A DNA stretch of 64,000 nucleotides, from positions 62,001 through 126,000 of the forward strand of contig JABWBQ010000001.1 in the NCBI GenBank assembly GCA_013360395.1, given 5' to 3'. Source of the DNA: Flavobacteriales bacterium (lineage in GTDB: Bacteria > Bacteroidota > Bacteroidia > Flavobacteriales_F > PHOS-HE28). The position numbers and the translations under genes were made by a program. The notes under the pieces are model-generated. The model ran no database searches, was not told the origin of the DNA, and worked only from the letters and a program-made list of their open reading frames with translations. How positions within the stretch are numbered: position 1 is the first letter of the stretch; each line of letters opens with the position of its first letter. Shown piece after piece: positions 1 through 64,000 of this stretch.

Positions 1-316
1 TGAACCAGCGCGAGTACATGCCGTTGATGTACACCGTGGACCAGCGCTCCTGCGCGAGCAGCTTCCGCCAGGTGGTGGTGTTCACGCCGCGGCGCGAGGC
101 GTACCACACCTTTTCCCCGCCCGGCATCACGGTCCAGCGGTCGGGCACCACGCCCGTGTAGGGCACGCTTTCGGTGTAGTCCGTGTCCGTGGTGACGATG
201 TGCAGGTCGATGCGGTCGCGCAGGTGGTCCACCAGGTTGGCCAGGCTGCGCACCGGTCCGCCCGCCTTGTAGCCCGGCAGGTACCAGTCGATGAACACGA
301 GCACCTTCGGCTTCAT
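1..316 (-). CDS. Glycosyltransferase family 4-like, N-terminal fragment (cut by left window edge)
   Basis: Only the first 105 codons are inside the window; the frame stays open to base 1. The protein begins MKPKVLVFIDWYLPGYKAGG and continues with PVRSLANLVDHL. This is the N-terminal acceptor-binding Rossmann segment of a GT-B fold glycosyltransferase (GT4-like), with the glycine-rich GYKAGGPVRSL loop near residues 15-25. The C-terminal nucleotide-sugar domain is outside the window. Its ATG overlaps the stop codon of the upstream glycosyltransferase by 4 bases (ATGA), so the two are probably translationally coupled and act in the same surface polysaccharide pathway. The family is fairly clear; donor and acceptor cannot be told. 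Confidence 0.8.
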   Translation of the reverse strand, partial: MKPKVLVFIDWYLPGYKAGGPVRSLANLVDHLRDRIDLHIVTTDTDYTESVPYTGVVPDRWTVMPGGEKVWYASRRGVNTTTWRKLLAQERWSTVYINGMYSRWF

Positions 317-1401
317 CGCGTGCCGATCAGGTCCATCACCACCCGGGACCAGTCCGCAGGGGTCCAATCCGCACCGAGCGCGCGGCTGTGCCCGCCCATG
401 GTGAGCAGGGCGGCATCGTCGGTCCGGAGCACACGCAACAGGGCCGCACGCAGCGCCTCCGCATCACCCGCGGTGAACCGGGACCCGTTCCGCCCTTCAC
501 GCAGGAAGCGTTCGCCGGCGCCCACGGCGCTGCTCAACACCAAGGGCATGCCGGCACAGGCCTGTTCGTGCACCACCACGCCCCAGGGTTCGTAGGTGCT
601 CGGCAGCACGAAGGCGCCGCACGCCTCCAGCACCTTCGGCATGTCGTCGGCCTGCACGAAACCCAGGTGCCGGATGCGGGCATGCCGGCCGGCGGGCGAA
701 GCGGCGACCTGCGCGTGCAGTTCGCCCGTGCCGGCGATCCACAGCTCCCAGTCGCCCGCCAGGCCTTCGTCGCAGAGCCGCGCGAACACGTCGCACAGCA
801 GCTGGTGCCCCTTGGTGGGGATGTAACGCGCCACGCAGAGGAAGCGATGCGGCCAGTGCGCGGCGCGTTCGTGCAGCAGGCGCGCGCCCAGGGGCAGGAA
901 GCGGTCGGTGTCGGCGCTGTAGAACCCGGTGCGCACCCGGGCCTCGGCGAACCCGAGGTGGCGTGCGTAGCGGGCCTGCGGCGCCCCGGTGACCCAGGCG
1001 TGGCTGAAGGTGCGGTGGAGCCAGAGCCGCGCGGCGACCACGGCGGCCCATTGGCGGGCATCGCCACGCCAAGCGGTGTCGCTGCACATCACCGTGGGCA
1101 ACCCGCGACGCCGCAGCGCCCGGCATGCCTTGAGGTAGCCCTTGTCCACCCAGCCGCTGGCGAAGGCGATGGCGGGGTCGATGTCCTGCACCAGTCGCAG
1201 GAGCCCCGCGTCGTCGAACGCCTCGCGCGCATGGACCTTCACCCGGTCGGCGAAACGCAACGCGAAGGGCGCCTCGCGGTTCACGGGCCAGCGCACGATG
1301 TGCACCTCCACCCCGTGGTCGGCCACCAGCCGTTCCACCCCGGCCAGAAAGTAGGGCGCCAGCTCGGTGTACAGGAAGAGGACCTTGCGGGGAACGCTCA
1401 T
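313..1401 (-). CDS. Glycosyltransferase family 1/4 (GT-B fold)
   Basis: A 362-residue cytoplasmic sugar transferase. The N-terminal half starts MSVPRKVLFLYTELAPYFLAG. The C-terminal half carries the usual GT4 signatures: CVARYIPTKGHQLL (start of the second Rossmann domain), HLGFVQADDMPKVLEACGAF and the nucleotide-sugar binding stretch STYEPWGVVVHEQACAG with its E-x7-E arrangement. Length is normal for the family. The start at 1401 is chosen because it overlaps the stop of the deacetylase gene as ATGA; a longer reading upstream in the same frame is only a shadow of that gene. It is the middle gene of a three-gene operon for an exopolysaccharide or other glycan. Substrates are unknown. Confidence 0.88.
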   Translation of the reverse strand: MSVPRKVLFLYTELAPYFLAGVERLVADHGVEVHIVRWPVNREAPFALRFADRVKVHAREAFDDAGLLRLVQDIDPAIAFASGWVDKGYLKACRALRRRGLPTVMCSDTAWRGDARQWAAVVAARLWLHRTFSHAWVTGAPQARYARHLGFAEARVRTGFYSADTDRFLPLGARLLHERAAHWPHRFLCVARYIPTKGHQLLCDVFARLCDEGLAGDWELWIAGTGELHAQVAASPAGRHARIRHLGFVQADDMPKVLEACGAFVLPSTYEPWGVVVHEQACAGMPLVLSSAVGAGERFLREGRNGSRFTAGDAEALRAALLRVLRTDDAALLTMGGHSRALGADWTPADWSRVVMDLIGTR

Positions 1402-2258
1402 GCTACCTGTCGCGGGAGGTGGGCCACACCGGCAGCGAGCAGATCGCCGAAGGTGGTCATGGGCAGGTCGTCGAACACCCGCCGCATCTTGGGTTCGGTG
1501 GTGCGCAGGTTCACGTAGGACATGAAGCGGCGCTTGGCGCTCATGGGCAGGCGGGGGTGGTCGGGGTCCACTTCGCGGGGATGGAGGTAGAACACCACGG
1601 GGCGGTCCTCGGCCAGCACGGCACGGGCGCGGTCCCGGATCAACGGGTAGGGGAAGAAACGCAGGTAACCGCCGCCGAAGAAGTACAGGTCGCGGCCCAG
1701 TAGACGGCCCATGCTGATGGGGAACTCCACGAGATCGCCCTGCGCGGTGGGCACCACATGGGGCACGGGCAATGCGCCGGGCCATCCGCCGTGGTTGCGG
1801 TCGCCGGGCCAGATGCTGCTGTCGTAGGCATGGCCCGTGGCCGCGAGGGCCTCGAAGAACCAGGGCGTCTCCCGCGTCACGCTGAAGCCCGGTGCCCGGT
1901 AGCCGCGCACGGGGACCCCGGCCGCATCCTCGATGATCGCCTTCGCCTTGCGCACATCCTCGGTGAAGTGGCGGCGGTCGTGCTTGTACACCAGCTCGTG
2001 TGCGTAGCCGTGCGAAGCGATCTCGTGGCCCTGCGCCGCCGCGTCGCGCACCAGCTGCGGAAGGCGTTCGGCCACCCAGCCCAGGAAGAAGAGCGTGGTG
2101 CGTACCCGCTTCTCGGCGAAAAGGTCGAGCATGCGGCGGAACGAGGCCTCCACGCGCGATTCCTGCCGGTCCCACATCCCGATGGGCGGTGTGGAGGGCA
2201 CGTCCAGGATGTGGAACCATTCCTCGACGTCCACCGAGAACACGCAGCGTGCCGCCAT
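1398..2258 (-). CDS. Polysaccharide deacetylase (NodB homology, DUF3473-type C-terminus)
   Basis: A 286-residue enzyme that probably removes N-acetyl groups from an exopolysaccharide. The N-terminus reads MAARCVFSVDVEEWFHIL; the SVDVEEWF motif (Asp10) is the metal/catalytic aspartate motif of the deacetylases found in exosortase-linked and related exopolysaccharide loci. Further motifs are SHGYAHELVYKH (zinc-binding histidines), GYRAPGFSVTRETPWFFEAL, and the C-terminal FYLHPREVDPDHPRL block typical of DUF3473. There is no signal peptide. The start at 2258 keeps the conserved DVEEWF near the N-terminus; upstream in-frame codons are non-conserved. It is the first gene of the operon that continues into two glycosyltransferases. 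Confidence 0.88.
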   Translation of the reverse strand: MAARCVFSVDVEEWFHILDVPSTPPIGMWDRQESRVEASFRRMLDLFAEKRVRTTLFFLGWVAERLPQLVRDAAAQGHEIASHGYAHELVYKHDRRHFTEDVRKAKAIIEDAAGVPVRGYRAPGFSVTRETPWFFEALAATGHAYDSSIWPGDRNHGGWPGALPVPHVVPTAQGDLVEFPISMGRLLGRDLYFFGGGYLRFFPYPLIRDRARAVLAEDRPVVFYLHPREVDPDHPRLPMSAKRRFMSYVNLRTTEPKMRRVFDDLPMTTFGDLLAAGVAHLPRQVA

Positions 2259-2262
2259 GCGG

Positions 2263-2270
2263 CAAAGGTA
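2263..2270 (-). promoter_or_regulatory. Bacteroidota -7 promoter element (TACCTTTG)
   Basis: A perfect TAnnTTTG match on the minus strand, separated by only 4 bases from the ATG of the deacetylase gene. If used as in other Bacteroidota, transcription would start at or very near the start codon, giving a leaderless or nearly leaderless mRNA for the polysaccharide operon. No matching -33 TTG is evident. Confidence 0.5.
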
Positions 2271-2280
2271 CCCGGGCGGT

Positions 2281-2976
2281 TCAGCGGATGCGCAGACGGC
2301 CGAGGAAACCGGGACGTTCGCCCCGGTCGAAGCGGTTGCGATAGTGGCGGGTCCATACCAGCACCAGCGGCACACCGACCAACAGGGGCCACAGCCAGCG
2401 GAGCCAGGCCGGCTCGATCATGTCCAGGTTCGCCGCGCTGAAGGCCGAAACGGTGGCGATGTAGCTGCCCAGGAAGCCGCCCATGTGGATGTAGAGCCAC
2501 TCCTGCTTGTCGTGGTGGTTGCGGTGGAAGCGACGCACCTGCAGCAGCACCACCACGCAACCCAGGGCTCCGAAGGTGGTGGGGATGAGCGCGGCCGGGC
2601 CGCCATCGCCGTGGAGCAGATGCACCACGCCCCAAAGCAGCAGACCGGTGTACACCACACCGGCAGCACCGTGCATCAGCAGGTCCCAGCGGCCCGGGCG
2701 CTGGCCTTTGTGCAGCCCCTTGAGGTAGAGGCCCCGGTAGCCGGTGGCGGCCAGGTGGAAGCTGAACAGGGCCACCAGGACCAGGAGCGGATCGAAGCCC
2801 TCAAGCCCGGCGAGCAGGGCGCTGATGCAGGTGAGGGTGATGGCCCCCAGGAAGACCAGGCCCCACCGGCGGTGCCATCGCCCCCCCTTGGCCACGGCCA
2901 TCGCCAACGGCGCGGCGCCCAGTGCGAAGGCTCCGGCGGCCGTATGGACCTTGAGGAGGAGGGTGTGGAGGTCCAT
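2281..2976 (-). CDS. Multi-pass membrane protein of unknown function (DUF2306-like)
   Basis: A 231-residue integral membrane protein with about six hydrophobic segments. It starts MDLHTLLLKVHTAAGAFALG, followed by a short basic loop KGGRWHRRWG, which resembles the DUF2306 group of predicted membrane proteins. His-rich motifs (KVHTAAG, FHLAATGYRGL, HRNHHDKQEWLYIHMGG) lie at membrane borders and could bind a metal or haem; this is only suggestive. The ORF could be read further upstream but that part is low-complexity Arg-rich shadow sequence. It stands alone between the T9SS protein gene and the deacetylase, same strand. No specific function is assigned. Confidence 0.7.
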   Translation of the reverse strand: MDLHTLLLKVHTAAGAFALGAAPLAMAVAKGGRWHRRWGLVFLGAITLTCISALLAGLEGFDPLLVLVALFSFHLAATGYRGLYLKGLHKGQRPGRWDLLMHGAAGVVYTGLLLWGVVHLLHGDGGPAALIPTTFGALGCVVVLLQVRRFHRNHHDKQEWLYIHMGGFLGSYIATVSAFSAANLDMIEPAWLRWLWPLLVGVPLVLVWTRHYRNRFDRGERPGFLGRLRIR

Positions 2977-2995
2977 GCCGTACCGAACGCGACGA

Positions 2996-4450
2996 TCAGG
3001 GAACGATGCAGAGCGGCGCCACGACGCGACGGCCGTCCGCCAACGCCACGCAGAGCCGGTAGATGCCGGGGGCGAGCGGCGGCAGCGGCAACGGCTCCGA
3101 CGCGGATGCCGCCGGCCAGTGCGCCACCGTGCGCCCCTGCTGGTCCAGCAGCTGGGTGGTGTGGCGCGTGGGCGCACCCGGCATGGTCAGGACGACGGCC
3201 TCACCGGGACGGGCGGGGTTGGGCCGCACATGCAGGCCGCTGTCGTCCGGCCGCACCTCGGGGACTGGAAGGGGGTCGAAGGTCGCGGTGAAGCCTCCGC
3301 TCAGCGGGCTCCCGAAGTGCTTGACGGCCGCCATCGCCTGCGGACCGGGGCCCGTGGTGGTCGTGCGGCCGATCAGGACATAGCCGCCATCCAGGGTGGC
3401 CGTCACGTCGAAGGCTTCGTCCTGCTCCAGGCCGCCGAAGGTGGGCCCTTCGAGGTAGGCACCCGTGGCGGTGGTGTGCCACATGTACATGTCCTTGCCG
3501 CCCGCGCCGAAGGCATCCGTGGAGCCGGCCATGCAGAGCTCGCCGTTCGCCAGCTCGATCACCCCGTGGCCCTCCCAGTGGCCCTGGCCGTAGGTGACCT
3601 CGGACCACAGGGCGTTGCCGCCACCGTCGAACTTGAGCAGCAGCATGGTCCTGTACGGCATGACCCCTTCGGTGATCCCGCCCACGACGAAGCCGCCATC
3701 CGCGGTGGCGGACAGGGAACGGCCTTCATCGATCGCGGTACCGCCCCAGGTCGTCACCCCGTCAACGGTGCCGTCGGCGGCGTAACGCAGCAGCACGATG
3801 TTGCGGTCCGCGGCCTGTTCGGTGTTGGCCAGCACCACACAGCCCCCGTCGGGGGTGGCCACCACGGCCGTCGCCCACGCCTCCGGCCCCGGTGCGTAGG
3901 CCCGGGTCCACAGCGTATCGCCCTGCGCGTTCAACCGCAACACCCAGGCCGCGCCGCTGCCGATGCCGTAGGTGCGCCCCACCACGAACCATCCGTCGGC
4001 CGTGACCGCTGCGGCGTGGAACAGATCCCAGTCCGTGCCGCCCATGGCCTTCTCCCAGACCGGTGCGCCTTGTGCATCGGTGCGCACCAGGAGGCCGTCG
4101 TACCCGGTCTGCGGATCGGTGTAGGTGGAGCCCACCACGAGGAAGCCGCCGTCCGCCGCAGCGACCAGGTCCGCACCGCGGTCCACACCGGACCCTCCGA
4201 AGGACCTGGACCAGAGCAGGGCGCCGGCGCTGTCCACACGCACCAGATAGGCGTCGCCCCCGGAGCCGAAGCTGCCCGTGCTTCCCAGGAAGGCGTACCC
4301 GCTGTCCGCGGTGGCCACCACCGCCATGCCCTCATCGGAACCGTACCCGCCGTAGGTGCGCTGCCAGGTGAGCTGCGCGAACGTCGCAAGGGCCATGAAG
4401 GTCGGCACGGCAGCGAGCAGGGTCCTGGGCAGGGCGTTGCTTTTCATCAT
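2996..4450 (-). CDS. T9SS type A sorting domain-containing secreted protein
   Basis: A 484-residue exported protein. It starts MMKSNALPRTLLAAVPTFMA and has a signal peptide ending near ATFAQ. The body, about residues 25-390, is built of roughly 50-residue beta-propeller-like repeats with the recurring pattern GGY-A-DGGF-VVGST and D..G..LW. The last ~80 residues form a type A T9SS sorting domain: LHVRPNPARPGEAVVLTM, a QLLDQQGRTV strand, and PLAPGIYRLCVALADGRRVV near the C-terminus. It should be exported by Sec, cross the outer membrane by the type IX system and be cleaved and anchored at the surface. Ligand or role unknown. Either of the two adjacent Met codons (4450 or 4447) could be the start. 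Confidence 0.88.
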   Translation of the reverse strand: MMKSNALPRTLLAAVPTFMALATFAQLTWQRTYGGYGSDEGMAVVATADSGYAFLGSTGSFGSGGDAYLVRVDSAGALLWSRSFGGSGVDRGADLVAAADGGFLVVGSTYTDPQTGYDGLLVRTDAQGAPVWEKAMGGTDWDLFHAAAVTADGWFVVGRTYGIGSGAAWVLRLNAQGDTLWTRAYAPGPEAWATAVVATPDGGCVVLANTEQAADRNIVLLRYAADGTVDGVTTWGGTAIDEGRSLSATADGGFVVGGITEGVMPYRTMLLLKFDGGGNALWSEVTYGQGHWEGHGVIELANGELCMAGSTDAFGAGGKDMYMWHTTATGAYLEGPTFGGLEQDEAFDVTATLDGGYVLIGRTTTTGPGPQAMAAVKHFGSPLSGGFTATFDPLPVPEVRPDDSGLHVRPNPARPGEAVVLTMPGAPTRHTTQLLDQQGRTVAHWPAASASEPLPLPPLAPGIYRLCVALADGRRVVAPLCIVP

Positions 4451-4488
4451 TGGCACCCCGAATATCGGAACACGCACCGCACAGGGCC

Positions 4489-4496
4489 TACTTTTG
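4489..4496 (+). promoter_or_regulatory. Bacteroidota -7 promoter element (TACTTTTG)
   Basis: A perfect TAnnTTTG match in the 93-base divergent gap between the T9SS protein gene and the metallophosphoesterase gene. It lies 47 bases before the GTG start of the phosphoesterase. No TTG at the expected -33 spacing is visible. Confidence 0.5.
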
Positions 4497-4543
4497 ACCC
4501 TCCGTGCGGCCTCCGCGTTGCCCACGGCCCAAGCCGAACGACC

Positions 4544-5815
4544 GTGACCACCCGTGGGATCCTGGGCTTCGCCATCTTCCTCTTCGTCCTCGCCCTGATC
4601 GACCTTTACGCCTACAAGGGGGTGAACACGGCGATGGCGCAGGCCGGCCCCGGGCTGAGGCGCTGGGTGCGGCTGGGCTACTGGGCCCTGTCCATCGGCA
4701 TGCTCGCCCTGTTGGTGTGGGTGGCGGTGAGCATCCAGGACCTGCGCAGCACGCGGAACCATTCCTTCATGTTCTCCCTGGCGGCGCTGTTCATGCTGTT
4801 CCTGCTGCCCAAGGTGGTCATTGTGCTCTTCCACGGACTGGAGGACCTGGTGGAGGGCGGACGTTGGCTGTTGGGCAAGCTCACGCCCGGCGACCCCGTG
4901 GCGTCCGGTGACCCCATCAGCCGCCTGCGCTTCCTGTCGCAGGTGGGCCTGGCCCTGTCGGCCGTGCCGTTCGTCGGGGTGCTCTACGGCATCACCCAGG
5001 GACGGCGGAACTTCCGCGTGGAGCGCGTGCGGCTCACCTCGAACAAGCTGCCCGTGGCGTTCGACGGGCTGCGCATCGTGCAGATCAGCGACCTGCACCT
5101 GGGCAGCTTCCCCGCCAGCACCGACATCGTGCGGCGTGGTGTGGACCTGATCAACGAGGAACGGCCGGACCTGGTCCTGTTCACCGGCGACCTGGTGAAC
5201 GACTACGCCGATGAGGCCGAGGCCTGGGTGAACACGCTGAAGGACCTTCAGGCCCGCCTCGGCAAGTATGCCATCCTGGGCAACCACGACTATTCGGACT
5301 ACGCCCAGTGGGACCGGGCGGAGGACAAGCGCGCCAACCTCGAGCGGCTCAAGCGGCACCACGCGGCCATGGGCTTCCGGCTCATGCTCGACGAGCACAC
5401 CCGCATCGAGCGGGACGGACAGGCCATCACCCTGCTCGGCGTGCAGAACTGGGGACGCCGTTTCCAGCAGTACGGCGACCTGGCCAAGGCCATGCAGGGC
5501 CACGACCCCGGCACCTTCCGGATCCTGATGAGCCACGACCCCACGCACTGGGAGGAACAGGTGCTGGGCACCGGCATCGAGCTCACGTTGAGCGGCCACA
5601 CCCACGGGGCACAGTTCGGCATCACCATCGCCGGCCAGACCTACAGCCCCGCCCAATGGGTGTACAAGCGCTGGGCCGGCCTGTACAGCGAAGGAGCCCA
5701 GCAACTGTATGTGAACCGGGGCTTCGGCTACATCGGCTTCCCCGGGCGCGTGGGCATGCCGCCCGAGATCACCGTGTTCGAGCTGCGGTGCCGGGCCGAG
5801 GCGCCGGTCGCGTGA
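4544..5815 (+). CDS. Membrane-anchored calcineurin-like metallophosphoesterase
   Basis: A 423-residue protein with three to four N-terminal membrane helices (about residues 1-160) and a C-terminal metallophosphoesterase domain facing one side of the membrane. All five metal-binding blocks are visible: VQISDLHLGS (D-x-H), LFTGDLVND (GD), ILGNHDYSDY (GNHD), ILMSHDPTHW (H) and LSGHTHGAQFG (GHTH). This arrangement is typical of the YkuE/YaeI-like group, which in some bacteria acts on UDP-diacylglucosamine or phospholipid headgroups; the substrate here is unknown. The start is taken as GTG at 4544 because it precedes the first membrane helix directly and no ATG occurs before residue 28. The stop overlaps the ATG of the next gene. 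Confidence 0.88.
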   Translation: MTTRGILGFAIFLFVLALIDLYAYKGVNTAMAQAGPGLRRWVRLGYWALSIGMLALLVWVAVSIQDLRSTRNHSFMFSLAALFMLFLLPKVVIVLFHGLEDLVEGGRWLLGKLTPGDPVASGDPISRLRFLSQVGLALSAVPFVGVLYGITQGRRNFRVERVRLTSNKLPVAFDGLRIVQISDLHLGSFPASTDIVRRGVDLINEERPDLVLFTGDLVNDYADEAEAWVNTLKDLQARLGKYAILGNHDYSDYAQWDRAEDKRANLERLKRHHAAMGFRLMLDEHTRIERDGQAITLLGVQNWGRRFQQYGDLAKAMQGHDPGTFRILMSHDPTHWEEQVLGTGIELTLSGHTHGAQFGITIAGQTYSPAQWVYKRWAGLYSEGAQQLYVNRGFGYIGFPGRVGMPPEITVFELRCRAEAPVA

Positions 5816-7410
5816 TGACGGGCCCTGCGCACCTTGGTGGCGCCCGGCGCCGGTGGACCGGACGGTGGGCGGGGGCGCGCCTGGGGCGCACCGGTGGCCT
5901 GCTCCTGCTGCTGGCCCTGCTGGCGGTCCAGGGCTGGGTGTACCGCTATCCCGAAGTGCTCTTCAAGCGGCCGCAGGGCTATCACGCCTGGCGCCAGAGC
6001 GACTGCCTCTCGATGACCTGGCACTACATGGAACAGGACCTCCCGCCGTGGGAGGGCCGCATGCACTTCCTGGGGACCGACGGCACGGGCCGGGCCCTGA
6101 GCGAACTGCCCCTGCTGCCCTATGGCATCGGCCGGCTGTGGCGCCTCACCGGCCCGCAGGAATGGCTCTACCGTGCGGTGGTGCTGCTGCTCTCGCTGGG
6201 CGGCATGATCGCGTTGTACCGCACCGCCCATCTGCTGCTGAAGGACGGTGTGCTTTCCGCCTGGGTGGCCGCCTTCCTCTTCACCTCGCCCATGGTGGCG
6301 TACTACGCGAACAACTTCCTGCCGAACGCCGCCGCGCTGGCCCTCGCCCTCATGGGCACCTACCCGGCGGCGGCAGGCCTGGTCCGCGGCGACCGCAGGA
6401 AGACCCTGCTGGCGATCGCGCTCTTCACGGCGGCGGGCCTCCTCAAGGCCACGGCCGCCCTTGGCCTGCTGGTGCTCCTGGCGCTCCACGGCCTGCAGCT
6501 CATCACACGCCGGAACACCGCGACCGGCAGCGCGGACAGGCGCGCCCATGGCGTGGCGCTCCTCGGCGGTGGCTTCGGCCTGGCCCTGATCGCGGCGTGG
6601 TACGGCTACGCACGCGCCTACAACGCCGGGCAGGCACAAGGCATCTTCCTGATCGGTGTGCTGCCCTGGTGGAGTGTGCCGCCGGACGAGGCCCGCGCGG
6701 TGTGGCAGGGCTTCCTGGACCATGTGCGCCGCGACTACCTGCGTCCCGACCTGTACCTGGTGCTGCTGGCCGTGCTCGTCCCGGCCCTGCTCGCCCCGCG
6801 CCGGGTGCCGCGCCTGCTGTGGGCCGCCGTGGTGCTGCTGGCCTGCGGCACCGTGGCGATCGGCGTGCTCTTCTTCGGCGCCCTGCGGGACCACGACTAC
6901 TACACGCTGGACCAGGCGATCCTGTTCCCCGCACTGCTGCTCACGGGCCTCGCCGCCCTGGTGAAGGGCCACCCGCAACTGTGCCGGTCGTGGCCGTTCC
7001 AGGTGATCCTGCTGGCCGTGCTGGTGCACGGCACCGATTTCGCCCGGCGACGGATGGCGGACCGCTACGGCACGTGGATGAACCACGAATACCTCGCACA
7101 GCACGAACCGCTCGGCCGCATGCAGCACGAGCTCCTGCGCATGGGCGTGGACCGCGACGCTCGGGTGCTGTGCTTCCCGGACATCAGCTTCAACCGGAGC
7201 CTCTACCTGCTGCAACGTTCGGGGTGGACCGACTTCGGGGCGCTCAGCGACGACCCGGAAGCGATCCGTGCCAAACAACGGCTGGGCGCATCGTTCCTGA
7301 TCACCACAAGCGACAGCGTGCTGGGGAAGTCCACGCTCCGGCCCTTCCTGAACCGGCCGGTCGGTCGCTTCGAGAACGTGCGCGTGTTCGACCTGCGCCC
7401 CGCGCCGTAG
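5815..7410 (+). CDS. GT-C type (ArnT/PMT-like) membrane glycosyltransferase
   Basis: A 531-residue multi-pass membrane protein with about 10-12 hydrophobic segments in its first 400 residues and a soluble C-terminal part. The motif KRPQGYHAWRQSDCLSMTWHY in the first periplasmic loop (around residues 50-70) resembles the acidic catalytic loop region of GT39/GT83-like family members, and PMVAYYANNFLPNAAALALA resembles their third helix. Such enzymes move a sugar from a polyprenyl-phosphate carrier to lipid, protein or polymer at the outer face of the inner membrane. Its ATG overlaps the stop of the phosphoesterase gene (TGATG), which suggests one transcript. Specificity is unknown. Confidence 0.72.
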   Translation: MTGPAHLGGARRRWTGRWAGARLGRTGGLLLLLALLAVQGWVYRYPEVLFKRPQGYHAWRQSDCLSMTWHYMEQDLPPWEGRMHFLGTDGTGRALSELPLLPYGIGRLWRLTGPQEWLYRAVVLLLSLGGMIALYRTAHLLLKDGVLSAWVAAFLFTSPMVAYYANNFLPNAAALALALMGTYPAAAGLVRGDRRKTLLAIALFTAAGLLKATAALGLLVLLALHGLQLITRRNTATGSADRRAHGVALLGGGFGLALIAAWYGYARAYNAGQAQGIFLIGVLPWWSVPPDEARAVWQGFLDHVRRDYLRPDLYLVLLAVLVPALLAPRRVPRLLWAAVVLLACGTVAIGVLFFGALRDHDYYTLDQAILFPALLLTGLAALVKGHPQLCRSWPFQVILLAVLVHGTDFARRRMADRYGTWMNHEYLAQHEPLGRMQHELLRMGVDRDARVLCFPDISFNRSLYLLQRSGWTDFGALSDDPEAIRAKQRLGASFLITTSDSVLGKSTLRPFLNRPVGRFENVRVFDLRPAP

Positions 7411-7463
7411 GGGCTCGTGCGACCTCCCCGCAGGGCCTTTGACGGCAGGCGGGGCAACGCCCT

Positions 7464-8801
7464 TCAGCCCTTGCCCACCGCGCCCAGCAACGTGTGCCCT
7501 TCGGTCCTGGCCACATAGGTGGCGGCGGTGATGTCGCCCACCACGTTCACCGCCGTGCGGCACATGTCCAGCAGGCGGTCCACGCCCAGGATGATGGCGA
7601 TGAGCGCGGGGTCCACGCCCAAGGAGGCGAGCACCACGATGACGTACGGGATGGAGCCGCCGGGTACGCCCGCCGTGCCGATGCCGCCGAGGATGGCCAG
7701 GTAGGCCACGGTGAGCTGCGTGGCCAGGCTGAGGTCCGCACCCGCCAGCTGGGCGAGGAAGATGATGGTGACGCCCTCGTAGAGCGCGGTGCCGTTCTGG
7801 TTGGCGGTGGCGCCGATGGTGAGCACGAAGGAGTTGATCTCCTGCGGCACGCCGAGCTTCTCGCGTGATTCGCGCAGCGCCGTGGGCAGCGTGGCGTTGG
7901 AGGACGATGTGGAGAAGGCCGTGATGGCCACGGTCTTCACCCGGTTGAAGAATTCCAGCGGCTTGAGGCCCGAGAGGAAACGCACGCTGAGGCCGTAGAC
8001 CAGGATGCCGTGGATGAGCAGGCCACCGAGCACCACGGCGATGTACCAAAGCAGCGCCACCAGCAGGCCGGTACCGAAGGAGGCCACGCTGCTGAACACC
8101 AGCAGGGCCACGGCGTAGGGCGCGCCGAGCATGATGCCGTTGATGATGCGCACGGCGACCTCGTACAGCGCCTCGAAGAAGCCGGTGAAGGGCGCCACGG
8201 TCTCCTTGGGCACCAAGGTCGATGCGATGCCGAGCACCAGGGCGAAGAACATGATGTGCAGCAGATTGGGCGTGCCCACCATGGCCGACACCGGGTTCAC
8301 GGGCACCAGGCGGTCCACCACTTCGGTGATCACGGCCACGGGCTTGTCCTTCTTCTGCTCCAACGCGGCGGTGGTGGCGCCCACCTGTTCCTCGGCGCTG
8401 CGGCCGTACTCCGCCTCCAGCGCGGTGGCCGTGGCCGGATCGATGCGCTGGCCGGGCTTCACCAGGTTCACCAGCAGCAGGCCGATGACCACGGAGATGG
8501 CGGAGATGCCCACGGTGTAGCCCAGCGTCTTCAGGCCCACGCGCCCCAGCTGGCGCACGTCGCCCATGCCGGCCACGCCCACCACCAGCGCGGAGAAGAC
8601 CAAGGGCAGCACCACCATGAGCAGCAGCCGCAGCCAGAGGTTGCCCAGGGGCGAGGTGATGTTGGCCACCAGCCAGGTGAGCCGCGCATCCTCGGGGCCC
8701 AGCAAGGTGCTGGCCAGGAAGCCCGCCACCACGCCCACGAGCAGGCCCCAGAGGATCTTGGTGTGCAGGGGGCGCTTCTTCGGGGACGTGTTCTCTTCCA
8801 T
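7464..8801 (-). CDS. Dicarboxylate/amino acid:cation symporter (DAACS family)
   Basis: A 445-residue inner membrane symporter, probably taking up glutamate, aspartate or C4-dicarboxylates with Na+ or H+. The serine-rich reentrant loop [15 protein letters not shown] and the hallmark [11 protein letters not shown] motif are both present, followed by the [11 protein letters not shown] reentrant loop and the RTAVNVVGD helix where substrate-binding Asp and Arg/Asn residues sit. Length fits the GltP/DctA family. The start at 8801 ([15 protein letters not shown]) puts a short basic N-tail before the first helix; in-frame sequence upstream is not conserved-looking. The gene is monocistronic and divergent from the thiolase gene. 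Confidence 0.93.
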
Positions 8802-8932
8802 GGGGAGTGCAAGAAAAGACGAACGCGGGCAAGGGCCAAATGCCGGGGCGGTGGGGACGATCCCTTGGGCCCGCCCCGATGCACGTGGTCGCGCCCGCAT
8901 CCGGACCGCCGGCGCCCGCCATGGTCCGGCCG

Positions 8933-8940
8933 CATACCTT
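8933..8940 (+). promoter_or_regulatory. Bacteroidota -7 promoter element (TACCTTTG)
   Basis: A perfect TAnnTTTG match 24 bases before the ATG of the thiolase gene, which would give a leader of about 18 bases. Confidence 0.55.
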
Positions 8941-8964
8941 TGCGGCCCCAAAAGAACCGCATCC

Positions 8965-10143
8965 ATGGCCCGCGAAGTCGTCATCGTTTCCGCAGTACGC
9001 ACCCCCATCGGCAGCTTCGGTGGCGCCCTCGCCGAGGTGCCCGCCACTCAGCTCGGCGCCACCGCCGTGAAGGCTGCGGTCGAGAAGGCCGGGATCAAGC
9101 CCGAGGACGTGAACGAGGTGATCATGGGCAGCGTGCTGCAGGCCAACCTGGGCCAGGCCCCCGCGCGCCAGGCCGCCCGCTTCGCCGGTCTGCCCGACGG
9201 CGTGGCCTGCACCACCGTGAACAAGGTGTGCGCCAGCGGCATGAAGGCGATCATGATGGCCGCGCAGGACATCCTGCTCGGCGATGCCGACGTCGTGGTG
9301 GCCGGCGGCATGGAGAGCATGAGCCGCACGCCGTACTACGTGGAGAACGCCCGCTACGGCTACCGCTTCGGCAACGGCCAGCTCATCGACGGCATCGGCA
9401 AGGACGGCCTCACCGACGTGTACCACCAAACGGCCATGGGCGTGAGCGCGGACAACACCGCCCGGGAGCACAAGATCACCCGCGAGGAACAGGACGCCTT
9501 CGCGATCGCGAGCTACGAACGCAGCGCCGCCGCCTGGGCCGCCGGCAAGTTCAAGGACGAGGTGGTGCCCGTGACCGTGAAGACCCGCAAGGGCGACGTG
9601 GTCGTGGACCACGACGAGGAGTACAAGAACGTGAGCTTCGACAAGATCCCCGCCCTGAAGCCCGTGTTCAGCAAGGACGGCACGGTGACCGCCGCCAACG
9701 CCAGCACCATCAACGACGGCGCCGCCGCCCTGGTGTTGATGACCGCGGACAAGGCCAAGGCGCTCGGCCTGAAGCCCCTGGCCCGCGTGCTGAGCTACGC
9801 CGATGCGGAACAGGCCCCCGAATGGTTCACCACCACACCCGCCAAGGCCGTGCCGCGCGCCGTGGAAAAGGCCGGGCTGAAGATGAGCGACATCGGCTTC
9901 TTCGAACTGAACGAGGCCTTCTCCGTCGTGGGCATCGCCAACACCCGCCTGATGAAGCTCGATCCCGCGAAGGTGAACGTGAACGGCGGGGCGGTGTCCC
10001 TCGGCCATCCGCTCGGATGCAGCGGCGCGCGCATCGTCGTCACCCTCATCAACGTGCTGAAGCAGAACGGTGCCCGCTACGGCGCGGCCGGCATCTGCAA
10101 CGGCGGCGGTGGCGCCAGTGCGATGGTGATCGAAGCGCTCTGA
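8965..10143 (+). CDS. Acetyl-CoA C-acyltransferase (thiolase)
   Basis: A 392-residue cytosolic thiolase that joins or cleaves acyl-CoA and acetyl-CoA (beta-oxidation or acetoacetyl-CoA formation). The nucleophilic cysteine is Cys89 in [11 protein letters not shown]. The His of [16 protein letters not shown] and the second catalytic Cys in [15 protein letters not shown] are both present, as is the NEAF motif ([10 protein letters not shown]). Length is exactly that of the degradative/biosynthetic thiolases. The start follows a TACCTTTG promoter box. Whether it prefers short chains (atoB-like) or longer ones cannot be read from sequence; the flanking genes do not encode other beta-oxidation enzymes. 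Confidence 0.93.
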
Positions 10144-10182
10144 TCCAATCCCGGCTCGCGCGCGTTGCGTATGGACGCGATA

Positions 10183-10212
10183 CGTGCTGCGGGTTGAAGA
10201 CGCCGCAACACG
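10183..10212 (+). terminator. Hairpin after the thiolase gene
   Basis: Two 10-base arms (CGTGCTGCGG and CCGCAACACG, one G-T pair) enclose a 10-base loop 40 bases after the thiolase stop. There is no T-run, so it could be a weak or factor-dependent terminator or a processing hairpin. Confidence 0.35.
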
Positions 10213-10242
10213 TTCCGCGCAGCCTGCCAACACGCAACACCC

Positions 10243-11004
10243 ATGTCCTCCGTCATCTGCCCACTCTCCATCGTCCCGGTGCGCAAGGAACCGGCTGACC
10301 GGTCGGAAATGGTGACCCAGTGGCTCTTCGGCGAAACGGCCGAGGTGCTCGAACACACGGAACGCTGGAGCAGGCTGCGCTTCGACCACGACGGCTACGA
10401 GGGCTGGGTGGACAACAAGCAGCTCCTCCCCTGCCCCACGCCCAACACCGAACCCGACCTGCGCGTGCTGGACAACGCCTCCATCGTGGACCTCGGCGAT
10501 CGCCAGGTGATGCTGCCCTACGGCGCGGTGCTGCCGTTCCACCAGCAGGGGACCATCCTGTTCCAGGGACGCCGGGTGCCCGTCAACGCCGTGACCAACA
10601 CGCTGGATGCGCGCGGCGACCGGCAGGTGCTGGTGGAGACCTACATGCATCCCTTCCTCGGCGCACCCTACCTGTGGGGGGGCCGCACCCCCTGGGGCGT
10701 GGACTGCAGCGGCCTCACCCAGGCCATCTTCATGTTCATGGGCATCTACCTGCCGCGCGACGCCTGGCAGCAGGCCGGCGAGGGCGATCCGGTGGAATTC
10801 GTGGAGCTCGCCGCGCCGGGCGACCTCGCCTTCTTCGACAATGAGGAGGGCCGCATCATCCACGTGGGCATCGTGCTCGCCGACCGCCGCATCGTGCACG
10901 CCAGCGGCCGCGTCCGCATCGACCTGCTCGACCAGCAGGGCATCTTCAACACCGAGGAACAGCGCTACACCCACCGCCTCCGCCTGGTGAAGCGCGTGGC
11001 TTAG
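10243..11004 (+). CDS. NlpC/P60 family cell-wall peptidase with SH3 domain
   Basis: A 253-residue hydrolase of peptidoglycan stem peptides. An N-terminal bacterial SH3-like domain (about 5-65; SIVPVRKEPADRSEMVTQ, WVDNKQL) is followed by a second SH3-like segment and the NlpC/P60 domain (about 130-250). Catalytic residues are Cys155 in GGRTPWGVDCSGLTQ, His207 in RIIHVGIV and His219 in RIVHASG. No signal peptide is visible, which is common for the Bacteroidota members of this dipeptidyl-peptidase VI-like group that process recycled peptides in the cytosol. Downstream, a weak hairpin at about 11011-11036 follows the stop. Confidence 0.9.
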   Translation: MSSVICPLSIVPVRKEPADRSEMVTQWLFGETAEVLEHTERWSRLRFDHDGYEGWVDNKQLLPCPTPNTEPDLRVLDNASIVDLGDRQVMLPYGAVLPFHQQGTILFQGRRVPVNAVTNTLDARGDRQVLVETYMHPFLGAPYLWGGRTPWGVDCSGLTQAIFMFMGIYLPRDAWQQAGEGDPVEFVELAAPGDLAFFDNEEGRIIHVGIVLADRRIVHASGRVRIDLLDQQGIFNTEEQRYTHRLRLVKRVA

Positions 11005-11340
11005 TGGCTATCCCAAAGGTGCTTTTGGAAGCGGGAGAGTGGTATCTCGCGTCCAGGCGAGGCGTGAGGACCGGGCATGGCCGGTGGCTCTGTCAGGCTT
11101 TTCACAACGAAACATGGGCGCGAAAGGCCCTCGTGCAGCCCAAAGGTTTTGTTGAGATAGCCCTGGTATGCTGTCCCCATAGTTCATCGCCCTCCTCCGG
11201 ACCTCTTTCGTCTTCCCGCCGCGTCGGATCATTTCGCCGTAACGCCCGCTGCACCACGCAGATCACGCTTTGCATGAGGACGGGACCGGGACGGATCTTC
11301 ATTGGACCGACTTCGGGGGCACCACGCATGCCCGGCACGC
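11005..11340. other. Intergenic gap of 336 bases, no gene recognised
   Basis: This gap lies between the NlpC/P60 gene and the convergent serine hydrolase gene. Open frames on both strands have no recognisable domain and no Bacteroidota promoter box before them. An imperfect hairpin (TCCC-CAAA ... TTTG-GGGA type) at about 11011-11036 may terminate the NlpC transcript. Nothing else is supported. Confidence 0.5.
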
Positions 11341-12519
11341 TCATCGCGTCCCGGCGAGGATCCGCGCCAGCGCCTCCCGGGTGGATACCAGCGCGTCAAT
11401 CCTCCCGTAGTTGCTGTTCACGGCATACACCACCGTGGTGCCGTCGTCCGGGAAGTACAGCATGTTGGCGTAGTAGCCGATGGCATCCCCGCTGTGCATG
11501 TAGGCCGTGCCCTCCGGGGTCTCGACCTTGAAGATGCCCAGCCCGTACGCGATCGGGAAGAACTCCGGGTCCGGTGCGCTCTCGGTGCGCCAGGTGAGCA
11601 TCTCGGCCAGCGACGCCGCGTTGATCAGCCCGCCGCTCAGCAGGGCCCGCAGGAATACGCTCATGTCGTACGGGTTCGAGATCAGCCCGCCGTCCGCCGT
11701 GTGGTAGTCCCAACCGCTGTAGTAGGTGCTCTCGATCACCTGCAGGTTGCTGTACAGGTCCACATAGCCCCGCACGATGCCGTCCGGCACCGGGTCCGCA
11801 CCCGCGAAGCGCGTCATGGTGAGGCCCAGCGGCTGGAAGATCCGCTCCTCGAAGACCCGCGCGAAGGGCTTGCCCGTGACCTGCTCGATGAGCAGGCCCA
11901 GCATGATGTATCCGGTGTTCGAGTAGCGCACATCGGTGCCCGGCTCGAAGTAGGCGTTCTTGCCGTAGGCATACGCCAGCAGATCGTAGGGCTCCCACTC
12001 CCGCACCAGGTCGTTGAGCGATGCGGTCTGGAACGCCGTGCTCTGGATGTAGTTGTAGATCCCGCTCGAATGCTGGAGCAACTGCCGGATGGTGGCCCGG
12101 TCCGCGTTCTCGATCCGGTCGATCACATCGCCGCTGAGGTACGCGGCGATCCGGTCGTCGAGGTCGAACAGGCCATCTTCTGCAAGCATCATCACGGTGG
12201 TGGCCGTGAAGGTCTTCACCGTGGAACCCATGCGCGAGATGTTACACGCCTTCATGGGCACCCCGTTGTGCAGGTCGGCCATGCCGGCCGCACCGGTCCA
12301 CATGCCGGAACCCGGGTGGTACACGGACATCGTCACCCCCACCACACCGCCCGACACCATGCCGTCCAACACCGCCTGGTACGCACCACCGGCCGGATTC
12401 GTCGCACTGCTGTCGGTGTGGCTGAACGCGCAATCGTAGAACGCGGCCGGGATGTCCTCCCCTTTCCGGCAGGCACCGAGCACCAACGCGCACGCCAGCC
12501 ACAGGACGGTCCTACGCAT
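11341..12519 (-). CDS. Serine hydrolase lipoprotein, class C beta-lactamase/D-alanyl-D-alanine carboxypeptidase family
   Basis: A 392-residue protein with a lipoprotein signal peptide (MRRTVLWLACALVLGAC, Cys17). The beta-lactamase-family domain fills the rest: nucleophile Ser99 with Lys102 in MGSTVKTFT, the YxN motif at Tyr199 (RYSNTGY), and a C-terminal HSG triad (YMHSGDAIGYY) in place of KTG. Such proteins act as carboxypeptidases, esterases or D-amino-acid peptidases; resistance is not implied. It has a strong AGGAGG ribosome binding site located inside the end of the upstream gene, with which it overlaps by 8 bases, so both are likely co-transcribed. Confidence 0.88.
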   Translation of the reverse strand: MRRTVLWLACALVLGACRKGEDIPAAFYDCAFSHTDSSATNPAGGAYQAVLDGMVSGGVVGVTMSVYHPGSGMWTGAAGMADLHNGVPMKACNISRMGSTVKTFTATTVMMLAEDGLFDLDDRIAAYLSGDVIDRIENADRATIRQLLQHSSGIYNYIQSTAFQTASLNDLVREWEPYDLLAYAYGKNAYFEPGTDVRYSNTGYIMLGLLIEQVTGKPFARVFEERIFQPLGLTMTRFAGADPVPDGIVRGYVDLYSNLQVIESTYYSGWDYHTADGGLISNPYDMSVFLRALLSGGLINAASLAEMLTWRTESAPDPEFFPIAYGLGIFKVETPEGTAYMHSGDAIGYYANMLYFPDDGTTVVYAVNSNYGRIDALVSTREALARILAGTR

Positions 12520-13114
12520 CGCCTCCTTTCCGTTGAATGATGAACCGCACGCCAAGGTGCAGGTTGATGTGCGTCATGACCGGGATGAAGTCCGGGGAAT
12601 ACGGGTACTCCACCCACGACTGGTACCGCAGGAAGAGCTTGGGTGCATTGCGATCCCCCGGCCGCAGGTACCAGCCCAGGTCCAGGGAGAACGACGGAGT
12701 GAAGCGTGCGTTGCCGCGATCGCCCTTGCGTTCGTACCTGCCGTTGGCGAAGGTGAACTCCTCGGCGGTGGTGAAGGTGTGGGTGTAGCCAAGTCCCAGG
12801 CGCGTTTCGGCGACCAGGCCCCGCCACACGCGGTGCTCATAGCCCAGCTCCGTGCCCAGCCCGATGCCCTGGGCGAGGTGGCCATGGTAGAAATAGTTCA
12901 GGTATGCGCTCTGGAACAGCCGTGAGCGCGCCCGTGCACGATGGTCGTATTCAGTGCCCGCCTGGATGCCCGGATGCACCGGCGTGGTGAAGAACCGGGT
13001 GTAGGGCACCGCCGTGGACGTGTTGAACACCGAGACCGCCACCGGCCACGACCGCGCCTGGCCATGGAGGGCAAGCGTCAGCACGACCGAAGCGAGGACC
13101 AGCACGAAGCGCAT
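12512..13114 (-). CDS. Probable outer-membrane beta-barrel protein of unknown function
   Basis: A 200-residue exported protein. It has a clear signal peptide (MRFVLVLASVVLTLALHGQA) and alternating polar/aromatic strands, for example GIGLGTELGYEHRV, LVAETRLGLGYTHTF and SFSLDLGWYL, ending HINLHLGVRFIIQRKGGDA. This pattern suits a small beta-barrel in the outer membrane. No family could be named. It is the first gene of a two-gene unit with the serine hydrolase lipoprotein, and a TACCTTCG box lies 7 bases before its ATG (13122-13129). Confidence 0.72.
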   Translation of the reverse strand: MRFVLVLASVVLTLALHGQARSWPVAVSVFNTSTAVPYTRFFTTPVHPGIQAGTEYDHRARARSRLFQSAYLNYFYHGHLAQGIGLGTELGYEHRVWRGLVAETRLGLGYTHTFTTAEEFTFANGRYERKGDRGNARFTPSFSLDLGWYLRPGDRNAPKLFLRYQSWVEYPYSPDFIPVMTHINLHLGVRFIIQRKGGDA

Positions 13115-13121
13115 GGGCCGC

Positions 13122-13129
13122 CGAAGGTA
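13122..13129 (-). promoter_or_regulatory. Variant -7 promoter element (TACCTTCG)
   Basis: One-base variant of TAnnTTTG on the minus strand, 7 bases before the ATG of the outer-membrane-like protein gene. The same variant precedes several other genes in this window. Confidence 0.4.
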
Positions 13130-13232
13130 GGGCGGTGGGGTGGACGACCGCCGCCGGCCATGTCGAGCCGTTCACAAGGTCCGGTCCGCGGTCGAGCCCC
13201 GCGATCCTCGCGCCACCACGCCGGACCGAAGC

Positions 13233-16200
13233 TCACCGCAACAGCTGGATGGTGCCGTGTACGCTGCGTCGTTCGCCGGTGAAGGTCACCAGCTCCAGGA
13301 TGTAGAAGTAGGTGCCCTCCGGCACGGGCTCGCCGCTGAGGCCGCTGCGCCCGTTCCATGCCACGTGCGGAGCGCTGGCCACATACAGCCGCTGCCCCCA
13401 GCGGTTGAACACCTGCAGGGTGAGCGTGCCGCCCCACGGAGCATCCAGCACCACCGCATCGTTGACGCCGTCGCCGTTGGGGCTGAACACGTTTGGTACG
13501 ACGAGGTCGCAGGGGTCGAAGCGCACCACCATCGTGCCGCTCACCGTGCAACCGTCCGGGCCGTATGCCGTCATCGTGTACGTGCCCGGGTCGGTCACCA
13601 GCACGCTGTCGCCCACGGCGCCGTTGGACCACATGATGCCGCTGAGGTCCGGGCCGGCCACCAACCAGACCGGCGTTCCGGCACAGCCCACGAGCGGTTC
13701 GAAGTCGATGATGCTGCCGGGCATCAGCTCCAGCCGGCCCGTGGCGGCGGGGCCCGTGCACGCACCCACGGTGATCGTGCAGCTGTACGTGCCGACGTTG
13801 TCCGGGCCCGCCTGCGGGATGGTGACCGCCGGGCCGCTCGCCGCGCCTTCGGGCGTGGCCCACACAAAGACGGCGCCTGCAGGGCCTTCGGCCTGGAGCA
13901 CGGCCTGGGCGCCCACGCAAAAGACCCACGGCGTGTCCAGCACCGGCGCCGACGGGGTCGGCAGGGCCAGCACCTGCACGGGCAGGAGTTCGGACATGCA
14001 GCCCTGGGCTCCCTGGCCCACGTACACGGTGAGGCCTCCGGCAGGCACAACGACGGGCAGTGCCTCCCCCGTGCCGAGCGGCTGCAGGCCGGCGCTGTCC
14101 GCATACCATGCGAGCGGCCCGCTGCCGCTGGCCTGCACCAGCACACTATCGCCCACACAGCCTGCGGTGTCGGTGGCGGTCACAGGTTGGTCGAAGGTCA
14201 CGGCGCTCACCGTCACCGTGTCCGAGATCGCCGAGCAGCCGCCGCCATCGAAGACCACGGCGAACCAGGCACCCGGGGCGGTGACCCAGATGCTGTCGCC
14301 CACGAGCCCGCCCGGCCACCACAGCGCACCACCCCCCAGGGGGACCACGGCCAACGGCACGCTGTCGCCCGGGCAGATCGCGTAGGGCCCGGGGGTGAGC
14401 AGCTGCGCCACCGGCGGCACCAGGCCGATGGGCGCCTGCAGCGTGGTGGTGATGCCGCACGAGGTGACCTGCACGTTGTAGAGCCCCGGCTGGTGGACCA
14501 CCTGGATGGGGGCGTTCCCGCTCAGCGGCGCTCCCCATGCGATGTCGGTCACCGCATCGGCGGACACCTGCAGCAACACGCTGTCCATCGGTCCGCACAA
14601 GGTGGAGTCCGGCAGCAGGTTCAGGAAGGGCGGTGCGTACGGCAGCACTTCCACCGGCGGGGATTGCACCGCGCACCCCAGGTCGGTCAGCACATCGCAG
14701 TAGTACGATCCGGGGTCGGTGACGTAGGCGGTGAAACCGCTGTCCGGCAAGGCCCCGTTGGGACCGTACCAACTGTACGTGCCGGGCACCGTGCACAGGA
14801 GGGTCACCCCGCTGTCCGGGCACAGCACCTCGGGCACCACCAGCACCTCGGGGATCGGCGGCGGGTCCAGGAACACATCGGCGTAAGCCTGGCTCGGGCA
14901 TCCGTTGCTGTCCACCGCCGTCACCAGCACGGCGTAGTAGCCGGTCATCCCCACCTGGGCGCTGTCCTGATCGAGGCTCAGGAATTGCTGGCCCACCCAG
15001 AGCCAGTCGAAGCACGTGGGGCAATCGGCCACCAGCCAGGCCGTATCGCCCGGGCACAGGAAAGGCGGCGCGTGCAGCGTGAGCGACGGCGGCGGCGGAT
15101 CGGCGAAGACCAGATGGATGCTGTCGGTGAACAGGAAGACCAGGCTGTCCGGACACGGGTGGTTGGTCACCACCACACGCGTCTCCAGCACGAACCAACC
15201 GCTCTGCTGCGGCGGAAAGATCCCCGCGCTCACGTCGTTGGTGTCCTGCAGCGCCAGCTGCAGCAAGCCCAGCGTGGAAAGGGTGTAGTTCAACGCCGGG
15301 TCGAAGCTGAAGGGCATGCCGTTCTCGGTCCACGTCAGGTCCAGCGCGAGGTCCAACAGGCCCGTGCCGCACAACACCAGGCTGTCGTTGTGGTCCAGGT
15401 CCTGCGGGAACAGGTGCTCCAGCGCCAGCGACAGGGCGGGCAGCGGGTCGTACGGCACCACGGCCACGTTCACCGCGTTATTCGCCTCGCAACCGTTGGG
15501 CAGCTCCACATGGAAGGCCCAGAGGCCCGCCGTATCGGTGACAATGGACTGCTGCTGGATCACCGAGCCGCCGTTGGTCCAGTAGCTCCACGGGCCACCC
15601 TGGTAGTTGTCGCACGTGAGCGTCACACTGTCGCCCGGGCACAGCTCCACGAGCGTGCTGGCCGGGTATGCCGTGATGTTGTACCCGTGCGAATCAGTGA
15701 TCAGCGGTGCGTCCGGGGTCGGCAGCACCTCGGCGAGGACGCTGGCGGCCAGGGTGAGGCATCCGTTGCCGAAGGTGGCCGCCAGCGCCACGGGACCGGA
15801 TGTGGCCACGTACGTGCTGTCCGCCGTGCTGCCCGTGCTCCACTGGAACTGCATCGCCGGACCGATGTCGAACGAACCGTCGAAGTCCTCGGTCGTATAG
15901 CTGAACGTGGTGTCGATGCCGAGCCAGAAGGGTCCGCAGGACGTGTGCGCCGTGAAACACGTGTCGGTCATGTGCTCATTGGGCGGCAAGAAGGTGCCCA
16001 CGCACAAGGGGCCGGCGCTGCGGTCGCAAGGACCGGCGTTGCGCGCCCAGATGTCGTAGGGTGCCCGGCCGCGCACGAACCCGCGCGCCACAAAGCCGTC
16101 CAGCAGCCCGGTGCTCAACTCCCCCGCATAGCGGCCGTAGTCCGCGTCGCCGCAATAGCCCGGCGGCTGGGGCGATACCACCAGTGCGTCCGGCGACGAC

Positions 16201-17561
16201 AGCGATGCGCTGAAGGTGCCGTTCGCCGGGAACACCAGCAGGTGGTCGAAGGAGCCGGTGAACACCAGCTGCCCGTCGGCCTGCGCGGCGATGCCTCCCG
16301 CCCGCTTCCCGCCCACCCCGCCGAACTGCTGCGCATCGATGAACGACAGGTCGGCCGCGCCGTGCCGAGCGATGAACAGGTCCGGCGTGCCCACCGCGAG
16401 GAACACGCCATCACCGTACGGCTGGGACAGGTCCGCGAACCGGCAGGCGAACGTGCCGTACACCGCCACCGTGTCCGCGGTCACCACCAGGCGTGCGGGG
16501 TCCACTTCGGCCTGCGATCCGCGGCTCACCGCATCGATGAACTGGCCCTGGTCGTCGGCACGCAGGATGAAATAGCTCTCCGGGTCAGGCTCCGTCACCA
16601 GGTCGGGGCTGCCGTCCTCGAAGCTCATCACGCCCTGCAGCTCGCCCAGCAGGAACAGCCCCTGCCCCGGCCGCCAGCGCAGGTCCGCACCCCGGTTGTA
16701 CACCGCCCCACCGCAACGCCGGAACCACTGCTCCTGCCCGGTCCCGTCCATCTTCAGCAGGAAGATCGCATCATCCCAGGTGTTGAAGTGGGGCTGGTCG
16801 AAGACGATGGTGTCGCTGAACTGCCCGAGCACGTGAACGTTCCCCGCTGCATCGTGCACCACGGCGGTCGCCGCGTCGTCCGCCGGGGCGACCCCCTGCC
16901 TGGTCCACAGCGGTGCGCCCGCGGCCGTCATCGCTGCGATGAAAACATCGGTGCCCGGCAGCAGGGTGCCCGGATCAAGAGTGCTCTGGAACGTGCCGCC
17001 GTTGAAGGTGAACGCGTCGCGGAACTCCCCCACCAGCACCACGTCGCCGTTGGGGGCCACCGACACGCCCCCGGGGCGCTCGTACCCCGTGGGGCCCGCC
17101 CCATGCACCACCCACTGCTGCTGGCCGGTCGTGGCATCCAGGCTCGCCACGAAGAGGTCCACCGAACCGCCCATCGAACTGAGCTGCGTCCCTTGGAATT
17201 CGGCCGTGCCCATGAACTGGCCAGTGACGAGCAGCCGACCGTTCGCCCCCAACGCGAGCCGCAAGCCGCGGTCCAACCCAGGCCCGCCCGCCTGCTTCAC
17301 CCAGAGCGGATCACCCGCGGGACCCAGACGCGCCACGAACACGTCCGTCGCACCCACTGCCGTCAACACCTGGCCACCGAGCGTCGCCGTCCCGCTGAAC
17401 TCCCCGGTGATGAACAGATCACCGTTGGGTGCCGCCACCACATCCGCAACGTGATCCACGCTCGGCGACGCGACCGTGCGCGACCAATGCGTCTGCCCAT
17501 CCATCCGCATCGACAGACCCGACACGATCGCCAACAGCAGCCATTTTCCCCCGTTCACCAT
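13233..17561 (-). CDS. Very large T9SS type B sorting (gliding motility-associated C-terminal domain) protein with beta-propeller and Ig-like repeats
   Basis: A 1442-residue surface or secreted protein. The signal peptide is MVNGGKWLLLAIVSGLSM to about Gln23. Residues ~30-500 are SBBP-like propeller repeats (GDLFITGEFSGTATLGG, LLVTGQFMGTAEFQG, VLVGEFRDAFTFNGG). The middle, ~550-1340, is a chain of PKD/Ig-like modules recognisable by CPGDSVTL or CPGDTAWL openings and paired cysteines. The last ~90 residues are a type B sorting domain: VVPNVFSPNGDGVNDAVVLD, LQVFNRWGQRLY and VPEGTYFYILEL. This marks T9SS export. Function is probably adhesive or matrix-related, but that is inference. A TACCTTCG box is 7 bases upstream of the ATG. 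Monocistronic. Confidence 0.9.
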   Translation of the reverse strand: MVNGGKWLLLAIVSGLSMRMDGQTHWSRTVASPSVDHVADVVAAPNGDLFITGEFSGTATLGGQVLTAVGATDVFVARLGPAGDPLWVKQAGGPGLDRGLRLALGANGRLLVTGQFMGTAEFQGTQLSSMGGSVDLFVASLDATTGQQQWVVHGAGPTGYERPGGVSVAPNGDVVLVGEFRDAFTFNGGTFQSTLDPGTLLPGTDVFIAAMTAAGAPLWTRQGVAPADDAATAVVHDAAGNVHVLGQFSDTIVFDQPHFNTWDDAIFLLKMDGTGQEQWFRRCGGAVYNRGADLRWRPGQGLFLLGELQGVMSFEDGSPDLVTEPDPESYFILRADDQGQFIDAVSRGSQAEVDPARLVVTADTVAVYGTFACRFADLSQPYGDGVFLAVGTPDLFIARHGAADLSFIDAQQFGGVGGKRAGGIAAQADGQLVFTGSFDHLLVFPANGTFSASLSSPDALVVSPQPPGYCGDADYGRYAGELSTGLLDGFVARGFVRGRAPYDIWARNAGPCDRSAGPLCVGTFLPPNEHMTDTCFTAHTSCGPFWLGIDTTFSYTTEDFDGSFDIGPAMQFQWSTGSTADSTYVATSGPVALAATFGNGCLTLAASVLAEVLPTPDAPLITDSHGYNITAYPASTLVELCPGDSVTLTCDNYQGGPWSYWTNGGSVIQQQSIVTDTAGLWAFHVELPNGCEANNAVNVAVVPYDPLPALSLALEHLFPQDLDHNDSLVLCGTGLLDLALDLTWTENGMPFSFDPALNYTLSTLGLLQLALQDTNDVSAGIFPPQQSGWFVLETRVVVTNHPCPDSLVFLFTDSIHLVFADPPPPSLTLHAPPFLCPGDTAWLVADCPTCFDWLWVGQQFLSLDQDSAQVGMTGYYAVLVTAVDSNGCPSQAYADVFLDPPPIPEVLVVPEVLCPDSGVTLLCTVPGTYSWYGPNGALPDSGFTAYVTDPGSYYCDVLTDLGCAVQSPPVEVLPYAPPFLNLLPDSTLCGPMDSVLLQVSADAVTDIAWGAPLSGNAPIQVVHQPGLYNVQVTSCGITTTLQAPIGLVPPVAQLLTPGPYAICPGDSVPLAVVPLGGGALWWPGGLVGDSIWVTAPGAWFAVVFDGGGCSAISDTVTVSAVTFDQPVTATDTAGCVGDSVLVQASGSGPLAWYADSAGLQPLGTGEALPVVVPAGGLTVYVGQGAQGCMSELLPVQVLALPTPSAPVLDTPWVFCVGAQAVLQAEGPAGAVFVWATPEGAASGPAVTIPQAGPDNVGTYSCTITVGACTGPAATGRLELMPGSIIDFEPLVGCAGTPVWLVAGPDLSGIMWSNGAVGDSVLVTDPGTYTMTAYGPDGCTVSGTMVVRFDPCDLVVPNVFSPNGDGVNDAVVLDAPWGGTLTLQVFNRWGQRLYVASAPHVAWNGRSGLSGEPVPEGTYFYILELVTFTGERRSVHGTIQLLR

Positions 17562-17567
17562 CGCAGT

Positions 17568-17575
17568 CGAAGGTA
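17568..17575 (-). promoter_or_regulatory. Variant -7 promoter element (TACCTTCG)
   Basis: Located on the minus strand 6 bases before the ATG of the giant T9SS protein, a spacing that would give an almost leaderless mRNA. Confidence 0.4.
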
Positions 17576-17779
17576 AGAGCCGCCCACACCCGCACCGCGC
17601 CCAAGCTGACGATCGTGCAGTCCGGCTTACGCCCCACCGCCATCCCGTCAGAAATGCACGCGCCGGCGCTGTCAACCGGGCAGCGCCAGCGTCCCGGAAC
17701 TTCCTTTGAGCGTAGCGGGCGTCGCCATCAGCGCCCATGGCCCTGGACAGGCGACGAACCAACACGGACGCGAACCCCC

Positions 17780-20419
17780 ATGGACCTCAACAAATTCACC
17801 ATCCGCTCCCAGCAGGCCATCCAACAGGCGCAGACCATCGCCACGGGATACGGCCAGCAGATGCTCGAGAACGGCCACCTGCTCAAGGGCATCCTGGAGG
17901 TGGATCCCGACGTGACGCCCTTCCTGCTGAAGAAGCTCAACGTGAACGTGCCCGCCATGACGCAGGCGCTGGACCGCATCGTGCAGGGCTACCCGAAAGT
18001 GAGCGGCGGGCAGATCAGTCTTTCCCGTTACAGCAGCGATGCCCTCACCAAGGCCCTGGCCGCGCTGAAGGAGTTCGGTGATGAGTATGCCAGCGTGGAG
18101 CACCTGCTGATCGGGATCCTGGACAGTGGCGACACCGTGAGCCAACTGCTGAAGGACAGCGGCGTGAGCAAGAAGGACCTGGTGGCCGCCATCAAGGAAC
18201 TGCGCAAGGGCAGCAAGGTGACCAGCCAGAGCCAGGAGGAGACCTACAACGCCCTGAACAAGTACGCCAAGAACCTGAACCAGCTGGCCAAGGACAACAA
18301 GCTGGACCCCGTGATCGGCCGCGACGAGGAGATCCGCCGCGTGCTGCAGATCCTGAGCCGCCGCACCAAGAACAACCCGATCCTGATCGGCGAGCCCGGC
18401 GTGGGTAAGACCGCCATTGCCGAGGGCATCGCGCAGCGCGTGGTGAGCGGCGACATCCCCGAGGACCTGCAGGGCAAGCAGGTGTATGCGCTCGACATCG
18501 CCGCGCTGATCGCCGGCGCCAAGTACAAGGGCGAGTTCGAGGAGCGCCTGAAGGCCGTGGTGAAGGAGGTGATCGCCAGCGAAGGCCGGATCATCCTCTT
18601 CATCGACGAGATACACACCCTGGTGGGCGCGGGCGGTGGCGAGGGCGCCATGGACGCCGCCAACATCCTGAAGCCCGCCCTGGCCCGCGGCGAGCTGCGC
18701 AGCATCGGCGCCACCACGCTGAACGAGTACCAGAAGTACTTCGAGAAGGACAAGGCCTTGGAGCGCCGCTTCCAGAAGGTGATGGTGGATGAGCCCTCGC
18801 GCGAGGACGCCATCTCCATCCTGCGCGGCCTGAAGGAGAAGTACGAGAGCCACCACAAGGTGCTGATCAAGGATGCCGCGATCATCGCCGCCGTGGAGCT
18901 GAGCACGCGCTACATCGCCGACCGTTTCCTGCCGGACAAGGCCATCGACCTGATCGACGAGGCCGCCAGCAAACTGCGCATGGAGATCAACTCCAAGCCC
19001 GAGGAGCTGGACGAGATCGACCGCCGCATCATGCAGCTGGAGATCGAGCGCGAGGCCATCAAGCGCGAGAACGACGATGCCAAACTGGCCGAGATCAACA
19101 AGGAACTGGCCGAGCTGGGCGGCCGGCGCGACGGCTTCAAGGCCCGCTGGGAGAGCGAGCGCCAGCTGGTGGAACGCATCAACAGCGCCAAGGACCAGAT
19201 CGAGGAGCTGAAGCACCAGGCGCAGCAGGCCGAGCGCGAGGGCGACTTCGGCCGCGTGGCCGAGATCCGCTACGGCCGCATCCAGGAGACCGAGAAGGAA
19301 CTGGCCACCGCCAAGGACGAACTGCTGAAGGTGCAGGCCGACAGCAAGATGATCAAGGAGGAGGTGGACGTGGAGGAGATCGCCGCCGTGGTGAGCCGCT
19401 GGACGGGCATCCCCGTGACCCGCATGCTGGAGGCCGAACGCACCAAGTTGCTGCACCTGGAGGACGAACTGCACAAGCGCGTGATCGGCCAGGACGAGGC
19501 CGTGCGCGCCGTGGCCGACGCCGTGCGCCGCAGCCGCGCCGGCATGGGCGATGAGAAGCGCCCCATCGGTTCATTCATCTTCCTCGGTACCACGGGCGTG
19601 GGTAAGACCGAGCTCGCCAAGGCGCTCAGCGAGGTGCTCTTCAACGACGAGCACGCCATGACGCGCATCGACATGAGCGAGTACCAGGAGCGCCACAGCG
19701 TCTCGCGCCTCGTGGGCGCGCCTCCCGGCTACGTGGGCTACGACGAGGGCGGCCAGCTCACCGAGGCCGTGCGCCGCAAGCCGTACAGCGTGGTGCTGTT
19801 GGACGAGATCGAGAAGGCCCACCCCGACGTGTGGAACATCCTGCTGCAGGTGCTCGACGACGGCCGCCTCACCGACAACAAGGGCCGCGTGGTGAACTTC
19901 AAGAACACCATCATCATCATGACGAGCAACATCGGCTCGCACATCATCCAGGAGAACTTCGAGAACCTGGAGCACAAGGATGTGGATGCCGTGGTGGAGA
20001 AGACCCGCAGCGAGGTGATGGACCTGCTGCGCAAGACCGTGCGCCCCGAGTTCCTCAACCGCGTGGACGAGCTGATCATGTTCCGCCCGCTGAGCCAGAA
20101 GGATGTGCGCGAGATCGTGAAACTGCAACTGCACCTGCTGCTCGCCCGCCTCGAAGAGAAAGGCTACCTGCTCATCCCGAGCGAAGAACTCATCGAACAC
20201 ATCGGCTCCGCTGGTTTCGACCCGCAGTTCGGCGCGCGGCCGATCAAGCGCCTCATCCAGAAAGAACTGTTGAACGAGATGAGCCGCCAGATCATCGGTG
20301 GCACCTTGGAGCAGGGCGTTGAACAGGTCATCGACGTGTTCGATGGGAAGATCGTGGTGCGAAAACCGATCGCGGAGCGGGAGAAGAACGGGAAGGCGAA
20401 GAAGCCTGTCGCGTCATAG
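17780..20419 (+). CDS. clpB: ATP-dependent disaggregase chaperone ClpB
   Basis: An 879-residue hexameric AAA+ chaperone that, with DnaK, pulls proteins out of aggregates. Domains in order: Clp N-domain (1-~145), AAA1 with Walker A GEPGVGKT (204-211) and Walker [10 protein letters not shown], the coiled-coil middle domain (about 400-525; [20 protein letters not shown] region), AAA2 with Walker A GTTGVGKT (about 603-610) and [16 protein letters not shown], and the D2-small domain with the FLNRVDE sensor motif. Length matches the family. The C-terminal tail ([13 protein letters not shown]) differs from the tails in the three partial clpB 3' copies found downstream at 20459-22300, suggesting recombination has replaced this end. 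Confidence 0.97.
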
Positions 20420-20490
20420 CGCCCGGTGGTGTCCTGTTCCAACGCACCCTGACAAGACGGGATCAGCAGCACCGGTTCCGACTCGCAGAT

Positions 20491-20512
20491 CCTGTCCCGC
20501 CGTAGCGGGATC
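20491..20512 (-). repeat. Palindromic insert A in clpB-tail copy 1
   Basis: The arms CCTGTCCCGC and GCGGGATC face each other around CGTA. It sits exactly between the codons matching clpB Gln and Phe of DPQFGA and adds seven codons (ILSRRSG). It is the reverse orientation of inserts B and C. Confidence 0.75.
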
Positions 20513-20613
20513 GGCGCACGCCCCATAGCGCATGATCCAGAAGGAACTGCTCAACGAGCTGAGTAGCGCCGATCATCGCCGGCACATTGGAGGCCGGCAA
20601 GCCGCAGGTGATC

Positions 20614-20635
20614 GATCCCGCTGGGGCGGGACAGG
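20614..20635 (+). repeat. Palindromic insert B in clpB-tail copy 1
   Basis: GATCCCGC and GCGGGACAGG enclose a TGGG turn. Relative to clpB it is a 21-base, seven-codon insertion (PAGAGQV) between the codons for ID and VFDGK. Confidence 0.75.
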
Positions 20636-20651
20636 TCGTGTTCGACGGGAA

Positions 20652-20674
20652 GATCCCCGCTAAGGCGGGGCAGG
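20652..20674 (+). repeat. Palindromic insert C in clpB-tail copy 1
   Basis: GATCCCCGC and GCGGGGCAGG enclose TAAG. Relative to clpB it is a 21-base, seven-codon insertion (PAKAGQA) between GKI and VLRKP. Confidence 0.75.
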
Positions 20675-20772
20675 CTGTGCTGCGGAAGCCGATCGATGAG
20701 AAGGAGCAGAACGGGAACGGCGCAAGCAAGGGGAAGAGGGAAAAGGCCGGGGTGTGACGTCCCGTGCTAGCG

Positions 20773-20780
20773 TACCTTCG
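20773..20780 (+). promoter_or_regulatory. Variant -7 promoter element (TACCTTCG) of TA cassette 1
   Basis: This box lies 7 bases before the ATG of the antitoxin-like gene and just after the stop of clpB-tail copy 1, so the cassette appears to carry its own promoter. Confidence 0.45.
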
Positions 20781-20787
20781 CTATGCC

Positions 20788-21087
20788 ATGAGCACCGAAA
20801 GCCTGCGGAACGAACTGATCGCCTGGATCAGCAAGCTGGACGACCGGGGCCTGCTGAATGCGTTGTGGGGTTTCAAGAAACTGCTGCAAGGCAAGAGCGG
20901 CCAGGCGTCGTTGACCAACGAGGAGCGTGAGGCCATCACATCACGGATCGGCCCGGGGTCTGATGAAGCCGACCGCGCATTCTGGCAGCGCCTTTCCTCC
21001 GCAGGCCTGGAACGTGCCTACGGTATGAGCGAGCCGGACATCAGCGGCATCACCTTGCTCGAACCCAACCCGGAATACGGCAAGTGA
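20788..21087 (+). CDS. Putative antitoxin of MazF-type cassette 1
   Basis: A 99-residue, mostly helical acidic protein starting MSTESLRNELIAWISKLDDR and ending DISGITLLEPNPEYGK. The family is not recognised by motif. Its size, its position directly before a MazF-like gene and the 4-base GTGA overlap with that gene are the usual arrangement for a type II antitoxin that binds the toxin through its C-terminus and represses the operon. The start at 20788 is preferred over 20764 because it follows the TACCTTCG box. It lies between two partial clpB 3' copies. Confidence 0.65.
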   Translation: MSTESLRNELIAWISKLDDRGLLNALWGFKKLLQGKSGQASLTNEEREAITSRIGPGSDEADRAFWQRLSSAGLERAYGMSEPDISGITLLEPNPEYGK

Positions 21088-21425
21088 AGGCCGGTGACGT
21101 GGTGCGCGTGGCCCTGCCACAGAGCGATGGGCAACACAAGCCACGCCCTGCCGTGCTCGTTGCTGCCTTCCCTCCCTTCGGCGACTGGTTGGTCGTGGGT
21201 ATCAGCGGCAGCCTTGGGCTGGCCGTGCCGGACCTGGACATCGTGATCGACCGTGGGCATCCTTCGTTCGATATGGCACGGCTAGGATTCCCCGGCGTCA
21301 TCCGACTTGGTCATGCGTACGTGGTGCCCGTTACCTGAATCGAAGGCCTGATCGGCACCATCGACCCGGACACACTGCAGCAGATCCGCGAGCGGCTGGC
21401 AGTCTGGATACGGCGGGTCAAGTAG
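21084..21425 (+). pseudogene. MazF/PemK-like toxin of cassette 1, interrupted by an in-frame TGA
   Basis: GTG start overlapping the antitoxin stop. The first 84 residues (V/MKAGDVVRVALPQSDGQHKP, then RPAVLVAAFPPFGDWLVVGISG, ending LGHAYVVPVT) match the fold pattern of MazF-type mRNA interferases, with the GDVV and KPRPAVLV core. TGA at 21336-21338 stops it. The same frame then continues for 28 sensible codons (IEGLIGTIDPDTLQQIRERL, VWIRRVK) to TAG at 21423-21425; this looks like the normal C-terminal helix. So either the toxin is a truncated, inactivated gene or a sequencing error is present. Confidence 0.72.
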
Positions 21426-21501
21426 GTGAAGGGTATCGATCATTGCGCTTGTCCTTGAAGCAAGACCTCGCTACGGAGAGTCTGTTCTTGTTCGGCTGCC
21501 G

Positions 21502-21586
21502 GATCGAATTCCGCAAGCCGATCGCCGAGCGGGAGAAGAACGGGAACGGCACGAGCAAAGGGAAGAAGGAAAAGGCGAGCGCGTAA
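21502..21586 (+). pseudogene. Partial copy 2 of the clpB 3' end
   Basis: This matches the last ~28 codons of clp[11 protein letters not shown] is identical to the intact protein, followed by NGTSKGKKEKASA and TAA at 21584-21586. The tail after the shared part is close to that of copy 1 (NGASKGKREKAGV) and unlike that of the intact gene. The 75 bases before it (21426-21501) have no clear match. It separates the two toxin-antitoxin cassettes. Confidence 0.75.
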
Positions 21587-21655
21587 CCGTCACTGTACAG
21601 CATGAACACAGGGCTCCGCAAGGGGCCTTGTGTGTTCGGGGCGTGCCCCTCGCAT

Positions 21656-21663
21656 TATCTTCG
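21656..21663 (+). promoter_or_regulatory. Variant -7 promoter element (TATCTTCG) of TA cassette 2
   Basis: It lies 7 bases before the ATG of the second antitoxin-like gene, the same spacing as in cassette 1. A hairpin-forming stretch precedes it at about 21606-21634. Confidence 0.4.
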
Positions 21664-21670
21664 TGTACTC

Positions 21671-21868
21671 ATGCACGCCTCCGAGCACAACCTTCCGGTC
21701 TCCATCAGCCAGATCCTAGCCTTGGTGCGGCAGTGCTCCACCCAGGAGTAAAAGGTGCTGTTGAAAGAACTATTGGAGGACACCGCAGCGCTGACCATCG
21801 CCAGCGAACCAAGCCTGAGCAAGGATTGGGAGGGCGAAGAGGAAGACCAAGCGTGGGCGGGGCTATGA
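21671..21868 (+). pseudogene. Antitoxin of MazF cassette 2, interrupted by an in-frame TAA
   Basis: Frame from ATG 21671 gives 26 residues (MHASEHNLPVSISQILALVR then QCSTQE), a TAA at 21749-21751, and then, still in frame, KVLLKELLEDTAALTIASEP continuing to an acidic C-terminus (EGEEEDQAWAGL) and TGA at 21866-21868. The parts on both sides look like one normal 65-residue antitoxin with an AAA-to-TAA type change. Its stop overlaps the toxin ATG (ATGA). A truncated product may be made, or translation may restart downstream. Confidence 0.65.
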
Positions 21869-22182
21869 AGGGCGATGTGGTCGTCATCCCCTTCCCATTC
21901 TCGGATCTGAGCGGCAGCAAACGGCGTCCGACGCTCGTTGTCGCCGACTGGGGTGGAGACGACATCATTTTGTGCCAGATCACCAGCCAGTCCAAACGGG
22001 ACGGACTTGAGGTGCCACTCTCAGAAACAGACTTCGATACAGGCCGCCTGCCGATCCCCAGCCACATCAGACCGAACAAGATCTTCACTCCGGATCGGCG
22101 GATCATTCGCACGGTAGCCGGGAAGGTGAGTGACACCAAATATCGACAGGTGGTGACGCGCATCACGGCGTTGATCTCCTGA
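21865..22182 (+). CDS. MazF/PemK family mRNA interferase toxin (cassette 2)
   Basis: A 105-residue intact type II toxin expected to cut RNA at short specific sites. It begins MKGDVVVIPFPFSDLSGSKR and continues RPTLVVAD, the conserved GD-VV--PFPFSDL and K-RP-LVV blocks of the PemK-like fold; the C-terminal helix (RRIIRTVAGKVSDTKYRQVV) is also present. It overlaps the interrupted antitoxin gene by 4 bases. An intact toxin beside a broken antitoxin would be expected to be silenced, neutralised by another antitoxin, or an artefact of sequencing in the partner gene. It lies between clpB-tail copies 2 and 3. Confidence 0.85.
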   Translation: MKGDVVVIPFPFSDLSGSKRRPTLVVADWGGDDIILCQITSQSKRDGLEVPLSETDFDTGRLPIPSHIRPNKIFTPDRRIIRTVAGKVSDTKYRQVVTRITALIS

Positions 22183-22194
22183 GCCGACGGCTCA

Positions 22195-22300
22195 ACTGAA
22201 GCCGGCAAGCCTCAGGTGATCGATCCCTCCGTGACAGGACGGATCGGGTTCGACGGGAAGACCCCGTCCACGTGCTGCCCCCGCCATCGCTTGCCGGTGC
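22195..22300 (+). pseudogene. Partial copy 3 of the clpB 3' end
   Basis: This matches copy 1 over AGKPQVID, the 21-base insert position and VFDGK, with a short further match (GTGCTGC) before homology fades. At the position where copy 1 has insert B, this copy also carries a 21-base insert at 22223-22243, but with a different palindrome (GATCCCTCC and GGACGGATC around GTGACA). It follows the second toxin gene directly. The remaining gap to 22455 holds no recognisable gene. Confidence 0.65.
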
Positions 22301-22455
22301 AGCGCGGGTGTGTGAGCCGTTCATCCACAGCCCCACCGGTTGAGCGTCAGGGGATCGAGCGTCGGATCGTGCATAAAAACGTGTCGCAGCTCATTCCCCA
22401 TATTGCCGTGCGGGCCTAGTTTGCCCCCGGAAGAACCTGTCGAGGACAAGAAGTG

Positions 22456-22899
22456 ATGACCTTCACCGCACAACTGGACGACCTGTCCACCACCCTGCGC
22501 CGCACGCGTTCGCGCCTGCTGGCCCCCGTCGACCACCGCCAGCACCAACTCCCCACCGACCCCGAGGTCTTCGTGGAGGATGTGCTCCTCTTCGTCATGG
22601 ACCAATGGGCCGACGACCTGCGTGAGCAGGGTCATGTGCTGGAGGAGGACGACTCCTGGAAGGACCCCGTGAACCACTACCCCCACTACGTGCTGCGCAT
22701 GGCCGGTGGCGAACCGCTGGACCTTCACTTCACCGGCGACTACCCGGACACGCTGCACCTCACCATCAGCAAGGCCGGCCGCCGCAGCACGCAGTTCAGC
22801 GATGCCCACGCCGTGCAGGTGCACCTGCGCCCCAGCATGGACCATACGCTGCTGCTCAACGGCCTGGTGGAGGGGCTGAAGCGCTACCACGCGCATTGA
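22456..22899 (+). CDS. Conserved-looking hypothetical protein
   Basis: A 147-residue soluble protein without signal peptide or membrane segment, starting MTFTAQLDDLSTTLRRTRSR. It contains alternating strands and helices with acidic patches (EVFVEDVLLFVMDQWADDL, LEEDDSWKDPVNHYPHYVLR) and ends GLVEGLKRYHAH. I do not recognise the family. GTG at 22453 directly before the ATG is an alternative start. It is followed after 13 bases by the SixA-like phosphatase gene on the same strand and may share its transcript. Confidence 0.7.
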   Translation: MTFTAQLDDLSTTLRRTRSRLLAPVDHRQHQLPTDPEVFVEDVLLFVMDQWADDLREQGHVLEEDDSWKDPVNHYPHYVLRMAGGEPLDLHFTGDYPDTLHLTISKAGRRSTQFSDAHAVQVHLRPSMDHTLLLNGLVEGLKRYHAH

Positions 22900-22912
22900 C
22901 CCTTCCGCGGCC

Positions 22913-23401
22913 ATGCGCACGCTTCTGCTCACCCGGCACGCCAAGAGCAGCTGGGACCATCCGGAGCAACGCGACTTCGACCGTCCCCTCAACGCCCGCG
23001 GCGAACGCGACGCACCGGCCATGGCGCAACGGTTCGCCCGCCGCGGCATGCCCGCCCCCCTGCTGGTGAGCAGCACCGCCCGCAGGGCCTGGCGCACCGC
23101 CCAGGTCTTCGCCGCCACGCTGGGCATCCCGGAAGCCGATATCGTGCCCGTGCCCAACGCCTACCACGCCGACGAGGACACGCTGTTGGACATCGTGCAG
23201 GCGCTGCCCGATGCCGCCCCCAACGTGATGCTCTTCGGCCACAACCCGGGCATCAGCACCTTCGCCCACGCACTGTGCCGCGCCACCGGCGAGATGGCCA
23301 CCTGCCACACCGTGTGCCTGGAGCTGGACGTGGAACGCTGGGCCGACGTGGGCCGGGCATGCGGCCGCCTCCTGTGGGAGGACTTCCCGAAAATGGGCTG
23401 A
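22913..23401 (+). CDS. SixA-like histidine phosphatase
   Basis: A 162-residue cytosolic phosphatase of the histidine (RHG) phosphatase superfamily. The catalytic histidine lies in LLLTRHAKSSWDHPEQRDFD (His9), close to the SixA and Bacteroidota homologue motif RHAKS-W. The second conserved His is in MLFGHNPGIS. Related SixA proteins remove phosphate from histidine phosphotransfer proteins or the nitrogen-PTS protein NPr; the target here is unknown. It follows the hypothetical gene by 13 bases and converges with ilvE. Confidence 0.88.
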   Translation: MRTLLLTRHAKSSWDHPEQRDFDRPLNARGERDAPAMAQRFARRGMPAPLLVSSTARRAWRTAQVFAATLGIPEADIVPVPNAYHADEDTLLDIVQALPDAAPNVMLFGHNPGISTFAHALCRATGEMATCHTVCLELDVERWADVGRACGRLLWEDFPKMG

Positions 23402-23412
23402 AGTCCGGCGCG

Positions 23413-24480
23413 TCAGCCCACCGGCACCATCCAACCGTAGGGGTCGTCCACCTGGCCACGACGGATCGCGTCGAGCCGCTGCCCCACCAGGTTGGCCAGT
23501 TTGCGCACGGCCACTTCCGGCAACTCGAACTCCTCGTCGCCGTAGGCGATGGAGGCGATGTTGGCGATGGTCGCCGCAGTGCCGGCACCGAAGGCCGATC
23601 GCAGCCGGCCGTTCCGCGCGGCGCTCACCACCTCCTCCACGCTCACACGCCGCTCCTCCACACGGATGCCCTCGTCGCGCGCGATCCGCAGGATGCTGTC
23701 CCGGGTGATGCCGTGCAGGATGGTGCCGTCCAGGGCCGGGGTGATCAGCGTGCCTTCGATGTTGAAGAACACGTTCATCGTACCGCTCTCCTCGATGTAC
23801 TGGTGCGTAAGCCCATCGGTCCAGATGAGCTGGTGGTAGCCCTGGTCCTGCCCCAACTTGGCCGGATACAGCGCACCCGCGTAGTTGCCGCCGCACTTCG
23901 CCTCACCCGTGCCGCCCGGGAAGGCCCGGCCGTATTCCGTCTCGATCTTCACCCGCACCGGCTCGTTGTAGTAGCCGCGCACCGGGCACAGAAAGATGAT
24001 GAAGCGGTACCCGTCGCTGGGCTTCACGCCGATGTACTCATCGGTGGCGAACATCACCGGGCGCAGGTACAACGCGGCGTCATCGCCCTCCGGGAGCCAG
24101 TCCTGGTCCATCCGCACCAGTTCCCGCATGGCCTCCAGGAACAGGTCCTCCGGCAGCTGCGGCATGCACATGCGATGCGCGCTGCGGTTCATGCGGGCGA
24201 TGTTGGCCTGTGGCCGGAACAGCTCCACCCCACGCGGCGTGCGGTACGCCTTGAGGCCCTCGAAGATGGTCTGCCCGTAATGCAGCACCAGCGCCGCCGG
24301 GCTCATCGTCAGGTCGGCGAAAGGGGTGATGCGCGCCTCCTGCCACCGGCCGTCCCGGAAGTCCATCACGAACATGTGGTCGGTGAACACCCGGCCGAAC
24401 TTCACATGGCCCAGGTCGGTGTCCGGCAGGCGCGATGCCGCGGTGCGGTGGATGGCTATCTTTTGCCCGGTGGTGATCAT
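23413..24480 (-). CDS. ilvE: Branched-chain amino acid aminotransferase
   Basis: A 355-residue PLP enzyme that makes or breaks down leucine, isoleucine and valine (EC 2.6.1.42). It is of the eukaryote-like subgroup: the PLP lysine is Lys195 in GTGEAKCGGNYAGAL, and substrate-side motifs FVMDFRDGRWQEARITPF and LHYGQTIFEGLKAYR are present. Near the C-terminus, GAGTAATIANI binds the cofactor phosphate. The start at 24480 follows a TACCTTTG promoter box by 23 bases; an upstream in-frame extension is only a shadow of recQ. It is divergent from recQ with overlapping control regions. Confidence 0.94.
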   Translation of the reverse strand: MITTGQKIAIHRTAASRLPDTDLGHVKFGRVFTDHMFVMDFRDGRWQEARITPFADLTMSPAALVLHYGQTIFEGLKAYRTPRGVELFRPQANIARMNRSAHRMCMPQLPEDLFLEAMRELVRMDQDWLPEGDDAALYLRPVMFATDEYIGVKPSDGYRFIIFLCPVRGYYNEPVRVKIETEYGRAFPGGTGEAKCGGNYAGALYPAKLGQDQGYHQLIWTDGLTHQYIEESGTMNVFFNIEGTLITPALDGTILHGITRDSILRIARDEGIRVEERRVSVEEVVSAARNGRLRSAFGAGTAATIANIASIAYGDEEFELPEVAVRKLANLVGQRLDAIRRGQVDDPYGWMVPVG

Positions 24481-24496
24481 GCAGCACGGTGCGTTG

Positions 24497-26332
24497 ATGC
24501 GTCCAAAGGTAACCATCCCCCATGGCGGCGGCGCCCTCGCCGGCGAGCCCGCGCCGCCGCACGACCTGCACGACCTGCTGCGCAGGCATTGGGGGTACGA
24601 CCGCTTCCGCCCGCTGCAGGAACAGGTGATCCGTGCGGTGCTGGAGGGCCGCGACACCCTGGCCCTGCTGCCCACCGGTGCCGGCAAGAGCCTCTGCTAC
24701 CAGCTGCCGGCGCTGGCCCTGGGCGGCCTCACCATCGTGGTGAGCCCGCTGATCGCCCTGATGCGCGACCAGGTGGACCACGCACGCCGACGCGGCATCC
24801 CGGCCAACGCGGTGATGAGCGGCATGGCCGCCTTCGAGATCGACAACGTGCTGGAGGACGCCGCGCTGGGCCTGCTGCGGCTGCTGTACGTCTCGCCCGA
24901 ACGCCTCGGCACCGACGCCTTCCGCGGCAGGTTGCCCCGCATGCCCGTGAAGCTCATCGCCGTGGACGAGGCGCACTGCATCGCCCAGTGGGGCTACGAC
25001 TTCCGGCCGGCGTATATGCGCATCCCCGTGCTGCGCGAGACCATTCCCCAGGCGCCCATCGTGGCCCTCACGGCCACCGCCACGCCGGCCGTGGCCGACG
25101 ACATCCAACAGCGCCTCGGCTTCCGCGCACCCAACCTGTTGCGCTCGCCCTTCCACCGCGAGGAGCTCACCTTCTGGTGCAGCCGCGGCGAGGACAAGCT
25201 CGCCAGGCTCCGCCGCATCACCGAACGTGTCCCGGGATCGGGCATCGTGTACATGCGCGACCGGCGCGGCACGGTGGAAATGGCCTCCGTGCTGCGCAAC
25301 ATGGGCGTGGCCGCCGATGCCTACCATGCCGGCATGGCCCACGCCGACCGCCTGCGGGTGCAGCGCGACTGGCAGGAAGGCCGCCTGCGCTATGTGGCCG
25401 CCACCAACGCCTTCGGCATGGGCATCGACAAGGGCGATGTGCGCGCCGTGGTGCACCTGGGACCGCCGCCCGATCTGGAGAGCTACTATCAGGAGGCCGG
25501 CCGAGCGGGACGCGACGGCGCGCCCTCCTATGCCTTTCTGCTGCTCGACGATGGCGATGCCCCCCGCCTTCTCCAGCGCGTACAGGACGGTTATCCCACC
25601 ACCGCCGAGGTGCGCCGCACCTACCAGGCCTTCGCCGACGGTCACCGCATCGCCCTGGGAAGCGGCCTGCACGAAGCTTACGCCCTGGACCTGCGCGACC
25701 TCGCGCACCGCTGCGGCCTGCGGCCCACCACCGTGCTCGGCGCCTTGAAAGCCTTGGAGCTCAACGGCGACCTCGTGCTCAGCGAAGGGGTGCACACCCC
25801 GTCCCGGGCGCTGCTCATCTGCAGCCCTTCCACCGTGCACGACCTCCGCCTGCACGACAACCGGCTGGGTCCGCTGCTGGAGGTCATGCTCCGTTCGTAC
25901 GGCGGGCTCTTCGAGGCACCGGCGTCGATCGAGGAGGAACGGATCGCCCAGCTGCTCGCCACCTCCACCAACGCCGTGCGCGATGGCCTGCGCGAACTGC
26001 AGCGCATGGACGTGCTCCGTTACGCGCCCCGCACCGACGATCCGCTGGTGACCCTGATGACACCGCGACGCGACGCGATGCGCCTCACCCTCGAACCCGA
26101 GGCGCTCGACCTGCGCCTGCATGGCGCCCTGGAGCGCGCCAAGGCCATGGTGGCCTGGTCCGCCTCAACCGCCGGATGCCGCGAGGCGGGACTGCTGACG
26201 TACTTCGGTGAGCCCGATCCCAGGCCCTGTGGACGCTGCGACCGCTGCCGGTCCCTCCCCACCGCCGAGGCCACCCTGGCCGTGGACGGCCCCGATGCGG
26301 AGCTGCTGCGCTGGGTGCGGAGCGAGACCTGA
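24497..26332 (+). CDS. recQ: RecQ-family ATP-dependent DNA helicase
   Basis: A 611-residue 3'-to-5' helicase acting in recombination and repair. Helicase core: motif 0 YDRFRPLQEQVI, Walker A LLPTGAGKSLCYQLP (about 56-64), DEAH box VDEAHCIAQWGYDFRP (about 156-159), motif III ALTATATP, motif V TNAFGMGIDKGDV and motif VI YYQEAGRAGRDG. The C-terminal region holds a RecQ-type cysteine cluster (CREAGLLTYFGEP, CGRCDRC) after a winged-helix segment. No HRDC domain is evident, which is usual for the short RecQ forms of Bacteroidota. ATG at 24479 is an alternative start. It begins a run of three same-strand genes. Confidence 0.92.
   Translation: MRPKVTIPHGGGALAGEPAPPHDLHDLLRRHWGYDRFRPLQEQVIRAVLEGRDTLALLPTGAGKSLCYQLPALALGGLTIVVSPLIALMRDQVDHARRRGIPANAVMSGMAAFEIDNVLEDAALGLLRLLYVSPERLGTDAFRGRLPRMPVKLIAVDEAHCIAQWGYDFRPAYMRIPVLRETIPQAPIVALTATATPAVADDIQQRLGFRAPNLLRSPFHREELTFWCSRGEDKLARLRRITERVPGSGIVYMRDRRGTVEMASVLRNMGVAADAYHAGMAHADRLRVQRDWQEGRLRYVAATNAFGMGIDKGDVRAVVHLGPPPDLESYYQEAGRAGRDGAPSYAFLLLDDGDAPRLLQRVQDGYPTTAEVRRTYQAFADGHRIALGSGLHEAYALDLRDLAHRCGLRPTTVLGALKALELNGDLVLSEGVHTPSRALLICSPSTVHDLRLHDNRLGPLLEVMLRSYGGLFEAPASIEEERIAQLLATSTNAVRDGLRELQRMDVLRYAPRTDDPLVTLMTPRRDAMRLTLEPEALDLRLHGALERAKAMVAWSASTAGCREAGLLTYFGEPDPRPCGRCDRCRSLPTAEATLAVDGPDAELLRWVRSET
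24504..24511 (-). promoter_or_regulatory. Bacteroidota -7 promoter element (TACCTTTG) of ilvE
   Basis: Perfect TAnnTTTG on the minus strand 23 bases before the ilvE ATG. It lies inside the first codons of recQ, so the two divergent genes share this stretch. Confidence 0.5.
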
Positions 26333-26335
26333 AGC

Positions 26336-26905
26336 ATGCGCCTGGACCGGGACTTCTACGAGCGCACTGACGTGGTGGCCATCGCGCGCGAGCTCCTCGG
26401 CATGGTGGTGCACACCCGCATCGGCGGAAGCCATGTGGCCGCGGCCATCACCGAGACGGAGGCCTATGCCGGTGTGAACGACCGCGCTTCGCACGCCTTC
26501 AACGGCCGGCGCACCGCCCGCAACGAATGCCTTTACGCCCGGGGAGGAACGGCCTATGTGTACATCTGCTACGGCATCCATCACCTCTTCAACATCGTGA
26601 CCCACGCCGAGGGTGTGCCCCATGCCGTGCTTGTGCGTGGCGTGCAGGTGCTGGAAGGCCGCAGTGCGGCCGACCGGCGGCGGGGCCGGCCGGGGGCCGC
26701 CACCGACGGGCCAGGCACCGCCGCCCAGGCACTGGGCATCCGGCGCACGCACGACGGCACCGACCTGCTCGGGGACCGCATCTGGATCGCCGACGAAGGC
26801 CGCATCATCGACCCGGCGACGGTCCGTACCGGTCCGCGCATCGGCGTGGACTATGCCGGGCCCGACGCGCTGTTGCCCTACCGTTTCCGCATCCATCTTC
26901 CGTGA
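26336..26905 (+). CDS. DNA-3-methyladenine glycosylase (AAG/MPG family)
   Basis: A 189-residue base-excision repair enzyme that removes alkylated purines. The family landmarks are present: LARELLGMVVHT-like N-terminus (AIARELLGMVVHTRIGG), the catalytic stretch AAITETEAYAGVNDRASHAF with the active-site Glu, ECLYARGGTAYVYICYGIHH with the base-stacking Tyr region, and PHAVLVRGVQVLEG. The C-terminal GPRIGVDYAG is conserved in the family. Length fits. It starts 3 bases after the recQ stop, so the two repair genes probably share one mRNA. Confidence 0.93.
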   Translation: MRLDRDFYERTDVVAIARELLGMVVHTRIGGSHVAAAITETEAYAGVNDRASHAFNGRRTARNECLYARGGTAYVYICYGIHHLFNIVTHAEGVPHAVLVRGVQVLEGRSAADRRRGRPGAATDGPGTAAQALGIRRTHDGTDLLGDRIWIADEGRIIDPATVRTGPRIGVDYAGPDALLPYRFRIHLP

Positions 26906-26918
26906 TGACCTTCGCGCC

Positions 26919-27872
26919 ATGAGCGCACCACGCATCGTGTTCCTGGGCACCCCGCCCTTCGCCGTCACCTCCCTGGGAACGCTGCACGCCGCAGGCATCC
27001 CCATCGCCGCCGTGGTCACCGCCCCCGACCGGCCCGCGGGCCGGGGCCGGCAGCTGCGCCCATCGGCCGTGAAGGAGGCGGCGCTGCGTCTGGGCCTGCC
27101 CCTGCTGCAGCCCGAGCGTCTGCGCGAGGCCGGTTTCCTGGACGACCTGCGCGCCTGCGGCGCCGACCTGTTCGTGGTGGTGGCCTTCCGCATGCTGCCC
27201 GAGGTCGTGTGGCGCATGCCTCAGCTCGGCACCATCAACCTGCATGCCTCCCTCCTGCCCCAGTACCGCGGCGCCGCGCCGATCAACTGGGCCGTGATGC
27301 ATGGCGAACCCCGCACCGGCCTCACCACCTTCCTGCTGCAACAAGCCATCGACACCGGCGACGTGCTCCTGCAAGAGACCCTGCCCATCGGCCCCGACGA
27401 GACCGCCGGTGAATTGCACGACCGCATGGCCACCCTGGGCGCCTCCCTGCTCACACGCACCGTGCTGGACCTGGGTGAGGGCCGCCTGGAACCACGCCCC
27501 CAGAGCACACTGGACTCAGGCGCCGCCTTGCGCCAGGCACCCAAGCTCACACCCGCCAACTGCCGCATCGATTGGTCGCGACCGGCCGCGGCGGTGCACG
27601 ACCACGTGCGCGGCCTTTCCCCACTGCCCGGCGCGTGGACCGAACTGGTGCGCGACGATGGCGGCACCGAACACTTCAAGGTGCTGCGCACCGAACGCGT
27701 GGAGACCGCCGGCCAGGCCCGGCCGGGCACCGTGCATCCCGATCCCGACGGCCTGCTGGTGTATTGCGGCGATGGTGCACTACGCCTGCTGGAGGTGCAG
27801 CCCGAAGGACGCCGACGCATGTCCGGGCCCGCATTCCGCGCGGGTTTGCGGGGTTCCATCCGCCTGCAATGA
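26919..27872 (+). CDS. fmt: Methionyl-tRNA formyltransferase
   Basis: A 317-residue enzyme that formylates initiator Met-tRNA with 10-formyl-tetrahydrofolate. The catalytic residues Asn107, His109 (INLHASLLPQYRGAAP) and Asp145 (AIDTGDVL) are present, as is the N-terminal VFLGTPPFAV signature. The C-terminal OB-like tRNA-binding domain starts near residue 210. The start at 26919 is 13 bases after the glycosylase stop, so it is likely the last gene of the recQ-glycosylase-fmt run. Followed by an AT-rich control region for the HU gene. Confidence 0.95.
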   Translation: MSAPRIVFLGTPPFAVTSLGTLHAAGIPIAAVVTAPDRPAGRGRQLRPSAVKEAALRLGLPLLQPERLREAGFLDDLRACGADLFVVVAFRMLPEVVWRMPQLGTINLHASLLPQYRGAAPINWAVMHGEPRTGLTTFLLQQAIDTGDVLLQETLPIGPDETAGELHDRMATLGASLLTRTVLDLGEGRLEPRPQSTLDSGAALRQAPKLTPANCRIDWSRPAAAVHDHVRGLSPLPGAWTELVRDDGGTEHFKVLRTERVETAGQARPGTVHPDPDGLLVYCGDGALRLLEVQPEGRRRMSGPAFRAGLRGSIRLQ

Positions 27873-28032
27873 CCGGGCCGTGCCCCCGCGCGGAAAAATC
27901 GTTGGGTCAACGGATGGACATTTTCGGCACACCCCCCTCCTCCGCAAACCCTTACTGGGGGCGGGATACAGACGCACTTATCAACAAAACCCCTGATTTT
28001 TCAACATTTTCCGAGGACCCGCCCGGAAACCC

Positions 28033-28062
28033 TTGACAGACGCGGGTCTCCGAATACTTTTG
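28033..28062 (+). promoter_or_regulatory. Complete Bacteroidota promoter of the HU gene (TTG, 19 bases, TACTTTTG)
   Basis: TTGACA begins at 28033 and TACTTTTG spans 28055-28062; 19 bases separate TTG from TA, the textbook spacing for Bacteroidota housekeeping promoters. The ATG is at 28105, giving a leader of about 37 bases. The upstream 140 bases are clearly AT-richer than the neighbouring genes. This is the best promoter in the window. Confidence 0.8.
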
Positions 28063-28104
28063 CGACGAGTTCACACAAACACTCACCCAAAACCCTCAAC
28101 GAAC

Positions 28105-28383
28105 ATGGGATTGAACAAAGCTGAACTGATCGAGTCGATCGCCGCCGAAGCGAAGATCTCCAAGGCTGACGCCAAGCGTGCCCTGGACGCCTTCGTGAAC
28201 AACACCACCAAGGCCCTCAAGAAGGGCGACCGTGTGGCCCTCGTGGGCTTCGGGACTTTCTCGATCTCCAAGCGCGCCGCTCGCAAGGGCCGCAACCCCC
28301 AGACGGGCAAGGAGATCAAGATCGCGGCCAAGAAGGTCGTGAAGTTCAAGGCCGGTGCCGACCTCTCCAACAAGGTGAAGTAA
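28105..28383 (+). CDS. HU family DNA-binding protein
   Basis: A 92-residue histone-like protein that bends and compacts DNA as a dimer. It starts [20 protein letters not shown]. The beta-arm motif [20 protein letters not shown] with the intercalating Pro (NPQTG) is complete. There is a strong promoter before it and a strong intrinsic terminator after it, so it is a highly expressed single gene. HU rather than IHF is likely from the sequence pattern and the stand-alone position. Confidence 0.95.
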
Positions 28384-28399
28384 GCACCACCGCTCCTGC

Positions 28400-28434
28400 A
28401 AAAGGGTCCCTCCACGGAGGGACCCTTTTCTTTT
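28400..28434 (+). terminator. Strong intrinsic terminator after the HU gene
   Basis: A perfect stem of 13-14 base pairs (AAAAGGGTCCCTCC with its complement) and a 2-4 base loop, followed by CTTTT, begins 16 bases after the HU stop. Confidence 0.9.
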
Positions 28435-28439
28435 GCACC

Positions 28440-29108
28440 ATGGACGACCGCGAACTGCTCGACCGGTTGGGCGCCTTCATCACCCCGCACAAGCGGGCGT
28501 TGTTCGACCGCCTGGCGCCGCAACGCACCAGGCATGTGACCGTGGTGCTCGAGGACCTGTACCAGGCGCACAACGCCAGCGCCGTGCTGCGCACCTGCGA
28601 CCTGCTCGGCATCCAGGAGGTGCACGCCATCGAGGCGCACAACCGTTTCACCGCGAACAAGGAGATCGCCCTGGGCAGCGACAAATGGGCCACCGTGCAT
28701 CGCTACGCAGGCCCCGACGGCGCCCTGGCCTGCATCGGGGCCCTGCGCGCCTCGGGGCATCGCATCGTGGCCACCACACCGCACGCCGAGGCCTGGACCC
28801 CGGAGGATGTGCCGATCGACAGGCCCATCGCCTTCTGCTTCGGCACCGAGCTGCATGGGCTGAGCGACACGCTGCTGGGGTCCTGCGACGGCACGCTGCG
28901 CATCCCCATGCACGGCTTCACCGAGAGCTACAACATCTCGGTCTCCGCCGCCATCGTGCTCTATACTGTGATGACACGCCTGCGCAGGAGCACGGTGGCC
29001 TGGCAGCCGGACGAGGCCACGATCACCGCGCTGAAGTTGCAGTGGACACGTGCGGCGCTGCACGACGCGACGGCCATCGAGCAGCGGCTGCGCACCGGAG
29101 CGCCGTAG
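28440..29108 (+). CDS. TrmH/SpoU-family tRNA or rRNA 2'-O-methyltransferase
   Basis: A 222-residue SPOUT methyltransferase. Motif 1 is VVLEDLYQAHNASAVLRTCD (Asn and Arg), motif 2 is IAFCFGTELHGLSDTLL with the conserved Glu, and motif 3 is LRIPMHGFTESYNISVSAAI with the trefoil-knot NxSV core. This combination and the length match TrmH, which methylates G18 in tRNA with S-adenosylmethionine; an rRNA target cannot be excluded. The ATG lies 5 bases after the HU terminator T-run. Confidence 0.88.
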   Translation: MDDRELLDRLGAFITPHKRALFDRLAPQRTRHVTVVLEDLYQAHNASAVLRTCDLLGIQEVHAIEAHNRFTANKEIALGSDKWATVHRYAGPDGALACIGALRASGHRIVATTPHAEAWTPEDVPIDRPIAFCFGTELHGLSDTLLGSCDGTLRIPMHGFTESYNISVSAAIVLYTVMTRLRRSTVAWQPDEATITALKLQWTRAALHDATAIEQRLRTGAP

Positions 29109-29248
29109 GGAACACCGCGTTCGCATTCGGAGAAGGGGCCAACGACCGGCCGGTATGAACAGCGCCGCGTGGAGAAGTGCGGTCGTGCGTGACCTGGACA
29201 CGGGCCCGGGATGCCGGTCCTTTGTGAGGAACATCCAAAACACGCAGC

Positions 29249-29491
29249 ATGGGCAAAGGCGATATCCGTTCCAAGAAAGGCAAGCGCCGGGCGGGCAGCC
29301 GCGGCAAGTCGCGGCCGAGCAAACGCAAGGTGCGCGCAAGCGTTCGTGCCAAGGCCACGGCGGCTTCCACCGGGGCCAAGGCGAGCCCGGCCAAGAAGGC
29401 CGCCGCCAAGAAGGCCGCTCCGAAAAAGGCCGCCGCCAAGAAGGCCGCCCCGAAGAAGGCCGCCGCCAAGAAGGCCGCCCCGAAGAAGTGA
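29249..29491 (+). CDS. 30S ribosomal protein bTHX-like with histone H1-like C-terminal tail
   Basis: An 80-residue very basic protein. Residues 1-27 (MGKGDIRSKKGKRRAGSRGK, then SRPSKRK) resemble the small ribosomal protein bTHX, whose family consensus is MGKGD-K--KGK---GSYGK-RPKK and which is normally 25-45 residues long. Residues 48-80 are an added tail of Lys/Ala/Pro repeats (PAKKAAAKKAAPKK...), of the type seen in bacterial histone H1-like proteins, encoded by three 30-base tandem units. It could instead be a free H1-like DNA-binding protein whose start only resembles bTHX. A good intrinsic terminator follows. Confidence 0.72.
   Translation: MGKGDIRSKKGKRRAGSRGKSRPSKRKVRASVRAKATAASTGAKASPAKKAAAKKAAPKKAAAKKAAPKKAAAKKAAPKK
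29393..29482 (+). repeat. Three tandem 30-base units coding for the KKAAAKKAAP tail
   Basis: Each unit reads AAGAAGGCCGCCGCCAAGAA and continues GGCCGC(T/C)CCG, with only silent or near-silent differences. Such arrays expand and shrink easily, so tail length probably varies between strains. Confidence 0.85.
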
Positions 29492-29506
29492 CCCGCATCG
29501 GGAACG

Positions 29507-29540
29507 GAAGCCCTCCGCATCGCGGGGGGCTTCGTCTTTT
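29507..29540 (+). terminator. Intrinsic terminator after the bTHX-like gene
   Basis: A 12-base-pair stem with one G-T pair (GAAGCCCTCCGC and GCGGGGGGCTTC, loop ATC) is followed by GTCTTTT. It starts 16 bases after the stop. Confidence 0.85.
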
Positions 29541-29555
29541 AATACCGCCGCCCGT

Positions 29556-30203
29556 TCAGGGTTGAAGCCGGATCCGGCTCCACGACCCGTCGGTGAAATG
29601 CTCGAAGACGATGCGGTCGTGCAACCGGCTGGGCCTTCCCTGCCAGAACTCGATCCGCACGGGCCGCACACGCATGCCACCCCAGTGCAGGGGCCGCGGC
29701 ACCTCCGCCGCATCCTTGAACCGTTCCGTCCAGCGTGCGTACCGCTCGTCCACATGCGAACGGTCGTCCGCGATCCGGCTCTGATCGCTGGCCCACGCAC
29801 CCACCTGGCTCTCGCGCGGCCGCTCCTTGAAGTACGCGTCGCTCAACGCCGCTTCCACCTTCTCCACCTTGCCCTCGATGCGCACCTGCCGCTCGTGCTG
29901 CGGCCAGAAGAAGGAGAGCGCCGCCCGCGGGTCGCGCTCCAGGTCCATCGCCTTGCGGCTGTTGTAATTGGTGAAGAACACGAAGCCCTGCGCGTCGAAG
30001 GAACGCAGGAGCACCACGCGGCAGCTGATGCTGAACGAACCCGCCGTCGCCAGCGTCATCGCATGCGGCTCCGGCAGCCCGTCCTCCTCGGCCGCATGCA
30101 ACCACCGCCCGAAGAGCGCGATGGGGTCGTTGCCCGCCTCCTCCTCCAACAGCACGGTCTTGCTGTAATCGGTACGTTGCCCCACCTTGCGTGCGCTGTC
30201 CAT
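29556..30203 (-). CDS. pdxH: Pyridoxamine 5'-phosphate oxidase
   Basis: A 215-residue FMN enzyme that oxidises pyridoxamine or pyridoxine 5'-phosphate to PLP, the last step of vitamin B6 formation and salvage. Family motifs: AMTLATAGSFSISCRVVLLR, GFVFFTNYNSRKAMDL (FMN phosphate contacts), ERQVRIEGKVEKV, SRIADDRSHVDERY near the middle, and the C-terminal signature EFWQGRPSRLHDRIVFEH with the PLP-contact Arg. The start at 30203 is chosen because homologues begin shortly before DYSKTVLLEEEAGNDP. Divergent from yqgE. Confidence 0.95.
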   Translation of the reverse strand: MDSARKVGQRTDYSKTVLLEEEAGNDPIALFGRWLHAAEEDGLPEPHAMTLATAGSFSISCRVVLLRSFDAQGFVFFTNYNSRKAMDLERDPRAALSFFWPQHERQVRIEGKVEKVEAALSDAYFKERPRESQVGAWASDQSRIADDRSHVDERYARWTERFKDAAEVPRPLHWGGMRVRPVRIEFWQGRPSRLHDRIVFEHFTDGSWSRIRLQP

Positions 30204-30261
30204 GCTTCGCGATTGATGCGCCGAAGATACCCGTTCGGCCGTACCTTGACCTCCGTTCGCC

Positions 30262-30849
30262 ATGCCCAAGGACTTCCTTGACCTGGACCCCGAAAGCACG
30301 GTGGCGCCCGCACGGGGCCGGCTGCTGATCAGCGAACCCTATCTGCCCGACCCCTACTTCCGGCGCACCGTGGTGCTGCTGTGCGAGCACAATGCGGAGG
30401 GCTCCTTCGGCTTCGTGCTGAACCGCTACCTGGACATGGACATCGGCGACCTGATGGACAACATGCCGCCGATCCACACGCGCGTGAGCATCGGTGGTCC
30501 GGTGCAGAGCGGTAACCTGTATTACCTGCACGCCTTCGGGCCGCGGGTGGAGGGCAGCATGGAGGTGCTGGACGGCGTGCACATGGGCGGCGATTTCGAA
30601 CAGCTCCGGTCCCTGCTGGCCACCGACCCGCGCCTGTCGCGCCACGTGCGCTTCTTCGTTGGCTACTCCGGCTGGGGCGAGCAGCAGCTCGAGAAGGAGC
30701 TCGGGCAGCGCTCGTGGATCGTGGGGCCGGCCACCAAGCGACACGTGATGAACACTCAGGTGAAGGACCTGTGGGGCGATACGCTGCGCGCCATGGGCCG
30801 CGCCTTCGCACCCCTGGCCAACTTCCCGGAGGACCCCGGCCTCAACTGA
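30262..30849 (+). CDS. YqgE/AlgH family protein
   Basis: A 195-residue soluble protein of the DUF179 family. Signatures: ARGRLLISEPYLPDPYFRRTVVLLCEH and GSFGFVLNRYLDMDIGDL at the N-terminus, SIGGPVQSGNLYYLHAF in the middle, and FFVGYSGWGEQQLEKEL with SWIVGPATKR towards the end. The molecular role is poorly defined; in some bacteria AlgH influences transcription of other pathways. A TACCTTGA sequence 20 bases before the ATG is a weak -7 box. Its last 8 bases overlap the end of the convergent aminotransferase gene. Confidence 0.92.
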   Translation: MPKDFLDLDPESTVAPARGRLLISEPYLPDPYFRRTVVLLCEHNAEGSFGFVLNRYLDMDIGDLMDNMPPIHTRVSIGGPVQSGNLYYLHAFGPRVEGSMEVLDGVHMGGDFEQLRSLLATDPRLSRHVRFFVGYSGWGEQQLEKELGQRSWIVGPATKRHVMNTQVKDLWGDTLRAMGRAFAPLANFPEDPGLN

Positions 30850-31690
30850 GCACGCTGCGGGCCAGCAGCTCCGTGACCTGCCGTGCCGTGCGATGCACGT
30901 AGCGCTTGGTGCGGTAGGTGACCGCCCACTGCACCCCGCGCACCGCGTTGGTGAAGAACAGCTCGTCGGCCGCCAGCAGGTTCTGCGGGTTGAGCGAGCA
31001 TTCGTACACCTTGATGCCGTTGTGCAACGCCAGGTTGATCACCTGCATGCGCATCACACCGCCCAGGCAGCCGTCGGCCAGCGATGGGGTGTAGAGCACC
31101 CCGTTGCTCACGATGAACAGATTGCCCGTGCTGCTCTCGATGATGTTGCCGCGGTCGTTCTGCAGCAGGCAGTCGTCCAGCCCGCGGGACTCGCTCCACA
31201 GGGAGGCCATCACGTAGTACTGGCAGTTGAGCGTCTTGTGCACGGCCAGCGCGTTCACCGGCTTGCGCATATCGGGATAGATGTCCACCATCAGGCCCCG
31301 CTCGTTCAACGTGTAGGTCCCCTCCTGCATCGGCTGCAGTTCGATGGCATACGCGCCACGGTGGCCTGCGGGCCGGTAATGACCCTGGGCATCGCGGTAC
31401 ACCGTCAGCCTGCAGCGCGCGCTGGGCATCGCATTGCGTTCCACCAGGCGTAGGATGGCCCGTTCCAACGCATCGCGGTCGAAGCCGGGCGGCAGCTCGA
31501 TGCGCAGCACCTTGCAGCCCTCGGCCAGGCGCGCCCAGTGCGCGTCCAGGAAGCACGGCCGCCCACCCACCACGCGGATGCTCTCGAAGAGGCCGTCGGC
31601 ATAATGGAACGCCCGGTTGTCCAGGGTGATCACGGGCCGGTCCGCCCGCATCAGTTCCCCGTTGAGGTCCACGAACCGTTCGGCGCTCAT
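30842..31690 (-). CDS. Class IV aminotransferase (aminodeoxychorismate lyase / branched-chain aminotransferase-like)
   Basis: A 282-residue PLP enzyme of fold type IV. The N-terminal LDNRAFHYADGLFESIRVVG block, the PLP lysine in ALAVHKTLNCQYYVMAS, the DDCLLQNDRGNIIESSTGNL substrate loop and FFTNAVRGVQWAV near the C-terminus are all family features. The sequence fits aminodeoxychorismate lyase (folate pathway, PabC) or a D-amino acid/branched-chain aminotransferase; the type cannot be fixed without comparison. Its start overlaps the stop of the HAD phosphatase gene (ATGA), making it the last gene of a three-gene operon. Confidence 0.87.
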   Translation of the reverse strand: MSAERFVDLNGELMRADRPVITLDNRAFHYADGLFESIRVVGGRPCFLDAHWARLAEGCKVLRIELPPGFDRDALERAILRLVERNAMPSARCRLTVYRDAQGHYRPAGHRGAYAIELQPMQEGTYTLNERGLMVDIYPDMRKPVNALAVHKTLNCQYYVMASLWSESRGLDDCLLQNDRGNIIESSTGNLFIVSNGVLYTPSLADGCLGGVMRMQVINLALHNGIKVYECSLNPQNLLAADELFFTNAVRGVQWAVTYRTKRYVHRTARQVTELLARSVLS

Positions 31691-32181
31691 GGGATGCCGG
31701 CGTTTTGCAGGGCCGCCCCGAGGCCCGCGTTGGAGGGGATCAGCAGCCCGCGCACACCCACGCTCGCTGCGGCCTGTATGTCGCGCTCGCGATCGCCCAC
31801 CATCACCGAACGTGCGGGGTCGATGCCGTGCAGTGCGATGGCGCGTTCCAAAAGCAGGCCCGAGGGCTTGCGGCAGAGACAGCGCCCCTGCGATGGGTGA
31901 TGCGGGCAGTAAAGGATATCGTCCATGCGGGCCCCGTGCTTGCGGAGATGGTCGTGAAGGTAATGGTGCAGGCGTTCCACATCGGCCGCGGTGTACAGGC
32001 CCAGGCCGATGCCGCTCTGGTTGCTCACCACCACCACGGCCCAGCCCCTGCGGTTGAAGGAGGCCACCACGCCGGCCACATCGGGCAGCACCTCGAAGTC
32101 CTCCGGACGCCAGGTGTGTTCCCCACGCTCGCGGTTCACCACGCCGTCCCGGTCCAGGAAAAGGGCGGGTCGCAGCTTCAT
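31687..32181 (-). CDS. HAD-IIIA phosphatase, D-glycero-D-manno-heptose 1,7-bisphosphate phosphatase-like
   Basis: A 164-residue HAD hydrolase. Motif I is ALFLDRDGVVNRE (Asp nucleophile), motif II VVVSNQSGIGLGLY, motif III CRKPSGLLLERAI and motif IV SVMVGDRERDIQAA. The cysteines of CPHHPSQGRCLCRKP form the zinc-binding loop typical of GmhB and HisB-N. GmhB makes the heptose precursor of LPS core; HisB-N is a histidine-pathway enzyme. With no heptose or histidine genes next to it, the GmhB-like assignment is by motif only. It overlaps both neighbours in ATGA arrangement. Confidence 0.85.
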   Translation of the reverse strand: MKLRPALFLDRDGVVNRERGEHTWRPEDFEVLPDVAGVVASFNRRGWAVVVVSNQSGIGLGLYTAADVERLHHYLHDHLRKHGARMDDILYCPHHPSQGRCLCRKPSGLLLERAIALHGIDPARSVMVGDRERDIQAAASVGVRGLLIPSNAGLGAALQNAGIP

Positions 32182-32801
32182 CCGGGCAGCAGGTCGGTGA
32201 TGGCGCCGAAGAAGGCCGGCACCAGGGAGGGCCGCAGCACGACCATGAAGAGCACGCCGTGGATCGCGCCCATCAGGTGCGCGTCGTGCGCCACGTTGTC
32301 GCCGCCGCGCCGGTGCATGGTGCCCTCGTAGATCAGGTACAGGACGCCGAACACCGCCGAGGGCAGGCCGATCGGCAGCAGGAACAGACCCACCTTCGCG
32401 GTGGGCATGATCAGGATGTGGGCGAAGAGCACCGCCGAGACGGCCCCGCTGGCGCCCACCGCACGGTAGCCCGGATCATGCCGGTGCCGCCGGTAGCCGG
32501 GGATGCAGGCCACCACGGCCGCCGACGCGTACAACAGCACCAGGAGCCAGGACCCCGGCAGCGGGGTGAGCCCCGTGAGGTAGCCCTCCACGAACGGCGC
32601 GAAGCCGTGGAGCACGAACATGTTCACCAGGAGGTGCGGCCAGTCGGCATGGACCAACGCATGCGTAAGGAAGCGGTGGTGGTCCTTCCGGGCCGCCACC
32701 ACGAAGGGCTCGAAGGCCAGCGCATCGAAGACCCGCCGGTCGCTGAAGGCGATGAGCGACACCAGCACGGTGAGAAGCAGGATGGCCACCGACGCGGACA
32801 T
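32178..32801 (-). CDS. Rhomboid family intramembrane serine protease
   Basis: A 207-residue polytopic membrane protein with about six helices. The catalytic serine is Ser118 in AVGASGAVSAVLFAH (GxSx motif) and the partner histidine is His175 in AHLMGAIHGVLF. The HADWPHLLVNMFVLHGFAPF stretch in helix 2 carries the conserved His and Asn that support the oxyanion hole. It cuts other membrane proteins within or near their membrane segments; targets are unknown. A TACTTTCG box sits 6 bases before the ATG. First gene of the rhomboid-HAD-aminotransferase operon. Confidence 0.92.
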   Translation of the reverse strand: MSASVAILLLTVLVSLIAFSDRRVFDALAFEPFVVAARKDHHRFLTHALVHADWPHLLVNMFVLHGFAPFVEGYLTGLTPLPGSWLLVLLYASAAVVACIPGYRRHRHDPGYRAVGASGAVSAVLFAHILIMPTAKVGLFLLPIGLPSAVFGVLYLIYEGTMHRRGGDNVAHDAHLMGAIHGVLFMVVLRPSLVPAFFGAITDLLPG

Positions 32802-32806
32802 GCCGG

Positions 32807-32814
32807 CGAAAGTA
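32807..32814 (-). promoter_or_regulatory. Variant -7 promoter element (TACTTTCG)
   Basis: On the minus strand, 5 bases before the rhomboid ATG, which would make the operon mRNA almost leaderless. Confidence 0.4.
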
Positions 32815-32819
32815 GCGGC

Positions 32820-33269
32820 TCAGTAGGTGTGGTCACGCAGCACCAGCCAGCCGTCCGGGCCCTTGCGCCAAAGCAGGCTGAACCCACCGCTCAGCGTATC
32901 GGCCCGCCGCACCAGGGTCCAGGTGCCGGTGCACCACGCATGGTCGGCGCCCACGGCCAGTACCTCGCCGATCCCGAAGCGCAGGTCGCCCATGGCCGCC
33001 TGGTCCGGATAGCTGCGCAGGTAGCGCCGGGTCACCTCCTCGCGCCCGCAGGTGCGCTCCTTGGCGGTGATGAAACAGGCGTCCTCGGCATAGGCGGCCA
33101 TGAAGCCGCGCACGTCGCCCCGGTCCCAGGCCGCCTCCTGGGCCGCCATTGCCGCCTGCACGCCCTTGTAGGCCCCGGTCTCCTTGAAATCCTGCTCCCC
33201 ACCGGCGCAGCCCGTCAACAGCAGCAGGAGCATGGCGAAGCGGGCGGGGTTGGTGGACCGGGTCCTCAT
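32820..33269 (-). CDS. SnoaL-like/DUF4440 (NTF2 fold) lipoprotein
   Basis: A 149-residue exported lipoprotein. Signal peptide MRTRSTNPARFAMLLLLLTG ends at a lipobox LLTGC (Cys21). The mature part has the NTF2-like pattern of DUF4440: AMAAQEAAWDRGDVRGFMAA, ITAKERTCGREEVTRRYLR, WTLVRRADTLSGGFSLLWRK and a final GWLVLRDHTY. Members are ligand-binding or catalytic cone folds with varied roles; none can be assigned here. It is the last host gene before the left end of the tRNA-Met element. Confidence 0.85.
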   Translation of the reverse strand: MRTRSTNPARFAMLLLLLTGCAGGEQDFKETGAYKGVQAAMAAQEAAWDRGDVRGFMAAYAEDACFITAKERTCGREEVTRRYLRSYPDQAAMGDLRFGIGEVLAVGADHAWCTGTWTLVRRADTLSGGFSLLWRKGPDGWLVLRDHTY

Positions 33270-33276
33270 GCGTGCG

Positions 33277-33302
33277 AAAAAGCCCCCGGTGAAGGGGGCT
33301 TC
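33277..33302 (-). terminator. Intrinsic terminator, probably the original terminator of tRNA-Met
   Basis: Read on the minus strand, AAGCCCCC, a 6-base loop and GGGGGCT are followed by TTTTT. It directly follows the truncated tRNA copy at the left end of the element, in the position expected for the terminator of the uninterrupted tRNA-Met gene. Confidence 0.75.
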
Positions 33303-33346
33303 GTAGCGCGGGAGAGACTTGAACTCTCGACCTCAGGATTATGAAT
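33303..33346 (-). repeat. attL: 44-base copy of the 3' part of tRNA-Met
   Basis: Identical over 44 bases to 41446-41489, which is the anticodon loop to 3' end of the intact tRNA-Met. Sequence beyond 33346 diverges from the tRNA, so this is a non-functional fragment produced by integration. Confidence 0.93.
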
Positions 33347-33493
33347 AATGCGCGTGTCATTTTCCATGGCTTTACCCCGATGGGCCTTTCCCTTGCCCTG
33401 TGCTGAAAACGCTTGTCCGGTAAGAGACAAGGAAGGACAATCCCCCTTCCGCTTGTTTCCCCCTACATTTACCCCATCATTTACCCCACCCCC

Positions 33494-34747
33494 ATGGCAG
33501 GCGCAAGTATCAACCTCCACCCCAAGGCAAAATCGCAAGGCTTCAGCGCCCGGTTCGTATGCCTCACGGGTAAGACCGTCAAGGGCGAAATGCACCCGGT
33601 CCGGCTTCAGTTGATCCATAACCTGAAGGTGAAGCGCTTCAGCACGGGAGAGGCATGCACGCTTAATGAATGGGACGCGGACGCTGGCCGCATGAAGCCC
33701 CGAGCGAAGAGCGCCGCCGCCGTGAACCGCGTGCTGAACGCAATGGAGGCCCAAGTGGTGAGCATCGTGGATGCGCTGGTGGTGCATGGCACCCTTTCGC
33801 TGAATGCCTTCGAGGCCCGTTACCGCAACCCCAAGGCCAGTGCCGATGTACTGGCATACATGGAGGGGCTAGCGCTCAAGTTTACGAAAGAGGGGCGCAT
33901 TGGCTACGCCGGAACCTTCCGCACCGCCTCCGCCGCCCTGGGGCGCTTAACGACCGGCAAGCCTATCCGCTTCGCGGACCTCACCGCCGCCAAGCTTGAA
34001 GAGCTTGAGGCCATGCTTAAGGAAGAGGGCGGCACAGGAGGCGGGATCGCCGCCTACATGCGGACAATCCGCGTGGCCATCAATACCGCGATCAAAGAGG
34101 GCCACATGGCAGCGGACCAATACCCCTTTGAAACCGCCACCCATGCGGGCTATTCCATGAAGCGGCTGAAGAGCGGCGCCACTCCCCGCGCATTGGATGC
34201 CGCCGATATGGACAAGCTCAAGCGCTTCCCATTCGATAGGGCACCACACCTGGCCGAGAGCGTCCGGTACTTCCTCTTCAGCTACTATGCCGATGGGATG
34301 AACTTTCAGGACATTGCACGCCTGAAGCCTGAAAACCTAGTGGGGGGGCGCATCTTCTACGCTCGGAAAAAGACCGGGCGCCCCATCAATATCCCGTTGG
34401 ATGAGGTGCTTTCGGGCATCCTTGCCACCTTCGAGCATGACGGCCCCTACCTCTTCCCCATCCTTGGTGCTCAGCACGTCACGGACCAACAGCAATGGGA
34501 CCGGATCCGGAAGTGCCTCAAAAAGGTGAACGCCGATCTGAAGGAAGCCGCCGAGATGGTGGGCATCCGAACGAACCTCACCACCTATGTAGCCCGGCAC
34601 ACGTCCTTCACCACCCTCTACCGTAATGGGGTGGCGCTGGAGCACATTTCCGAGCTTGCCCGGCATAGTAGTCCAGCCGTTACCCAGCTCTACCTCCGAG
34701 AGCTTGGGTGCGATGTGCTGGACGAAGCCCGTAAGAAACTACGATGA
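33494..34747 (+). CDS. Tyrosine recombinase (integrase) of the tRNA-Met element
   Basis: A 417-residue site-specific recombinase. An arm-binding N-terminal domain and a core-binding SAM-like domain (about 95-200) precede the catalytic domain. Catalytic elements: the beta-strand Lys in GGRIFYARKKTGRPINIPL, the Arg of TTYVARHTSFTTL, the His of ELARHSSPAVTQ and the nucleophile Tyr in QLYLREL. At the usual first catalytic Arg the sequence is FSYYADGMNFQDIARLKPE, lacking Arg, as known for IntDOT-type integrases of Bacteroidota. The start at 33494 (MAGASINLHPKAKSQGF) is preferred over 33413. The gene adjoins attL. Confidence 0.92.
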   Translation: MAGASINLHPKAKSQGFSARFVCLTGKTVKGEMHPVRLQLIHNLKVKRFSTGEACTLNEWDADAGRMKPRAKSAAAVNRVLNAMEAQVVSIVDALVVHGTLSLNAFEARYRNPKASADVLAYMEGLALKFTKEGRIGYAGTFRTASAALGRLTTGKPIRFADLTAAKLEELEAMLKEEGGTGGGIAAYMRTIRVAINTAIKEGHMAADQYPFETATHAGYSMKRLKSGATPRALDAADMDKLKRFPFDRAPHLAESVRYFLFSYYADGMNFQDIARLKPENLVGGRIFYARKKTGRPINIPLDEVLSGILATFEHDGPYLFPILGAQHVTDQQQWDRIRKCLKKVNADLKEAAEMVGIRTNLTTYVARHTSFTTLYRNGVALEHISELARHSSPAVTQLYLRELGCDVLDEARKKLR

Positions 34748-34750
34748 GCG

Positions 34751-36127
34751 ATGGCGAAGCGCACCCCCAAGGCTGAAGGGCGGAAATGGTACACCGCTAC
34801 CATGGAACTCGTGGCCAAAGGCCCCGGATATCCATCGGCGCAAACTATCGAAGTGAGGACCACCAATAAACCTAGGGTAAGTGAATACCTAGCCGGACGT
34901 GGCTATAAATGGTCACGCATCACGATAACGGAGGGGCGATGTGCTGGTAGTGTACACTTGAACGTGGATAAGGAGGCAGAGCGATACCATGCCGAGCTTG
35001 AGGCGATGCTAGGGAAACGTCTCCCACCGCGATACAATAACGGGCCGTTCACCGTGGGATACGCCGCCGCCGAGGTGATGGATAGCGATGCCCGCAGGCG
35101 TTGGGCAGAGTACTTGGAGATGTGGTCCCATGGGCTTTCGGTTAGCCCAGTTCCTCATCACCTTATCGGCGATGCCGTAGACGTGCTATACCTACCGGCA
35201 CGGTGGGTGCAAGCTTTTGAACATTGGGACCGATGTACCGAAGTCGTTCAGGCCGCGCTAAGGAAGAGAAAGGACCATTGCGCCCACATGGCTGAACATT
35301 ACAAGGGCGAACGATCGCCCGAGGCGCGGGAACTGCGAAAGGGGTACCTCACCGCCGTGAAGAGCTTGGATGCGCTGGAGGGCTGGACCTTCCCCGCTTT
35401 CGTGGGGCGCTTGAACCTTGACCGCAGCCCTTCGCCTTTCGACGTACCCCACCACGGCTTGTTGGATATGGCCACCTCACACATGGTGCCCACCATGCCC
35501 CCCAACGGCGAACACCTGAAGGTGGAATGGTGGCGGCAACTGCTGGCCGCTTGGGATGGCCCCGCCAATACCAAGGCGGCAACGGTGGAACAACTGCTGG
35601 ACCACCATCACCGCCATGGTGGGAGGGCCGAGGTATTCCGCGCCTTGGTGAAGAGCACCGCGAAGCGCCTGCATGCGATTAAGGACACAGGTGGCAAGGG
35701 TGCCGAGCATTGGGAAACGTTGGCCGATGTGCTGGAGCAATGGCTGTCCATGGCACCCAAGGTGCATGCACAAGGGAAGACCTCCACCACGGCGACGGCT
35801 CAGGGGAAGCGTCCAGACTTGAAGTTGGTGGCTTTGGTCCATGCACTTCGATACTTGACCGGGGATAAGAGCGCGGATATCACCAGGATAAATGCACAGG
35901 CGCTGGCTGTTGGCGCTGGAGCAACGGGCAAGGAGAGCGGAAGGGACCTCCTCAGACATTACACACGCTACACGATGGGCAAGGACCACCACGCCCAACG
36001 GCTAGACGATGCGGAGTCCTACACCGTGAAGACACGCTATCTCGCCGCAATCGCAATGCTCGTAGATCACCAGAAGGCCAAGGCCATGGCTGAGGCTGAA
36101 CTGGAAGAGCTACGCGAACGAGAATAA
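34751..36127 (+). CDS. Unknown protein of the tRNA-Met element, 458 residues
   Basis: Starts 3 bases after the integrase stop, so it is probably co-transcribed. No signal peptide or membrane segment. The N-terminal ~100 residues (MAKRTPKAEGRKWYTATMEL) may form a small alpha/beta domain; the rest is mainly helical, with repeated Trp/His residues (FEHWDRCTEVVQAALRKRKD, EHWETLADVLEQWLSMAPKV) and an acidic, possibly coiled-coil end (AKAMAEAELEELRERE). I do not recognise the family. Position next to the integrase in Bacteroidota elements is often taken by regulatory or accessory proteins. Base composition is among the least GC-rich in the window. Confidence 0.75.
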   Translation: MAKRTPKAEGRKWYTATMELVAKGPGYPSAQTIEVRTTNKPRVSEYLAGRGYKWSRITITEGRCAGSVHLNVDKEAERYHAELEAMLGKRLPPRYNNGPFTVGYAAAEVMDSDARRRWAEYLEMWSHGLSVSPVPHHLIGDAVDVLYLPARWVQAFEHWDRCTEVVQAALRKRKDHCAHMAEHYKGERSPEARELRKGYLTAVKSLDALEGWTFPAFVGRLNLDRSPSPFDVPHHGLLDMATSHMVPTMPPNGEHLKVEWWRQLLAAWDGPANTKAATVEQLLDHHHRHGGRAEVFRALVKSTAKRLHAIKDTGGKGAEHWETLADVLEQWLSMAPKVHAQGKTSTTATAQGKRPDLKLVALVHALRYLTGDKSADITRINAQALAVGAGATGKESGRDLLRHYTRYTMGKDHHAQRLDDAESYTVKTRYLAAIAMLVDHQKAKAMAEAELEELRERE

Positions 36128-36237
36128 GCTTCGGAAAATAGGGGGCCACATTGTGGCCACATTCTCACCCCACCGCGAAAGGCCCGGAGAATTTTGCCCT
36201 ATTGCTCGGGATAACATCCCCCGAGCGTTGAGGCAAG

Positions 36238-36543
36238 ATGAACGCGAACCCTTTCGAGATCCTTGAGGCCAAGCTGGATGCCCTGGCCGTGGATGTGCGG
36301 GCACTGAAGAGCCGCACCAAGGAAGCCCCACCCGATGAGATCGGGGGCATGGAACTGGCCGAGGCCGTCACGGGACTGAGCCGGAGCACCTTATACAAGA
36401 AAACCTTCAGGCGGGAGATCCCACACCGCAACGTGCATGGGCGGCTCTACTTCCGCCGCTCGGAGCTGGAGGCTTGGCTGGATGCCGGGCGCCGCCCGCT
36501 GGCCGAAGAGATCGCTCACGAACGAATGGAAGAAAAGAAATGA
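36238..36543 (+). CDS. Helix-turn-helix excisionase-like protein
   Basis: A 101-residue protein. The N-terminal third is a short helix with coiled-coil character (MNANPFEILEAKLDALAVDV). Residues ~38-85 form the MerR/Xis-type winged helix of Bacteroidota elements: MELAEAVTGLSRSTLYKKTF for the helix-turn-helix and IPHRNVHGRLYFRRSELEAW for the wing. The acidic/basic end is AEEIAHERMEEKK. Such proteins direct excision or control replication genes downstream. It follows a 110-base gap after the previous gene and probably begins the replication operon. Confidence 0.88.
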   Translation: MNANPFEILEAKLDALAVDVRALKSRTKEAPPDEIGGMELAEAVTGLSRSTLYKKTFRREIPHRNVHGRLYFRRSELEAWLDAGRRPLAEEIAHERMEEKK

Positions 36544-36589
36544 GCCGGGAGCACTGCGAATGCAACCCGGCCCGAAATTCTGCTGAGAC

Positions 36590-36859
36590 ATGCCAAAGAT
36601 AAACCACCCCGACGAAGAGCGGACCGATCCCAACGGAACGCCGCTCTACCTACGTGTTGAGCTATTCGTGGCCGGATGGTGCCGCCGCACGTTCACCACC
36701 CGTGCATCGGACCTGAAAGAGCTGGCCATGGCGCTGGAGGGCTTCCAAGATGCCAACCTGGATGCCACACACCTTGACGTGTTCGCCTTCGCCAAGATGG
36801 CAGGGCTTGTGCTTCGCCGCTGGCCGAGTGTTCCACGCAGGCAATACCGCAGGCGATGA
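36590..36859 (+). CDS. Small unknown protein of the tRNA-Met element
   Basis: An 89-residue soluble protein (MPKINHPDEERTDPNGTPLY...) with a beta-rich start (YLRVELFVAGWCRRTFTTRA) and an Arg-rich end. Family not recognised. Its stop overlaps the ATG of the DUF3987 gene by 4 bases, so it is translated from the same mRNA as the ATPase. Confidence 0.65.
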   Translation: MPKINHPDEERTDPNGTPLYLRVELFVAGWCRRTFTTRASDLKELAMALEGFQDANLDATHLDVFAFAKMAGLVLRRWPSVPRRQYRRR

Positions 36860-38262
36860 GCACGGCCACCAGGATCACACCCGAGCAAGTGGAGGGCGCC
36901 ATGCGCATCGAACACGCAAGGCCCACCGCCGAGGTGGTGGTACCGCCATTCCCGCTGGAGGCGCTCCCCGAACTGCTGGCTGATTACGCCCGAGAGCTGG
37001 AGCGGTTCAACGGCTTCCTCCTGGACTACACCGGAGCGGGCATGCTCTTCGCCGCATGCACGGCGATCGGGAACGCCGCACACCTTCAGGTGAAAGAGGG
37101 CTACACAGTACCGCCCATGCTTTGGCTGGTGAGCGTCGGGCGCCCGTCCATCGGAAAGACCCACCCGCTTAATGCCATGGTGAAGCCCTTGGCCAAGCGG
37201 GATGCACGCACCAAGCGCGAACACGATACCAGGGTGAGGGAATGGGAATCCGCTCAGGAGGATCGCCGTAAGCGAAAGGGCGGCAAGGATGCCCCACCGG
37301 AGGAACCGCCTTCACCTCGGCCTGTATGGCGCCCCCACCTTGTGGACGATATCACCATGGAGGCGCTGCTGGCCAAGCTGGCGGCAACGCCCCGAGGGGT
37401 GGGCCTGCATTGCGATGAGCTAGGCGGATGGCTGGCAGGGATGGACAAGTACCGCAAGGGTGGGGACCGCCAAAAGTGGCTTTCCATCTTCAATGGATCC
37501 CAGCTCAGCGAGATCCGAAAGACGGCTGGGGAGCATGTTGTGCGCCTTCCGTTCGTGGCCGTAGCTGGTGGGGTGCAACCAGGCAAGCTGCATGACCTCG
37601 GCCGCGATCATGACGGCTTCCTCCACCGCCTGTTGTTCGTGTATCCCGATGAGCAGTTGAGGCGTTACGCATCCAAGTTATCGGTGAACGCTGCATGGGG
37701 CGAGACATGGGACAGAGTGCTGGAGCAACTGCTGGAGCTGGAAATGCGCACGGTGGATGGGGAGCTGGAACCGATCCTGATGCACTACACCGAAGCCGCC
37801 GCCGAGGTATACGCCCGATGGGACCGAATGAACACGGACCGCACGAACGCCGCGAATGCGTCCGGCGATGAGCTAAGCGCCGCCCTCTTCGGCAAGCTGG
37901 ACACCTATGCCCACCGGCTGGCCTTGGTGCTGGAACTATTGCACCGGGCATGCACGGGCGAAGGCCATGCCCGAGAGGTGAGGGCTGAAGCCGTGGAGGG
38001 TGCGCTGAAGCTGCTGGAGTACTTCGAGGCTTGTGCAAGGAAAGTGCATTTCCAGCTCTTCGAGGCCGATGCCGTGGACCGTTTGCCGCCACTGAAGGGC
38101 CGCGTTTACGCCGCCCTGCCTGAGCGCTTCACCACTGGCGAGGGCACCCATATCGCCCAGGCGATGGGTATGCCGCCCTCCACCTTCAAGCGCCTGTTGA
38201 GGGATGGGCACCTCTTCCGCAAGGCCCGCCACGGGGTGAACGTGAAGCTGAAGGACGCATGA
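36856..38262 (+). CDS. DUF3987 domain protein (replication ATPase)
   Basis: A 468-residue P-loop protein of the DUF3987 group, common in Bacteroidota integrative elements and thought to act as the helicase part of their replication module. Walker A is SVGRPSIGKTHPL (about residues 94-101); the Walker B-like segment is GVGLHCDELGGWLAGMD. Other family features: KWLSIFNGSQLSEIRKTAGE, FVAVAGGVQPGKL and DGFLHRLLFVYPD. The C-terminal ~60 residues contain a helix-turn-helix-like part (IAQAMGMPPSTFKRLLRDGH). It overlaps the previous and next ORFs by 4 bases. Confidence 0.88.
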   Translation: MSTATRITPEQVEGAMRIEHARPTAEVVVPPFPLEALPELLADYARELERFNGFLLDYTGAGMLFAACTAIGNAAHLQVKEGYTVPPMLWLVSVGRPSIGKTHPLNAMVKPLAKRDARTKREHDTRVREWESAQEDRRKRKGGKDAPPEEPPSPRPVWRPHLVDDITMEALLAKLAATPRGVGLHCDELGGWLAGMDKYRKGGDRQKWLSIFNGSQLSEIRKTAGEHVVRLPFVAVAGGVQPGKLHDLGRDHDGFLHRLLFVYPDEQLRRYASKLSVNAAWGETWDRVLEQLLELEMRTVDGELEPILMHYTEAAAEVYARWDRMNTDRTNAANASGDELSAALFGKLDTYAHRLALVLELLHRACTGEGHAREVRAEAVEGALKLLEYFEACARKVHFQLFEADAVDRLPPLKGRVYAALPERFTTGEGTHIAQAMGMPPSTFKRLLRDGHLFRKARHGVNVKLKDA

Positions 38263-38501
38263 GCTACACGATACCCATGGACTTTTTGGCCTTTTTGGTC
38301 CTTTCCGCCATGGGCGCGGGATTCGGAGGGTATACGGGTGGTCCTTTCGTGGTCCTTTGGTCCTTTCGGATGTGGTGGCAAAGGACCACTTGGACCATGA
38401 AAAGACCACCCCATACCTCGGGAAATGCTTATCCCCGTAGCAAAGGACCAAAAGACCAAAAGGACCACACCTCTAACATGCACACCGATGGCCGTGGCTG
38501 A
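38259..38501 (+). CDS. Small ORF spanning the repeat cluster (doubtful gene)
   Basis: An 80-codon frame that starts with an ATGA overlap to the DUF3987 gene. It has one hydrophobic stretch (MDFLAFLVLSAMGAGFGGYT) and then low-complexity sequence dictated by the GGTCCTTT and AAAGGACC repeats. The overlap favours translation, while the repeat-driven C-terminal half argues against a folded protein. It could be a leader-like peptide or chance. Confidence 0.3.
   Translation: MSYTIPMDFLAFLVLSAMGAGFGGYTGGPFVVLWSFRMWWQRTTWTMKRPPHTSGNAYPRSKGPKDQKDHTSNMHTDGRG
38288..38466. repeat. Iteron-like cluster of GGTCCTTT in both orientations
   Basis: Exact GGTCCTTT occurs at 38297, 38340, 38351 and 38359 on the plus strand, the last two directly in tandem. 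Exact AAAGGACC (the reverse complement) occurs at 38380, 38442 and 38459. Degenerate copies lie at 38288, 38390, 38401 and 38451. Plus copies are all on the left and inverted copies all on the right, with the switch near 38368-38379. The location between the ATPase and primase-type genes of an excisable element suggests a replication origin or an operator. Confidence 0.75.
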
Positions 38502-39564
38502 GGCACACCGCTACACCCTGGAACGCTACACCGGACCGAGATCGAAGCACACATGCCCGAGCTGTGGGCACCGGCGATGCTTCAAGCGCTACGTGGATTC
38601 GGCCACCGGTGAGCACCTCGCCGAGCATGTAGGGCGATGCGATCGGGAGGACCGATGCGCCCACCATGTGAAGCCCCGCGAATATTTCGCCGCTGGTGGT
38701 GAGCGCCCATCGGGAGAATGGACACCGCCACCGATGCCGCCCGAGCTTCCCGGCTACCGGATGGCCCGCGAAGATGTACGCCACACCGTGGGCAAGCCTT
38801 GCCACCTGCTGGAATACCTCAGCGCCAAGGCCGGGCTGGATGCTGAGCAGGTGAAGCGCACCGCGTGGGAGTATTGCGTGGGCGGCTGGCCTGAGCCGGG
38901 CAAGTACCTCGGCGCTGCCGCCTTTTGGCAGGTGGACCGTGCCGGGCAAGTACGCACCGCGAAAGTGGTGCAATACGATCCCAGCAACGGCCACCGCGTG
39001 AAGGGTGCCGCATCGTGGGCACATGCCTTAGCTGGTGGCATCCCCGAGGGCTTCCGCCTGGATCAATGCCTCTTCGGTGAGCACCTGCTGGACAAGTACC
39101 CCGAGGCGCCCGTGGGCATCGTGGAGGCGGAGAAAACGGCCCTTGTGGCACGGCTGCTGGTGCCTTCGGTCCTATGGCTGGCCGTGGGTGGCCTTGGTGA
39201 GCTGAAGCTGAGCAAGCTCCTACCATTGGCAGGCCGTCACGTTACCCTGTGGCCCGACCTCGGCAAGGGCTTCACGGAATGGAGCGCCAAGGCATCCGAG
39301 CTGGCCCCGCTCTTCACTTCGCTGAAGGTTGCGGACCTGCTGGAAAGGGTGGCCACCGATGCCGAGCGGGAGCAAGGGCTGGACTTGGCCGATTACCTAT
39401 TGAGCCGAAGCGCTGAAGAGCAGGTCATGCCGAAGGCGCCGCCCCCGGAACGCATTGCCGCCGAAGTACTGGCCTTCATGCAGCGGCACCCGGCATGCCA
39501 AGTGCTGGCCGATGAGGTGGACATGGATCTGTCCGCTGCAATAGTCCAACCTCTACCTGCCTAG
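38488..39564 (+). CDS. Zinc-finger/Toprim-like primase-type protein (DUF6371-like)
   Basis: A 358-residue protein. The N-terminal zinc finger has CPSCGHRRCFKRYVD, then HVGRCDREDRCAHH (about residues 22-60), as in primase-type DNA-binding fingers. The C-terminal half has a Toprim-like pattern: VGIVEAEKTALVARLLVPS (Glu near the first strand), VLWLAVGGLGELKLSKLLPL and HVTLWPDLGKGFTEW (acidic D-x-G). Pairing with DUF3987 is typical of Bacteroidota element replication modules. The start at 38488 is chosen because it lies just beyond the repeat cluster; 38425 is possible. Expected role: priming replication of the excised element. Confidence 0.8.
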   Translation: MAVAEAHRYTLERYTGPRSKHTCPSCGHRRCFKRYVDSATGEHLAEHVGRCDREDRCAHHVKPREYFAAGGERPSGEWTPPPMPPELPGYRMAREDVRHTVGKPCHLLEYLSAKAGLDAEQVKRTAWEYCVGGWPEPGKYLGAAAFWQVDRAGQVRTAKVVQYDPSNGHRVKGAASWAHALAGGIPEGFRLDQCLFGEHLLDKYPEAPVGIVEAEKTALVARLLVPSVLWLAVGGLGELKLSKLLPLAGRHVTLWPDLGKGFTEWSAKASELAPLFTSLKVADLLERVATDAEREQGLDLADYLLSRSAEEQVMPKAPPPERIAAEVLAFMQRHPACQVLADEVDMDLSAAIVQPLPA

Positions 39565-39567
39565 ACA

Positions 39568-40191
39568 ATGGGACGCAGCTATACCGGTAGTTCCACGGTT
39601 TACGAATGCCCACGGCTGAATCTATCCCAGCTCCGGAGGGCGGGCTACTTCAGCAAGGATGCCGAGGTCCGGGGAGCGTGGAGCTGGACTAGCGGGGAGG
39701 TGGTGAACATCACCACGGTGGGCAAGGGGGCTGAGGTCCACATGGAACTGAGCTACACCTGGACCGATCCCTACACGGGCAAGCCGGAAGAGGTCCGGCA
39801 ACGAATCGACATGGTGAGGAAGCCGAGCAACCTCGGCCGGGGGACCGTGCTCTACTTCCTCTGCCCATACACAGGACGTCCGTGCCGAATCCTCTACCGT
39901 GCATATTCCGCCCGTACGTACCGCAGTAGGTGGGGCTTCAGCTACCGGCTCTATTACCCCGGCCAAGTGTGCGGCAAGCTGGACCGATGGAACACCCGCT
40001 ATTGGGACCTGGAGCGCCACCTGGAGGGCATGGAGCGGATGCGTAGCCCCGGAACCTACCGGGGAAGGCCCACGAAGCGGGCGCAACGTTGGGAGCGCCT
40101 GCTGAGCGAACTGGATCGCATGGAGCTACTCAGGTGGTCCCCGGCATCGTTCCCCAAACGGCTACGGTCCGTGCTATCGGGGAGGTCATAA
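39568..40191 (+). CDS. Unknown Tyr/Arg-rich protein of the tRNA-Met element
   Basis: A 207-residue protein starting 3 bases after the primase-type gene. It is rich in Tyr, Trp and Arg (YFLCPYTGRPCRILYRAYSA, FSYRLYYPGQVCGKLDRWNT) and has two Cys in a CPYTGRPC knuckle that recalls a zinc-binding site. A basic helical end follows. No family is recognised. The strongly basic, aromatic composition would suit nucleic-acid binding, which is inference only. Confidence 0.65.
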   Translation: MGRSYTGSSTVYECPRLNLSQLRRAGYFSKDAEVRGAWSWTSGEVVNITTVGKGAEVHMELSYTWTDPYTGKPEEVRQRIDMVRKPSNLGRGTVLYFLCPYTGRPCRILYRAYSARTYRSRWGFSYRLYYPGQVCGKLDRWNTRYWDLERHLEGMERMRSPGTYRGRPTKRAQRWERLLSELDRMELLRWSPASFPKRLRSVLSGRS

Positions 40192-40211
40192 GTCCTAAGG
40201 AGTTCGGCTAT

Positions 40212-40877
40212 CTATTGCCGACGCGCTGCGCGTTGAAGTAGCCTCCCTGCCTTCCGCTCGGCATCGGCGGCACCAATCGTTAGCACCGTCGAAGCGATTA
40301 GCCCAGCCCCAGCGACGGCACCTCCAATCGCAACGCCGGAATCGGACGAAGCATCCAAGGCAAGGGCAAGCCCAGCCCCGAGAGCAAGTCCACCAAAGCC
40401 AAGAATCGCAGCCGTACCCCGCCGCCTGCCTGCCTCTTCAAGTCGCATTCCAGCAAGCTGGAGCGCTTCAAGGTCCATGGGAACGGACATCATATCCACG
40501 CGGGGCGGTGCATCTATGGGCTTACCATTGGTAACCTCAGGGCGGTAAGCCGTGGGAGTGGCCTCCATTGTGATGTCCAGCGTGGTGGTGAACCCATTCT
40601 GGATCTTCACCTCATACTTCGCAAACGTCAGATAGCCCTCATTCGAGGCCCGGACCATGAACACACCTTTGGGCAGGTGCTCCATGAAGTACCGCCCCTT
40701 GGCATCGGTCCGTGTTGATGCTATCGCGCTGTCCCCGCTCACCACCTCAACAAGCACATGTTCAAGCGGGGCCTGTGTCCGTGTATCTGACACGCTGCCG
40801 GACAACCTCCCCCTCCCATCGTTGCAATAGCTAAGGAGAGGCAGGGCCAAAAGGAGGGTGAGGGCATGGTAGCGCAT
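40212..40877 (-). CDS. Exported protein with carboxypeptidase-regulatory-like domain
   Basis: A 221-residue protein with an N-terminal signal peptide (MRYHALTLLLALPLLSYC); the Cys after LLSY may be lipidated, although Tyr before it is unusual for a lipobox. Residues ~25-110 form a CarboxypepD_reg/Ig-like domain: GSVSDTRTQAPLEHVLVEVV, STRTDAKGRYFMEHLPKGVF and VRASNEGYLTFAKYEV. The C-terminal third has a Gly/Ala-rich hydrophobic segment (GTAAILGFGGLALGAGLALA) and a basic end. It is the only minus-strand gene of the element, probably a cargo gene acting at the cell envelope. Confidence 0.75.
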   Translation of the reverse strand: MRYHALTLLLALPLLSYCNDGRGRLSGSVSDTRTQAPLEHVLVEVVSGDSAIASTRTDAKGRYFMEHLPKGVFMVRASNEGYLTFAKYEVKIQNGFTTTLDITMEATPTAYRPEVTNGKPIDAPPRVDMMSVPMDLEALQLAGMRLEEAGRRRGTAAILGFGGLALGAGLALALDASSDSGVAIGGAVAGAGLIASTVLTIGAADAERKAGRLLQRAARRQ

Positions 40878-40908
40878 GGGCAAGAATTATCTTGCCGAAC
40901 ATACACGA

Positions 40909-41163
40909 ATGGGCGATAAACTCGGCCTCTACGCATTCAACGCCCTGCCCATCGGGGAGCGGGCACAAGCCCTGTGGGACGGCGGGGCCTTCATCGGCGC
41001 CACTGACCACCCCGAGGGGCGAAGCGCCTTCTACACGTTCGCGGACTATTATGTGGAGGTGCTACTGGTGGGCGATCCCGAGCGCATTGTGGAGGTCGTT
41101 CCATTCTACACCGGCCCCAGGCTGGAGCGGATGCTCAGCGTTATCGACGTGACCAAGCTCTGA
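40909..41163 (+). CDS. Small unknown protein of the tRNA-Met element
   Basis: An 84-residue soluble protein starting MGDKLGLYAFNALPIGERAQ. It contains LWDGGAFIGATDHPEGRSAF and YTFADYYVEVLLVGDPERIV, and ends LERMLSVIDVTKL. This pattern is similar to short orphan proteins often found in Bacteroidota mobile elements, but no family or function is assigned. An alternative ATG at 40876 would overlap the start of the divergent exported-protein gene by 2 bases, so 40909 is preferred. Confidence 0.65.
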   Translation: MGDKLGLYAFNALPIGERAQALWDGGAFIGATDHPEGRSAFYTFADYYVEVLLVGDPERIVEVVPFYTGPRLERMLSVIDVTKL

Positions 41164-41166
41164 ACG

Positions 41167-41340
41167 ATGAAGACCGCCCGCCGCATCCTTGAGACCCTCG
41201 GGGGGCTGCTGGTGGACTTCGTGGGCCTCTTCCTCGGCTACCCTGAGCGGGAAGGGGGCCAACGCCGTACCGTTGGGGAGGCCCTCCTTTTCCTCGGCCT
41301 CCTGGCCGTGGTCATGGCCCTTTTCATCACCGCATCCTGA
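41167..41340 (+). CDS. Small single-pass membrane protein of the tRNA-Met element
   Basis: A 57-residue protein starting MKTARRILETLGGLLVDFVG, with a C-terminal hydrophobic segment (ALLFLGLLAVVMALFITAS). It starts 3 bases after the stop of the preceding small gene, which supports co-expression. Function unknown. It is the last gene before the right end of the element. Confidence 0.55.
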   Translation: MKTARRILETLGGLLVDFVGLFLGYPEREGGQRRTVGEALLFLGLLAVVMALFITAS

Positions 41341-41396
41341 AGCGGCCGGAAGCACCCTTCGCGGGCCGATTATTTGCCCCCTTATTTACCCTAGAT

Positions 41397-41433
41397 CTAA
41401 AAGAAGAAGCCCCGGCATTTCGCTCGGGGCCTT
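41397..41433 (-). terminator. Element-borne intrinsic terminator for the restored tRNA-Met
   Basis: On the minus strand GGCCCCGAG, a loop and CCGGGGCT are followed by TCTTCTTTT. It sits 14 bases beyond the 3' end of the tRNA, inside the element, and would replace the host terminator displaced to 33277-33302. Confidence 0.7.
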
Positions 41434-41445
41434 GTCCTTCTAAGA

Positions 41446-41489
41446 GTAGCGCGGGAGAGACTTGAACTCTCGACCTCAGGATTATGAAT
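41446..41489 (-). repeat. attR: 44-base direct repeat within intact tRNA-Met
   Basis: Identical to 33303-33346. It runs from the anticodon loop to one base past the discriminator of the tRNA, which places the strand-exchange region inside the tRNA 3' half. Confidence 0.93.
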
Positions 41490-41520
41490 CCTGCGCTCTG
41501 ACCAGCTGAGCTACCGCGCC
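41447..41520 (-). tRNA. tRNA-Met (anticodon CAT)
   Basis: A 74-base cloverleaf on the minus strand. Acceptor stem GGCGCGG pairs with CCGCGCT (first pair G-U), the D-arm is GCTCAGCTGGTCAGAGC, the anticodon arm is CAGGA-TTCATAA-TCCTG, and the T-arm GAGAG-TTCAAGT-CTCTC follows; the discriminator is A. The first pair and lack of an initiator-type C1-A72 mismatch point to an elongator tRNA-Met, although a tRNA-Ile2 with modified CAT cannot be ruled out by eye. It forms the right boundary of the integrative element. Confidence 0.92.
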
Positions 41521-41696
41521 ATCCTCATGCCCTTCGCACCCGCATCCGGGCGAAAGGGGCGGCAAATATAGCAGCCCGGGGGTCGCCACATCGTTCCACA
41601 ACGAACTGTCGCGCCCATCGCGGGCTCCCGGCGTTGGAGCCCGGGGATGACGGGGATCCTTGCACAGGCGAAAGGAATTTCTACCTTGCCCGGACC

Positions 41697-42944
41697 ATGG
41701 CCAAGTCCCGCACCAGCGCAAAGGCTTCGCGCCGCGAACGCGCGTCCGCCACGAAAAAGGCGGCGCGTCCGGCGCGGTCCGCCGCACCACGGAAGGGGAA
41801 GGCCCCGCCCCGGAAGGCCAAGGCCCGCAAGCACACCGCGGCAAGGTCCGTGACCGCACGGACCGCCCAAGCACGCAAAGGGAGCCGACCCGCCCGGCGC
41901 AAGGAGACGGTGCGGAAACCGGCGGTGCGCGCACAGGCCGCCAAGCGCTCCTCCCCGCCCAGGTCCGCGGTGCGCAAGGCCGTTCCGAACAAGGCGAAGA
42001 AAGCGGGCACGCCAACGCCGCGGAAAGGAACACCGGCCGGACGTACAGCCCCTTTGAAGCGCAAGCCCTCCCCGGTGAAAGCCGCACCCGGAGCGCGAAG
42101 GGCCGCATCGGCCGCGAAAGGACCGGCACGCCGCACCGCGACCCGGCCGGCCGCCAAGCCGACCGGACGGACCAGGCCGACGCGGCCGACAGGCAAGATC
42201 AAGCCACACGCCAAACCGCCGGCACGCACCGCTGCGGCACGCAAACCCGCTCCCCCGCCTGCCAAAAGCACCCCGCCGAAGGTCAAGGCCCAGGCACGGC
42301 CGAAGCAGCCCATCGCCAAGACACCGCCCCGCCCCGTGAAGCCTGCACCGGCGGAACGGGTGGTGAAGAAGCCTGCGCCCCCGGTCGACCAACCCGGCAA
42401 GCCGACCGCAGCACCCACGGGACCGAAGGTGGCCGCAGCACCGAGCACACCGCCCGCACCGCCCAAGCCGGCGCCGCCCGCCCGCAAACCACCGCCCGCA
42501 CCGGTGCATGCCGTGATGATGGGCGTGGAACCCGCCGCCCATCCGGTGCGCCCCCTGCGCCGCGCGTTGAAGGAACGGTACCAGGCCGAGTTCTACATGC
42601 GCTCGACGCCCAACGTGCTCTTCGAGCTGATCAGCACGCCCAGCGGTTTCAGCGAGTGGTTCTGCGACGACGTGAACGTGCGGGGCGACGAATACGCCTT
42701 CGAGTGGGACGGCGAGGTGCAGAAGGCCCTGTGCATCGGCCGCCGGACGGGAGAGTTGATGCGTTTCCGCTGGATCGACGACGAGGACCCCGGCGCCTTC
42801 TTCGAACTGCGCATCCGCATCGACCCCATGACGAATGATGTGGCCTTGGTGGTGACCGACCACGCCTGGCCGCAGGACCTGGAGCGTGCACGCCAGCTCT
42901 GGGCCTCGCAGGTGGCCCATCTCATGCGGGTGATCGGCTCCTGA
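41697..42944 (+). CDS. START-like domain protein with a 270-residue histone H1-like basic region
   Basis: A 415-residue protein of two very different parts. Residues 1-~270 are Lys/Arg/Ala/Pro-rich without hydrophobic core (AKSRTSAKASRRERASATKK and similar), as in bacterial H1-like or eukaryotic H1 tails. Residues ~292-415 are a complete Bacteroidota START-like domain: YQAEFYMRSTPNVLFELIST, PSGFSEWFCDDVNVRGDEYA, FRWIDDEDPGAFFELRIRID and DVALVVTDHAWPQDLERA. Stand-alone homologues are usually ~125-130 residues. One frame runs through both parts. A TACCTTGC box is 8 bases before the ATG. The basic part should bind DNA or RNA; the START part may bind a ligand. Confidence 0.82.
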   Translation: MAKSRTSAKASRRERASATKKAARPARSAAPRKGKAPPRKAKARKHTAARSVTARTAQARKGSRPARRKETVRKPAVRAQAAKRSSPPRSAVRKAVPNKAKKAGTPTPRKGTPAGRTAPLKRKPSPVKAAPGARRAASAAKGPARRTATRPAAKPTGRTRPTRPTGKIKPHAKPPARTAAARKPAPPPAKSTPPKVKAQARPKQPIAKTPPRPVKPAPAERVVKKPAPPVDQPGKPTAAPTGPKVAAAPSTPPAPPKPAPPARKPPPAPVHAVMMGVEPAAHPVRPLRRALKERYQAEFYMRSTPNVLFELISTPSGFSEWFCDDVNVRGDEYAFEWDGEVQKALCIGRRTGELMRFRWIDDEDPGAFFELRIRIDPMTNDVALVVTDHAWPQDLERARQLWASQVAHLMRVIGS

Positions 42945-42950
42945 GGCCGG

Positions 42951-42958
42951 TACCTTTG
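42951..42958 (+). promoter_or_regulatory. Bacteroidota -7 promoter element (TACCTTTG)
   Basis: Perfect TAnnTTTG 30 bases before the ATG of the LptF/LptG-type permease gene and just after the stop of the START-like gene. Confidence 0.55.
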
Positions 42959-42988
42959 CGCCCGGCGGCACTGCCGCACCCCCTGCCG

Positions 42989-44416
42989 ATGAAGCGCCTG
43001 CACCGCATGATCATCGCGGCCTACCTGGGCCCGTTGGCGGTCACCTTCGGCATCGTGCTCTTCATCCTGAGCATGCAGTTCCTGTGGAAGTACGTGGACG
43101 ACCTGATGGGCAAGGGCCTGCCGTGGCACACCATCACCGAGCTGCTGGTGTACGCCACCGCGAGCTTCGTCCCGCTGGCCCTCCCGCTGGCGGTCCTGCT
43201 CAGCTCGATCATGACCATGGGCGGCCTGGGCGAGAACAGCGAACTGGTGCCGATGCGTTCGGCGGGCCTGCACCTGTTCCGCATCCTGCGCCCCCTGTTC
43301 GTGGTGGTGCTGCTGCTCTCGGGCCTCTCCTTCCTCTTCAGCAACAACGTGCTGCCGGTGGCCAACCTGCGTTTCCACAGCCTGCTGTGGGATGTGACGC
43401 GCAAGAAGCCGGCCATGAACCTGCGCCCGGGTGTGTTCTACAACGGCATCGACGGGCTGAGCATCCGCGTGCGCGACAAGGCCGATGACGGAACCCTGGG
43501 CGATGTCCTCATCTACGACCATCGCGATCCCTTCCAGGGCAACCGCACCGTGGTGCGTGCGCGCAGCGGCACCATGCAGCGCAGCGCCGACGGCGGCAGC
43601 CTGCTGCTCACCCTGCGCGACGGCCACTTCTACGATGCACGCGACCCCTCGGGCGGCAAGGGACACACGGAAGCCATGGTGCATGGCACCTTCGCCACGG
43701 ATGTGCTGCGGCTGGACCTCAGCGGTCTGGGCCTGAAGCGCACCGACGAGGACCTGTTCCGGGACAACTACAAGATGCAGACCATCGGACAGCTGTCGCG
43801 CACGGAGGACTCGCTGGCCGCGGCGTACGCCGAGCGCAAGGTCATGCAGGAAGGCTACCTGCACAACGCCTTCCGCCCGTTGCGCGGCCATGCACCGGGC
43901 GCCGCCACGGCCAGGGCGGCCGGCGGGAACGCCCCGCAGGCCGCGGCCCTGTACGACCAGGCCATCGACATGGCGCGTGCCACCATGACCTTCCTGGAAC
44001 GCACCGAAGAGGAGCGCACCGCCGCCCGCGAACAGATCGCCCGGCACCAGGTGGAATGGCACCGCAAGCCCATGCTCGCCGTAGCCTGCCTGATCTTCTT
44101 CTTCATCGGCGCGCCGCTGGGCGCCATCATCCGCAAAGGCGGCATGGGCCTGCCCACGGTGTTCGCCATCGTCTTCTTCCTGATCTTCCACATCGTCTCC
44201 TTCAGCACCGAGAAGCTCGTCATCAGCCTGAAACTGCCGGCCTGGCCCGGCATGTGGATCAGCACCTTGGTGCTGCTGCCCATCGGGCTCTGGCTCACCT
44301 GGAAGGCGGCCACCGACAGCCCGCTGTTGGACCGCGATGCCTATTATCGCGGCTGGGACCGGCTCCGGTCCCTGTTGCGCGGACGGCGCGATGCGTATCC
44401 TTCAACTGTGCCATAA
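42989..44416 (+). CDS. LptF/LptG family permease (YjgP/YjgQ) of LPS export
   Basis: A 475-residue inner membrane protein. Three N-terminal helices (KRLHRMIIAAYLGPLAVTFG; LLVYATASFVPLALPLAVLL; FRILRPLFVVVLLLSGLSFL) are followed by a periplasmic jellyroll-type domain (~120-360) and three C-terminal helices (MLAVACLIFFFIGAPLGAII; FAIVFFLIFHIVSFSTEKLV; WISTLVLLPIGLWLTWKAA). GAPLGAIIRKGGMGLP is a strong family signature. Bacteroidota members are longer than the ~360-residue proteobacterial proteins. Together with LptB and a partner it lifts LPS from the inner membrane to the periplasmic bridge. The next gene starts inside its last 26 bases. Confidence 0.9.
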   Translation: MKRLHRMIIAAYLGPLAVTFGIVLFILSMQFLWKYVDDLMGKGLPWHTITELLVYATASFVPLALPLAVLLSSIMTMGGLGENSELVPMRSAGLHLFRILRPLFVVVLLLSGLSFLFSNNVLPVANLRFHSLLWDVTRKKPAMNLRPGVFYNGIDGLSIRVRDKADDGTLGDVLIYDHRDPFQGNRTVVRARSGTMQRSADGGSLLLTLRDGHFYDARDPSGGKGHTEAMVHGTFATDVLRLDLSGLGLKRTDEDLFRDNYKMQTIGQLSRTEDSLAAAYAERKVMQEGYLHNAFRPLRGHAPGAATARAAGGNAPQAAALYDQAIDMARATMTFLERTEEERTAAREQIARHQVEWHRKPMLAVACLIFFFIGAPLGAIIRKGGMGLPTVFAIVFFLIFHIVSFSTEKLVISLKLPAWPGMWISTLVLLPIGLWLTWKAATDSPLLDRDAYYRGWDRLRSLLRGRRDAYPSTVP

Positions 44417-45590
44417 GCCCCCCTTCCCGCCCATCGACGGCGGCAGCAAGGCCATGCACAACCTCACGCGTGGTCTGCTGGCGGACGGGCACGCCGTGAA
44501 GGTGCTGTGCATCCACACCCCCAAGCACCCCTTCGACCCCGACGCGCTGCCGGCGGACTATGTGGAGGCCACCGGCGTGCAGGGCGTGTTCGTGGACACA
44601 CGCCTCAACGTGGTGGACGCCTTCACCGACCTGATCACGGCGGACAACTACAACATCAGCCGGTTCTTCTCCCCGGACATGGACATCGCGCTGATCCGTG
44701 TGCTGAGCGCGCAGGCCTTCGACGTGGTGCTGCTCGAGAGCCTGTTCATGACCCCCTACATCGCCACCATCCGCCGCTATTCGGACGCCCGGGTGGTGCT
44801 GCGCTCCCACAACCTGGAGCACGTGCTGCAGGAGCGCATCGCCAGCGGTGAGCGCAACCCCATCAAACGCCCATACCGCCGCTTCCTTGCCCGGCAGTTG
44901 AAGGAGTACGAGATGGCCGTGCTGGACCGGGTGGACGGCGTGGCCGCCATCAGCCCTGCGGATGCCGCGCACTTCGAGGCCCACGGCACACGCACGCCCG
45001 TGGCCACGGTCCCCTTCGGGGTGGACCCCGCCGAGCACGACCGCCCGCTGCCCGGCGGCCGCACCGTGTTCTTCCACCTGGGCAGCATGGACTGGGAGCC
45101 CAACCTGGAGGGGGTGCGCTGGCTGGTGGCGGAGGTGTGGCCGCGGATCATCGCCCGGCATCCCGAGGCCCGTCTGCACCTGGCCGGCAACCGCATGCCC
45201 GAGGACCTGCTGCACCTGGAGCTGCCCGGCCTGCAGGTGAAGGGGCGCGTGAAGAGCGCCGAACAGTACATCGCCGACCGCCATGTGATGGTGGTGCCCC
45301 TGCACAGCGGCGGCGGCATGCGTGTGAAGATCATCGAGGGCATGGCCATGGGGCGCTGCGTGATCAGCACCACCATCGGGGCCGAGGGCATCGCCGTCAC
45401 CGACGGGCATGACATCCTGCTGGCCGACACGCCCGCCGCCTTCGCCCGGCAGATGGCGCGCACCCTGGACGAACCGGGGCTGGTGGCCACCCTCGGCGCC
45501 AACGCCCGCGCCACCATCGCGGCCCGTTACAGCGACAGCCGCATCATCGCCGACCTGGTGGCCTTCCTCCGCAGCCTGAAGCGCGCATGA
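44391..45590 (+). CDS. Glycosyltransferase family 4
   Basis: A 399-residue GT-B enzyme starting MRILQLCHKPPFPPIDGGSK; the DGGSKAMHNLTRGLL loop is the acceptor-side motif. The linker and second domain carry TVPFGVDPAEHDRPL, HLGSMDWEPNLEGVRWLVAE and HSGGGMRVKIIEGMAMGRCV (nucleotide-sugar binding with the E-x7-E pattern). It overlaps the permease gene by 26 bases and is itself followed by another glycosyltransferase with a 4-base overlap. The setting next to an LPS-export permease suggests a role in LPS or O-antigen-like glycan assembly, which is inference. Confidence 0.9.
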   Translation: MRILQLCHKPPFPPIDGGSKAMHNLTRGLLADGHAVKVLCIHTPKHPFDPDALPADYVEATGVQGVFVDTRLNVVDAFTDLITADNYNISRFFSPDMDIALIRVLSAQAFDVVLLESLFMTPYIATIRRYSDARVVLRSHNLEHVLQERIASGERNPIKRPYRRFLARQLKEYEMAVLDRVDGVAAISPADAAHFEAHGTRTPVATVPFGVDPAEHDRPLPGGRTVFFHLGSMDWEPNLEGVRWLVAEVWPRIIARHPEARLHLAGNRMPEDLLHLELPGLQVKGRVKSAEQYIADRHVMVVPLHSGGGMRVKIIEGMAMGRCVISTTIGAEGIAVTDGHDILLADTPAAFARQMARTLDEPGLVATLGANARATIAARYSDSRIIADLVAFLRSLKRA

Positions 45591-46789
45591 GGCTGCTGGT
45601 CCTGCTCTCGCGCGTGCCCTATCCGCTGGAAAAAGGCGACAAGTTGCGCGCCTACCACCTGGTGAAACGCCTGGCCGAGCGCCACGAGGTGCTGCTGCTC
45701 TGCCTGAGCGACCAGCACATCCAGCAGGCCCATCTGGAACACCTGCGCAGCTTCTGCCACCACCTGGAAGTGATCCACCTGCCGCGCTGGCGCATCGTCT
45801 GGAAGCTCATCACCGCCGTCTTCTCCCGCCTCCCCTTCCAGGTGGCCTACTTCCACCATGCCGCCGCGCAACGCCGTGTGGACGCCCTCATCCAACGCTT
45901 CAAGCCCGACCACGTGCTGTGCCAGCTGGTGCGCACCACCGAATACGTGCGCTGGCACCTCACCATGCCCAAGACGCTGGACTACATGGACACCCTGAGC
46001 AAGGGCATGGAGCGCCGCACGGAGACCTCGAGCCCGTTGCTGCGCCCGCTGTTGATGACCGAGACGCGCCGCCTGCAGGCCTACGAGAACCTGATGTTCG
46101 ACCTGTTCGACCACCGCATCATCATCTCGGCCCAGGACCGCGATTACCTGTACCATCCCGAGCGCCACCGCATGACGGTGATCCCCAACGGGGTGGACAC
46201 CGCGCACTTCCACCCGATCGGCGGCGAGGTGACGCACGACCTGCTGTTCACCGGCAACATGAACTACCCGCCGAACATCGACAGCGTGCTGTACCTGGTG
46301 CACAAGGTGCTGCCGCTGGTGCGTCGTGAACGGCCGGGGGTCTCGCTGTTGATCAGCGGGGTGGACCCCAGCCCCCGGGTGCGGCAGCTGGCCGAGGCGG
46401 ACCCGCGGATCACCGTCACCGGCTGGGTGCGCGACATACGCACCAGCTACATGTCGGCGCGGATCTTCGTGGCGCCGATGCAGATCGGCACCGGCCTGCA
46501 GAACAAGCTGCTGGAGGCCATGGCCATGGGCATGCCCTGCATCACCTCGGCCCTGGCCAACAACGCCGTGGGGGCCACTCCGGGCGAAGGCATCCTGATC
46601 GGCCACGGCCCGGCCGACTACGCCGCCCACATCCTGCATCTGCTGGCCGACGAGGAGGAGCGCCGTCGGATCGCCGCCAACGGCCACCGCCACGTGCTGG
46701 CCACCTTCGACTGGGCGCGTGCCGCCGACACCCTCGACGGCCTGATCACCGCCCCCCGCCGCGCGGCGCCACCCCTGCCGATAGGCTAA
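45587..46789 (+). CDS. Glycosyltransferase family 4 (TIGR03087/stp1-like)
   Basis: A 400-residue glycosyltransferase starting [20 protein letters not shown] and continuing [15 protein letters not shown], the opening pattern of a sugar transferase group found in exosortase-type and other exopolysaccharide loci. Further motifs are [56 protein letters not shown] and [20 protein letters not shown]. It overlaps the previous glycosyltransferase gene by 4 bases (ATGA) and probably belongs to the same transcript. Donor and acceptor unknown. Confidence 0.9.
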
Positions 46790-46794
46790 CTTCG
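46787..46794 (+). promoter_or_regulatory. Variant -7 promoter element (TAACTTCG) before ribBA
   Basis: It overlaps the end of the glycosyltransferase gene and lies 30 bases before the first ribBA ATG. No FMN riboswitch can fit in the 35-base gap. Confidence 0.4.
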
Positions 46795-46824
46795 CACCCG
46801 CTCCGGCCCTGCTGCCGGAAGCGC

Positions 46825-48054
46825 ATGCCCATGAACGACATCCGGCTGGACCCCGTCGAGGATGCCATCGCCGACATCCGTGCCGGCAAGGTGGTGATCG
46901 TGGTGGACGATGAGGACCGGGAGAACGAGGGCGACCTCGTCACCGCGGCCCGCAACGCCACGCCCGAGGTGGTGAACTTCATGGCCCGCCACGGCCGCGG
47001 CCTGATCTGCGCGCCGCTCACCGAGGAGCGCTGCGATCAGCTGGGCCTGTCCCTGATGGTGCGCGACAACACGGCCCTGCACGAGACCCCCTTCACCGTG
47101 AGCGTGGACGTGAAGGGCCGCGGCACCACCACGGGCATCTCGGCCCATGACCGGGCCGCCACCATCCAGGCCTTGATCGACCCGGCCACCACCGCCGCCG
47201 ACCTGGCCCGCCCCGGCCACATCTTCCCCCTGAAGGCCCGCAACGGCGGGGTGCTGCGACGCACCGGCCACACCGAGGCCGCCGTGGACCTGGCGCGGCT
47301 GGCCGGCCTGGAACCCGCGGGCGTGATCGTGGAGATCCTCAATGAGGACGGCACCATGGCCCGCTTGCCCGAACTGCGCCGCATGGCCGACAGCTTCGGC
47401 CTGAAGCTCGTCAGCATCGCCGACCTGGTGGCGTACCGCATGCGCACCGAGAGCCTCGTGGAACGGCAGGTGGAGGTGCAGCTGCCCACGGCCCACGGGG
47501 ACTTCACGCTACACGCCTTCCGCCAGACCAACACGGGCGAGGAGCACCTGGCCCTGGTGAAGGGATCCTGGCGACCGGACGAACCCGTGCTGGTGCGTGT
47601 GCACAGCAGCTGCGTCACGGGCGACATCTTCGGCAGCTGCCGCTGCGATTGCGGGCCCCAGCTCCACCGGGCCATGGAGATGATCGATGCGGCCGGCAAG
47701 GGCGTCATCGTGTACATGCAGCAGGAGGGCCGCGGCATCGGCCTGCTCAACAAGCTGAAGGCCTATAAACTGCAGGAGGAGGGCGCCGACACCGTGGAGG
47801 CCAACCTGATGCTGGGCTTCGACATGGACGCCCGCGACTACGGCGTGGGGGCCCAGGTGCTGCACGCCCTCGGGGTGCGCCGCATGCGGCTGCTCACCAA
47901 CAACCCGCGCAAGCGCACGGGCCTGATCGGCTACGGCCTGGAGATCACCGAGAACGTGCCGATCGAGATCGACGCCAACCCGCACAACGAGCGGTATCTC
48001 CGCACCAAGAAGAACAAGCTGGGCCACCTGCTCCGCCTGGGCGACCGGGCCTGA
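46825..48054 (+). CDS. ribBA: Bifunctional 3,4-dihydroxy-2-butanone-4-phosphate synthase / GTP cyclohydrolase II
   Basis: A 409-residue enzyme supplying both precursors of riboflavin. The N-terminal DHBP synthase domain (1-~205) has the acidic metal loop [14 protein letters not shown], the [12 protein letters not shown] block and [12 protein letters not shown]. The C-terminal GTP cyclohydrolase II domain (~208-409) has the zinc cysteines in [20 protein letters not shown], the catalytic [16 protein letters not shown] block and TNNPRK. Both domains look complete. The second Met codon (46831, MNDIRLD) is an alternative start. Its stop is adjacent to the convergent TamB-like gene. Confidence 0.96.
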
Positions 48055-51000
48055 TCAGGGTGTCCCCTCCCGCCCTTCCGGCCCCTGGGGCCCCTGTGGT
48101 GCGGGCACTTTGGTGGCCTTGCGCCGCAAGCCGAGCATGCCGGTGAAGTTGCGCCAGAACTCGCCCAGCGTGTCGAAGTCCTCCCGGTAGGCCACACCCG
48201 CTCCCTGGGTGGTGGCCGCCTGGTCCGCCTGGTTGAGGTTGCGGTCGTTGCTCTGGCTGTATGCCTTGAGGCGGATCCGGCCGTCGTTCGTCAGCAGGTA
48301 TTCCAGCTGGAAATCGCCCACCAGCGCGTCGCTCTGCCGCCCACTTCCCGAACCGTATTGCACACCCACGTTGGTGCTCAGCACCAGCCGCTCGTCGAAC
48401 AGCTGGGTGCTCACGGCCAGCTCCAGCTCGTCCTGGGTGAGGGCGTCGCCCGGCCGGTAGTTGAGGCCCAGGTCCACGTCGTTGCTCAGGCGGCTCAGCC
48501 AGTTGCTCACCTGGTTGCTGAGCAGTTCGCTGCCCGAGGTGCCCACCACGTTGCCGCGCGAGCCGCTGGGCCCGGAGGCCGCGCCCAGCCGGTCCACCGG
48601 CAGGAACCGGTTGAGAACGATGAGGCTGAACACCTGCCGGTTCATCTCGTCGGGCTCGCTCAGCACGCTGTTCACCTGGGTGCGCACGCCTTCGTCCACC
48701 GAGGGCAGCCGCACATCGAACCCGATGTCGGGGTTGGCCAGCCGGTCCTTCAGGCGCATCACCACCTCCACCGGCACTCGCTTGCCCAGGCCGTCGGCCC
48801 GCTCGGCCGGGATGATGTCCACCAGCGGCGCGCGCAGCTTGTACACCGCGTTCAGGGCGAGCTGCGCGTCCAGCGGATCGCCATACCAGGTGATGTGCCC
48901 GCCGGGGTCCACGTCGAAACGTTTGCTCACCACGTTGCGCAGGGTGAAGAGGTAGGAGCCGTCCACCACCTCCATGTCCCCGCGCATGGACAGGTCGCCC
49001 GTGGGCGTCACGCTCAACTCCAGGTTGCCCCTGCCCCGCCCGCTGAGGATGTCGCCCACGGTGGGGTCGAAGATGAGCTCGAAGAGCGCGTCCGGGGTCA
49101 CGTCCACGTTGAGGTCGAGATGCACGCCGCTCAGGTCCACCGGGGCCTCCATGGAGTCGATGTCGATGTCGCCGGCATGGAAGTGCACGAAGTCGATCGC
49201 GCTGAGGTCCTTGCCTGTGCCCAGCGGCAGGCTGATGGTGGTGCCCGGGGCGGTGCTGCCGTTGAACACGACCTCCAGGTTGTCCTGGTACCCGCTCACC
49301 TGCAGATCGCCCGTGGCGTAGGCCTTGCCGTAGAACAGCTCGTTGTCGTTCACCGTGGTGTTGAGGCAGAGGAAGCGGTCCAGTTCCAGGGTCACGTCGT
49401 AGTCCCACTGGGTGAAGCCCCGATGGTTGATGGTGCCCACGGCCTTGGCCGTCCTTCCTTCCTGGTCCTTCACACGCACCAGGTCGAGCCAGAAACCGTC
49501 CGGTCTGATCCGCACCCGGTCGCTCAGGCTGTAGAAGGTGTTGAGGTAATCGATCCGCAGGCCGGCCTCGTCCAGCACGGCCTCTCCCTCCACACGCGGC
49601 TCGGCCAGGCGGCCGCCCACGCGCACATCGCCCGTGACCCGCCCCTGGATGTCGCTCACGCCTTCGGGCAGGTAGGGCCCGATGAAAGCAAGGTCGAACG
49701 AATCGAGCTCCAGCACCAGGTCGAGCTGCTCGTCGGCGGCCTGCGGGGTGATGCGGCCGCCGAACTCCAGGGCCTTCAAAGCACCGCGCTGCAGGGTGCC
49801 GCTCACGTCCATCTCCCGGCTCTCGTTGCGCCAGGTGGCGGCGAACACGATGTCGCCCACCGGATGCCGGTCCACCATGAGCGAATCGATGCACAGGTAG
49901 CTCAGCAGGTGCGGCTCGCCGAAGGGGTCGAAGACTCGGCCTTCGCCGCTCACCGTTCCGCGGAGCGACGGTCCTGTGTAATAGGGTCGCAGATGGCTGA
50001 GGCGCACCCCTTCCAGGTCGAAGGCCAGGGCGCGCTCCGCATCGGGCGCAAGCCATCCGTCGAGCGCGATGCGCTCGGCCTCGTTGACCACCGTCAGCTG
50101 GCGCACTTCGAGCCCTCCTTGGTGGTAATGCAGCCGGGCGACCGCAGGATTGCTCCAGGTCCCGACACCCAGCTGCACGGCGCTGGGCAGAAGATCCATC
50201 TCCACATCATCGCGGCCGTTGACCATGCCGGCCAGGTGCAGGTCGCCCCGGGTGTCGTGGGTGCCACCGTTCCACATCAGGCGCAGCTCCACTTCGTCCT
50301 GGTAGGCCTTGCCCGAGAGATCGATCCCGTCGAAGAACGTACTGTCCGACAGTTGCTGCCGCTGGCTCCGCATGCTGAAGGCCAGCAGGTCCAGTGTCCG
50401 GTCCACGATCAGCTGCACCGAGTCGCCGCCCACCGACCCGTAGGCGATGCGCGGCAGGTCGGCGCTGAGGGCCAGGTCGAAGGTGCGCGAATCGAAAAGG
50501 CCTTGGAACCGTGCGCCCGGTGCAAGCTCGAGCCCCGGGACCAGCCGCCCCAGGAGGGGTTCGGCCCTTTTGACGTGCACGTTGAACGCGAACCGCTGCT
50601 CTTCCAGGTGGTACTTCACCTGGTCGGACAACGCGGGGAAGATGCTGTACACCACGCTGGTGAGGGCTTCAGGCAGCCGTGTGGGGAGGAAGGTGCCCTG
50701 CACCTGAGCGTCCACCAGGTCGGACCGCAGGGTGAGCAGGGGTTCTCCGTGCAACCGGTCGCTCGCCAGTTCGACATCGCCAAGGTCCAGCACTCCGCGG
50801 TCGTCGCAATAGGTCAGGTCCCCGATCTCCAACCGGCCCTTGAGGCTGTCCGGGGCCAGTTCGCCCTCGGCGCGGATGGATCCGCTCACCTCGCCCAGCT
50901 GGAGCTTGGGCATGATGTTGAGCTCGTGCAGGTCCGCGCGCTCCACCTGGGCGGTGAAATCCACCTTGGGCCAACGCCCCCGCAGGTCGGCCAGCCCGTC

Positions 51001-52503
51001 GAAGCGCAGCTTCACGTTCGGGTCGTCGCAGGTGAGGTGCCCGTTGAACAGGCGGCGTTGCAGGCGGCCGGTGGTGGTGATCCCCGTGAGGGCACGGTCG
51101 TTGAGCGTGATCAGGGGTACCTGGCCCTCCAGGTCGGCCTGCATGGTGGCCAGGTCGCGCCCTTGGGCGTTCACCTTCACGTCGAAGGCGATGGGGCCCA
51201 CCGCGGCATCGCCGGTCAGGGGCCCCAGGTCGAACCCGGTGGTGGCCAGTTTGCCCTGGAAGCGGAACACGTTGCTCACCGTGTCGCGGGCGTAGGTCAG
51301 GTCGGTGGAGAGCCGCCCCACGGCGGTGCTGGCTTCGCCGTAGGCGGTGAAGGCGGAGGCGAAGCCGGTGAAGTTGCCCCGGAACGCCATGGTCCCCAAG
51401 GCGCCCAGTTCGCCGGGCAGCTCGAGCCGCCGTCCCTGGGTGAAGGGGGGCACCGGCACGGTCGCCAGGTCGGCGGCATCGGTGCGCAGGGTGCGGGCGT
51501 CCACCACGATGAAGGTGGCCGCCAGGTCGGGCAGGCCGCTCATCTCCACCGAACCCGCGAAACGGCTGTTGCGCCCATAGCCCAGGTGCAGGTCGCGCGC
51601 CTTGAGCTCGCGCACGGTGCCCTGGGCACGGCCGCGCACATGCACCCGGGCGGCGAGCCCTTCCAACGGTGGGGCGAACCACGCGATGTCGCGCAGGTCC
51701 ACCACGGAGCTGTCCAGGTCGGCGTTCATCTCCACCAGGTCGATGTACGCGTTGTAATCGCGCCATGATCCGGTGCGCATGGCGTAGCTGCCCCGCAGTT
51801 CGCTGAAGGGGGTGCGCAGGACCAGATCGTCCACGCTGATCCCGGTGCCGCTCACCGTGGCCCGTCCCTGCAGGTCGGTGCAGGCCAGCCCGCTCCGCTC
51901 CCGGAAGGCCACATGGTCCAGCACCGCACGGATGCTGTCCTCGATCACCAGCAGTTCATGGCCCGCCACATCGCCCGTCACGTCCACGTGCTCGAAGTCG
52001 ACCCCGAAGGGCTGCACCGGCGCATCGGCGTTGTGGTGCGTGAAGCGCAGGTCGCGGATGTCGAAGGCGTCCGCCTGGATGGTCCACGGCGCGCCGGACG
52101 TGGTGGTATCCCCCGAGGACAGGGCCGCTGTCCATTGGGTGAAGTTGCTCGTGCTGTCCCCCGCGGCCTGCCTCAGGTACCAGCGTGCGCCCTCCACCGT
52201 GACACCCCGCAGATGCACCTGCCGGCGTTCGGTGTTCACGCGCCAGCGGCGCAGGTGCAGGCGCCGGATGGCGAACAGTGTATCGCCGCGCAGGTCGCAC
52301 ACCAGCACGCCGCGCAGCTCGGCCGGACCGGTGAAGGTGAGGTGCACGCGGTCCACCTGAACGCAACTGCCCAGGGCCTCCGACGCATAGGCGCCAAGCT
52401 TCCCGGCCAACCAGGTCTGCACCGAGGACAACCGCAGGGCGAACACCCCGAGCATGCCGGCCAGCACCACGGCCAGCAGCAGCCAGGCCAGGGCGCGCAC
52501 CAC
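48055..52503 (-). CDS. TamB-like translocation and assembly module protein (DUF490)
   Basis: A 1482-residue inner-membrane-anchored periplasmic protein. One N-terminal membrane helix (ALAWLLLAVVLAGMLGVFAL) is followed by long repeats of beta strands expected to form a hydrophobic groove spanning the periplasm. The C-terminal ~400 residues are the DUF490 domain (GRGRGNLELSVTPTGDLSMR; DGSYLFTLRNVVSKRFDVDP; RQVFSLIVLNRFLPVD; LVLSTNVGVQYGSG). TamB-type proteins move phospholipids or assist outer-membrane protein insertion. No ATG exists near the helix; GTG at 52503 (or 52500) is the likely start. Ends with a Pro/Gly/Gln-rich tail (PAPQGPQGPEGREGTP). Confidence 0.9.
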   Translation of the reverse strand: MVRALAWLLLAVVLAGMLGVFALRLSSVQTWLAGKLGAYASEALGSCVQVDRVHLTFTGPAELRGVLVCDLRGDTLFAIRRLHLRRWRVNTERRQVHLRGVTVEGARWYLRQAAGDSTSNFTQWTAALSSGDTTTSGAPWTIQADAFDIRDLRFTHHNADAPVQPFGVDFEHVDVTGDVAGHELLVIEDSIRAVLDHVAFRERSGLACTDLQGRATVSGTGISVDDLVLRTPFSELRGSYAMRTGSWRDYNAYIDLVEMNADLDSSVVDLRDIAWFAPPLEGLAARVHVRGRAQGTVRELKARDLHLGYGRNSRFAGSVEMSGLPDLAATFIVVDARTLRTDAADLATVPVPPFTQGRRLELPGELGALGTMAFRGNFTGFASAFTAYGEASTAVGRLSTDLTYARDTVSNVFRFQGKLATTGFDLGPLTGDAAVGPIAFDVKVNAQGRDLATMQADLEGQVPLITLNDRALTGITTTGRLQRRLFNGHLTCDDPNVKLRFDGLADLRGRWPKVDFTAQVERADLHELNIMPKLQLGEVSGSIRAEGELAPDSLKGRLEIGDLTYCDDRGVLDLGDVELASDRLHGEPLLTLRSDLVDAQVQGTFLPTRLPEALTSVVYSIFPALSDQVKYHLEEQRFAFNVHVKRAEPLLGRLVPGLELAPGARFQGLFDSRTFDLALSADLPRIAYGSVGGDSVQLIVDRTLDLLAFSMRSQRQQLSDSTFFDGIDLSGKAYQDEVELRLMWNGGTHDTRGDLHLAGMVNGRDDVEMDLLPSAVQLGVGTWSNPAVARLHYHQGGLEVRQLTVVNEAERIALDGWLAPDAERALAFDLEGVRLSHLRPYYTGPSLRGTVSGEGRVFDPFGEPHLLSYLCIDSLMVDRHPVGDIVFAATWRNESREMDVSGTLQRGALKALEFGGRITPQAADEQLDLVLELDSFDLAFIGPYLPEGVSDIQGRVTGDVRVGGRLAEPRVEGEAVLDEAGLRIDYLNTFYSLSDRVRIRPDGFWLDLVRVKDQEGRTAKAVGTINHRGFTQWDYDVTLELDRFLCLNTTVNDNELFYGKAYATGDLQVSGYQDNLEVVFNGSTAPGTTISLPLGTGKDLSAIDFVHFHAGDIDIDSMEAPVDLSGVHLDLNVDVTPDALFELIFDPTVGDILSGRGRGNLELSVTPTGDLSMRGDMEVVDGSYLFTLRNVVSKRFDVDPGGHITWYGDPLDAQLALNAVYKLRAPLVDIIPAERADGLGKRVPVEVVMRLKDRLANPDIGFDVRLPSVDEGVRTQVNSVLSEPDEMNRQVFSLIVLNRFLPVDRLGAASGPSGSRGNVVGTSGSELLSNQVSNWLSRLSNDVDLGLNYRPGDALTQDELELAVSTQLFDERLVLSTNVGVQYGSGSGRQSDALVGDFQLEYLLTNDGRIRLKAYSQSNDRNLNQADQAATTQGAGVAYREDFDTLGEFWRNFTGMLGLRRKATKVPAPQGPQGPEGREGTP

Positions 52504-52546
52504 ACGGCCGGACCATTTGAGGATCGGGGAACTGCTCAGGAGCGGG

Positions 52547-52554
52547 TAGTTTTG
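52547..52554 (+). promoter_or_regulatory. Bacteroidota -7 promoter element (TAGTTTTG) of tsaD
   Basis: Perfect TAnnTTTG 27 bases before the tsaD ATG, in the short divergent gap with the TamB-like gene. Confidence 0.55.
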
Positions 52555-52581
52555 GGCACCGCAAGCAGATCGCGGGCCCGG

Positions 52582-53634
52582 ATGGCGAAAATAGCGGAGC
52601 AGGAGCGCGTGGCAGGCCCGGTGCGTATCCTGGGCATCGAGAGCTCATGCGACGAGACCGCGGCCGCCGTGCTGGTGGATGGCCGTGTGCACAGCAATGT
52701 CGTGGCCGGGCAGGACGTGCACCGGGCCTGGGGCGGGGTGGTGCCCGAACTGGCCAGCAGGGCCCATCAGGAGCACATCGTCCCGGTAGTGGACACCGCG
52801 CTGCGCGAGGCCGGCATGCGCCCTTCGGACCTCACGGCCGTGGCCTTCACCCAGGGGCCGGGGCTCATCGGGGCGCTGCACGTGGGCGCGGCTTTCGCCA
52901 AGTCGTACGCCCTGGCGCTCGGCCTGCCCTTGGTGGCCGTGGACCACATGCGCGCCCATGTGCTGGCCCACTTCATCCGCGACGACCAGGAGCGACCGGT
53001 GCCGGCGTTCCCCTTCCTGAACCTCACGGTGAGCGGTGGCCACACGCTGATCGTGCACGTGCGTTCGGCGCTGGACATGGAGGCCATCGGCAGCACCTTG
53101 GACGATGCCGCCGGCGAGGCCTTCGACAAGGGCGCCAAACTCCTGGGCCTGCCCTATCCCGGCGGCCCGCAGGTGGATGCCCTGGCCGCGCAGGGCGATG
53201 CCCGCAGGTTCCGTCTGCCCCGGCCCTCGGTACCTGGCCTGGACATGAGCTTCAGCGGCCTTAAGAGCGCCTTCCGCAACCTGGTGCTGCCCTTGCGCGG
53301 CGCCGACGGTGCGGTTCCGGCGGAGCTCCTGCCGCACCTGTGCGCCACGTTGCAGGGCGCCATCCTCGACCAGCTCTTCACCAAGCTGACACTGGCCGTG
53401 GAGCGCACCGGCATCACGCGCATCGGCATCGCCGGCGGTGTTTCGGCCAACCGGGGCCTGCGGCAACGCCTGGCCGCTGAAGCCGATGCCCGCGGGTGGA
53501 ACGTCCACATCCCGCCGCTCGCGTACTGCACGGACAACGCGGCCATGGTGGCCATGGCCGGCGACCTCTTGCTGCGCGCCGGGCACATCGCCGGGCCGGA
53601 CACCGCACCCCGCGCGCGCATCCCGCAGGCTTGA
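52582..53634 (+). CDS. tsaD: tRNA N6-threonylcarbamoyladenosine transferase TsaD
   Basis: A 350-residue ASKHA-fold metalloenzyme that transfers the threonylcarbamoyl group to A37 of ANN-reading tRNAs, working with TsaB, TsaE and TsaC. Signatures: ILGIESSCDETAAAVLVDGR at the N-terminus, the metal-binding VDHMRAHVLAHF (HxxxH), LNLTVSGGHTLIVHV, the GEAFDKGAKLLGLPYPGGP block and GIAGGVSANRGLRQRL. The C-terminal PPLAYCTDNAAMVAMAG carries the conserved Asp. Length is typical. Essential in most bacteria. Divergent from the TamB-like gene. Confidence 0.96.
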   Translation: MAKIAEQERVAGPVRILGIESSCDETAAAVLVDGRVHSNVVAGQDVHRAWGGVVPELASRAHQEHIVPVVDTALREAGMRPSDLTAVAFTQGPGLIGALHVGAAFAKSYALALGLPLVAVDHMRAHVLAHFIRDDQERPVPAFPFLNLTVSGGHTLIVHVRSALDMEAIGSTLDDAAGEAFDKGAKLLGLPYPGGPQVDALAAQGDARRFRLPRPSVPGLDMSFSGLKSAFRNLVLPLRGADGAVPAELLPHLCATLQGAILDQLFTKLTLAVERTGITRIGIAGGVSANRGLRQRLAAEADARGWNVHIPPLAYCTDNAAMVAMAGDLLLRAGHIAGPDTAPRARIPQA

Positions 53635-53653
53635 GCCCCATGGGGCAAGCCCG

Positions 53654-53661
53654 TACCTTCG
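53654..53661 (+). promoter_or_regulatory. Variant -7 promoter element (TACCTTCG)
   Basis: Located 6 bases before the ATG of the TPR protein gene. Confidence 0.4.
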
Positions 53662-53667
53662 CCACCC

Positions 53668-54612
53668 ATGGCGCGCGCATCGATCCTTCCCCTGGTCGTG
53701 GCCCTGCTGGCCGGGCCGACCGGCCAGGCCCAGACGGTGGAGCAGCTGCTGGCCGAGGGTGACAGCCTGCTGGGGCAGGAGCGTTTCGCCAAGGCCGTGG
53801 ACCTGTACACCCGGGCGGTCAACGAGCGGCCATCGGCCGCCACGTACACGGCCCGGGCCCGGGCGTGGTACGCCATGGACCGTACAGACCGTTTCCTGCA
53901 GGATGTGGAACAGGCCCTGCGGGCGGACAGCACCTTCCCGGAGGCGAACTACCAGCGGAGCTTGTACGCCTTGCGCGGCGAGGACCATCGCGGGGCCGAA
54001 CGGTACAGCGACCGCGGCCTGCGCCATGGTGCTGTGGGCAGGCTGCGGGCCCAACTGCTGCTCGTGCACGGCGAAGCCCTGGCCGAGCTGCGCAGGCCCG
54101 AGCAGGCCATCGCCGATCTGCGCGACGGGCTGGCGCAGATCCCCGACGACCTGGACGCCAACCGCACCCTGGCACGCATGCTGGATGAAACAGGCGACCA
54201 CGAGGGTGCCCTGGTGGTGCTGGAGCGCCTGTGCACGCTGGAACCCAGCAACCCGGGCCACTGGACCAACCGCGGTTTCGAACTCTCGCGGCTCGGGCGG
54301 TGGACCGATGCGCTGGCGATGTTCGAGAACGCGCTGGACATCGACCGGGACGAGCCCGTGGCCCTGAGCAACCGGGCTTATGCCCTGTTGCACCTGGACC
54401 GCAACGATGAGGCCTGGAAGGATGTGGAGCGCAGCCTGCGTTACTATCCGGCCAATGCCTTCGCACTGCGCACACGCGCGTTGCTCCGCCTGCGCAAGGG
54501 CGACCTGGAGAAGGCCTGCGCCGACCTTTCGCTGGCGCGGATCCTGGGTGGCGTCAACGATGTGGACGCGCTGATCCAGGAGCACTGCGCCACGGTGCCC
54601 GGCCGCCGCTGA
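53668..54612 (+). CDS. Exported tetratricopeptide repeat protein
   Basis: A 314-residue protein with a signal peptide (MARASILPLVVALLAGPTGQ, cleavage near AQ22) followed by about seven TPR-type helical pairs, for example LLAEGDSLLGQERFAKAVDL, RRPEQAIADLRDGLAQIPDD, GDHEGALVVLERLCTLEPSN, GRWTDALAMFENALDIDRDE and LDRNDEAWKDVERSLRYYPA. TPR proteins are scaffolds; a periplasmic partner is unknown. A TACCTTCG box lies 6 bases upstream. It converges with the choice-of-anchor B gene with no gap. Confidence 0.88.
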   Translation: MARASILPLVVALLAGPTGQAQTVEQLLAEGDSLLGQERFAKAVDLYTRAVNERPSAATYTARARAWYAMDRTDRFLQDVEQALRADSTFPEANYQRSLYALRGEDHRGAERYSDRGLRHGAVGRLRAQLLLVHGEALAELRRPEQAIADLRDGLAQIPDDLDANRTLARMLDETGDHEGALVVLERLCTLEPSNPGHWTNRGFELSRLGRWTDALAMFENALDIDRDEPVALSNRAYALLHLDRNDEAWKDVERSLRYYPANAFALRTRALLRLRKGDLEKACADLSLARILGGVNDVDALIQEHCATVPGRR

Positions 54613-57000
54613 TCACTGCAGCATCAAGGTCGCCGTGGTCGCCCGGCCGTCCGCCGTACGTACCGTGACCGCATAAGCACCCGGTGCCCACGGGGCCGCC
54701 ACCACGACGTGCCCGCCGCTGGCACGCTGGGCATGCACCATGCGGCCTTGTGCATCGCGGACCTCCACGGCCTCCAAGAGCGATCCAGGCACCCGCACCT
54801 CGAACCGGTCCGCGGCGGGGTTCGGCCACAGTTCGAAACGACCCTGACCCTGCTCGGCGACCGCATCGAAGGAGGTCTCCAGTACCTCGAACACATCCAC
54901 GGCGGCCTCCACAAGGTGGCCGGGCTGGTCGTCGGCCGTGCGGAACAGCACCTGCATGGTGGTCGACGGGGCGAGGTGGTCGGCGATGGACCATTGGGCG
55001 GACTGCCAGCTGCCCATGCCGGGGCTGGTCGCGGTGATGGTCTCCACCACCACGGTGTCCGTGCCGTCGGTGAGCAGCACCACGAGCTCATCGTTCGCCC
55101 CGCCGTTGCCGCCCCCGTTGAAGAACCACCGGTCATAACGCACGCCCGGCACGTTGAAGCCCGTGGCGTCGAACACCGGCGAGGTCAGCAGGACCATGCC
55201 GTCGTCCACATCATCCTCGCCGGCCTGTCCACCCGCGTTCCCGGTGACCATCGCCAGGCCGAGGCAGTCGCCGACAGCATCATCCCCAGGGGCGCACGGT
55301 GCACCGAGGTAGGTGGTGCCCACGGGGACCCCGCGCTCCCAGAGCCCGCTCGCCGCGTTGCCTGTGGCGGTCCAGCCCAGGTCCACGGCAAAGTCGTCCG
55401 CGTAGCCGGGGTCGAGCGTGATGGTCACGGCGGGTGTGTTGCCGTCGATGGCCTGCGGTGCCAGGCAGGCGGTGTGCCATCCCCAGCGCCCCGCCGTGAT
55501 GGCGTAGTCGTCGGCGAAAAGGGCGGCCACGGTGAACTGGCCGTTGGCGTCGGCCACGGTCTGCGCATCGGCCATGGTCCCGTCCAACAGCACGACGGCA
55601 CCGGGCACCGGGTCATTGGTGCCCGCCTCCACCACCTGGCCCGTGAAGGCGAAGGGCACCATGGGTTGCAACGGGATGTCCAGGAAGGTGACCTGCCCGG
55701 TGGTCAGCACCACGGCCGTCACCGTGTCCGGGAAATAGCCCGGGGCGCTCACCGCCACGTCGTAGGTGCCGGGCGACAGGGTGCCCAGGGCGTACTGCCC
55801 GTCGAAGGTGGTGGTGTCCGCGGTCGATGCACCCAGCAGGATCACGGAGGCGAGGTTCACCGGCGCGGTGGTGATGGCATCGGTCACCGTGCCCTCGAGC
55901 CAGCAGGCGTGCGTGTAGGTGGGCGCCAGGATGAACAGGCCCTCTTCGATGTCGGAGATGATCAGCCGGCCCGACGGCAGGAAGGGGTACACGCCCCAGG
56001 CCCCGTTGAAGCCACCGCCGCTGAGCGGCGAGGTGTCGTAACTGCCGGTCTCCACCAGGTTCCACGGCCGGGTGGCATCGTAGATGGCCACCCCGTAGGT
56101 GTAGTAGCTGGTCACCACGAAATCGTTCAGCCAGTAGGTGTTGTGCGGAATGGTGTTGCTGCCCGGATCGCTCTGCAACTTCTCCACGAACTGAATGTCC
56201 GCCGGGTCGCTCACGTCATAGACCCCCACGAAAGCGGCCTCCCGCTCGTCGGTGGTGAAGAGGTATTGCCCGCTGTCGTCCAGCCAGGTGTTGTGCGAGA
56301 AGTTGTTCGGGGTGGTCTGTGTGCCCAGCAGCACCGGGTTGGCCGGATCGCTGACGTCCACGATACTGAAAAAGCCGTCGTTGATGTGGGCGGCGTAGAG
56401 GGTGTCGCCCCGCGCATAGCTGTCGTGGCAGTACCAGTTGTCGAACTCCCCCACTTCCACGGGCGCCATGGGGTCCTGCGTGAGGTCGTACATGATGACG
56501 CCGCCGTTGCCCCGGTTGGCACCATGGAGGTACAGGCGCCCGTTCTCGTCGATGAACAGCGAGTGGGAGGTGTCCCAGTTGTTCCCTTGGAAGAGCGTCA
56601 CCGGCAGGTTGGTGCTCTGCGGCAGCGGGCTGAGGTCCACGATCAGCAGGCCGGCGGTGGCCTCGGTGGTCACGTAGGCGTGATCGCCCCACGTCTTGAT
56701 CTCCCGCCAGATGCTGTTGGGGCCGGGGGTGAAGAAGACCTCCACGGGGTTGGCCGGGTCGGTGATGTCCACCACGGACAGGCCGCCCGAGTTGGGCACG
56801 TTGTCGTCACCGTTCACCCCCACCAGGGCGTACTCGTTGCCGAACTCATCGGTGTAGCCCCACAGGTTGCTGAGGTGGCTGTTGCGCGCGGCCTGGTAGT
56901 CGTAGTGGCCCAGCAGGCTGATGTTCACCTGGGCGTGGAAGGCGCCGGCGCACAGGGCCATCGTCATGGTCGCGAACGTGCGGTGGAGGGGCTTGATCAT
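54613..57000 (-). CDS. Choice-of-anchor B/LVIVD-repeat protein with T9SS type A sorting domain
   Basis: A 795-residue secreted protein. Signal peptide: MIKPLHRTFATMTMALCAGA to about HAQ. Residues ~28-400 are LVIVD-type propeller repeats with the choice-of-anchor B pattern (LWGYTDEFGNEYALVGVNGD; GLSVVDITDPANPVEVFF; SIWREIKTWGDHAYVTTEAT; FSIVDVSDPANPVLLGTQ). Two carboxypeptidase-regulatory-like domains (~405-570; LEGTVTDAITTAPVNLASVI; FTGQVVEAGTNDPVPGAVVL) follow, then a jelly-roll-like region (~580-710). The last ~80 residues are a type A T9SS sorting domain (FELWPNPAADRFEVRVPGSL; VEVRDAQGRMVHA; WAPGAYAVTVRTADGR). It should end on the cell surface or outside. Specific role unknown. Confidence 0.9.
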   Translation of the reverse strand: MIKPLHRTFATMTMALCAGAFHAQVNISLLGHYDYQAARNSHLSNLWGYTDEFGNEYALVGVNGDDNVPNSGGLSVVDITDPANPVEVFFTPGPNSIWREIKTWGDHAYVTTEATAGLLIVDLSPLPQSTNLPVTLFQGNNWDTSHSLFIDENGRLYLHGANRGNGGVIMYDLTQDPMAPVEVGEFDNWYCHDSYARGDTLYAAHINDGFFSIVDVSDPANPVLLGTQTTPNNFSHNTWLDDSGQYLFTTDEREAAFVGVYDVSDPADIQFVEKLQSDPGSNTIPHNTYWLNDFVVTSYYTYGVAIYDATRPWNLVETGSYDTSPLSGGGFNGAWGVYPFLPSGRLIISDIEEGLFILAPTYTHACWLEGTVTDAITTAPVNLASVILLGASTADTTTFDGQYALGTLSPGTYDVAVSAPGYFPDTVTAVVLTTGQVTFLDIPLQPMVPFAFTGQVVEAGTNDPVPGAVVLLDGTMADAQTVADANGQFTVAALFADDYAITAGRWGWHTACLAPQAIDGNTPAVTITLDPGYADDFAVDLGWTATGNAASGLWERGVPVGTTYLGAPCAPGDDAVGDCLGLAMVTGNAGGQAGEDDVDDGMVLLTSPVFDATGFNVPGVRYDRWFFNGGGNGGANDELVVLLTDGTDTVVVETITATSPGMGSWQSAQWSIADHLAPSTTMQVLFRTADDQPGHLVEAAVDVFEVLETSFDAVAEQGQGRFELWPNPAADRFEVRVPGSLLEAVEVRDAQGRMVHAQRASGGHVVVAAPWAPGAYAVTVRTADGRATTATLMLQ

Positions 57001-57156
57001 GCGGGCAATGTAGGGGTTCGATGCGATCGGGTGCGCTCCCGGCCACCGATGGCCCACCGCGATCGCCGGACCCGGGAGCCGCTGCGACGGAAATGACGGG
57101 GTGCCGTGCAACACTGCGACCGCCAGCGGCTAAATTGCCACCCTGATCCGGAGACC

Positions 57157-57948
57157 ATGCGCGACCTGCTGTGCCCCGTGGACATGACCGAGCTGGCGGG
57201 GACCGCCCTGGCCCATGCCGTGCGCCTGGCCCGTGCTTCGACCGCCAGCGTCACCCTGCTGCATGTGCGCGACAAGCACGAGCGCGAAGGCCCCGTGGGC
57301 GATCAGGTGCAGGCCGAGATGGAGGCGCTCGTGAAGCGCCAGGGCGATGGCGCCCCCGTGCGGACGCTGTACCGCGACGGCAACTTCATGAAGGAGATCG
57401 CCGCCGAGGCCGCCACCGGCCACGCCATGATGGTGGCCGGCACCCACGGGCCGCGCGGCCTGCGCCAGAACCTGTTGGGCGCCGACATCCTCAAGCTGGT
57501 ACGCCACGTGCGCCTGCCCAGCTGGGTGATGCAGGTGCACAGCGCCGCACGCCGCGTGGAACGGCTGGTGGTGCCCGTCTCGGGCCACGAACGCATCGAC
57601 GGCCTACTGGACGCCATCACCGGGCTGGCCAGGCTCGATGACACCGAGGTCCATGTGTACCAGGTGATGCGGCCCAACGAGGGGGCGTCCGAGCGCCTTC
57701 AGGCCAACAAGCAACGCATGCTCCGCCACCTGGTCCAGACCGGCATCCGCACCGTGGAAGTGAACGAACCGAGCACCGTGTTCTCCGTGGGCTTCGCTGA
57801 GCAGACCCTCCGCTACGCCGAACGGGTGGACGCCCATGGCCTGGCCTTCATCGTCGATGCCTCCGACGAATACCGCTACATCGCGGACGCCGAGAAGGAA
57901 AGGCTGATCGCCAACAAGTACGACATCCCGGTGCTCTGCGCCCACTGA
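57157..57948 (+). CDS. Universal stress protein family (tandem UspA-like domains)
   Basis: A 263-residue cytosolic protein. The first UspA domain (1-~130) begins MRDLLCPVDMTELAGTALAH and has a nucleotide-loop-like GTHGPRGLRQNLLGADILKL near its end. The second half (~145-263) repeats the fold in a degenerate way (RLVVPVSGHERIDGLLDAIT; a final IANKYDIPVLCAH strand). Such tandem proteins are common in Bacteroidota and respond to stress or energy shortage; partners are unknown. The start at 57157 removes an upstream in-frame stretch without similarity. Confidence 0.85.
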   Translation: MRDLLCPVDMTELAGTALAHAVRLARASTASVTLLHVRDKHEREGPVGDQVQAEMEALVKRQGDGAPVRTLYRDGNFMKEIAAEAATGHAMMVAGTHGPRGLRQNLLGADILKLVRHVRLPSWVMQVHSAARRVERLVVPVSGHERIDGLLDAITGLARLDDTEVHVYQVMRPNEGASERLQANKQRMLRHLVQTGIRTVEVNEPSTVFSVGFAEQTLRYAERVDAHGLAFIVDASDEYRYIADAEKERLIANKYDIPVLCAH

Positions 57949-57963
57949 CCGGCCGGGCGGGGC

Positions 57964-57971
57964 TACCTTTG
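57964..57971 (+). promoter_or_regulatory. Bacteroidota -7 promoter element (TACCTTTG)
   Basis: Perfect TAnnTTTG only 9 bases before the ATG of the FG-GAP/T9SS protein gene, so the mRNA would have almost no leader. Confidence 0.5.
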
Positions 57972-57980
57972 CCTCCGCCC

Positions 57981-60900
57981 ATGCGGACCTTCCGTGAACC
58001 GGTCGCCGCCATCGTGCTTCTGTTGGCGGGGCCTTCCGTGGCGCAGTTCGGCCCCTTTCAGACGGTGGACGGCTGCGCGGTGCGGCAGGTGGAGGTGGTG
58101 GACCTCGATGGCGACGGCGATCGGGACCTGCTGGTGGCCAAGAGTGACGGCCTGGACCGCTACACGAACGCCGATGGGCTGGGCTCTTTCGAGCCACCGC
58201 ACAGCATCCTGTCCCACCCCCCCGATGTGCGGCTGCTGGTGCGTGCGGCCGACATGGACGGCGACGGTGATCCCGACCTGGTGGTCGCCCGCGACAAGGA
58301 CAGTACGCTGCTGCTGCTGCCCAACCTGGGCGGCCTGGGCAACTTCGGCCCGCCGCAGGCCATCGCCACCTTGCCGGCACGGCTGCAGCCCGCCGGTTTC
58401 ACGGCGCTCCACCTCGCCGACCTCAACGGCGATGCCCTGCCCGAGGTGCTCACGCTTTACGGCGGGCACAACACCGTGTTCCGGGTCGCCAACGCCGGCG
58501 GAGCCTTCGCCCCGCTGGATGCCCTGCCTGACCTGCTGACCGGTCCCGCCTCGGGGCTCTTCGCCACCGGCGACCTGGACGGCGACGGCCACACGGACCT
58601 GCTGCTCAACGACCTCGCCGGCCGCTTCGTGGCCGGATGCAACCTCGCAGGCGACGGCAACAGCTGGTCGGCGGTGCCCCTCTTCACGGCGCTGAACGAT
58701 GCCCAGCACCAGGCCGAGCTGCTCGACATGGACGGGGATGGCGACCTGGACATCGGGCTGCACGGGCCGGTGCTGCAGTGGGCACGCAACGACGGGGCGG
58801 GGCCGACCTTCACCCGCAAGCCCTTTGCCGCGGCCCCCGATGCCGGCGAGGCCGCCTACGGCAGGCCCGGATGCGGCCCGTGGGCCTCGGTGGTCCACTT
58901 CCCCACCGACCCCGGCGCACCCACGCGGTGGCGGCAGTTGAACGACGGCCAGACCGGCGCATCCGCCGCGGTGCCGCTGCCGGACGTGCTGAAGGGTGAC
59001 CGACCGGCCTGGGCCGACCTGGACGGTGACGGACGCGACGACCTGCTGGTCATCCACCCCAACGCATTCGGCTGGCACCGCAGCGTGCTGCCCCAGGCCG
59101 CCCCCGGCTGGTCCCTCACCATGCCCGCGCTGGACACCCTCTGCTGGTACGGCGGGAGCTATCCCCTGCCTGCACCGCAACCGGCCACCGGCCTGTGGTC
59201 CGGGCCCTTCGTGGACCAGGGTTCGTTCCATGCATACCAAGCGGCGGCAGGCACCTACCCCCTGCAACACCTGGTGATGGACAGCGCAGGATGCCCGGTG
59301 AGCGGTGACGCGCCTTTGCAGGTGGTGCAAGGCCCCACCGTGGAGCCGCTCAGCGCACCGATCCCCACCTGCCCGGACGGCCCCGTGCAACTGGTGGCCA
59401 GCCCCTCCACGGGGCTCTGGTTCGGGCCGGTGGACAGCACCGGGCTGGTGGACCTGGCGCAACGGCCCATCCTGGGCGAGGCCATCTTCGTGCTCCAGGA
59501 CGCCGCCGGCGGAAGCTGCGCGAGCGAAGGCCTCTGGCTCGACCTGCCGGCACCCGCGCCCATGAGCCTGCTGGTGGACACGGTGATGTGCGCCAACGAC
59601 CCGCCGCAAACCCTGATCCTCACCGGCCCCTCGCCCGGCACGGTGACCCTCAGCGGACCGGTGTTCGGCGTGCAGTACGTGCAGCCACACATCCTGGCCG
59701 TGCAGTTCGATCCAGCGCTGGGGCCCGGCAGCTATCCCTTGGTCACCACCGCCGAGGGCGGGGCCTTCTGCGCCGACACGCTCACCACCTGGATCACGGT
59801 GCATGCCGTCCCGCAGGTGGCCCTCACCCCCTTCGACACGCTGTGCAGCAGCTCCGGGCCCTACCCGCTCCAGCACGCACAGCCCGCCGGTGGTGTGTGG
59901 AGCGGCTTCGGCGTGCTCGCCGGGCATTTCGATGTGACCACACACCAGTTCGGCAACTACCTGCTGCACTACGCCTACACGGACAGCAACAGCTGCAGCA
60001 CCACGGTCTCCCAGACGATCACCGCCCTGCGGCGCCCCTCGGTGTTCGGCCCGCCGGATGCCGCGGTGTTCTGCGCGGACGACGGAGTGCAGGACTACAA
60101 CGCCCTGCCGCTGGGCGGTCTGTGGTCCGCGCCGCTCAACGCGGCCAACGGCACGCTGGACCCCACCTTCATCGCCCCGCTGCCCTTCGACGGCGTGGCC
60201 ATCTACACCTTCACCGACGCCACCGGCGGACAATGCAGCAACCTGCCGCGCACCTTCACGGTGCAGGCGCGCACCGTGCCGGCCTTGACGGTCGGGGGGC
60301 CCTATTGCGACAACGACCCGGTGGCCACGGTCACCGGCAGCCCTGGGGGCGTGTGGGGCGGGGCGGCCACGGGCACCGGCACCACCGGCCTCTTCGATCC
60401 GGCCGCAGCGGGTCCCGGCACGCACCACATCACCCTCACGGCCGCGGCGGCGGATGAATGCGCGGGCACGGACTCGGCCGCCGTGATCGTACTGCCCGCT
60501 CCTTTCGCCGGCCTCCTGCTGCCGGTGGACACGCTCGGGCTGCACGACCCGGTCCTGGCGCTCTCCGGCGGTGTGCCGGCCGGCGGCACGTACACCGTGG
60601 ATGGCCTGGCGGTGGCCGGGTTCGATCCGCAATTGTACGGACCGGGCTGGGTCGAGGTGGGCTATGCGGTGACCGACGGTCTTTGCACAAGCACGGCCGT
60701 GGACAGCATCCACGTGCTGGACGACACGGGCATGGGGGAACCGGGAGGCACGGACGGCCCGCGCCTTTGGCCGAACCCCGCCACGGACCACGTGCTGCTG
60801 ATGGCCCGGCCACAACGCGCGGAGGTGCGCGTGTTGGACGCCACCGGCCGCACGGTGCTCGGCCCGTTGATGGGCCTGCCGCCCCTTGCACTGGACGTGA

Positions 60901-60986
60901 ACGGGCTGGCGCCGGGCCGCTACGTGGTGCACGTGCTGCGCGGTGACCGGCCGCAAGTGCTGCCGCTGGTGGTGGCCCGGCCGTAG
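57981..60986 (+). CDS. FG-GAP/VCBS-repeat protein with T9SS type A sorting domain
   Basis: A 1001-residue secreted protein. Signal peptide: MRTFREPVAAIVLLLAGPSV to AQ. Residues ~35-370 hold FG-GAP/VCBS repeats, a seven-bladed propeller with Ca-binding loops (VDLDGDGDRDLLVAKSDG; ADMDGDGDPDLVVARDKD; GDLDGDGHTDLLLNDLAG; ADLDGDGRDDLLVIHP). Residues ~370-910 are Ig-like modules. The last ~80 residues form a type A T9SS sorting domain (PRLWPNPATDHVLLMARPQR; VRVLDATGRTVLGP; GLAPGRYVVHVLRGDR). Export by T9SS and surface or extracellular location are expected; binding partner unknown. Monocistronic, convergent with the next gene. Confidence 0.9.
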   Translation: MRTFREPVAAIVLLLAGPSVAQFGPFQTVDGCAVRQVEVVDLDGDGDRDLLVAKSDGLDRYTNADGLGSFEPPHSILSHPPDVRLLVRAADMDGDGDPDLVVARDKDSTLLLLPNLGGLGNFGPPQAIATLPARLQPAGFTALHLADLNGDALPEVLTLYGGHNTVFRVANAGGAFAPLDALPDLLTGPASGLFATGDLDGDGHTDLLLNDLAGRFVAGCNLAGDGNSWSAVPLFTALNDAQHQAELLDMDGDGDLDIGLHGPVLQWARNDGAGPTFTRKPFAAAPDAGEAAYGRPGCGPWASVVHFPTDPGAPTRWRQLNDGQTGASAAVPLPDVLKGDRPAWADLDGDGRDDLLVIHPNAFGWHRSVLPQAAPGWSLTMPALDTLCWYGGSYPLPAPQPATGLWSGPFVDQGSFHAYQAAAGTYPLQHLVMDSAGCPVSGDAPLQVVQGPTVEPLSAPIPTCPDGPVQLVASPSTGLWFGPVDSTGLVDLAQRPILGEAIFVLQDAAGGSCASEGLWLDLPAPAPMSLLVDTVMCANDPPQTLILTGPSPGTVTLSGPVFGVQYVQPHILAVQFDPALGPGSYPLVTTAEGGAFCADTLTTWITVHAVPQVALTPFDTLCSSSGPYPLQHAQPAGGVWSGFGVLAGHFDVTTHQFGNYLLHYAYTDSNSCSTTVSQTITALRRPSVFGPPDAAVFCADDGVQDYNALPLGGLWSAPLNAANGTLDPTFIAPLPFDGVAIYTFTDATGGQCSNLPRTFTVQARTVPALTVGGPYCDNDPVATVTGSPGGVWGGAATGTGTTGLFDPAAAGPGTHHITLTAAAADECAGTDSAAVIVLPAPFAGLLLPVDTLGLHDPVLALSGGVPAGGTYTVDGLAVAGFDPQLYGPGWVEVGYAVTDGLCTSTAVDSIHVLDDTGMGEPGGTDGPRLWPNPATDHVLLMARPQRAEVRVLDATGRTVLGPLMGLPPLALDVNGLAPGRYVVHVLRGDRPQVLPLVVARP

Positions 60987-60987
60987 A

Positions 60988-61371
60988 TCACTCCACCGTG
61001 TAGCGCCGCTCCTCGCGGACGAGCTTCACGGGTTCCCTGCCGCATCGGCCCTTGTCACTAGCGGTGCTGCACGTCACGATCGCCTCGGAGCGCACCAGGC
61101 AGCGGGCATCGCAGCACACCTCCACGCGGTTCAGCACCCAGCGGTCGCCGCCGCCGGGGCGCATGGGCACGATGGCACTGTCGGCCGGCACGGTGTAGAT
61201 CACGGCCGTCTCCTTGAGCACGTCGCCCGGGCATTCGGTACCGGGCCGCCAGTGGCAGAGCAGGTAGGCTTCTGCAGGGCGCGTGTTCACGAGGTTCTGC
61301 GCGGCCAGCCGGGCGGTGGCGCCGCAGCACACCAGGGCGGCGGCGATCAGGCATCGACCGAGGGGGATCAT
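60988..61371 (-). CDS. Small exported Cys-containing protein of unknown function
   Basis: A 127-residue protein with a signal peptide (MIPLGRCLIAAALVCCGATA, cleavage near LAAQ). The mature part has eight or so cysteines (LLCHWRPGTECPG; VEVCCDARCLVRS; VTCSTASDKGRCG), probably in disulfides in the periplasm or outside. No family is recognised. A TAGCTTCG box on the minus strand (61390-61397) lies 18 bases before the ATG at 61371. The gene lies between the T9SS protein gene and parC. Confidence 0.65.
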   Translation of the reverse strand: MIPLGRCLIAAALVCCGATARLAAQNLVNTRPAEAYLLCHWRPGTECPGDVLKETAVIYTVPADSAIVPMRPGGGDRWVLNRVEVCCDARCLVRSEAIVTCSTASDKGRCGREPVKLVREERRYTVE

Positions 61372-61455
61372 GGGCAACGGCTTGTGGGCCGAAGCTACAG
61401 CGGACCGACCGTCGGGCCGCACCGGTGCAGGCCGGAACGTGGGCGCCACCGTGGC

Positions 61456-64000
61456 TCAGTCCAGGCCCAGGGTGATCTGTTTGCCCGGCTCGTAGCCGAT
61501 CAGCGGGTCCTCCGGCGAGCGTTCCACCTCCTGGACGGCCTGCTGCCGCTTGAACCGCTTGACCGGGCTTTCCTCCAGGCCCTCCTCCTCGGGCGCCTCC
61601 AGATTGCCGATCTCCTCCTCGCTGATGAGCATGCCCTGCACCTCCTCAAGCTCGGGGGTCATCGGGATGAACACGGGGTCCAGCAGTTCCAGCTCCTTCA
61701 CCTTGAAGGGCGTGAGGCGGTTGCCCAGGGCCTTCGCGCCTTTCACGGCGATGAAGGCCTCCAGGTCCACCTCCTCGTCGGGCCGGTCGCTGCTGCGCTT
61801 GTCGAAGCTCACCCGCACCCGCGGATGCGGCACCAGGCTGTGCAGCGCCAGACGGCTCTCCGGATGGTCGGTGATGAAGGACATCGGCTCGCGCGTGGGT
61901 TCCACCAGGAAGCGCTTCACCTGGTACTGCTGCTTCTCGCCCTCCCAGTACACCGCGCTCAGCACGGTCTTGGGATCCCACTTCACCACGGTGGCGGCGT
62001 TGTCGGGGAAGTGGGTGCTGAGCACGAAGGGGAAAAGCTGGCAGGTGCCGTCGCTCATGACGGCCAGGATGCGGTCGTCGCCGGAGAAGCGGCCCAGGTA
62101 GCGGCCGTGGCCCGTGTCGTTGAGGCGGCGCACCGTCTCGTCGAACCAGATGGGGATGGCGCCGAGGGTGCTGCCGCCGCGTTCCTTCAGCACCACCTTC
62201 TGCACGATGTAGCGCGTGAGCAGGTTGCCCTTGCTGCCGCGGCCCTTCACCGAGAGCCGGCTGAGGTCCACGTCGAACTTCGTCTTGCGCAGGTTGGGCC
62301 GCGGTCGCAGGGTGACCTGTAACACCTCGGCCGCCCCGTCGGGGTTGGCGCTGAAGTACTCCACCCGGCTGCCCGCGGTGCCGCCCGTCAGGTCGTACTC
62401 CTTGTCGCGCGTGATGCCGGTGACGGCGAAGCGCTTCATGTAGTACGGCCCCTTCGGTCCGTCCTGGTAGACCATGTGGTAGATGGTGCGCTCATCGTTC
62501 TTCTTCCACACGCCCACGTGCAGCACGCCCTTGCCGATGAACTTCTTGTCGGCCACCTTGGTGACGAGCATGGTGCCGTTGTCGCGGAAGACGATGATGT
62601 CGTCGATGTCCGAGCATTCGTCCACGAACTCGTGGTTGCGCAGGCTCCAGCCCATGAAGCCCTCGGCCTTGTCCACATAGAGCTTGCGGTTGGCCACGGC
62701 CACCTTGGTGGCCACGATGGTGTCGAAGGTGCGCAGCTCGGTCTTGCGTTCACGGCCCGTGCCGTACTTCTTCTTCAGTTCCTTGAAGTGTTCCACCGCA
62801 TGGTCCACCAGGTGGGCCAGCTTGTGCTTCACCTCGGCGATCTGGTCCTCGAGCCCGCGGATATGCTCATCGGCCTTGAACCCGTCGTACTTGCTGATGC
62901 GCTTGATCTTGATCTCGGTGAGGCGCAGGATGTCCTCCTCGGTCACCGGCCGCCGCAGTTCCTTGATGTGGGGCTTCAGGCCCTTGTCGATGAAGCTGAG
63001 CACCTCCTCCCAGGTCTCGGCCTCCTCGATGCGGCGGTACACCTTCTTCTCGATGAAGATGCGCTCCAGGGAGCTGAAGTGCCACTGGGCCTCGAGCTCC
63101 TCGAGCCTGATCTCCAGTTCGAGCTTCAGCAGGCGCAGGGTGTTCTCGGTGCTGATGCGCAGCAGCTCCTTCACCCCCACGAAACGCGGCTTGTCGTTCT
63201 CGATCACCACGGCGTTGGGCGCGATGCTCACCTCGCAGTCGGTGAAGGCGAAAAGGGCGTCGATGGAAGTGTCGGGGCTCACCCCGGCGGCGAGGTGGAT
63301 GACGATCTCGGCGTTCTCGGCGGTGTTGTCCTCGATGTGGCGCACGCGGATCTTCCCCTTCTCGTTGGCCTTGAGGATGCTTTCGATGAGGCTGGCCGTG
63401 GTGGTGCCGAACGGGATCTCGGTGATGACCAGGGTCTTGTTGTCCTCCTTGCGGATGCGGGCCCGGCAGCGCACGCGCCCGCCCCGTTCGCCCTCGTTGT
63501 AGTTGCTCACATCGGCCAGGCCGCCGGTGGGGAAGTCGGGCAGCAGGTCGAAGGAACGCCGGCGCAGCACGGCGATGCTGGCATCGATGAGCTCGTTGAA
63601 GTTGTGCGGCAGCACCTTGCAGCTCAGGCCCACGGCGATGCCCTCGGCCCCCTGGGCCAGCAGCAGCGGGAACTTCACCGGCAGGAAGACGGGCTCCTTG
63701 TTGCGGCCGTCGTAGCTGAGCTGCCATTCGGTGGTCTTGGGGTTGAAGACCACATCCTTGGCGAACTTGCTGAGGCGTGCCTCGATGTAACGGGGCGCGG
63801 CGGCGCTGTCGCCCGTGAGGGTGTTGCCCCAGTTGCCCTGGCAGTCGATCACCAGGTCCTTCTGCCCCATCTGCACCAGCGCATCGCCGATGCTGGCGTC
63901 GCCGTGCGGGTGGTACTGCATGGTGTGCCCGATGATGTTGGCCACCTTGTTGTAGCGGCCGTCGTCGAGCTCCTTCATGGCGTGGAGGATGCGCCGCTGC
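61456..64000 (-). CDS. parC: DNA topoisomerase IV subunit A (5' end beyond right window edge)
   Basis: The visible 847 residues begin within QRRILHAMKELDDGRYNKVA, close to the normal N-terminus, so only about 40-50 residues are missing. The catalytic tyrosine is in GDSAAAPRYIEARLSKFAK. The breakage-reunion domain includes IIGHTMQYHPHGDASIGDAL and LPDFPTGGLADVSNYNEGER. The C-terminal domain is a degenerate beta-pinwheel without a clear GyrA box, and the protein ends in an acidic/basic tail (EEEGLEESPVKRFKRQQ). These features, and the typical Bacteroidota divergence (RRSFDLLPDFPTGG), favour ParC over GyrA. It unlinks daughter chromosomes together with ParE. Confidence 0.93.
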   Translation of the reverse strand, partial: QRRILHAMKELDDGRYNKVANIIGHTMQYHPHGDASIGDALVQMGQKDLVIDCQGNWGNTLTGDSAAAPRYIEARLSKFAKDVVFNPKTTEWQLSYDGRNKEPVFLPVKFPLLLAQGAEGIAVGLSCKVLPHNFNELIDASIAVLRRRSFDLLPDFPTGGLADVSNYNEGERGGRVRCRARIRKEDNKTLVITEIPFGTTTASLIESILKANEKGKIRVRHIEDNTAENAEIVIHLAAGVSPDTSIDALFAFTDCEVSIAPNAVVIENDKPRFVGVKELLRISTENTLRLLKLELEIRLEELEAQWHFSSLERIFIEKKVYRRIEEAETWEEVLSFIDKGLKPHIKELRRPVTEEDILRLTEIKIKRISKYDGFKADEHIRGLEDQIAEVKHKLAHLVDHAVEHFKELKKKYGTGRERKTELRTFDTIVATKVAVANRKLYVDKAEGFMGWSLRNHEFVDECSDIDDIIVFRDNGTMLVTKVADKKFIGKGVLHVGVWKKNDERTIYHMVYQDGPKGPYYMKRFAVTGITRDKEYDLTGGTAGSRVEYFSANPDGAAEVLQVTLRPRPNLRKTKFDVDLSRLSVKGRGSKGNLLTRYIVQKVVLKERGGSTLGAIPIWFDETVRRLNDTGHGRYLGRFSGDDRILAVMSDGTCQLFPFVLSTHFPDNAATVVKWDPKTVLSAVYWEGEKQQYQVKRFLVEPTREPMSFITDHPESRLALHSLVPHPRVRVSFDKRSSDRPDEEVDLEAFIAVKGAKALGNRLTPFKVKELELLDPVFIPMTPELEEVQGMLISEEEIGNLEAPEEEGLEESPVKRFKRQQAVQEVERSPEDPLIGYEPGKQITLGLD

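Follow-up and report, generated by a model that had tools for sequence, protein, structure and literature searches.

The window, by which we mean the whole 64,000-nt stretch of Flavobacteriales DNA that was analysed, contains a small integrative element inserted in a tRNA gene and bounded by attachment repeats (Table 1). Its genes run from the integrase through a 458-aa protein, an HTH_17 protein, an 89-aa protein and the DUF3987 protein P0001 to an array of short repeats, and continue beyond it with the Zn_ribbon_16/DUF6371 protein P0002, a 207-aa protein and two small cargo genes. A CarboxypepD_reg (carboxypeptidase regulatory-like) gene on the minus strand (40212-40883) is apparent cargo of the element. 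The 458-aa protein had no match in Pfam at E<0.1 or in PHROG at E<0.01, and among the nine element proteins no phage packaging gene product was recognised and no Pfam match to relaxase families or to the known Rep initiators RepA_N and Rep_3 was found. A second species of the genus carries the same element in the same tRNA at 98.1% identity over 8.15 kb, whereas the flanks align at 81-87% (apart from one 93.9% alignment that spans the element and a 59-nt piece at 93.2%), which indicates recent transfer.

Table 1. Features of the integrated element and of its repeat array (positions in the window)
Feature	Position	Strand	Remarks
Whole element	33303..41445		8,143 bp; integrated in tRNA-Met
Left attachment repeat	33303..33353		51 nt; 96% like right copy
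Tyrosine integrase	33413..34747	+	Arm-DNA-bind_5, Phage_int_SAM_5, Phage_integrase; start codon uncertain
458-aa protein	34751..36127		Directly after integrase
HTH_17 protein	36238..36543	+	Excisionase-like (Pfam, PHROG)
DUF3987 protein P0001	36856..38262	+	Predicted MCM-like AAA+ helicase fold, C-terminal winged helix
Converging iteron array	38278..38467	both	Unit TGGTCCTTT; 6 copies per side, in triplets
Left outer triplet	38278..38304	+	TGGACTTTT, TGGCCTTTT, TGGTCCTTT; 9-nt spacing
Left inner triplet	38339..38366	+	Three exact TGGTCCTTT
Array centre	38367..38379		13 nt; 31% AT
Right inner triplet	38380..38408	-	Exact TGGTCCTTT, TGGTCCAAG (read by eye), TGGTCTTTT
Right outer triplet	38442..38467	-	TGGTCCTTT, TGGTCTTTT, TGGTCCTTT
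Zn_ribbon_16 + DUF6371 protein P0002	38488..39564	+	Predicted DnaG/T7-type primase fold
Right attachment repeat	41446..41496		Inside tRNA-Met gene, its 3' part
tRNA-Met	41446..41520	-	

The two genes that flank the array encode proteins with predicted replication folds. P0001 belongs to DUF3987 (E 2.8e-53) and to PHROG 2373, DNA helicase. The best Foldseek matches of its model (mean pLDDT 86.9) are MCM proteins, and superposition on 7plo chain 4 gave Z 17.4 over 265 residues at 3.7 A and 13% identity; the Foldseek lists show ranked matches only, such that the absence of Cch from them is uninformative. A PDB sequence search with A1 yielded nothing convincing. P0001 is thus predicted to combine the AAA+ core of the MCM fold with a C-terminal winged helix, modelled as helices 427-436 and 441-448 followed by a wing at 454-464. 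DUF3987 has been described as a predicted novel helicase of mobile elements, frequently found in fusion with a primase and a winged helix (PMC5862659), and has served as a marker gene for PICMIs (PMC10803314). The model of P0002 is best matched by the T7 and DnaG primases (1nui, 3b39, 1eqn, 2au3), and the protein is predicted to be a DnaG-type primase with a zinc ribbon and a Toprim catalytic fold. Helicase gene, facing sites and primase gene form a replication module.

Facing repeats between the predicted helicase and primase genes

The array consists of 12 copies, roughly 9 nt each, of TGGTCCTTT, seven of them exact, and lies wholly within the 225-nt gap from the DUF3987 stop at 38262 to the ATG of the Zn-ribbon/DUF6371 gene at 38488, its first copy beginning 16 nt past the stop. 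With at most two mismatches, the 9-mer occurs on the plus strand at 38278, 38287, 38296, 38339, 38350 and 38358 and on the minus strand at 38380-38388, 38400-38408, 38442-38450, 38450-38458 and 38459-38467; the twelfth copy, TGGTCCAAG at 38389-38397 on the minus strand, has three mismatches and is weaker. Start-to-start steps from the centre outward are 8, 11, [43], 9 and 9 nt on the left and 9, 11, [42], 8 and 9 nt on the right. The shorter GGTCCTTT is exact on the plus strand at 38297, 38340, 38351 and 38359 and on the minus strand at 38380, 38442 and 38459, in agreement with the four left and three right copies counted in a preliminary description of this DNA. That description had placed the array at 38288-38466 with its two orientations facing each other around 38373; the array itself and its polarity stand, all copies converging on 38367-38379, while the left edge moves slightly further left, to 38278.

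The window holds 10 copies of GGTCCTTT against 0.91 expected, a count reached in 0 of 100 shuffles, and the array has a convergent-motif score of z=11.8, with convergent orientation at 11 of 11 sites. Chance is rejected as the source of the array by the shuffle counts and the orientation-aware motif test. The preliminary description had suggested counting the 8-mer elsewhere in the genome: a search of the element's own genome for GGTCCTTT-N(0-40)-GGTCCTTT returned four matches, all in the array, and the reversed control none. It had also argued that coding constraint does not account for the repeat density, and this holds, since homologues of P0002 start the gene at ATG 38488 and not at 38425, and nothing supports the 80-aa frame that covers the array. 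A terminator reading of the array was likewise rejected. The spacers at 38305-38337 and 38412-38441 contain short sequences (GCGGG-like on the left, CCCCGTAGC on the right) in common with L007-L009, relatives that use another unit, and these may be additional protein sites.

Conservation of place and polarity in relatives

Within the genus, 9 of 45 genomes carried a DUF3987 gene, as did 26 of 395 from the class, 30 of 395 from the phylum and 22 of 123 from one Bacteroides-type family; a profile search gave 36/218, 12/98, 63/201, 1/4 and 22/229 genomes, the weak matches of which include other proteins that share the C-terminal part only. Relatives are few in viral contigs (none for P0001, three loci for A3, six for A4 and two for A5), so the elements are mostly absent from viral collections. 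From 130 loci with a winged-helix-bearing match, 110 remained after removal of exact duplicates, and those scoring at least 240 bits were grouped at 80% identity into 49 clusters. Loci with less than 200 nt downstream (e.g., L010) were excluded, L072, whose frame ends early, was counted within the L024 cluster, and by hand L056 was excluded and the fragment L089 added; when L056 was tested later, its array gave p 0.0495 and both of the recognition rules described below were right.

Plain counts of 5/6-mers against shuffles were clearly significant for the larger arrays only, and because short degenerate arrays escaped them we used an orientation-aware motif test that is blind to the protein, with 100 shuffles per locus. 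By this test, a convergent array (p<=0.05) follows the DUF3987 gene in 40 of 49 clusters, 30 of which reach the p floor, compared with 7 of 49 control windows inside the gene and 9 of 48 placed 500 nt downstream (60 shuffles each), control rates that, at 14% and 19%, themselves exceed the nominal 5%. Mean z is 3.83 for the arrays vs 0.45 and 0.77 for the controls. Same-strand neighbours show a spacing mode of 9 nt (86 of the 151 steps between 8 and 14 nt), the commonest number of copies per side among 37 scored arrays is three, and the array centre is AT-richer than the span in 17 of 31 arrays. No significant array was found in nine of the 49 clusters (L082, L101, L041, L116, L083, L120, L028, L108 and L054), six of which have p 0.05-0.12 and what look by eye to be weak arrays. 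In L042, L120 and L121 the helicase frame continues 34-41 codons past the winged helix, and the array lies inside this coding tail.

The unit itself differs between related elements, which carry a converging array in the same place built on TGGCACTTT, TGGCGG, TTGCAGTTT or TGTCGGTTT, the arrangement with other repeat units that the preliminary description had suggested looking for. Related elements that keep the flanking genes but lack an array had been named there as evidence against an origin; the array persists in 29 of the 33 clusters with a DUF6371 gene, and it is present in 11 of the 16 in which DUF6371 was undetected.

Plasmids carry the same arrangement in places. The complete circular Salinibacter plasmid pSR11 (11,534 bp) has an array after a Toprim-DUF3987 fusion (z 5.8), and a scan of its 17 proteins found no other known replication family and no RepA_N or Rep_3 match. 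The alphaproteobacterial Bartonella tribocorum plasmid NZ_HG969193.1 (L185/L189) has a GGTTTTGAAGG / CCTTCAAAACC array after adjacent toprim and DUF3987 genes, its best stretch reaching z 8.4; because RepC is also annotated there, it does not isolate a DUF3987 replicon. Two of the three other plasmids scanned (Sulfitobacter and Rhodovastum) showed no clear array.

The position of the array ahead of a primase gene raises the question of whether it is an autoregulatory operator, through which the DUF3987 winged helix or another element protein would control the downstream gene. In favour of this, 33 of 49 clusters have the DUF6371 gene directly downstream, and many tandem sites can make up an operator, but the array also occurs in the clusters without detected DUF6371 and after the pSR11 fusion, the reader indicated by the covariation described below is part of a predicted helicase, and a scan of 38200-38600, which covered sigma-70-type promoters and no other types, found no promoter-like site. 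An operator in place of an origin is therefore unlikely in our judgment, and the two roles could coexist.

Covariation of unit spelling with the helicase winged helix

Units from 46 of the 49 clusters (three with p>0.12 were dropped) were registered without protein information and share one pattern, nT[GT]GC[AG]NWTT, with the T-tract toward the centre; the analysis was repeated on all 49. Each unit position was tested against each of 417 columns of the DUF3987 protein, and the ranking of every column against all the others, which have the same phylogeny, was used as the control. For unit base 2 the top column was 449, corresponding to R446 (R2adj 0.80); for bases 5 and 6 it was 448, corresponding to K445 (R2adj 0.71 and 0.46); for base 3 it was 445, corresponding to S442 (R2adj 0.35); and for bases 8 and 9 it was 464, corresponding to wing residue 461 (R2adj 0.37 and 0.58). 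The top column for base 4 fell outside the winged helix, and columns 271 and 449 (R446) tied for base 1. In the P0001 model, residues 442-446, which include S442, K445 and R446, lie in the recognition helix 441-448, and residue 461 lies in the wing. Columns 449 (base 2) and 448 (bases 5 and 6) stayed first at unit widths of 7, 8 and 9 and with all 49 clusters, S442 led for base 3 at the widths of 7 and 8 and dropped to fourth at 9, and column 464 took second place for the two final bases at widths 7 and 8 and led for one late base when the width was 9. None of columns 449, 448, 445 and 464 ranked first in either control set. An earlier covariation test based on CG vs CA/TG counts, superseded because the search for some motifs had covered the wrong stretch, had already ranked column 448 first.

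Two rules summarise the strongest associations. G at base 2 is found in 23 of 24 clusters with R446 and in 3 of 22 without it (Fisher 8.5e-9, a p-value that, like our other association p-values, ignores phylogeny), the exceptions being L078, L082, L030 and L179. G at base 5 is found in all eight clusters with E, Q or D at 445 and a basic residue at 442, vs 2 of 38 others, with L078 and L028 as exceptions and, if residue 442 is ignored, also L170, L172 and L089, in which D445 occurs with Ser442. The cleanest natural experiment on unit vs recognition helix is the sister pair L025 and L164, in which FKRF goes with TTGGCA and FKKF with TTGCA: from L025 to L164 every left-hand unit core changes from TGGCA/TGACA to TGCA and the centre GGCGATTGTG is unchanged, the two winged helices differing at other residues as well.

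On a tree of the helicase part alone (45 of the 46 clusters), only 6 and 5 independent switch pairs are available for the two rules, and the unit switches in the expected direction in about 4.5 of 6 and 4 of 5, compared with 1.0 and 0.2 in the opposite direction. Neither count is significant by sign test, and the phylogenetic test is thus suggestive support for the covariation. The rules were also fixed in advance and applied to loci unused until then, mostly distant proteins, some of them fetched earlier but below the score filter. A significant array (p<=0.05) was present in 20 of 37 such loci, 37 being all new rows tested after 15 rows with a winged helix at least 80% like that of a known cluster were set aside. 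The base-2 rule was right for 16 of these 20 (G in 5 of 7 with R446 and in 2 of 13 with other residues). The base-5 rule was right for 10 of 20, the level of a coin flip, among mostly distant proteins, and we accordingly confine it to the close family. Several distant proteins, many of them longer (L137, L130, L133, L061, L068 and others), have a matching winged helix and converging arrays, and the pairing of reader and array may extend beyond DUF3987.

From these comparisons, the spelling of the unit appears to follow the C-terminal winged helix of the helicase. The preliminary description had suggested testing the HTH protein at 36238 (HTH_17) or the zinc-finger protein (the zinc-ribbon protein P0002) for binding; the covariation points instead to the winged helix of the ATPase encoded upstream.

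The facing arrangement could also suggest a hairpin, in which the array would act in single-stranded form as a start site for the primase or for strand transfer, or as an RNA element, and not as a set of double-stranded sites. The window strand folds at z=-6.9, and in a test of the 35 arrays that have p<=0.05 and two or more copies on each side, unit variants in their natural order gave better pairing than after permutation (mean rank 0.34, p=0.004). For the window itself, however, 71% of permuted orders fold better, as do 94% for L007 and 92% for L012, so the fold in these three follows from facing repeats alone; moreover, Rfam has no family matching the array, and the unit tracks residues in a recognition helix, which reads double-stranded DNA. 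We consider a hairpin function very improbable as the explanation of the array. In L019, L020, L021, L044, L114, L115 and L181 the unit variants are mirrored between the arms and pair strongly, beyond what repetition of the unit accounts for, and in those lineages this may be a sign of symmetric assembly or of a role as a hairpin.

A candidate origin and its relation to known replicons

The array, the conservation of its place and polarity, the turnover of its unit, the covariation with the winged helix and the predicted folds are, in our view, best explained if the array is the replication origin of the element, recognised by its own DUF3987 initiator helicase through the winged helix, a reading we hold to be highly probable and one that upholds the candidate origin of the preliminary description. 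In the mechanism we infer, the winged helix would bind iterons of ~9 bp (TGGTCCTTT in this element), residues 442, 445 and 446 of the recognition helix reading the unit core and the wing near 461 reading the T-tract. The facing half-arrays would then allow helicase rings to assemble head to head and, once the element is excised, to melt the centre, and the priming of synthesis would fall to the DnaG-like DUF6371 primase from the gene that follows the array. Every lineage would have a private unit that is changed across the whole array together with the residues that read it. We speculate that two hexamers occupy the 6+6 sites of the window; the idea is speculative because the commonest count in the 37 scored arrays is three a side. 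A broader proposal is that DUF3987 marks a class of self-addressed replicons, widespread in Bacteroidota and present on some plasmids beyond that phylum, with an MCM-like protein that both initiates and unwinds, a specificity rewritable through two to three recognition-helix residues, head-to-head hexamers on six-site half-arrays, and neither a separate origin-binding protein nor a loader; we offer this tentatively, as somewhat less likely to be right than wrong.

That the C-terminal domain of an initiator helicase reads iterons downstream of its gene is already known from SaPIs and, biochemically, from SCCmec Cch2, and the best reading of the array parallels these islands with a different helicase family. 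The SaPI Rep C-terminal domain is described as recognising iterons just downstream of its gene (PMC7581432), the layout of PICI origins has been described (PMC6092414), and in both the helicase gene is followed directly by two iteron sets, as here (PMC7581432, PMC6092414). Unlike the SaPI and PICI Reps, which have DUF927 or Primase_Cterm, P0001 matches DUF3987, and no AT-rich region separates the iteron sets (centre 31% AT). The primase gene here follows the origin and is DnaG-like, in contrast to the primases of SaPIbov1 and SaPI5, which are described as AEP family members. The SCCmec helicase Cch has been described as close to MCM, in line with the predicted fold of P0001, and the C-terminal domain of Cch2 as binding repeats just downstream of its own gene (PMC7581432); the Pfam family and the phylum differ, and the Cch2 sites are described as direct repeats, in contrast to the facing arrays. 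In the PLE satellites of Vibrio cholerae, the DNA-binding domain of the initiator RepA covaries with the origin (PMC8263062), a likeness qualified by several differences: the initiator is of the RepA_N type with no predicted helicase activity (PMC7145576), the iterons are about 30 bp, and the described covariation concerns whole modules, as opposed to single residues across 46 lineages here.

Relatives that carry a relaxase share the gene order of the window element, as in NBU1-type elements. NBU1 orf3 and prmN1 presumably correspond to DUF3987 and DUF6371. NBU1-type elements also have a tyrosine recombinase and integrate at the 3' end of a tRNA gene (PMC5704250); unlike them, the window element has no recognised relaxase among its nine proteins. 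According to a review of IMEs, NBU1 excision requires, in addition to the integrase and an RDF, a large region containing oriT, a portion of the relaxase gene and two genes (PMC5704250). This requirement, together with the MobC and relaxase genes that follow DUF6371 in a Bacteroides relative, invites the idea that the array serves excision or transfer, as a set of accessory recombination sites or as an oriT, and is read by the HTH_17 protein or a relaxase. Such a function is scarcely credible given that the attachment repeats are some 5 kb and 3 kb away from the array, that 0 of 9 element proteins match a relaxase in Pfam, that the unit spelling tracks the winged helix of the helicase, and that pSR11 carries an array yet is typed non-mobilizable.

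For the replication origin that we favour, precedent within the family is partial. An origin-reading winged helix has been suggested for a protein of plasmid PolpTN2 (PMC5862659), and the passages describing PrimQH/All3500 and the PICMI DUF3987 proteins locate no origin or recognition code (PMC5862659, PMC10803314). Our searches of the open-access literature turned up no paper that assigns DUF3987 an origin or a recognition code, which is weak evidence of novelty.

Our analysis provides two families of unknown function, DUF3987 and DUF6371, with a candidate function and a testable mechanism, and it locates likely origins for numerous small integrative elements, and for some plasmids, in Bacteroidota. 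Initiator helicase and origin have been respelled together in about 46 lineages, which form a natural data set, and origin specificity and its rewiring are directly testable, for example by R446K against a change of one base. In PLEs, the phage nuclease attacks the iterons (PMC8263062), and by analogy it is plausible that such attack drives the change of spelling here too. The findings also suggest a reason why such elements coexist, namely that each origin would answer to its own helicase only.

Follow-up and report, generated by a model that had tools for sequence, protein, structure and literature searches.

HU-type proteins, together with a small number of H1-like tails from Pseudomonas, Chlamydia, and myxobacteria, have been the main focus of work on bacterial chromatin. 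The joining of a folded domain to an H1- or HMGA-like tail is a known plan, represented by AlgP, PhaF, and CarD. AlgP and PhaF have bacterial H1-like tails that bind DNA; in AlgP, KPAA-repeat fragments of the CTD bind DNA, and the CTD is needed for the spacing of polyphosphate (polyP) granules (PMC9239181). In CarD, an HMGA-like, DNA-binding tail maximizes the activity of the globular domain (PMC4374960). The pairing of an H1-like tail with a START_2 domain (PF19569), and its spread through the Bacteroidia, appear to be undescribed: our literature search, which reached few subscription journals, returned no paper on PF19569 or on its fusion to such a tail.

The window, that is, the whole stretch of 64,000 nucleotides that was analyzed, contains a plus-strand open reading frame (ORF) at 41697-42944. 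Its frame is open over the full length, translates to 415 residues, and joins a long disordered basic H1-like tail to a START-like domain in one gene. The gene and its surroundings are laid out as follows:

41446..41520, minus strand: tRNA-Met(cat), the upstream neighbor, on the opposite strand to the ORF
41682..41689, plus strand: TACCTTGC, promoter -7-like element (Bacteroidota TAnnTTTG), from the sequence and the consensus in PMC6847099
41697..42944, plus strand: whole coding sequence of a single-copy gene, 415 residues, running from an ATG to a TGA
41697..42569, plus strand: polycationic H1-like tail, predicted to be disordered, residues 1-291, from composition, AlphaFold2, and frame conservation
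42510..42533, plus strand: AVMMGVEP motif, residues 272-279, at the tail-domain junction, conserved within the genus among members of the window's subclade
42570..42941, plus strand: START_2 domain (PF19569) with an SRPBCC/Aha1-like helix-grip fold, residues 292-415, from profile, structure prediction, and Foldseek
42951..42958, plus strand: TACCTTTG, an exact -7 consensus between the ORF and lptF/G, from the sequence and the consensus in PMC6847099
42989..44416, plus strand: LptF/LptG permease, a conserved downstream neighbor of START_2 genes, tailed or bare

Residues 292-414 match the START_2 profile at E 9.8e-34 (116.4 bits against a cut-off of 23.6, profile positions 4-125 of 126), and an AlphaFold2 model of the domain with 60 relatives reaches a pLDDT of 96.6. 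This model has the helix-grip fold: its best Foldseek match is 2lio (E 1.6e-9), which is also matched by sequence (E 2e-19), followed by Aha1 of Colwellia (2m89, E 1.5e-6, TM 0.79) and by many further SRPBCC proteins, including PR-10 and PYR1. Among the near-invariant residues are four Trp (domain positions 31, 47, 69, and 112) and several that are acidic. The AHSA1 profile (PF08327) stays below its cut-off of 22.1 bits for both the whole protein (14.1) and the domain alone (18.4), and is weakly matched in 8 of 23 relatives; the profiles give only START_2 and this weak AHSA1 match for the window protein, with no CarD_CdnL domain. Because the closest characterized relatives of the fold comprise not only ligand binders but also protein-binding domains of the Aha1 type, the "ligand-sensing" role in the original prediction is not supported as it was stated.

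The 291-residue tail is dominated by Ala (22.7%, 66 residues), Pro (20.3%, 59), Arg (13.7%, 40), and Lys (13.4%, 39). Lys and Arg together account for 27% of it and Asp and Glu for 1.7% (5 acidic residues), the net charge is +74, and Phe, Trp, Tyr, and Cys are all absent. A Lys/Arg/Ala/Pro-rich region is thus present as had been claimed, although with 291 rather than 270 residues. Lys or Arg occurs 19 times in the first 50 tail residues and 6 times in the last 41, so that the charge is concentrated away from the domain, which is flanked by a Pro-rich spacer. With 23 full-length relatives, AlphaFold2 gives the tail block a pLDDT of 39-62 and no secondary structure, compared with >90 for the domain, and the tail is predicted to be intrinsically disordered. 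It has the K/P/A-rich, disordered character and KPAA-type composition that define AlgP/PhaF-type tails. Neither HC2 (PF07382) nor Hc1 (PF07432) gives a profile match in the window protein or its own genome, while the HC2 profile is matched by 1 of 23 relatives (E 8.9e-5). A PDB search found no H1 homolog of the tail, and a protein search of the own genome found no second H1-like tail. As far as these searches indicate, the label "H1-like" holds for the composition of the tail and not for its homology, neither HC2 nor any H1 family being matched. Such a composition would be equally compatible with DNA, RNA, the ribosome, polyP, or an anionic membrane as the target.

An open frame by itself is weak evidence for translation here, because four to five of the six frames in this high-GC stretch have few or no stops. 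The START_2 domain is present in 44 of 45 genus genomes, and all matches have the extended frame except two at contig ends (L134 and G331). One of these, L134, was considered as a tail-less genus-mate and rejected, the 5' end of its gene being cut by the contig start. In a frame-agnostic DNA alignment of L003, L004, and L005, every gap is a multiple of 3 (100% in phase), and the difference rates between L004 and L005 at codon positions 1, 2, and 3 are 0.31, 0.19, and 0.39 (order 3>1>2). The dN/dS of the tail is about 0.40-0.51 (for example, 0.348/0.878 for L001-L002), a value readable only as "below 1" because uncertain alignment inflates dS; that of the domain is mostly <0.1. The only nearby internal ATGs of the ORF lie inside the AVMMGVEP motif, where a double ATG (residues 274-275), conserved in the window's subclade and located 17-18 codons before the domain, could serve this subclade as a minor second start. 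Of 30 genus-mates, 11 lack any ATG in the 25 codons preceding the domain, as do 36 of 52 others.

Promoter elements point to the same long start. The Bacteroidota consensus consists of a -7 element, TAnnTTTG, and a -33 element, TTTG (PMC6847099). Upstream of TACCTTGC by ~19 nt, at 41660-41663, lies TTGC, and from this arrangement transcription is predicted to start ~3 nt before the ATG of the long ORF. Within 50 nt before the long ATG, 28 of 39 genus-mates have a -7 element scoring 5 of 6 (shuffles, ~10%), and none of the 39 has one directly before the START domain. Other families have TATATTTC or TATATTGC-type elements, typically about 24-38 nt upstream of the ATG. Frame conservation, a dN/dS below 1, and the extension in all genus-mates with a complete 5' end bear out the original prediction of a translated H1-like region fused to a START-like domain, and support a tail made as part of the protein. 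A start near residue 292, raised at the outset as the counter-case, is unlikely given the conserved frame, the promoter at the long ATG, and the non-conserved internal ATGs, and an untranslated basic region or internal start was rejected on these grounds. An artifact of assembly or of a single genome was also rejected, since the tail recurs in genus-mates and other families.

The exact -7 consensus of TACCTTTG suggests that lptF/G probably has its own promoter. Of the START_2 loci, 45 with the tail (mostly from the window's own genus) and 26 without it are directly followed by lptF/G, which many others lack at this position. The START_2-lptF/G neighborhood is old and independent of the tail, and, together with the separate promoter element, this means that little can be inferred from the adjacency. 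On the other side, window positions 37402-41575 are 99.6% identical to L004, compared with only 87% for the flanking core genes (42485-46000), which indicates an element that was transferred recently and adjoins tRNA-Met(cat); in L002, L003, and L005, the tRNA is the only shared part of this interval. The element lies directly upstream of the ORF and carries a DUF6371/Zn_ribbon_16 protein (38425-39564) and ORFs at 39568-40191, 40876-41163, and 41167-41340. The window also contains an HU gene (PF00216; 28111-28377, plus strand), and a second HU copy is found on another contig of the genome.

Across the class, PF19569 is present in 337 of 396 Bacteroidia genomes, and outside it the family is nearly absent, with one weak match (E 7e-6). 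Bacteroidia-type START_2 genes on L044 (JAUXSJ010000331.1, labeled Parachlamydiaceae) and L069 (CATLPG010000001.1, Saccharospirillaceae) most likely reflect binning contamination. The domain is bare in Bacteroidaceae (Bacteroides), Flavobacteriaceae, and others, in frames of about 126-180 aa with ~128 residues typical. The earlier statement that START-like proteins are normally complete at 125-130 residues therefore applies to Bacteroidaceae and Flavobacteriaceae but not to the tailed families, which number at least 13. Frames of at least 250 aa occur in families f1, f56, f57, f64, f67, f68, f74, f75, f81, f84, f87, f109, and f114, and the representatives of tailed families whose sequences were fetched have Lys-rich tails. 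A Sediminibacterium MAG (L039) is among the tailed genomes, and Flavobacterium johnsoniae is an example of a bare species. The search for the fusion in relatives that the original prediction had advised thus found it in genus-mates and across 13 or more families of Bacteroidia; the combination that it had called new is one for which we found no published description, but it recurs across the Bacteroidia and is not peculiar to this gene.

Tail length ranges from about 50 to 380 residues and sequence turnover is fast; f64 also has shortened tails of about 50-70 residues that are basic and still mostly Lys-rich. Among 95 tails, the mean fraction of K+R is 0.30 (range 0.25-0.44) and that of D+E is 0.04. 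From low- to high-GC3 genomes (domain GC3 averaging 30% and 84% in the two groups), Lys goes from 0.30 to 0.22 and Arg from 0.01 to 0.06. Total charge is therefore held across the GC extremes, by Lys at low GC and by more Arg at high GC, which argues for selection on charge and not on base composition. By this computation, the charge and composition of the tail, rather than its sequence, are under selection. Complementarity with a stand-alone Hc1 was tried and rejected (7 of 35 tailed versus 13 of 36 bare genomes, p = 0.19, not significant).

In a tree of 111 domains, whose deep forks are weak for so short a domain, the tailed state changes 8 times compared with a shuffled mean of 37, a count that may be one too high because L134 was scored bare though truncated. 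The starred branches of this tree force at least four tail gains or losses. By this reckoning, a domain that is otherwise self-sufficient has repeatedly acquired or shed the tail as an add-on. Smith-Waterman comparisons against shuffles, with z reaching 7-10 in the best pairs, show that a basic-acidic-amphipathic segment is common to the domain-adjacent linkers of f68, f75, and f74, even though these families are scattered in the domain tree; neither the window's genus nor f84 has a linker resembling it. A homologous linker in scattered families leads us to favor, as an unproven reading, a tail that is old and was later lost in lineages rather than gained many times.

In f68 (L163, L165, L166, L169, and others), the shared segment lies 70-80 residues upstream of the START domain and comprises a conserved, AT-hook-like GGRKPKKK, then an acidic stretch, and then an amphipathic LIEQLI, an arrangement common to f75 (L158) and f74 (L176). 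This segment, which is absent from the window protein, is a possible partner-binding motif. In L018-L203 (f84 and relatives), a conserved linker, VLAITNTIPK...KIASISSSITNPIKK, lies about 20-45 residues before the domain and looks more like a short linear motif than a spacer.

We propose that the tail tethers the START_2 protein to a cellular polyanion, most likely nucleoid DNA, while START_2 keeps its ancestral job, a proposal whose chances we regard as evenly balanced. The disordered tail would bind the polyanion through its charge and keep START_2, together with whatever it binds, on the chromosome, raising the local concentration. There, START_2 would perform its ancestral job, in which it would bind either a protein partner or a small hydrophobic ligand; in Bacteroides and Flavobacteriaceae, the same job would be done by the untethered domain. 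While anchoring of the window protein to DNA or another negatively charged polymer is probable, DNA binding by the tail is something we infer by analogy, DNA being the most probable target because the described bacterial tails of this kind (AlgP, PhaF, and CarD) bind it. Several points count against a nucleoid tether: the conserved neighbor lptF/G encodes an LPS-export permease and is not a DNA-related gene, the window protein matches neither HC2 nor H1 profiles, its composition does not single out DNA among the polyanions, and the bare domain suffices in many lineages, so that the tail is dispensable for the core function. The more far-reaching idea of a class-wide, undescribed Bacteroidota nucleoid protein, in which a tethered START/Aha1-type sensor or adaptor alters DNA compaction or transcription upon ligand or partner binding, seems to us doubtful.

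The tail could instead bind RNA or the ribosome; START_2 would then act as a protein-binding module of the Aha1 type, in a protein that takes part in translation, in the handling of RNA, or in chaperoning linked to the ribosome. Ribosomal and RNA-binding proteins have basic disordered tails just as typically, the characterized fold relatives include Aha1 (2m89, 6xlb, and 8z3h), and 8 of 23 relatives weakly match AHSA1; however, ribosomal or RNA-related neighbors are not seen around the gene, and the closest described tails of like composition bind DNA, so that we consider this alternative credible but unlikely. It is quite improbable that the tail bridges polyP (or PHA) and the nucleoid and so positions storage granules, as in AlgP and PhaF. 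The composition does resemble that of AlgP, whose CTD is required for granule spacing (PMC9239181), and polyP kinase is encoded in the own genome, but tailed genomes (30 of 35) and bare ones (31 of 36) have the kinase about equally often (Fisher p = 1). Across these 71 genomes, the kinase shows no association with the tail, and a polyP-specific role gains no support; moreover, the PF02503 match is absent from some tailed genomes, and no granule-binding region was identified in the window protein.

Gating of a nucleoid protein by a hydrophobic ligand, which would sit in START_2 and alter DNA binding by the tail, we judge to be improbable to a similar degree: the helix-grip fold is held in common with ligand-binding START, PR-10, and PYR proteins, and the domain has its near-invariant Trp and acidic residues, but the START_2 family has no known ligand, the domain is small (125 aa) and also Aha1-like, and direct allostery is unlikely across a flexible, Pro-rich spacer of >100 residues. 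Finally, the tail might be an unselected, drifting low-complexity extension, or might be left untranslated in the main product through a start at AVMMG or just before the domain. Variable length, quick turnover, and the conserved double ATG of the window's subclade would fit such a reading, which nevertheless becomes very improbable in view of the kept frame, the dN/dS below 1, the steady charge across GC extremes, the missing internal ATGs in many relatives, and the promoter element at the long ATG.

With tethering to a polyanion as our preferred reading, the results suggest that the window gene is an example of an unstudied, widespread protein, encoded by a single-copy Bacteroidia gene whose H1-like tail, reaching almost 400 residues, is carried or has been lost in 13 or more families. 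For its folded domain, a structure has been solved but no function assigned. Natural pairs of tailed and bare orthologs make the contribution of an H1-like tail to a protein testable and offer a first handle on an orphan core gene.

Each of the known systems shares part of this design. Like the window tail, the chlamydial proteins Hc2 and Hc1 have Lys-rich, size-variable basic sequences, but they are stand-alone proteins, and the window protein matches neither model. AlgP (AlgR3) and PhaF of Pseudomonas also carry a disordered K/P/A-rich H1-like tail on a different globular or helical part; their tail, with its KPAA repeats, is C-terminal whereas that of the window protein is N-terminal, their partner part is helical or a phasin and not START-like, and homology to the window protein is not shown. 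In Myxococcus xanthus CarD, a small folded protein-interaction domain is similarly combined with an intrinsically unfolded basic tail, but this domain is a Tudor-like CarD_CdnL domain that binds RNA polymerase, the tail is C-terminal, and the protein is confined to myxobacteria. Aha1/AHSA1 resembles the window domain in its helix-grip fold and weak profile match, at ~12% sequence identity and without a basic tail. The structure-solved PF19569 relatives (2lio, BfR322 of Bacteroides fragilis) share with the window protein the full-length domain, the single copy, and the downstream lptF/G; they are bare, with about 128 residues, and to this plan the window protein adds a basic tail of 291 residues.
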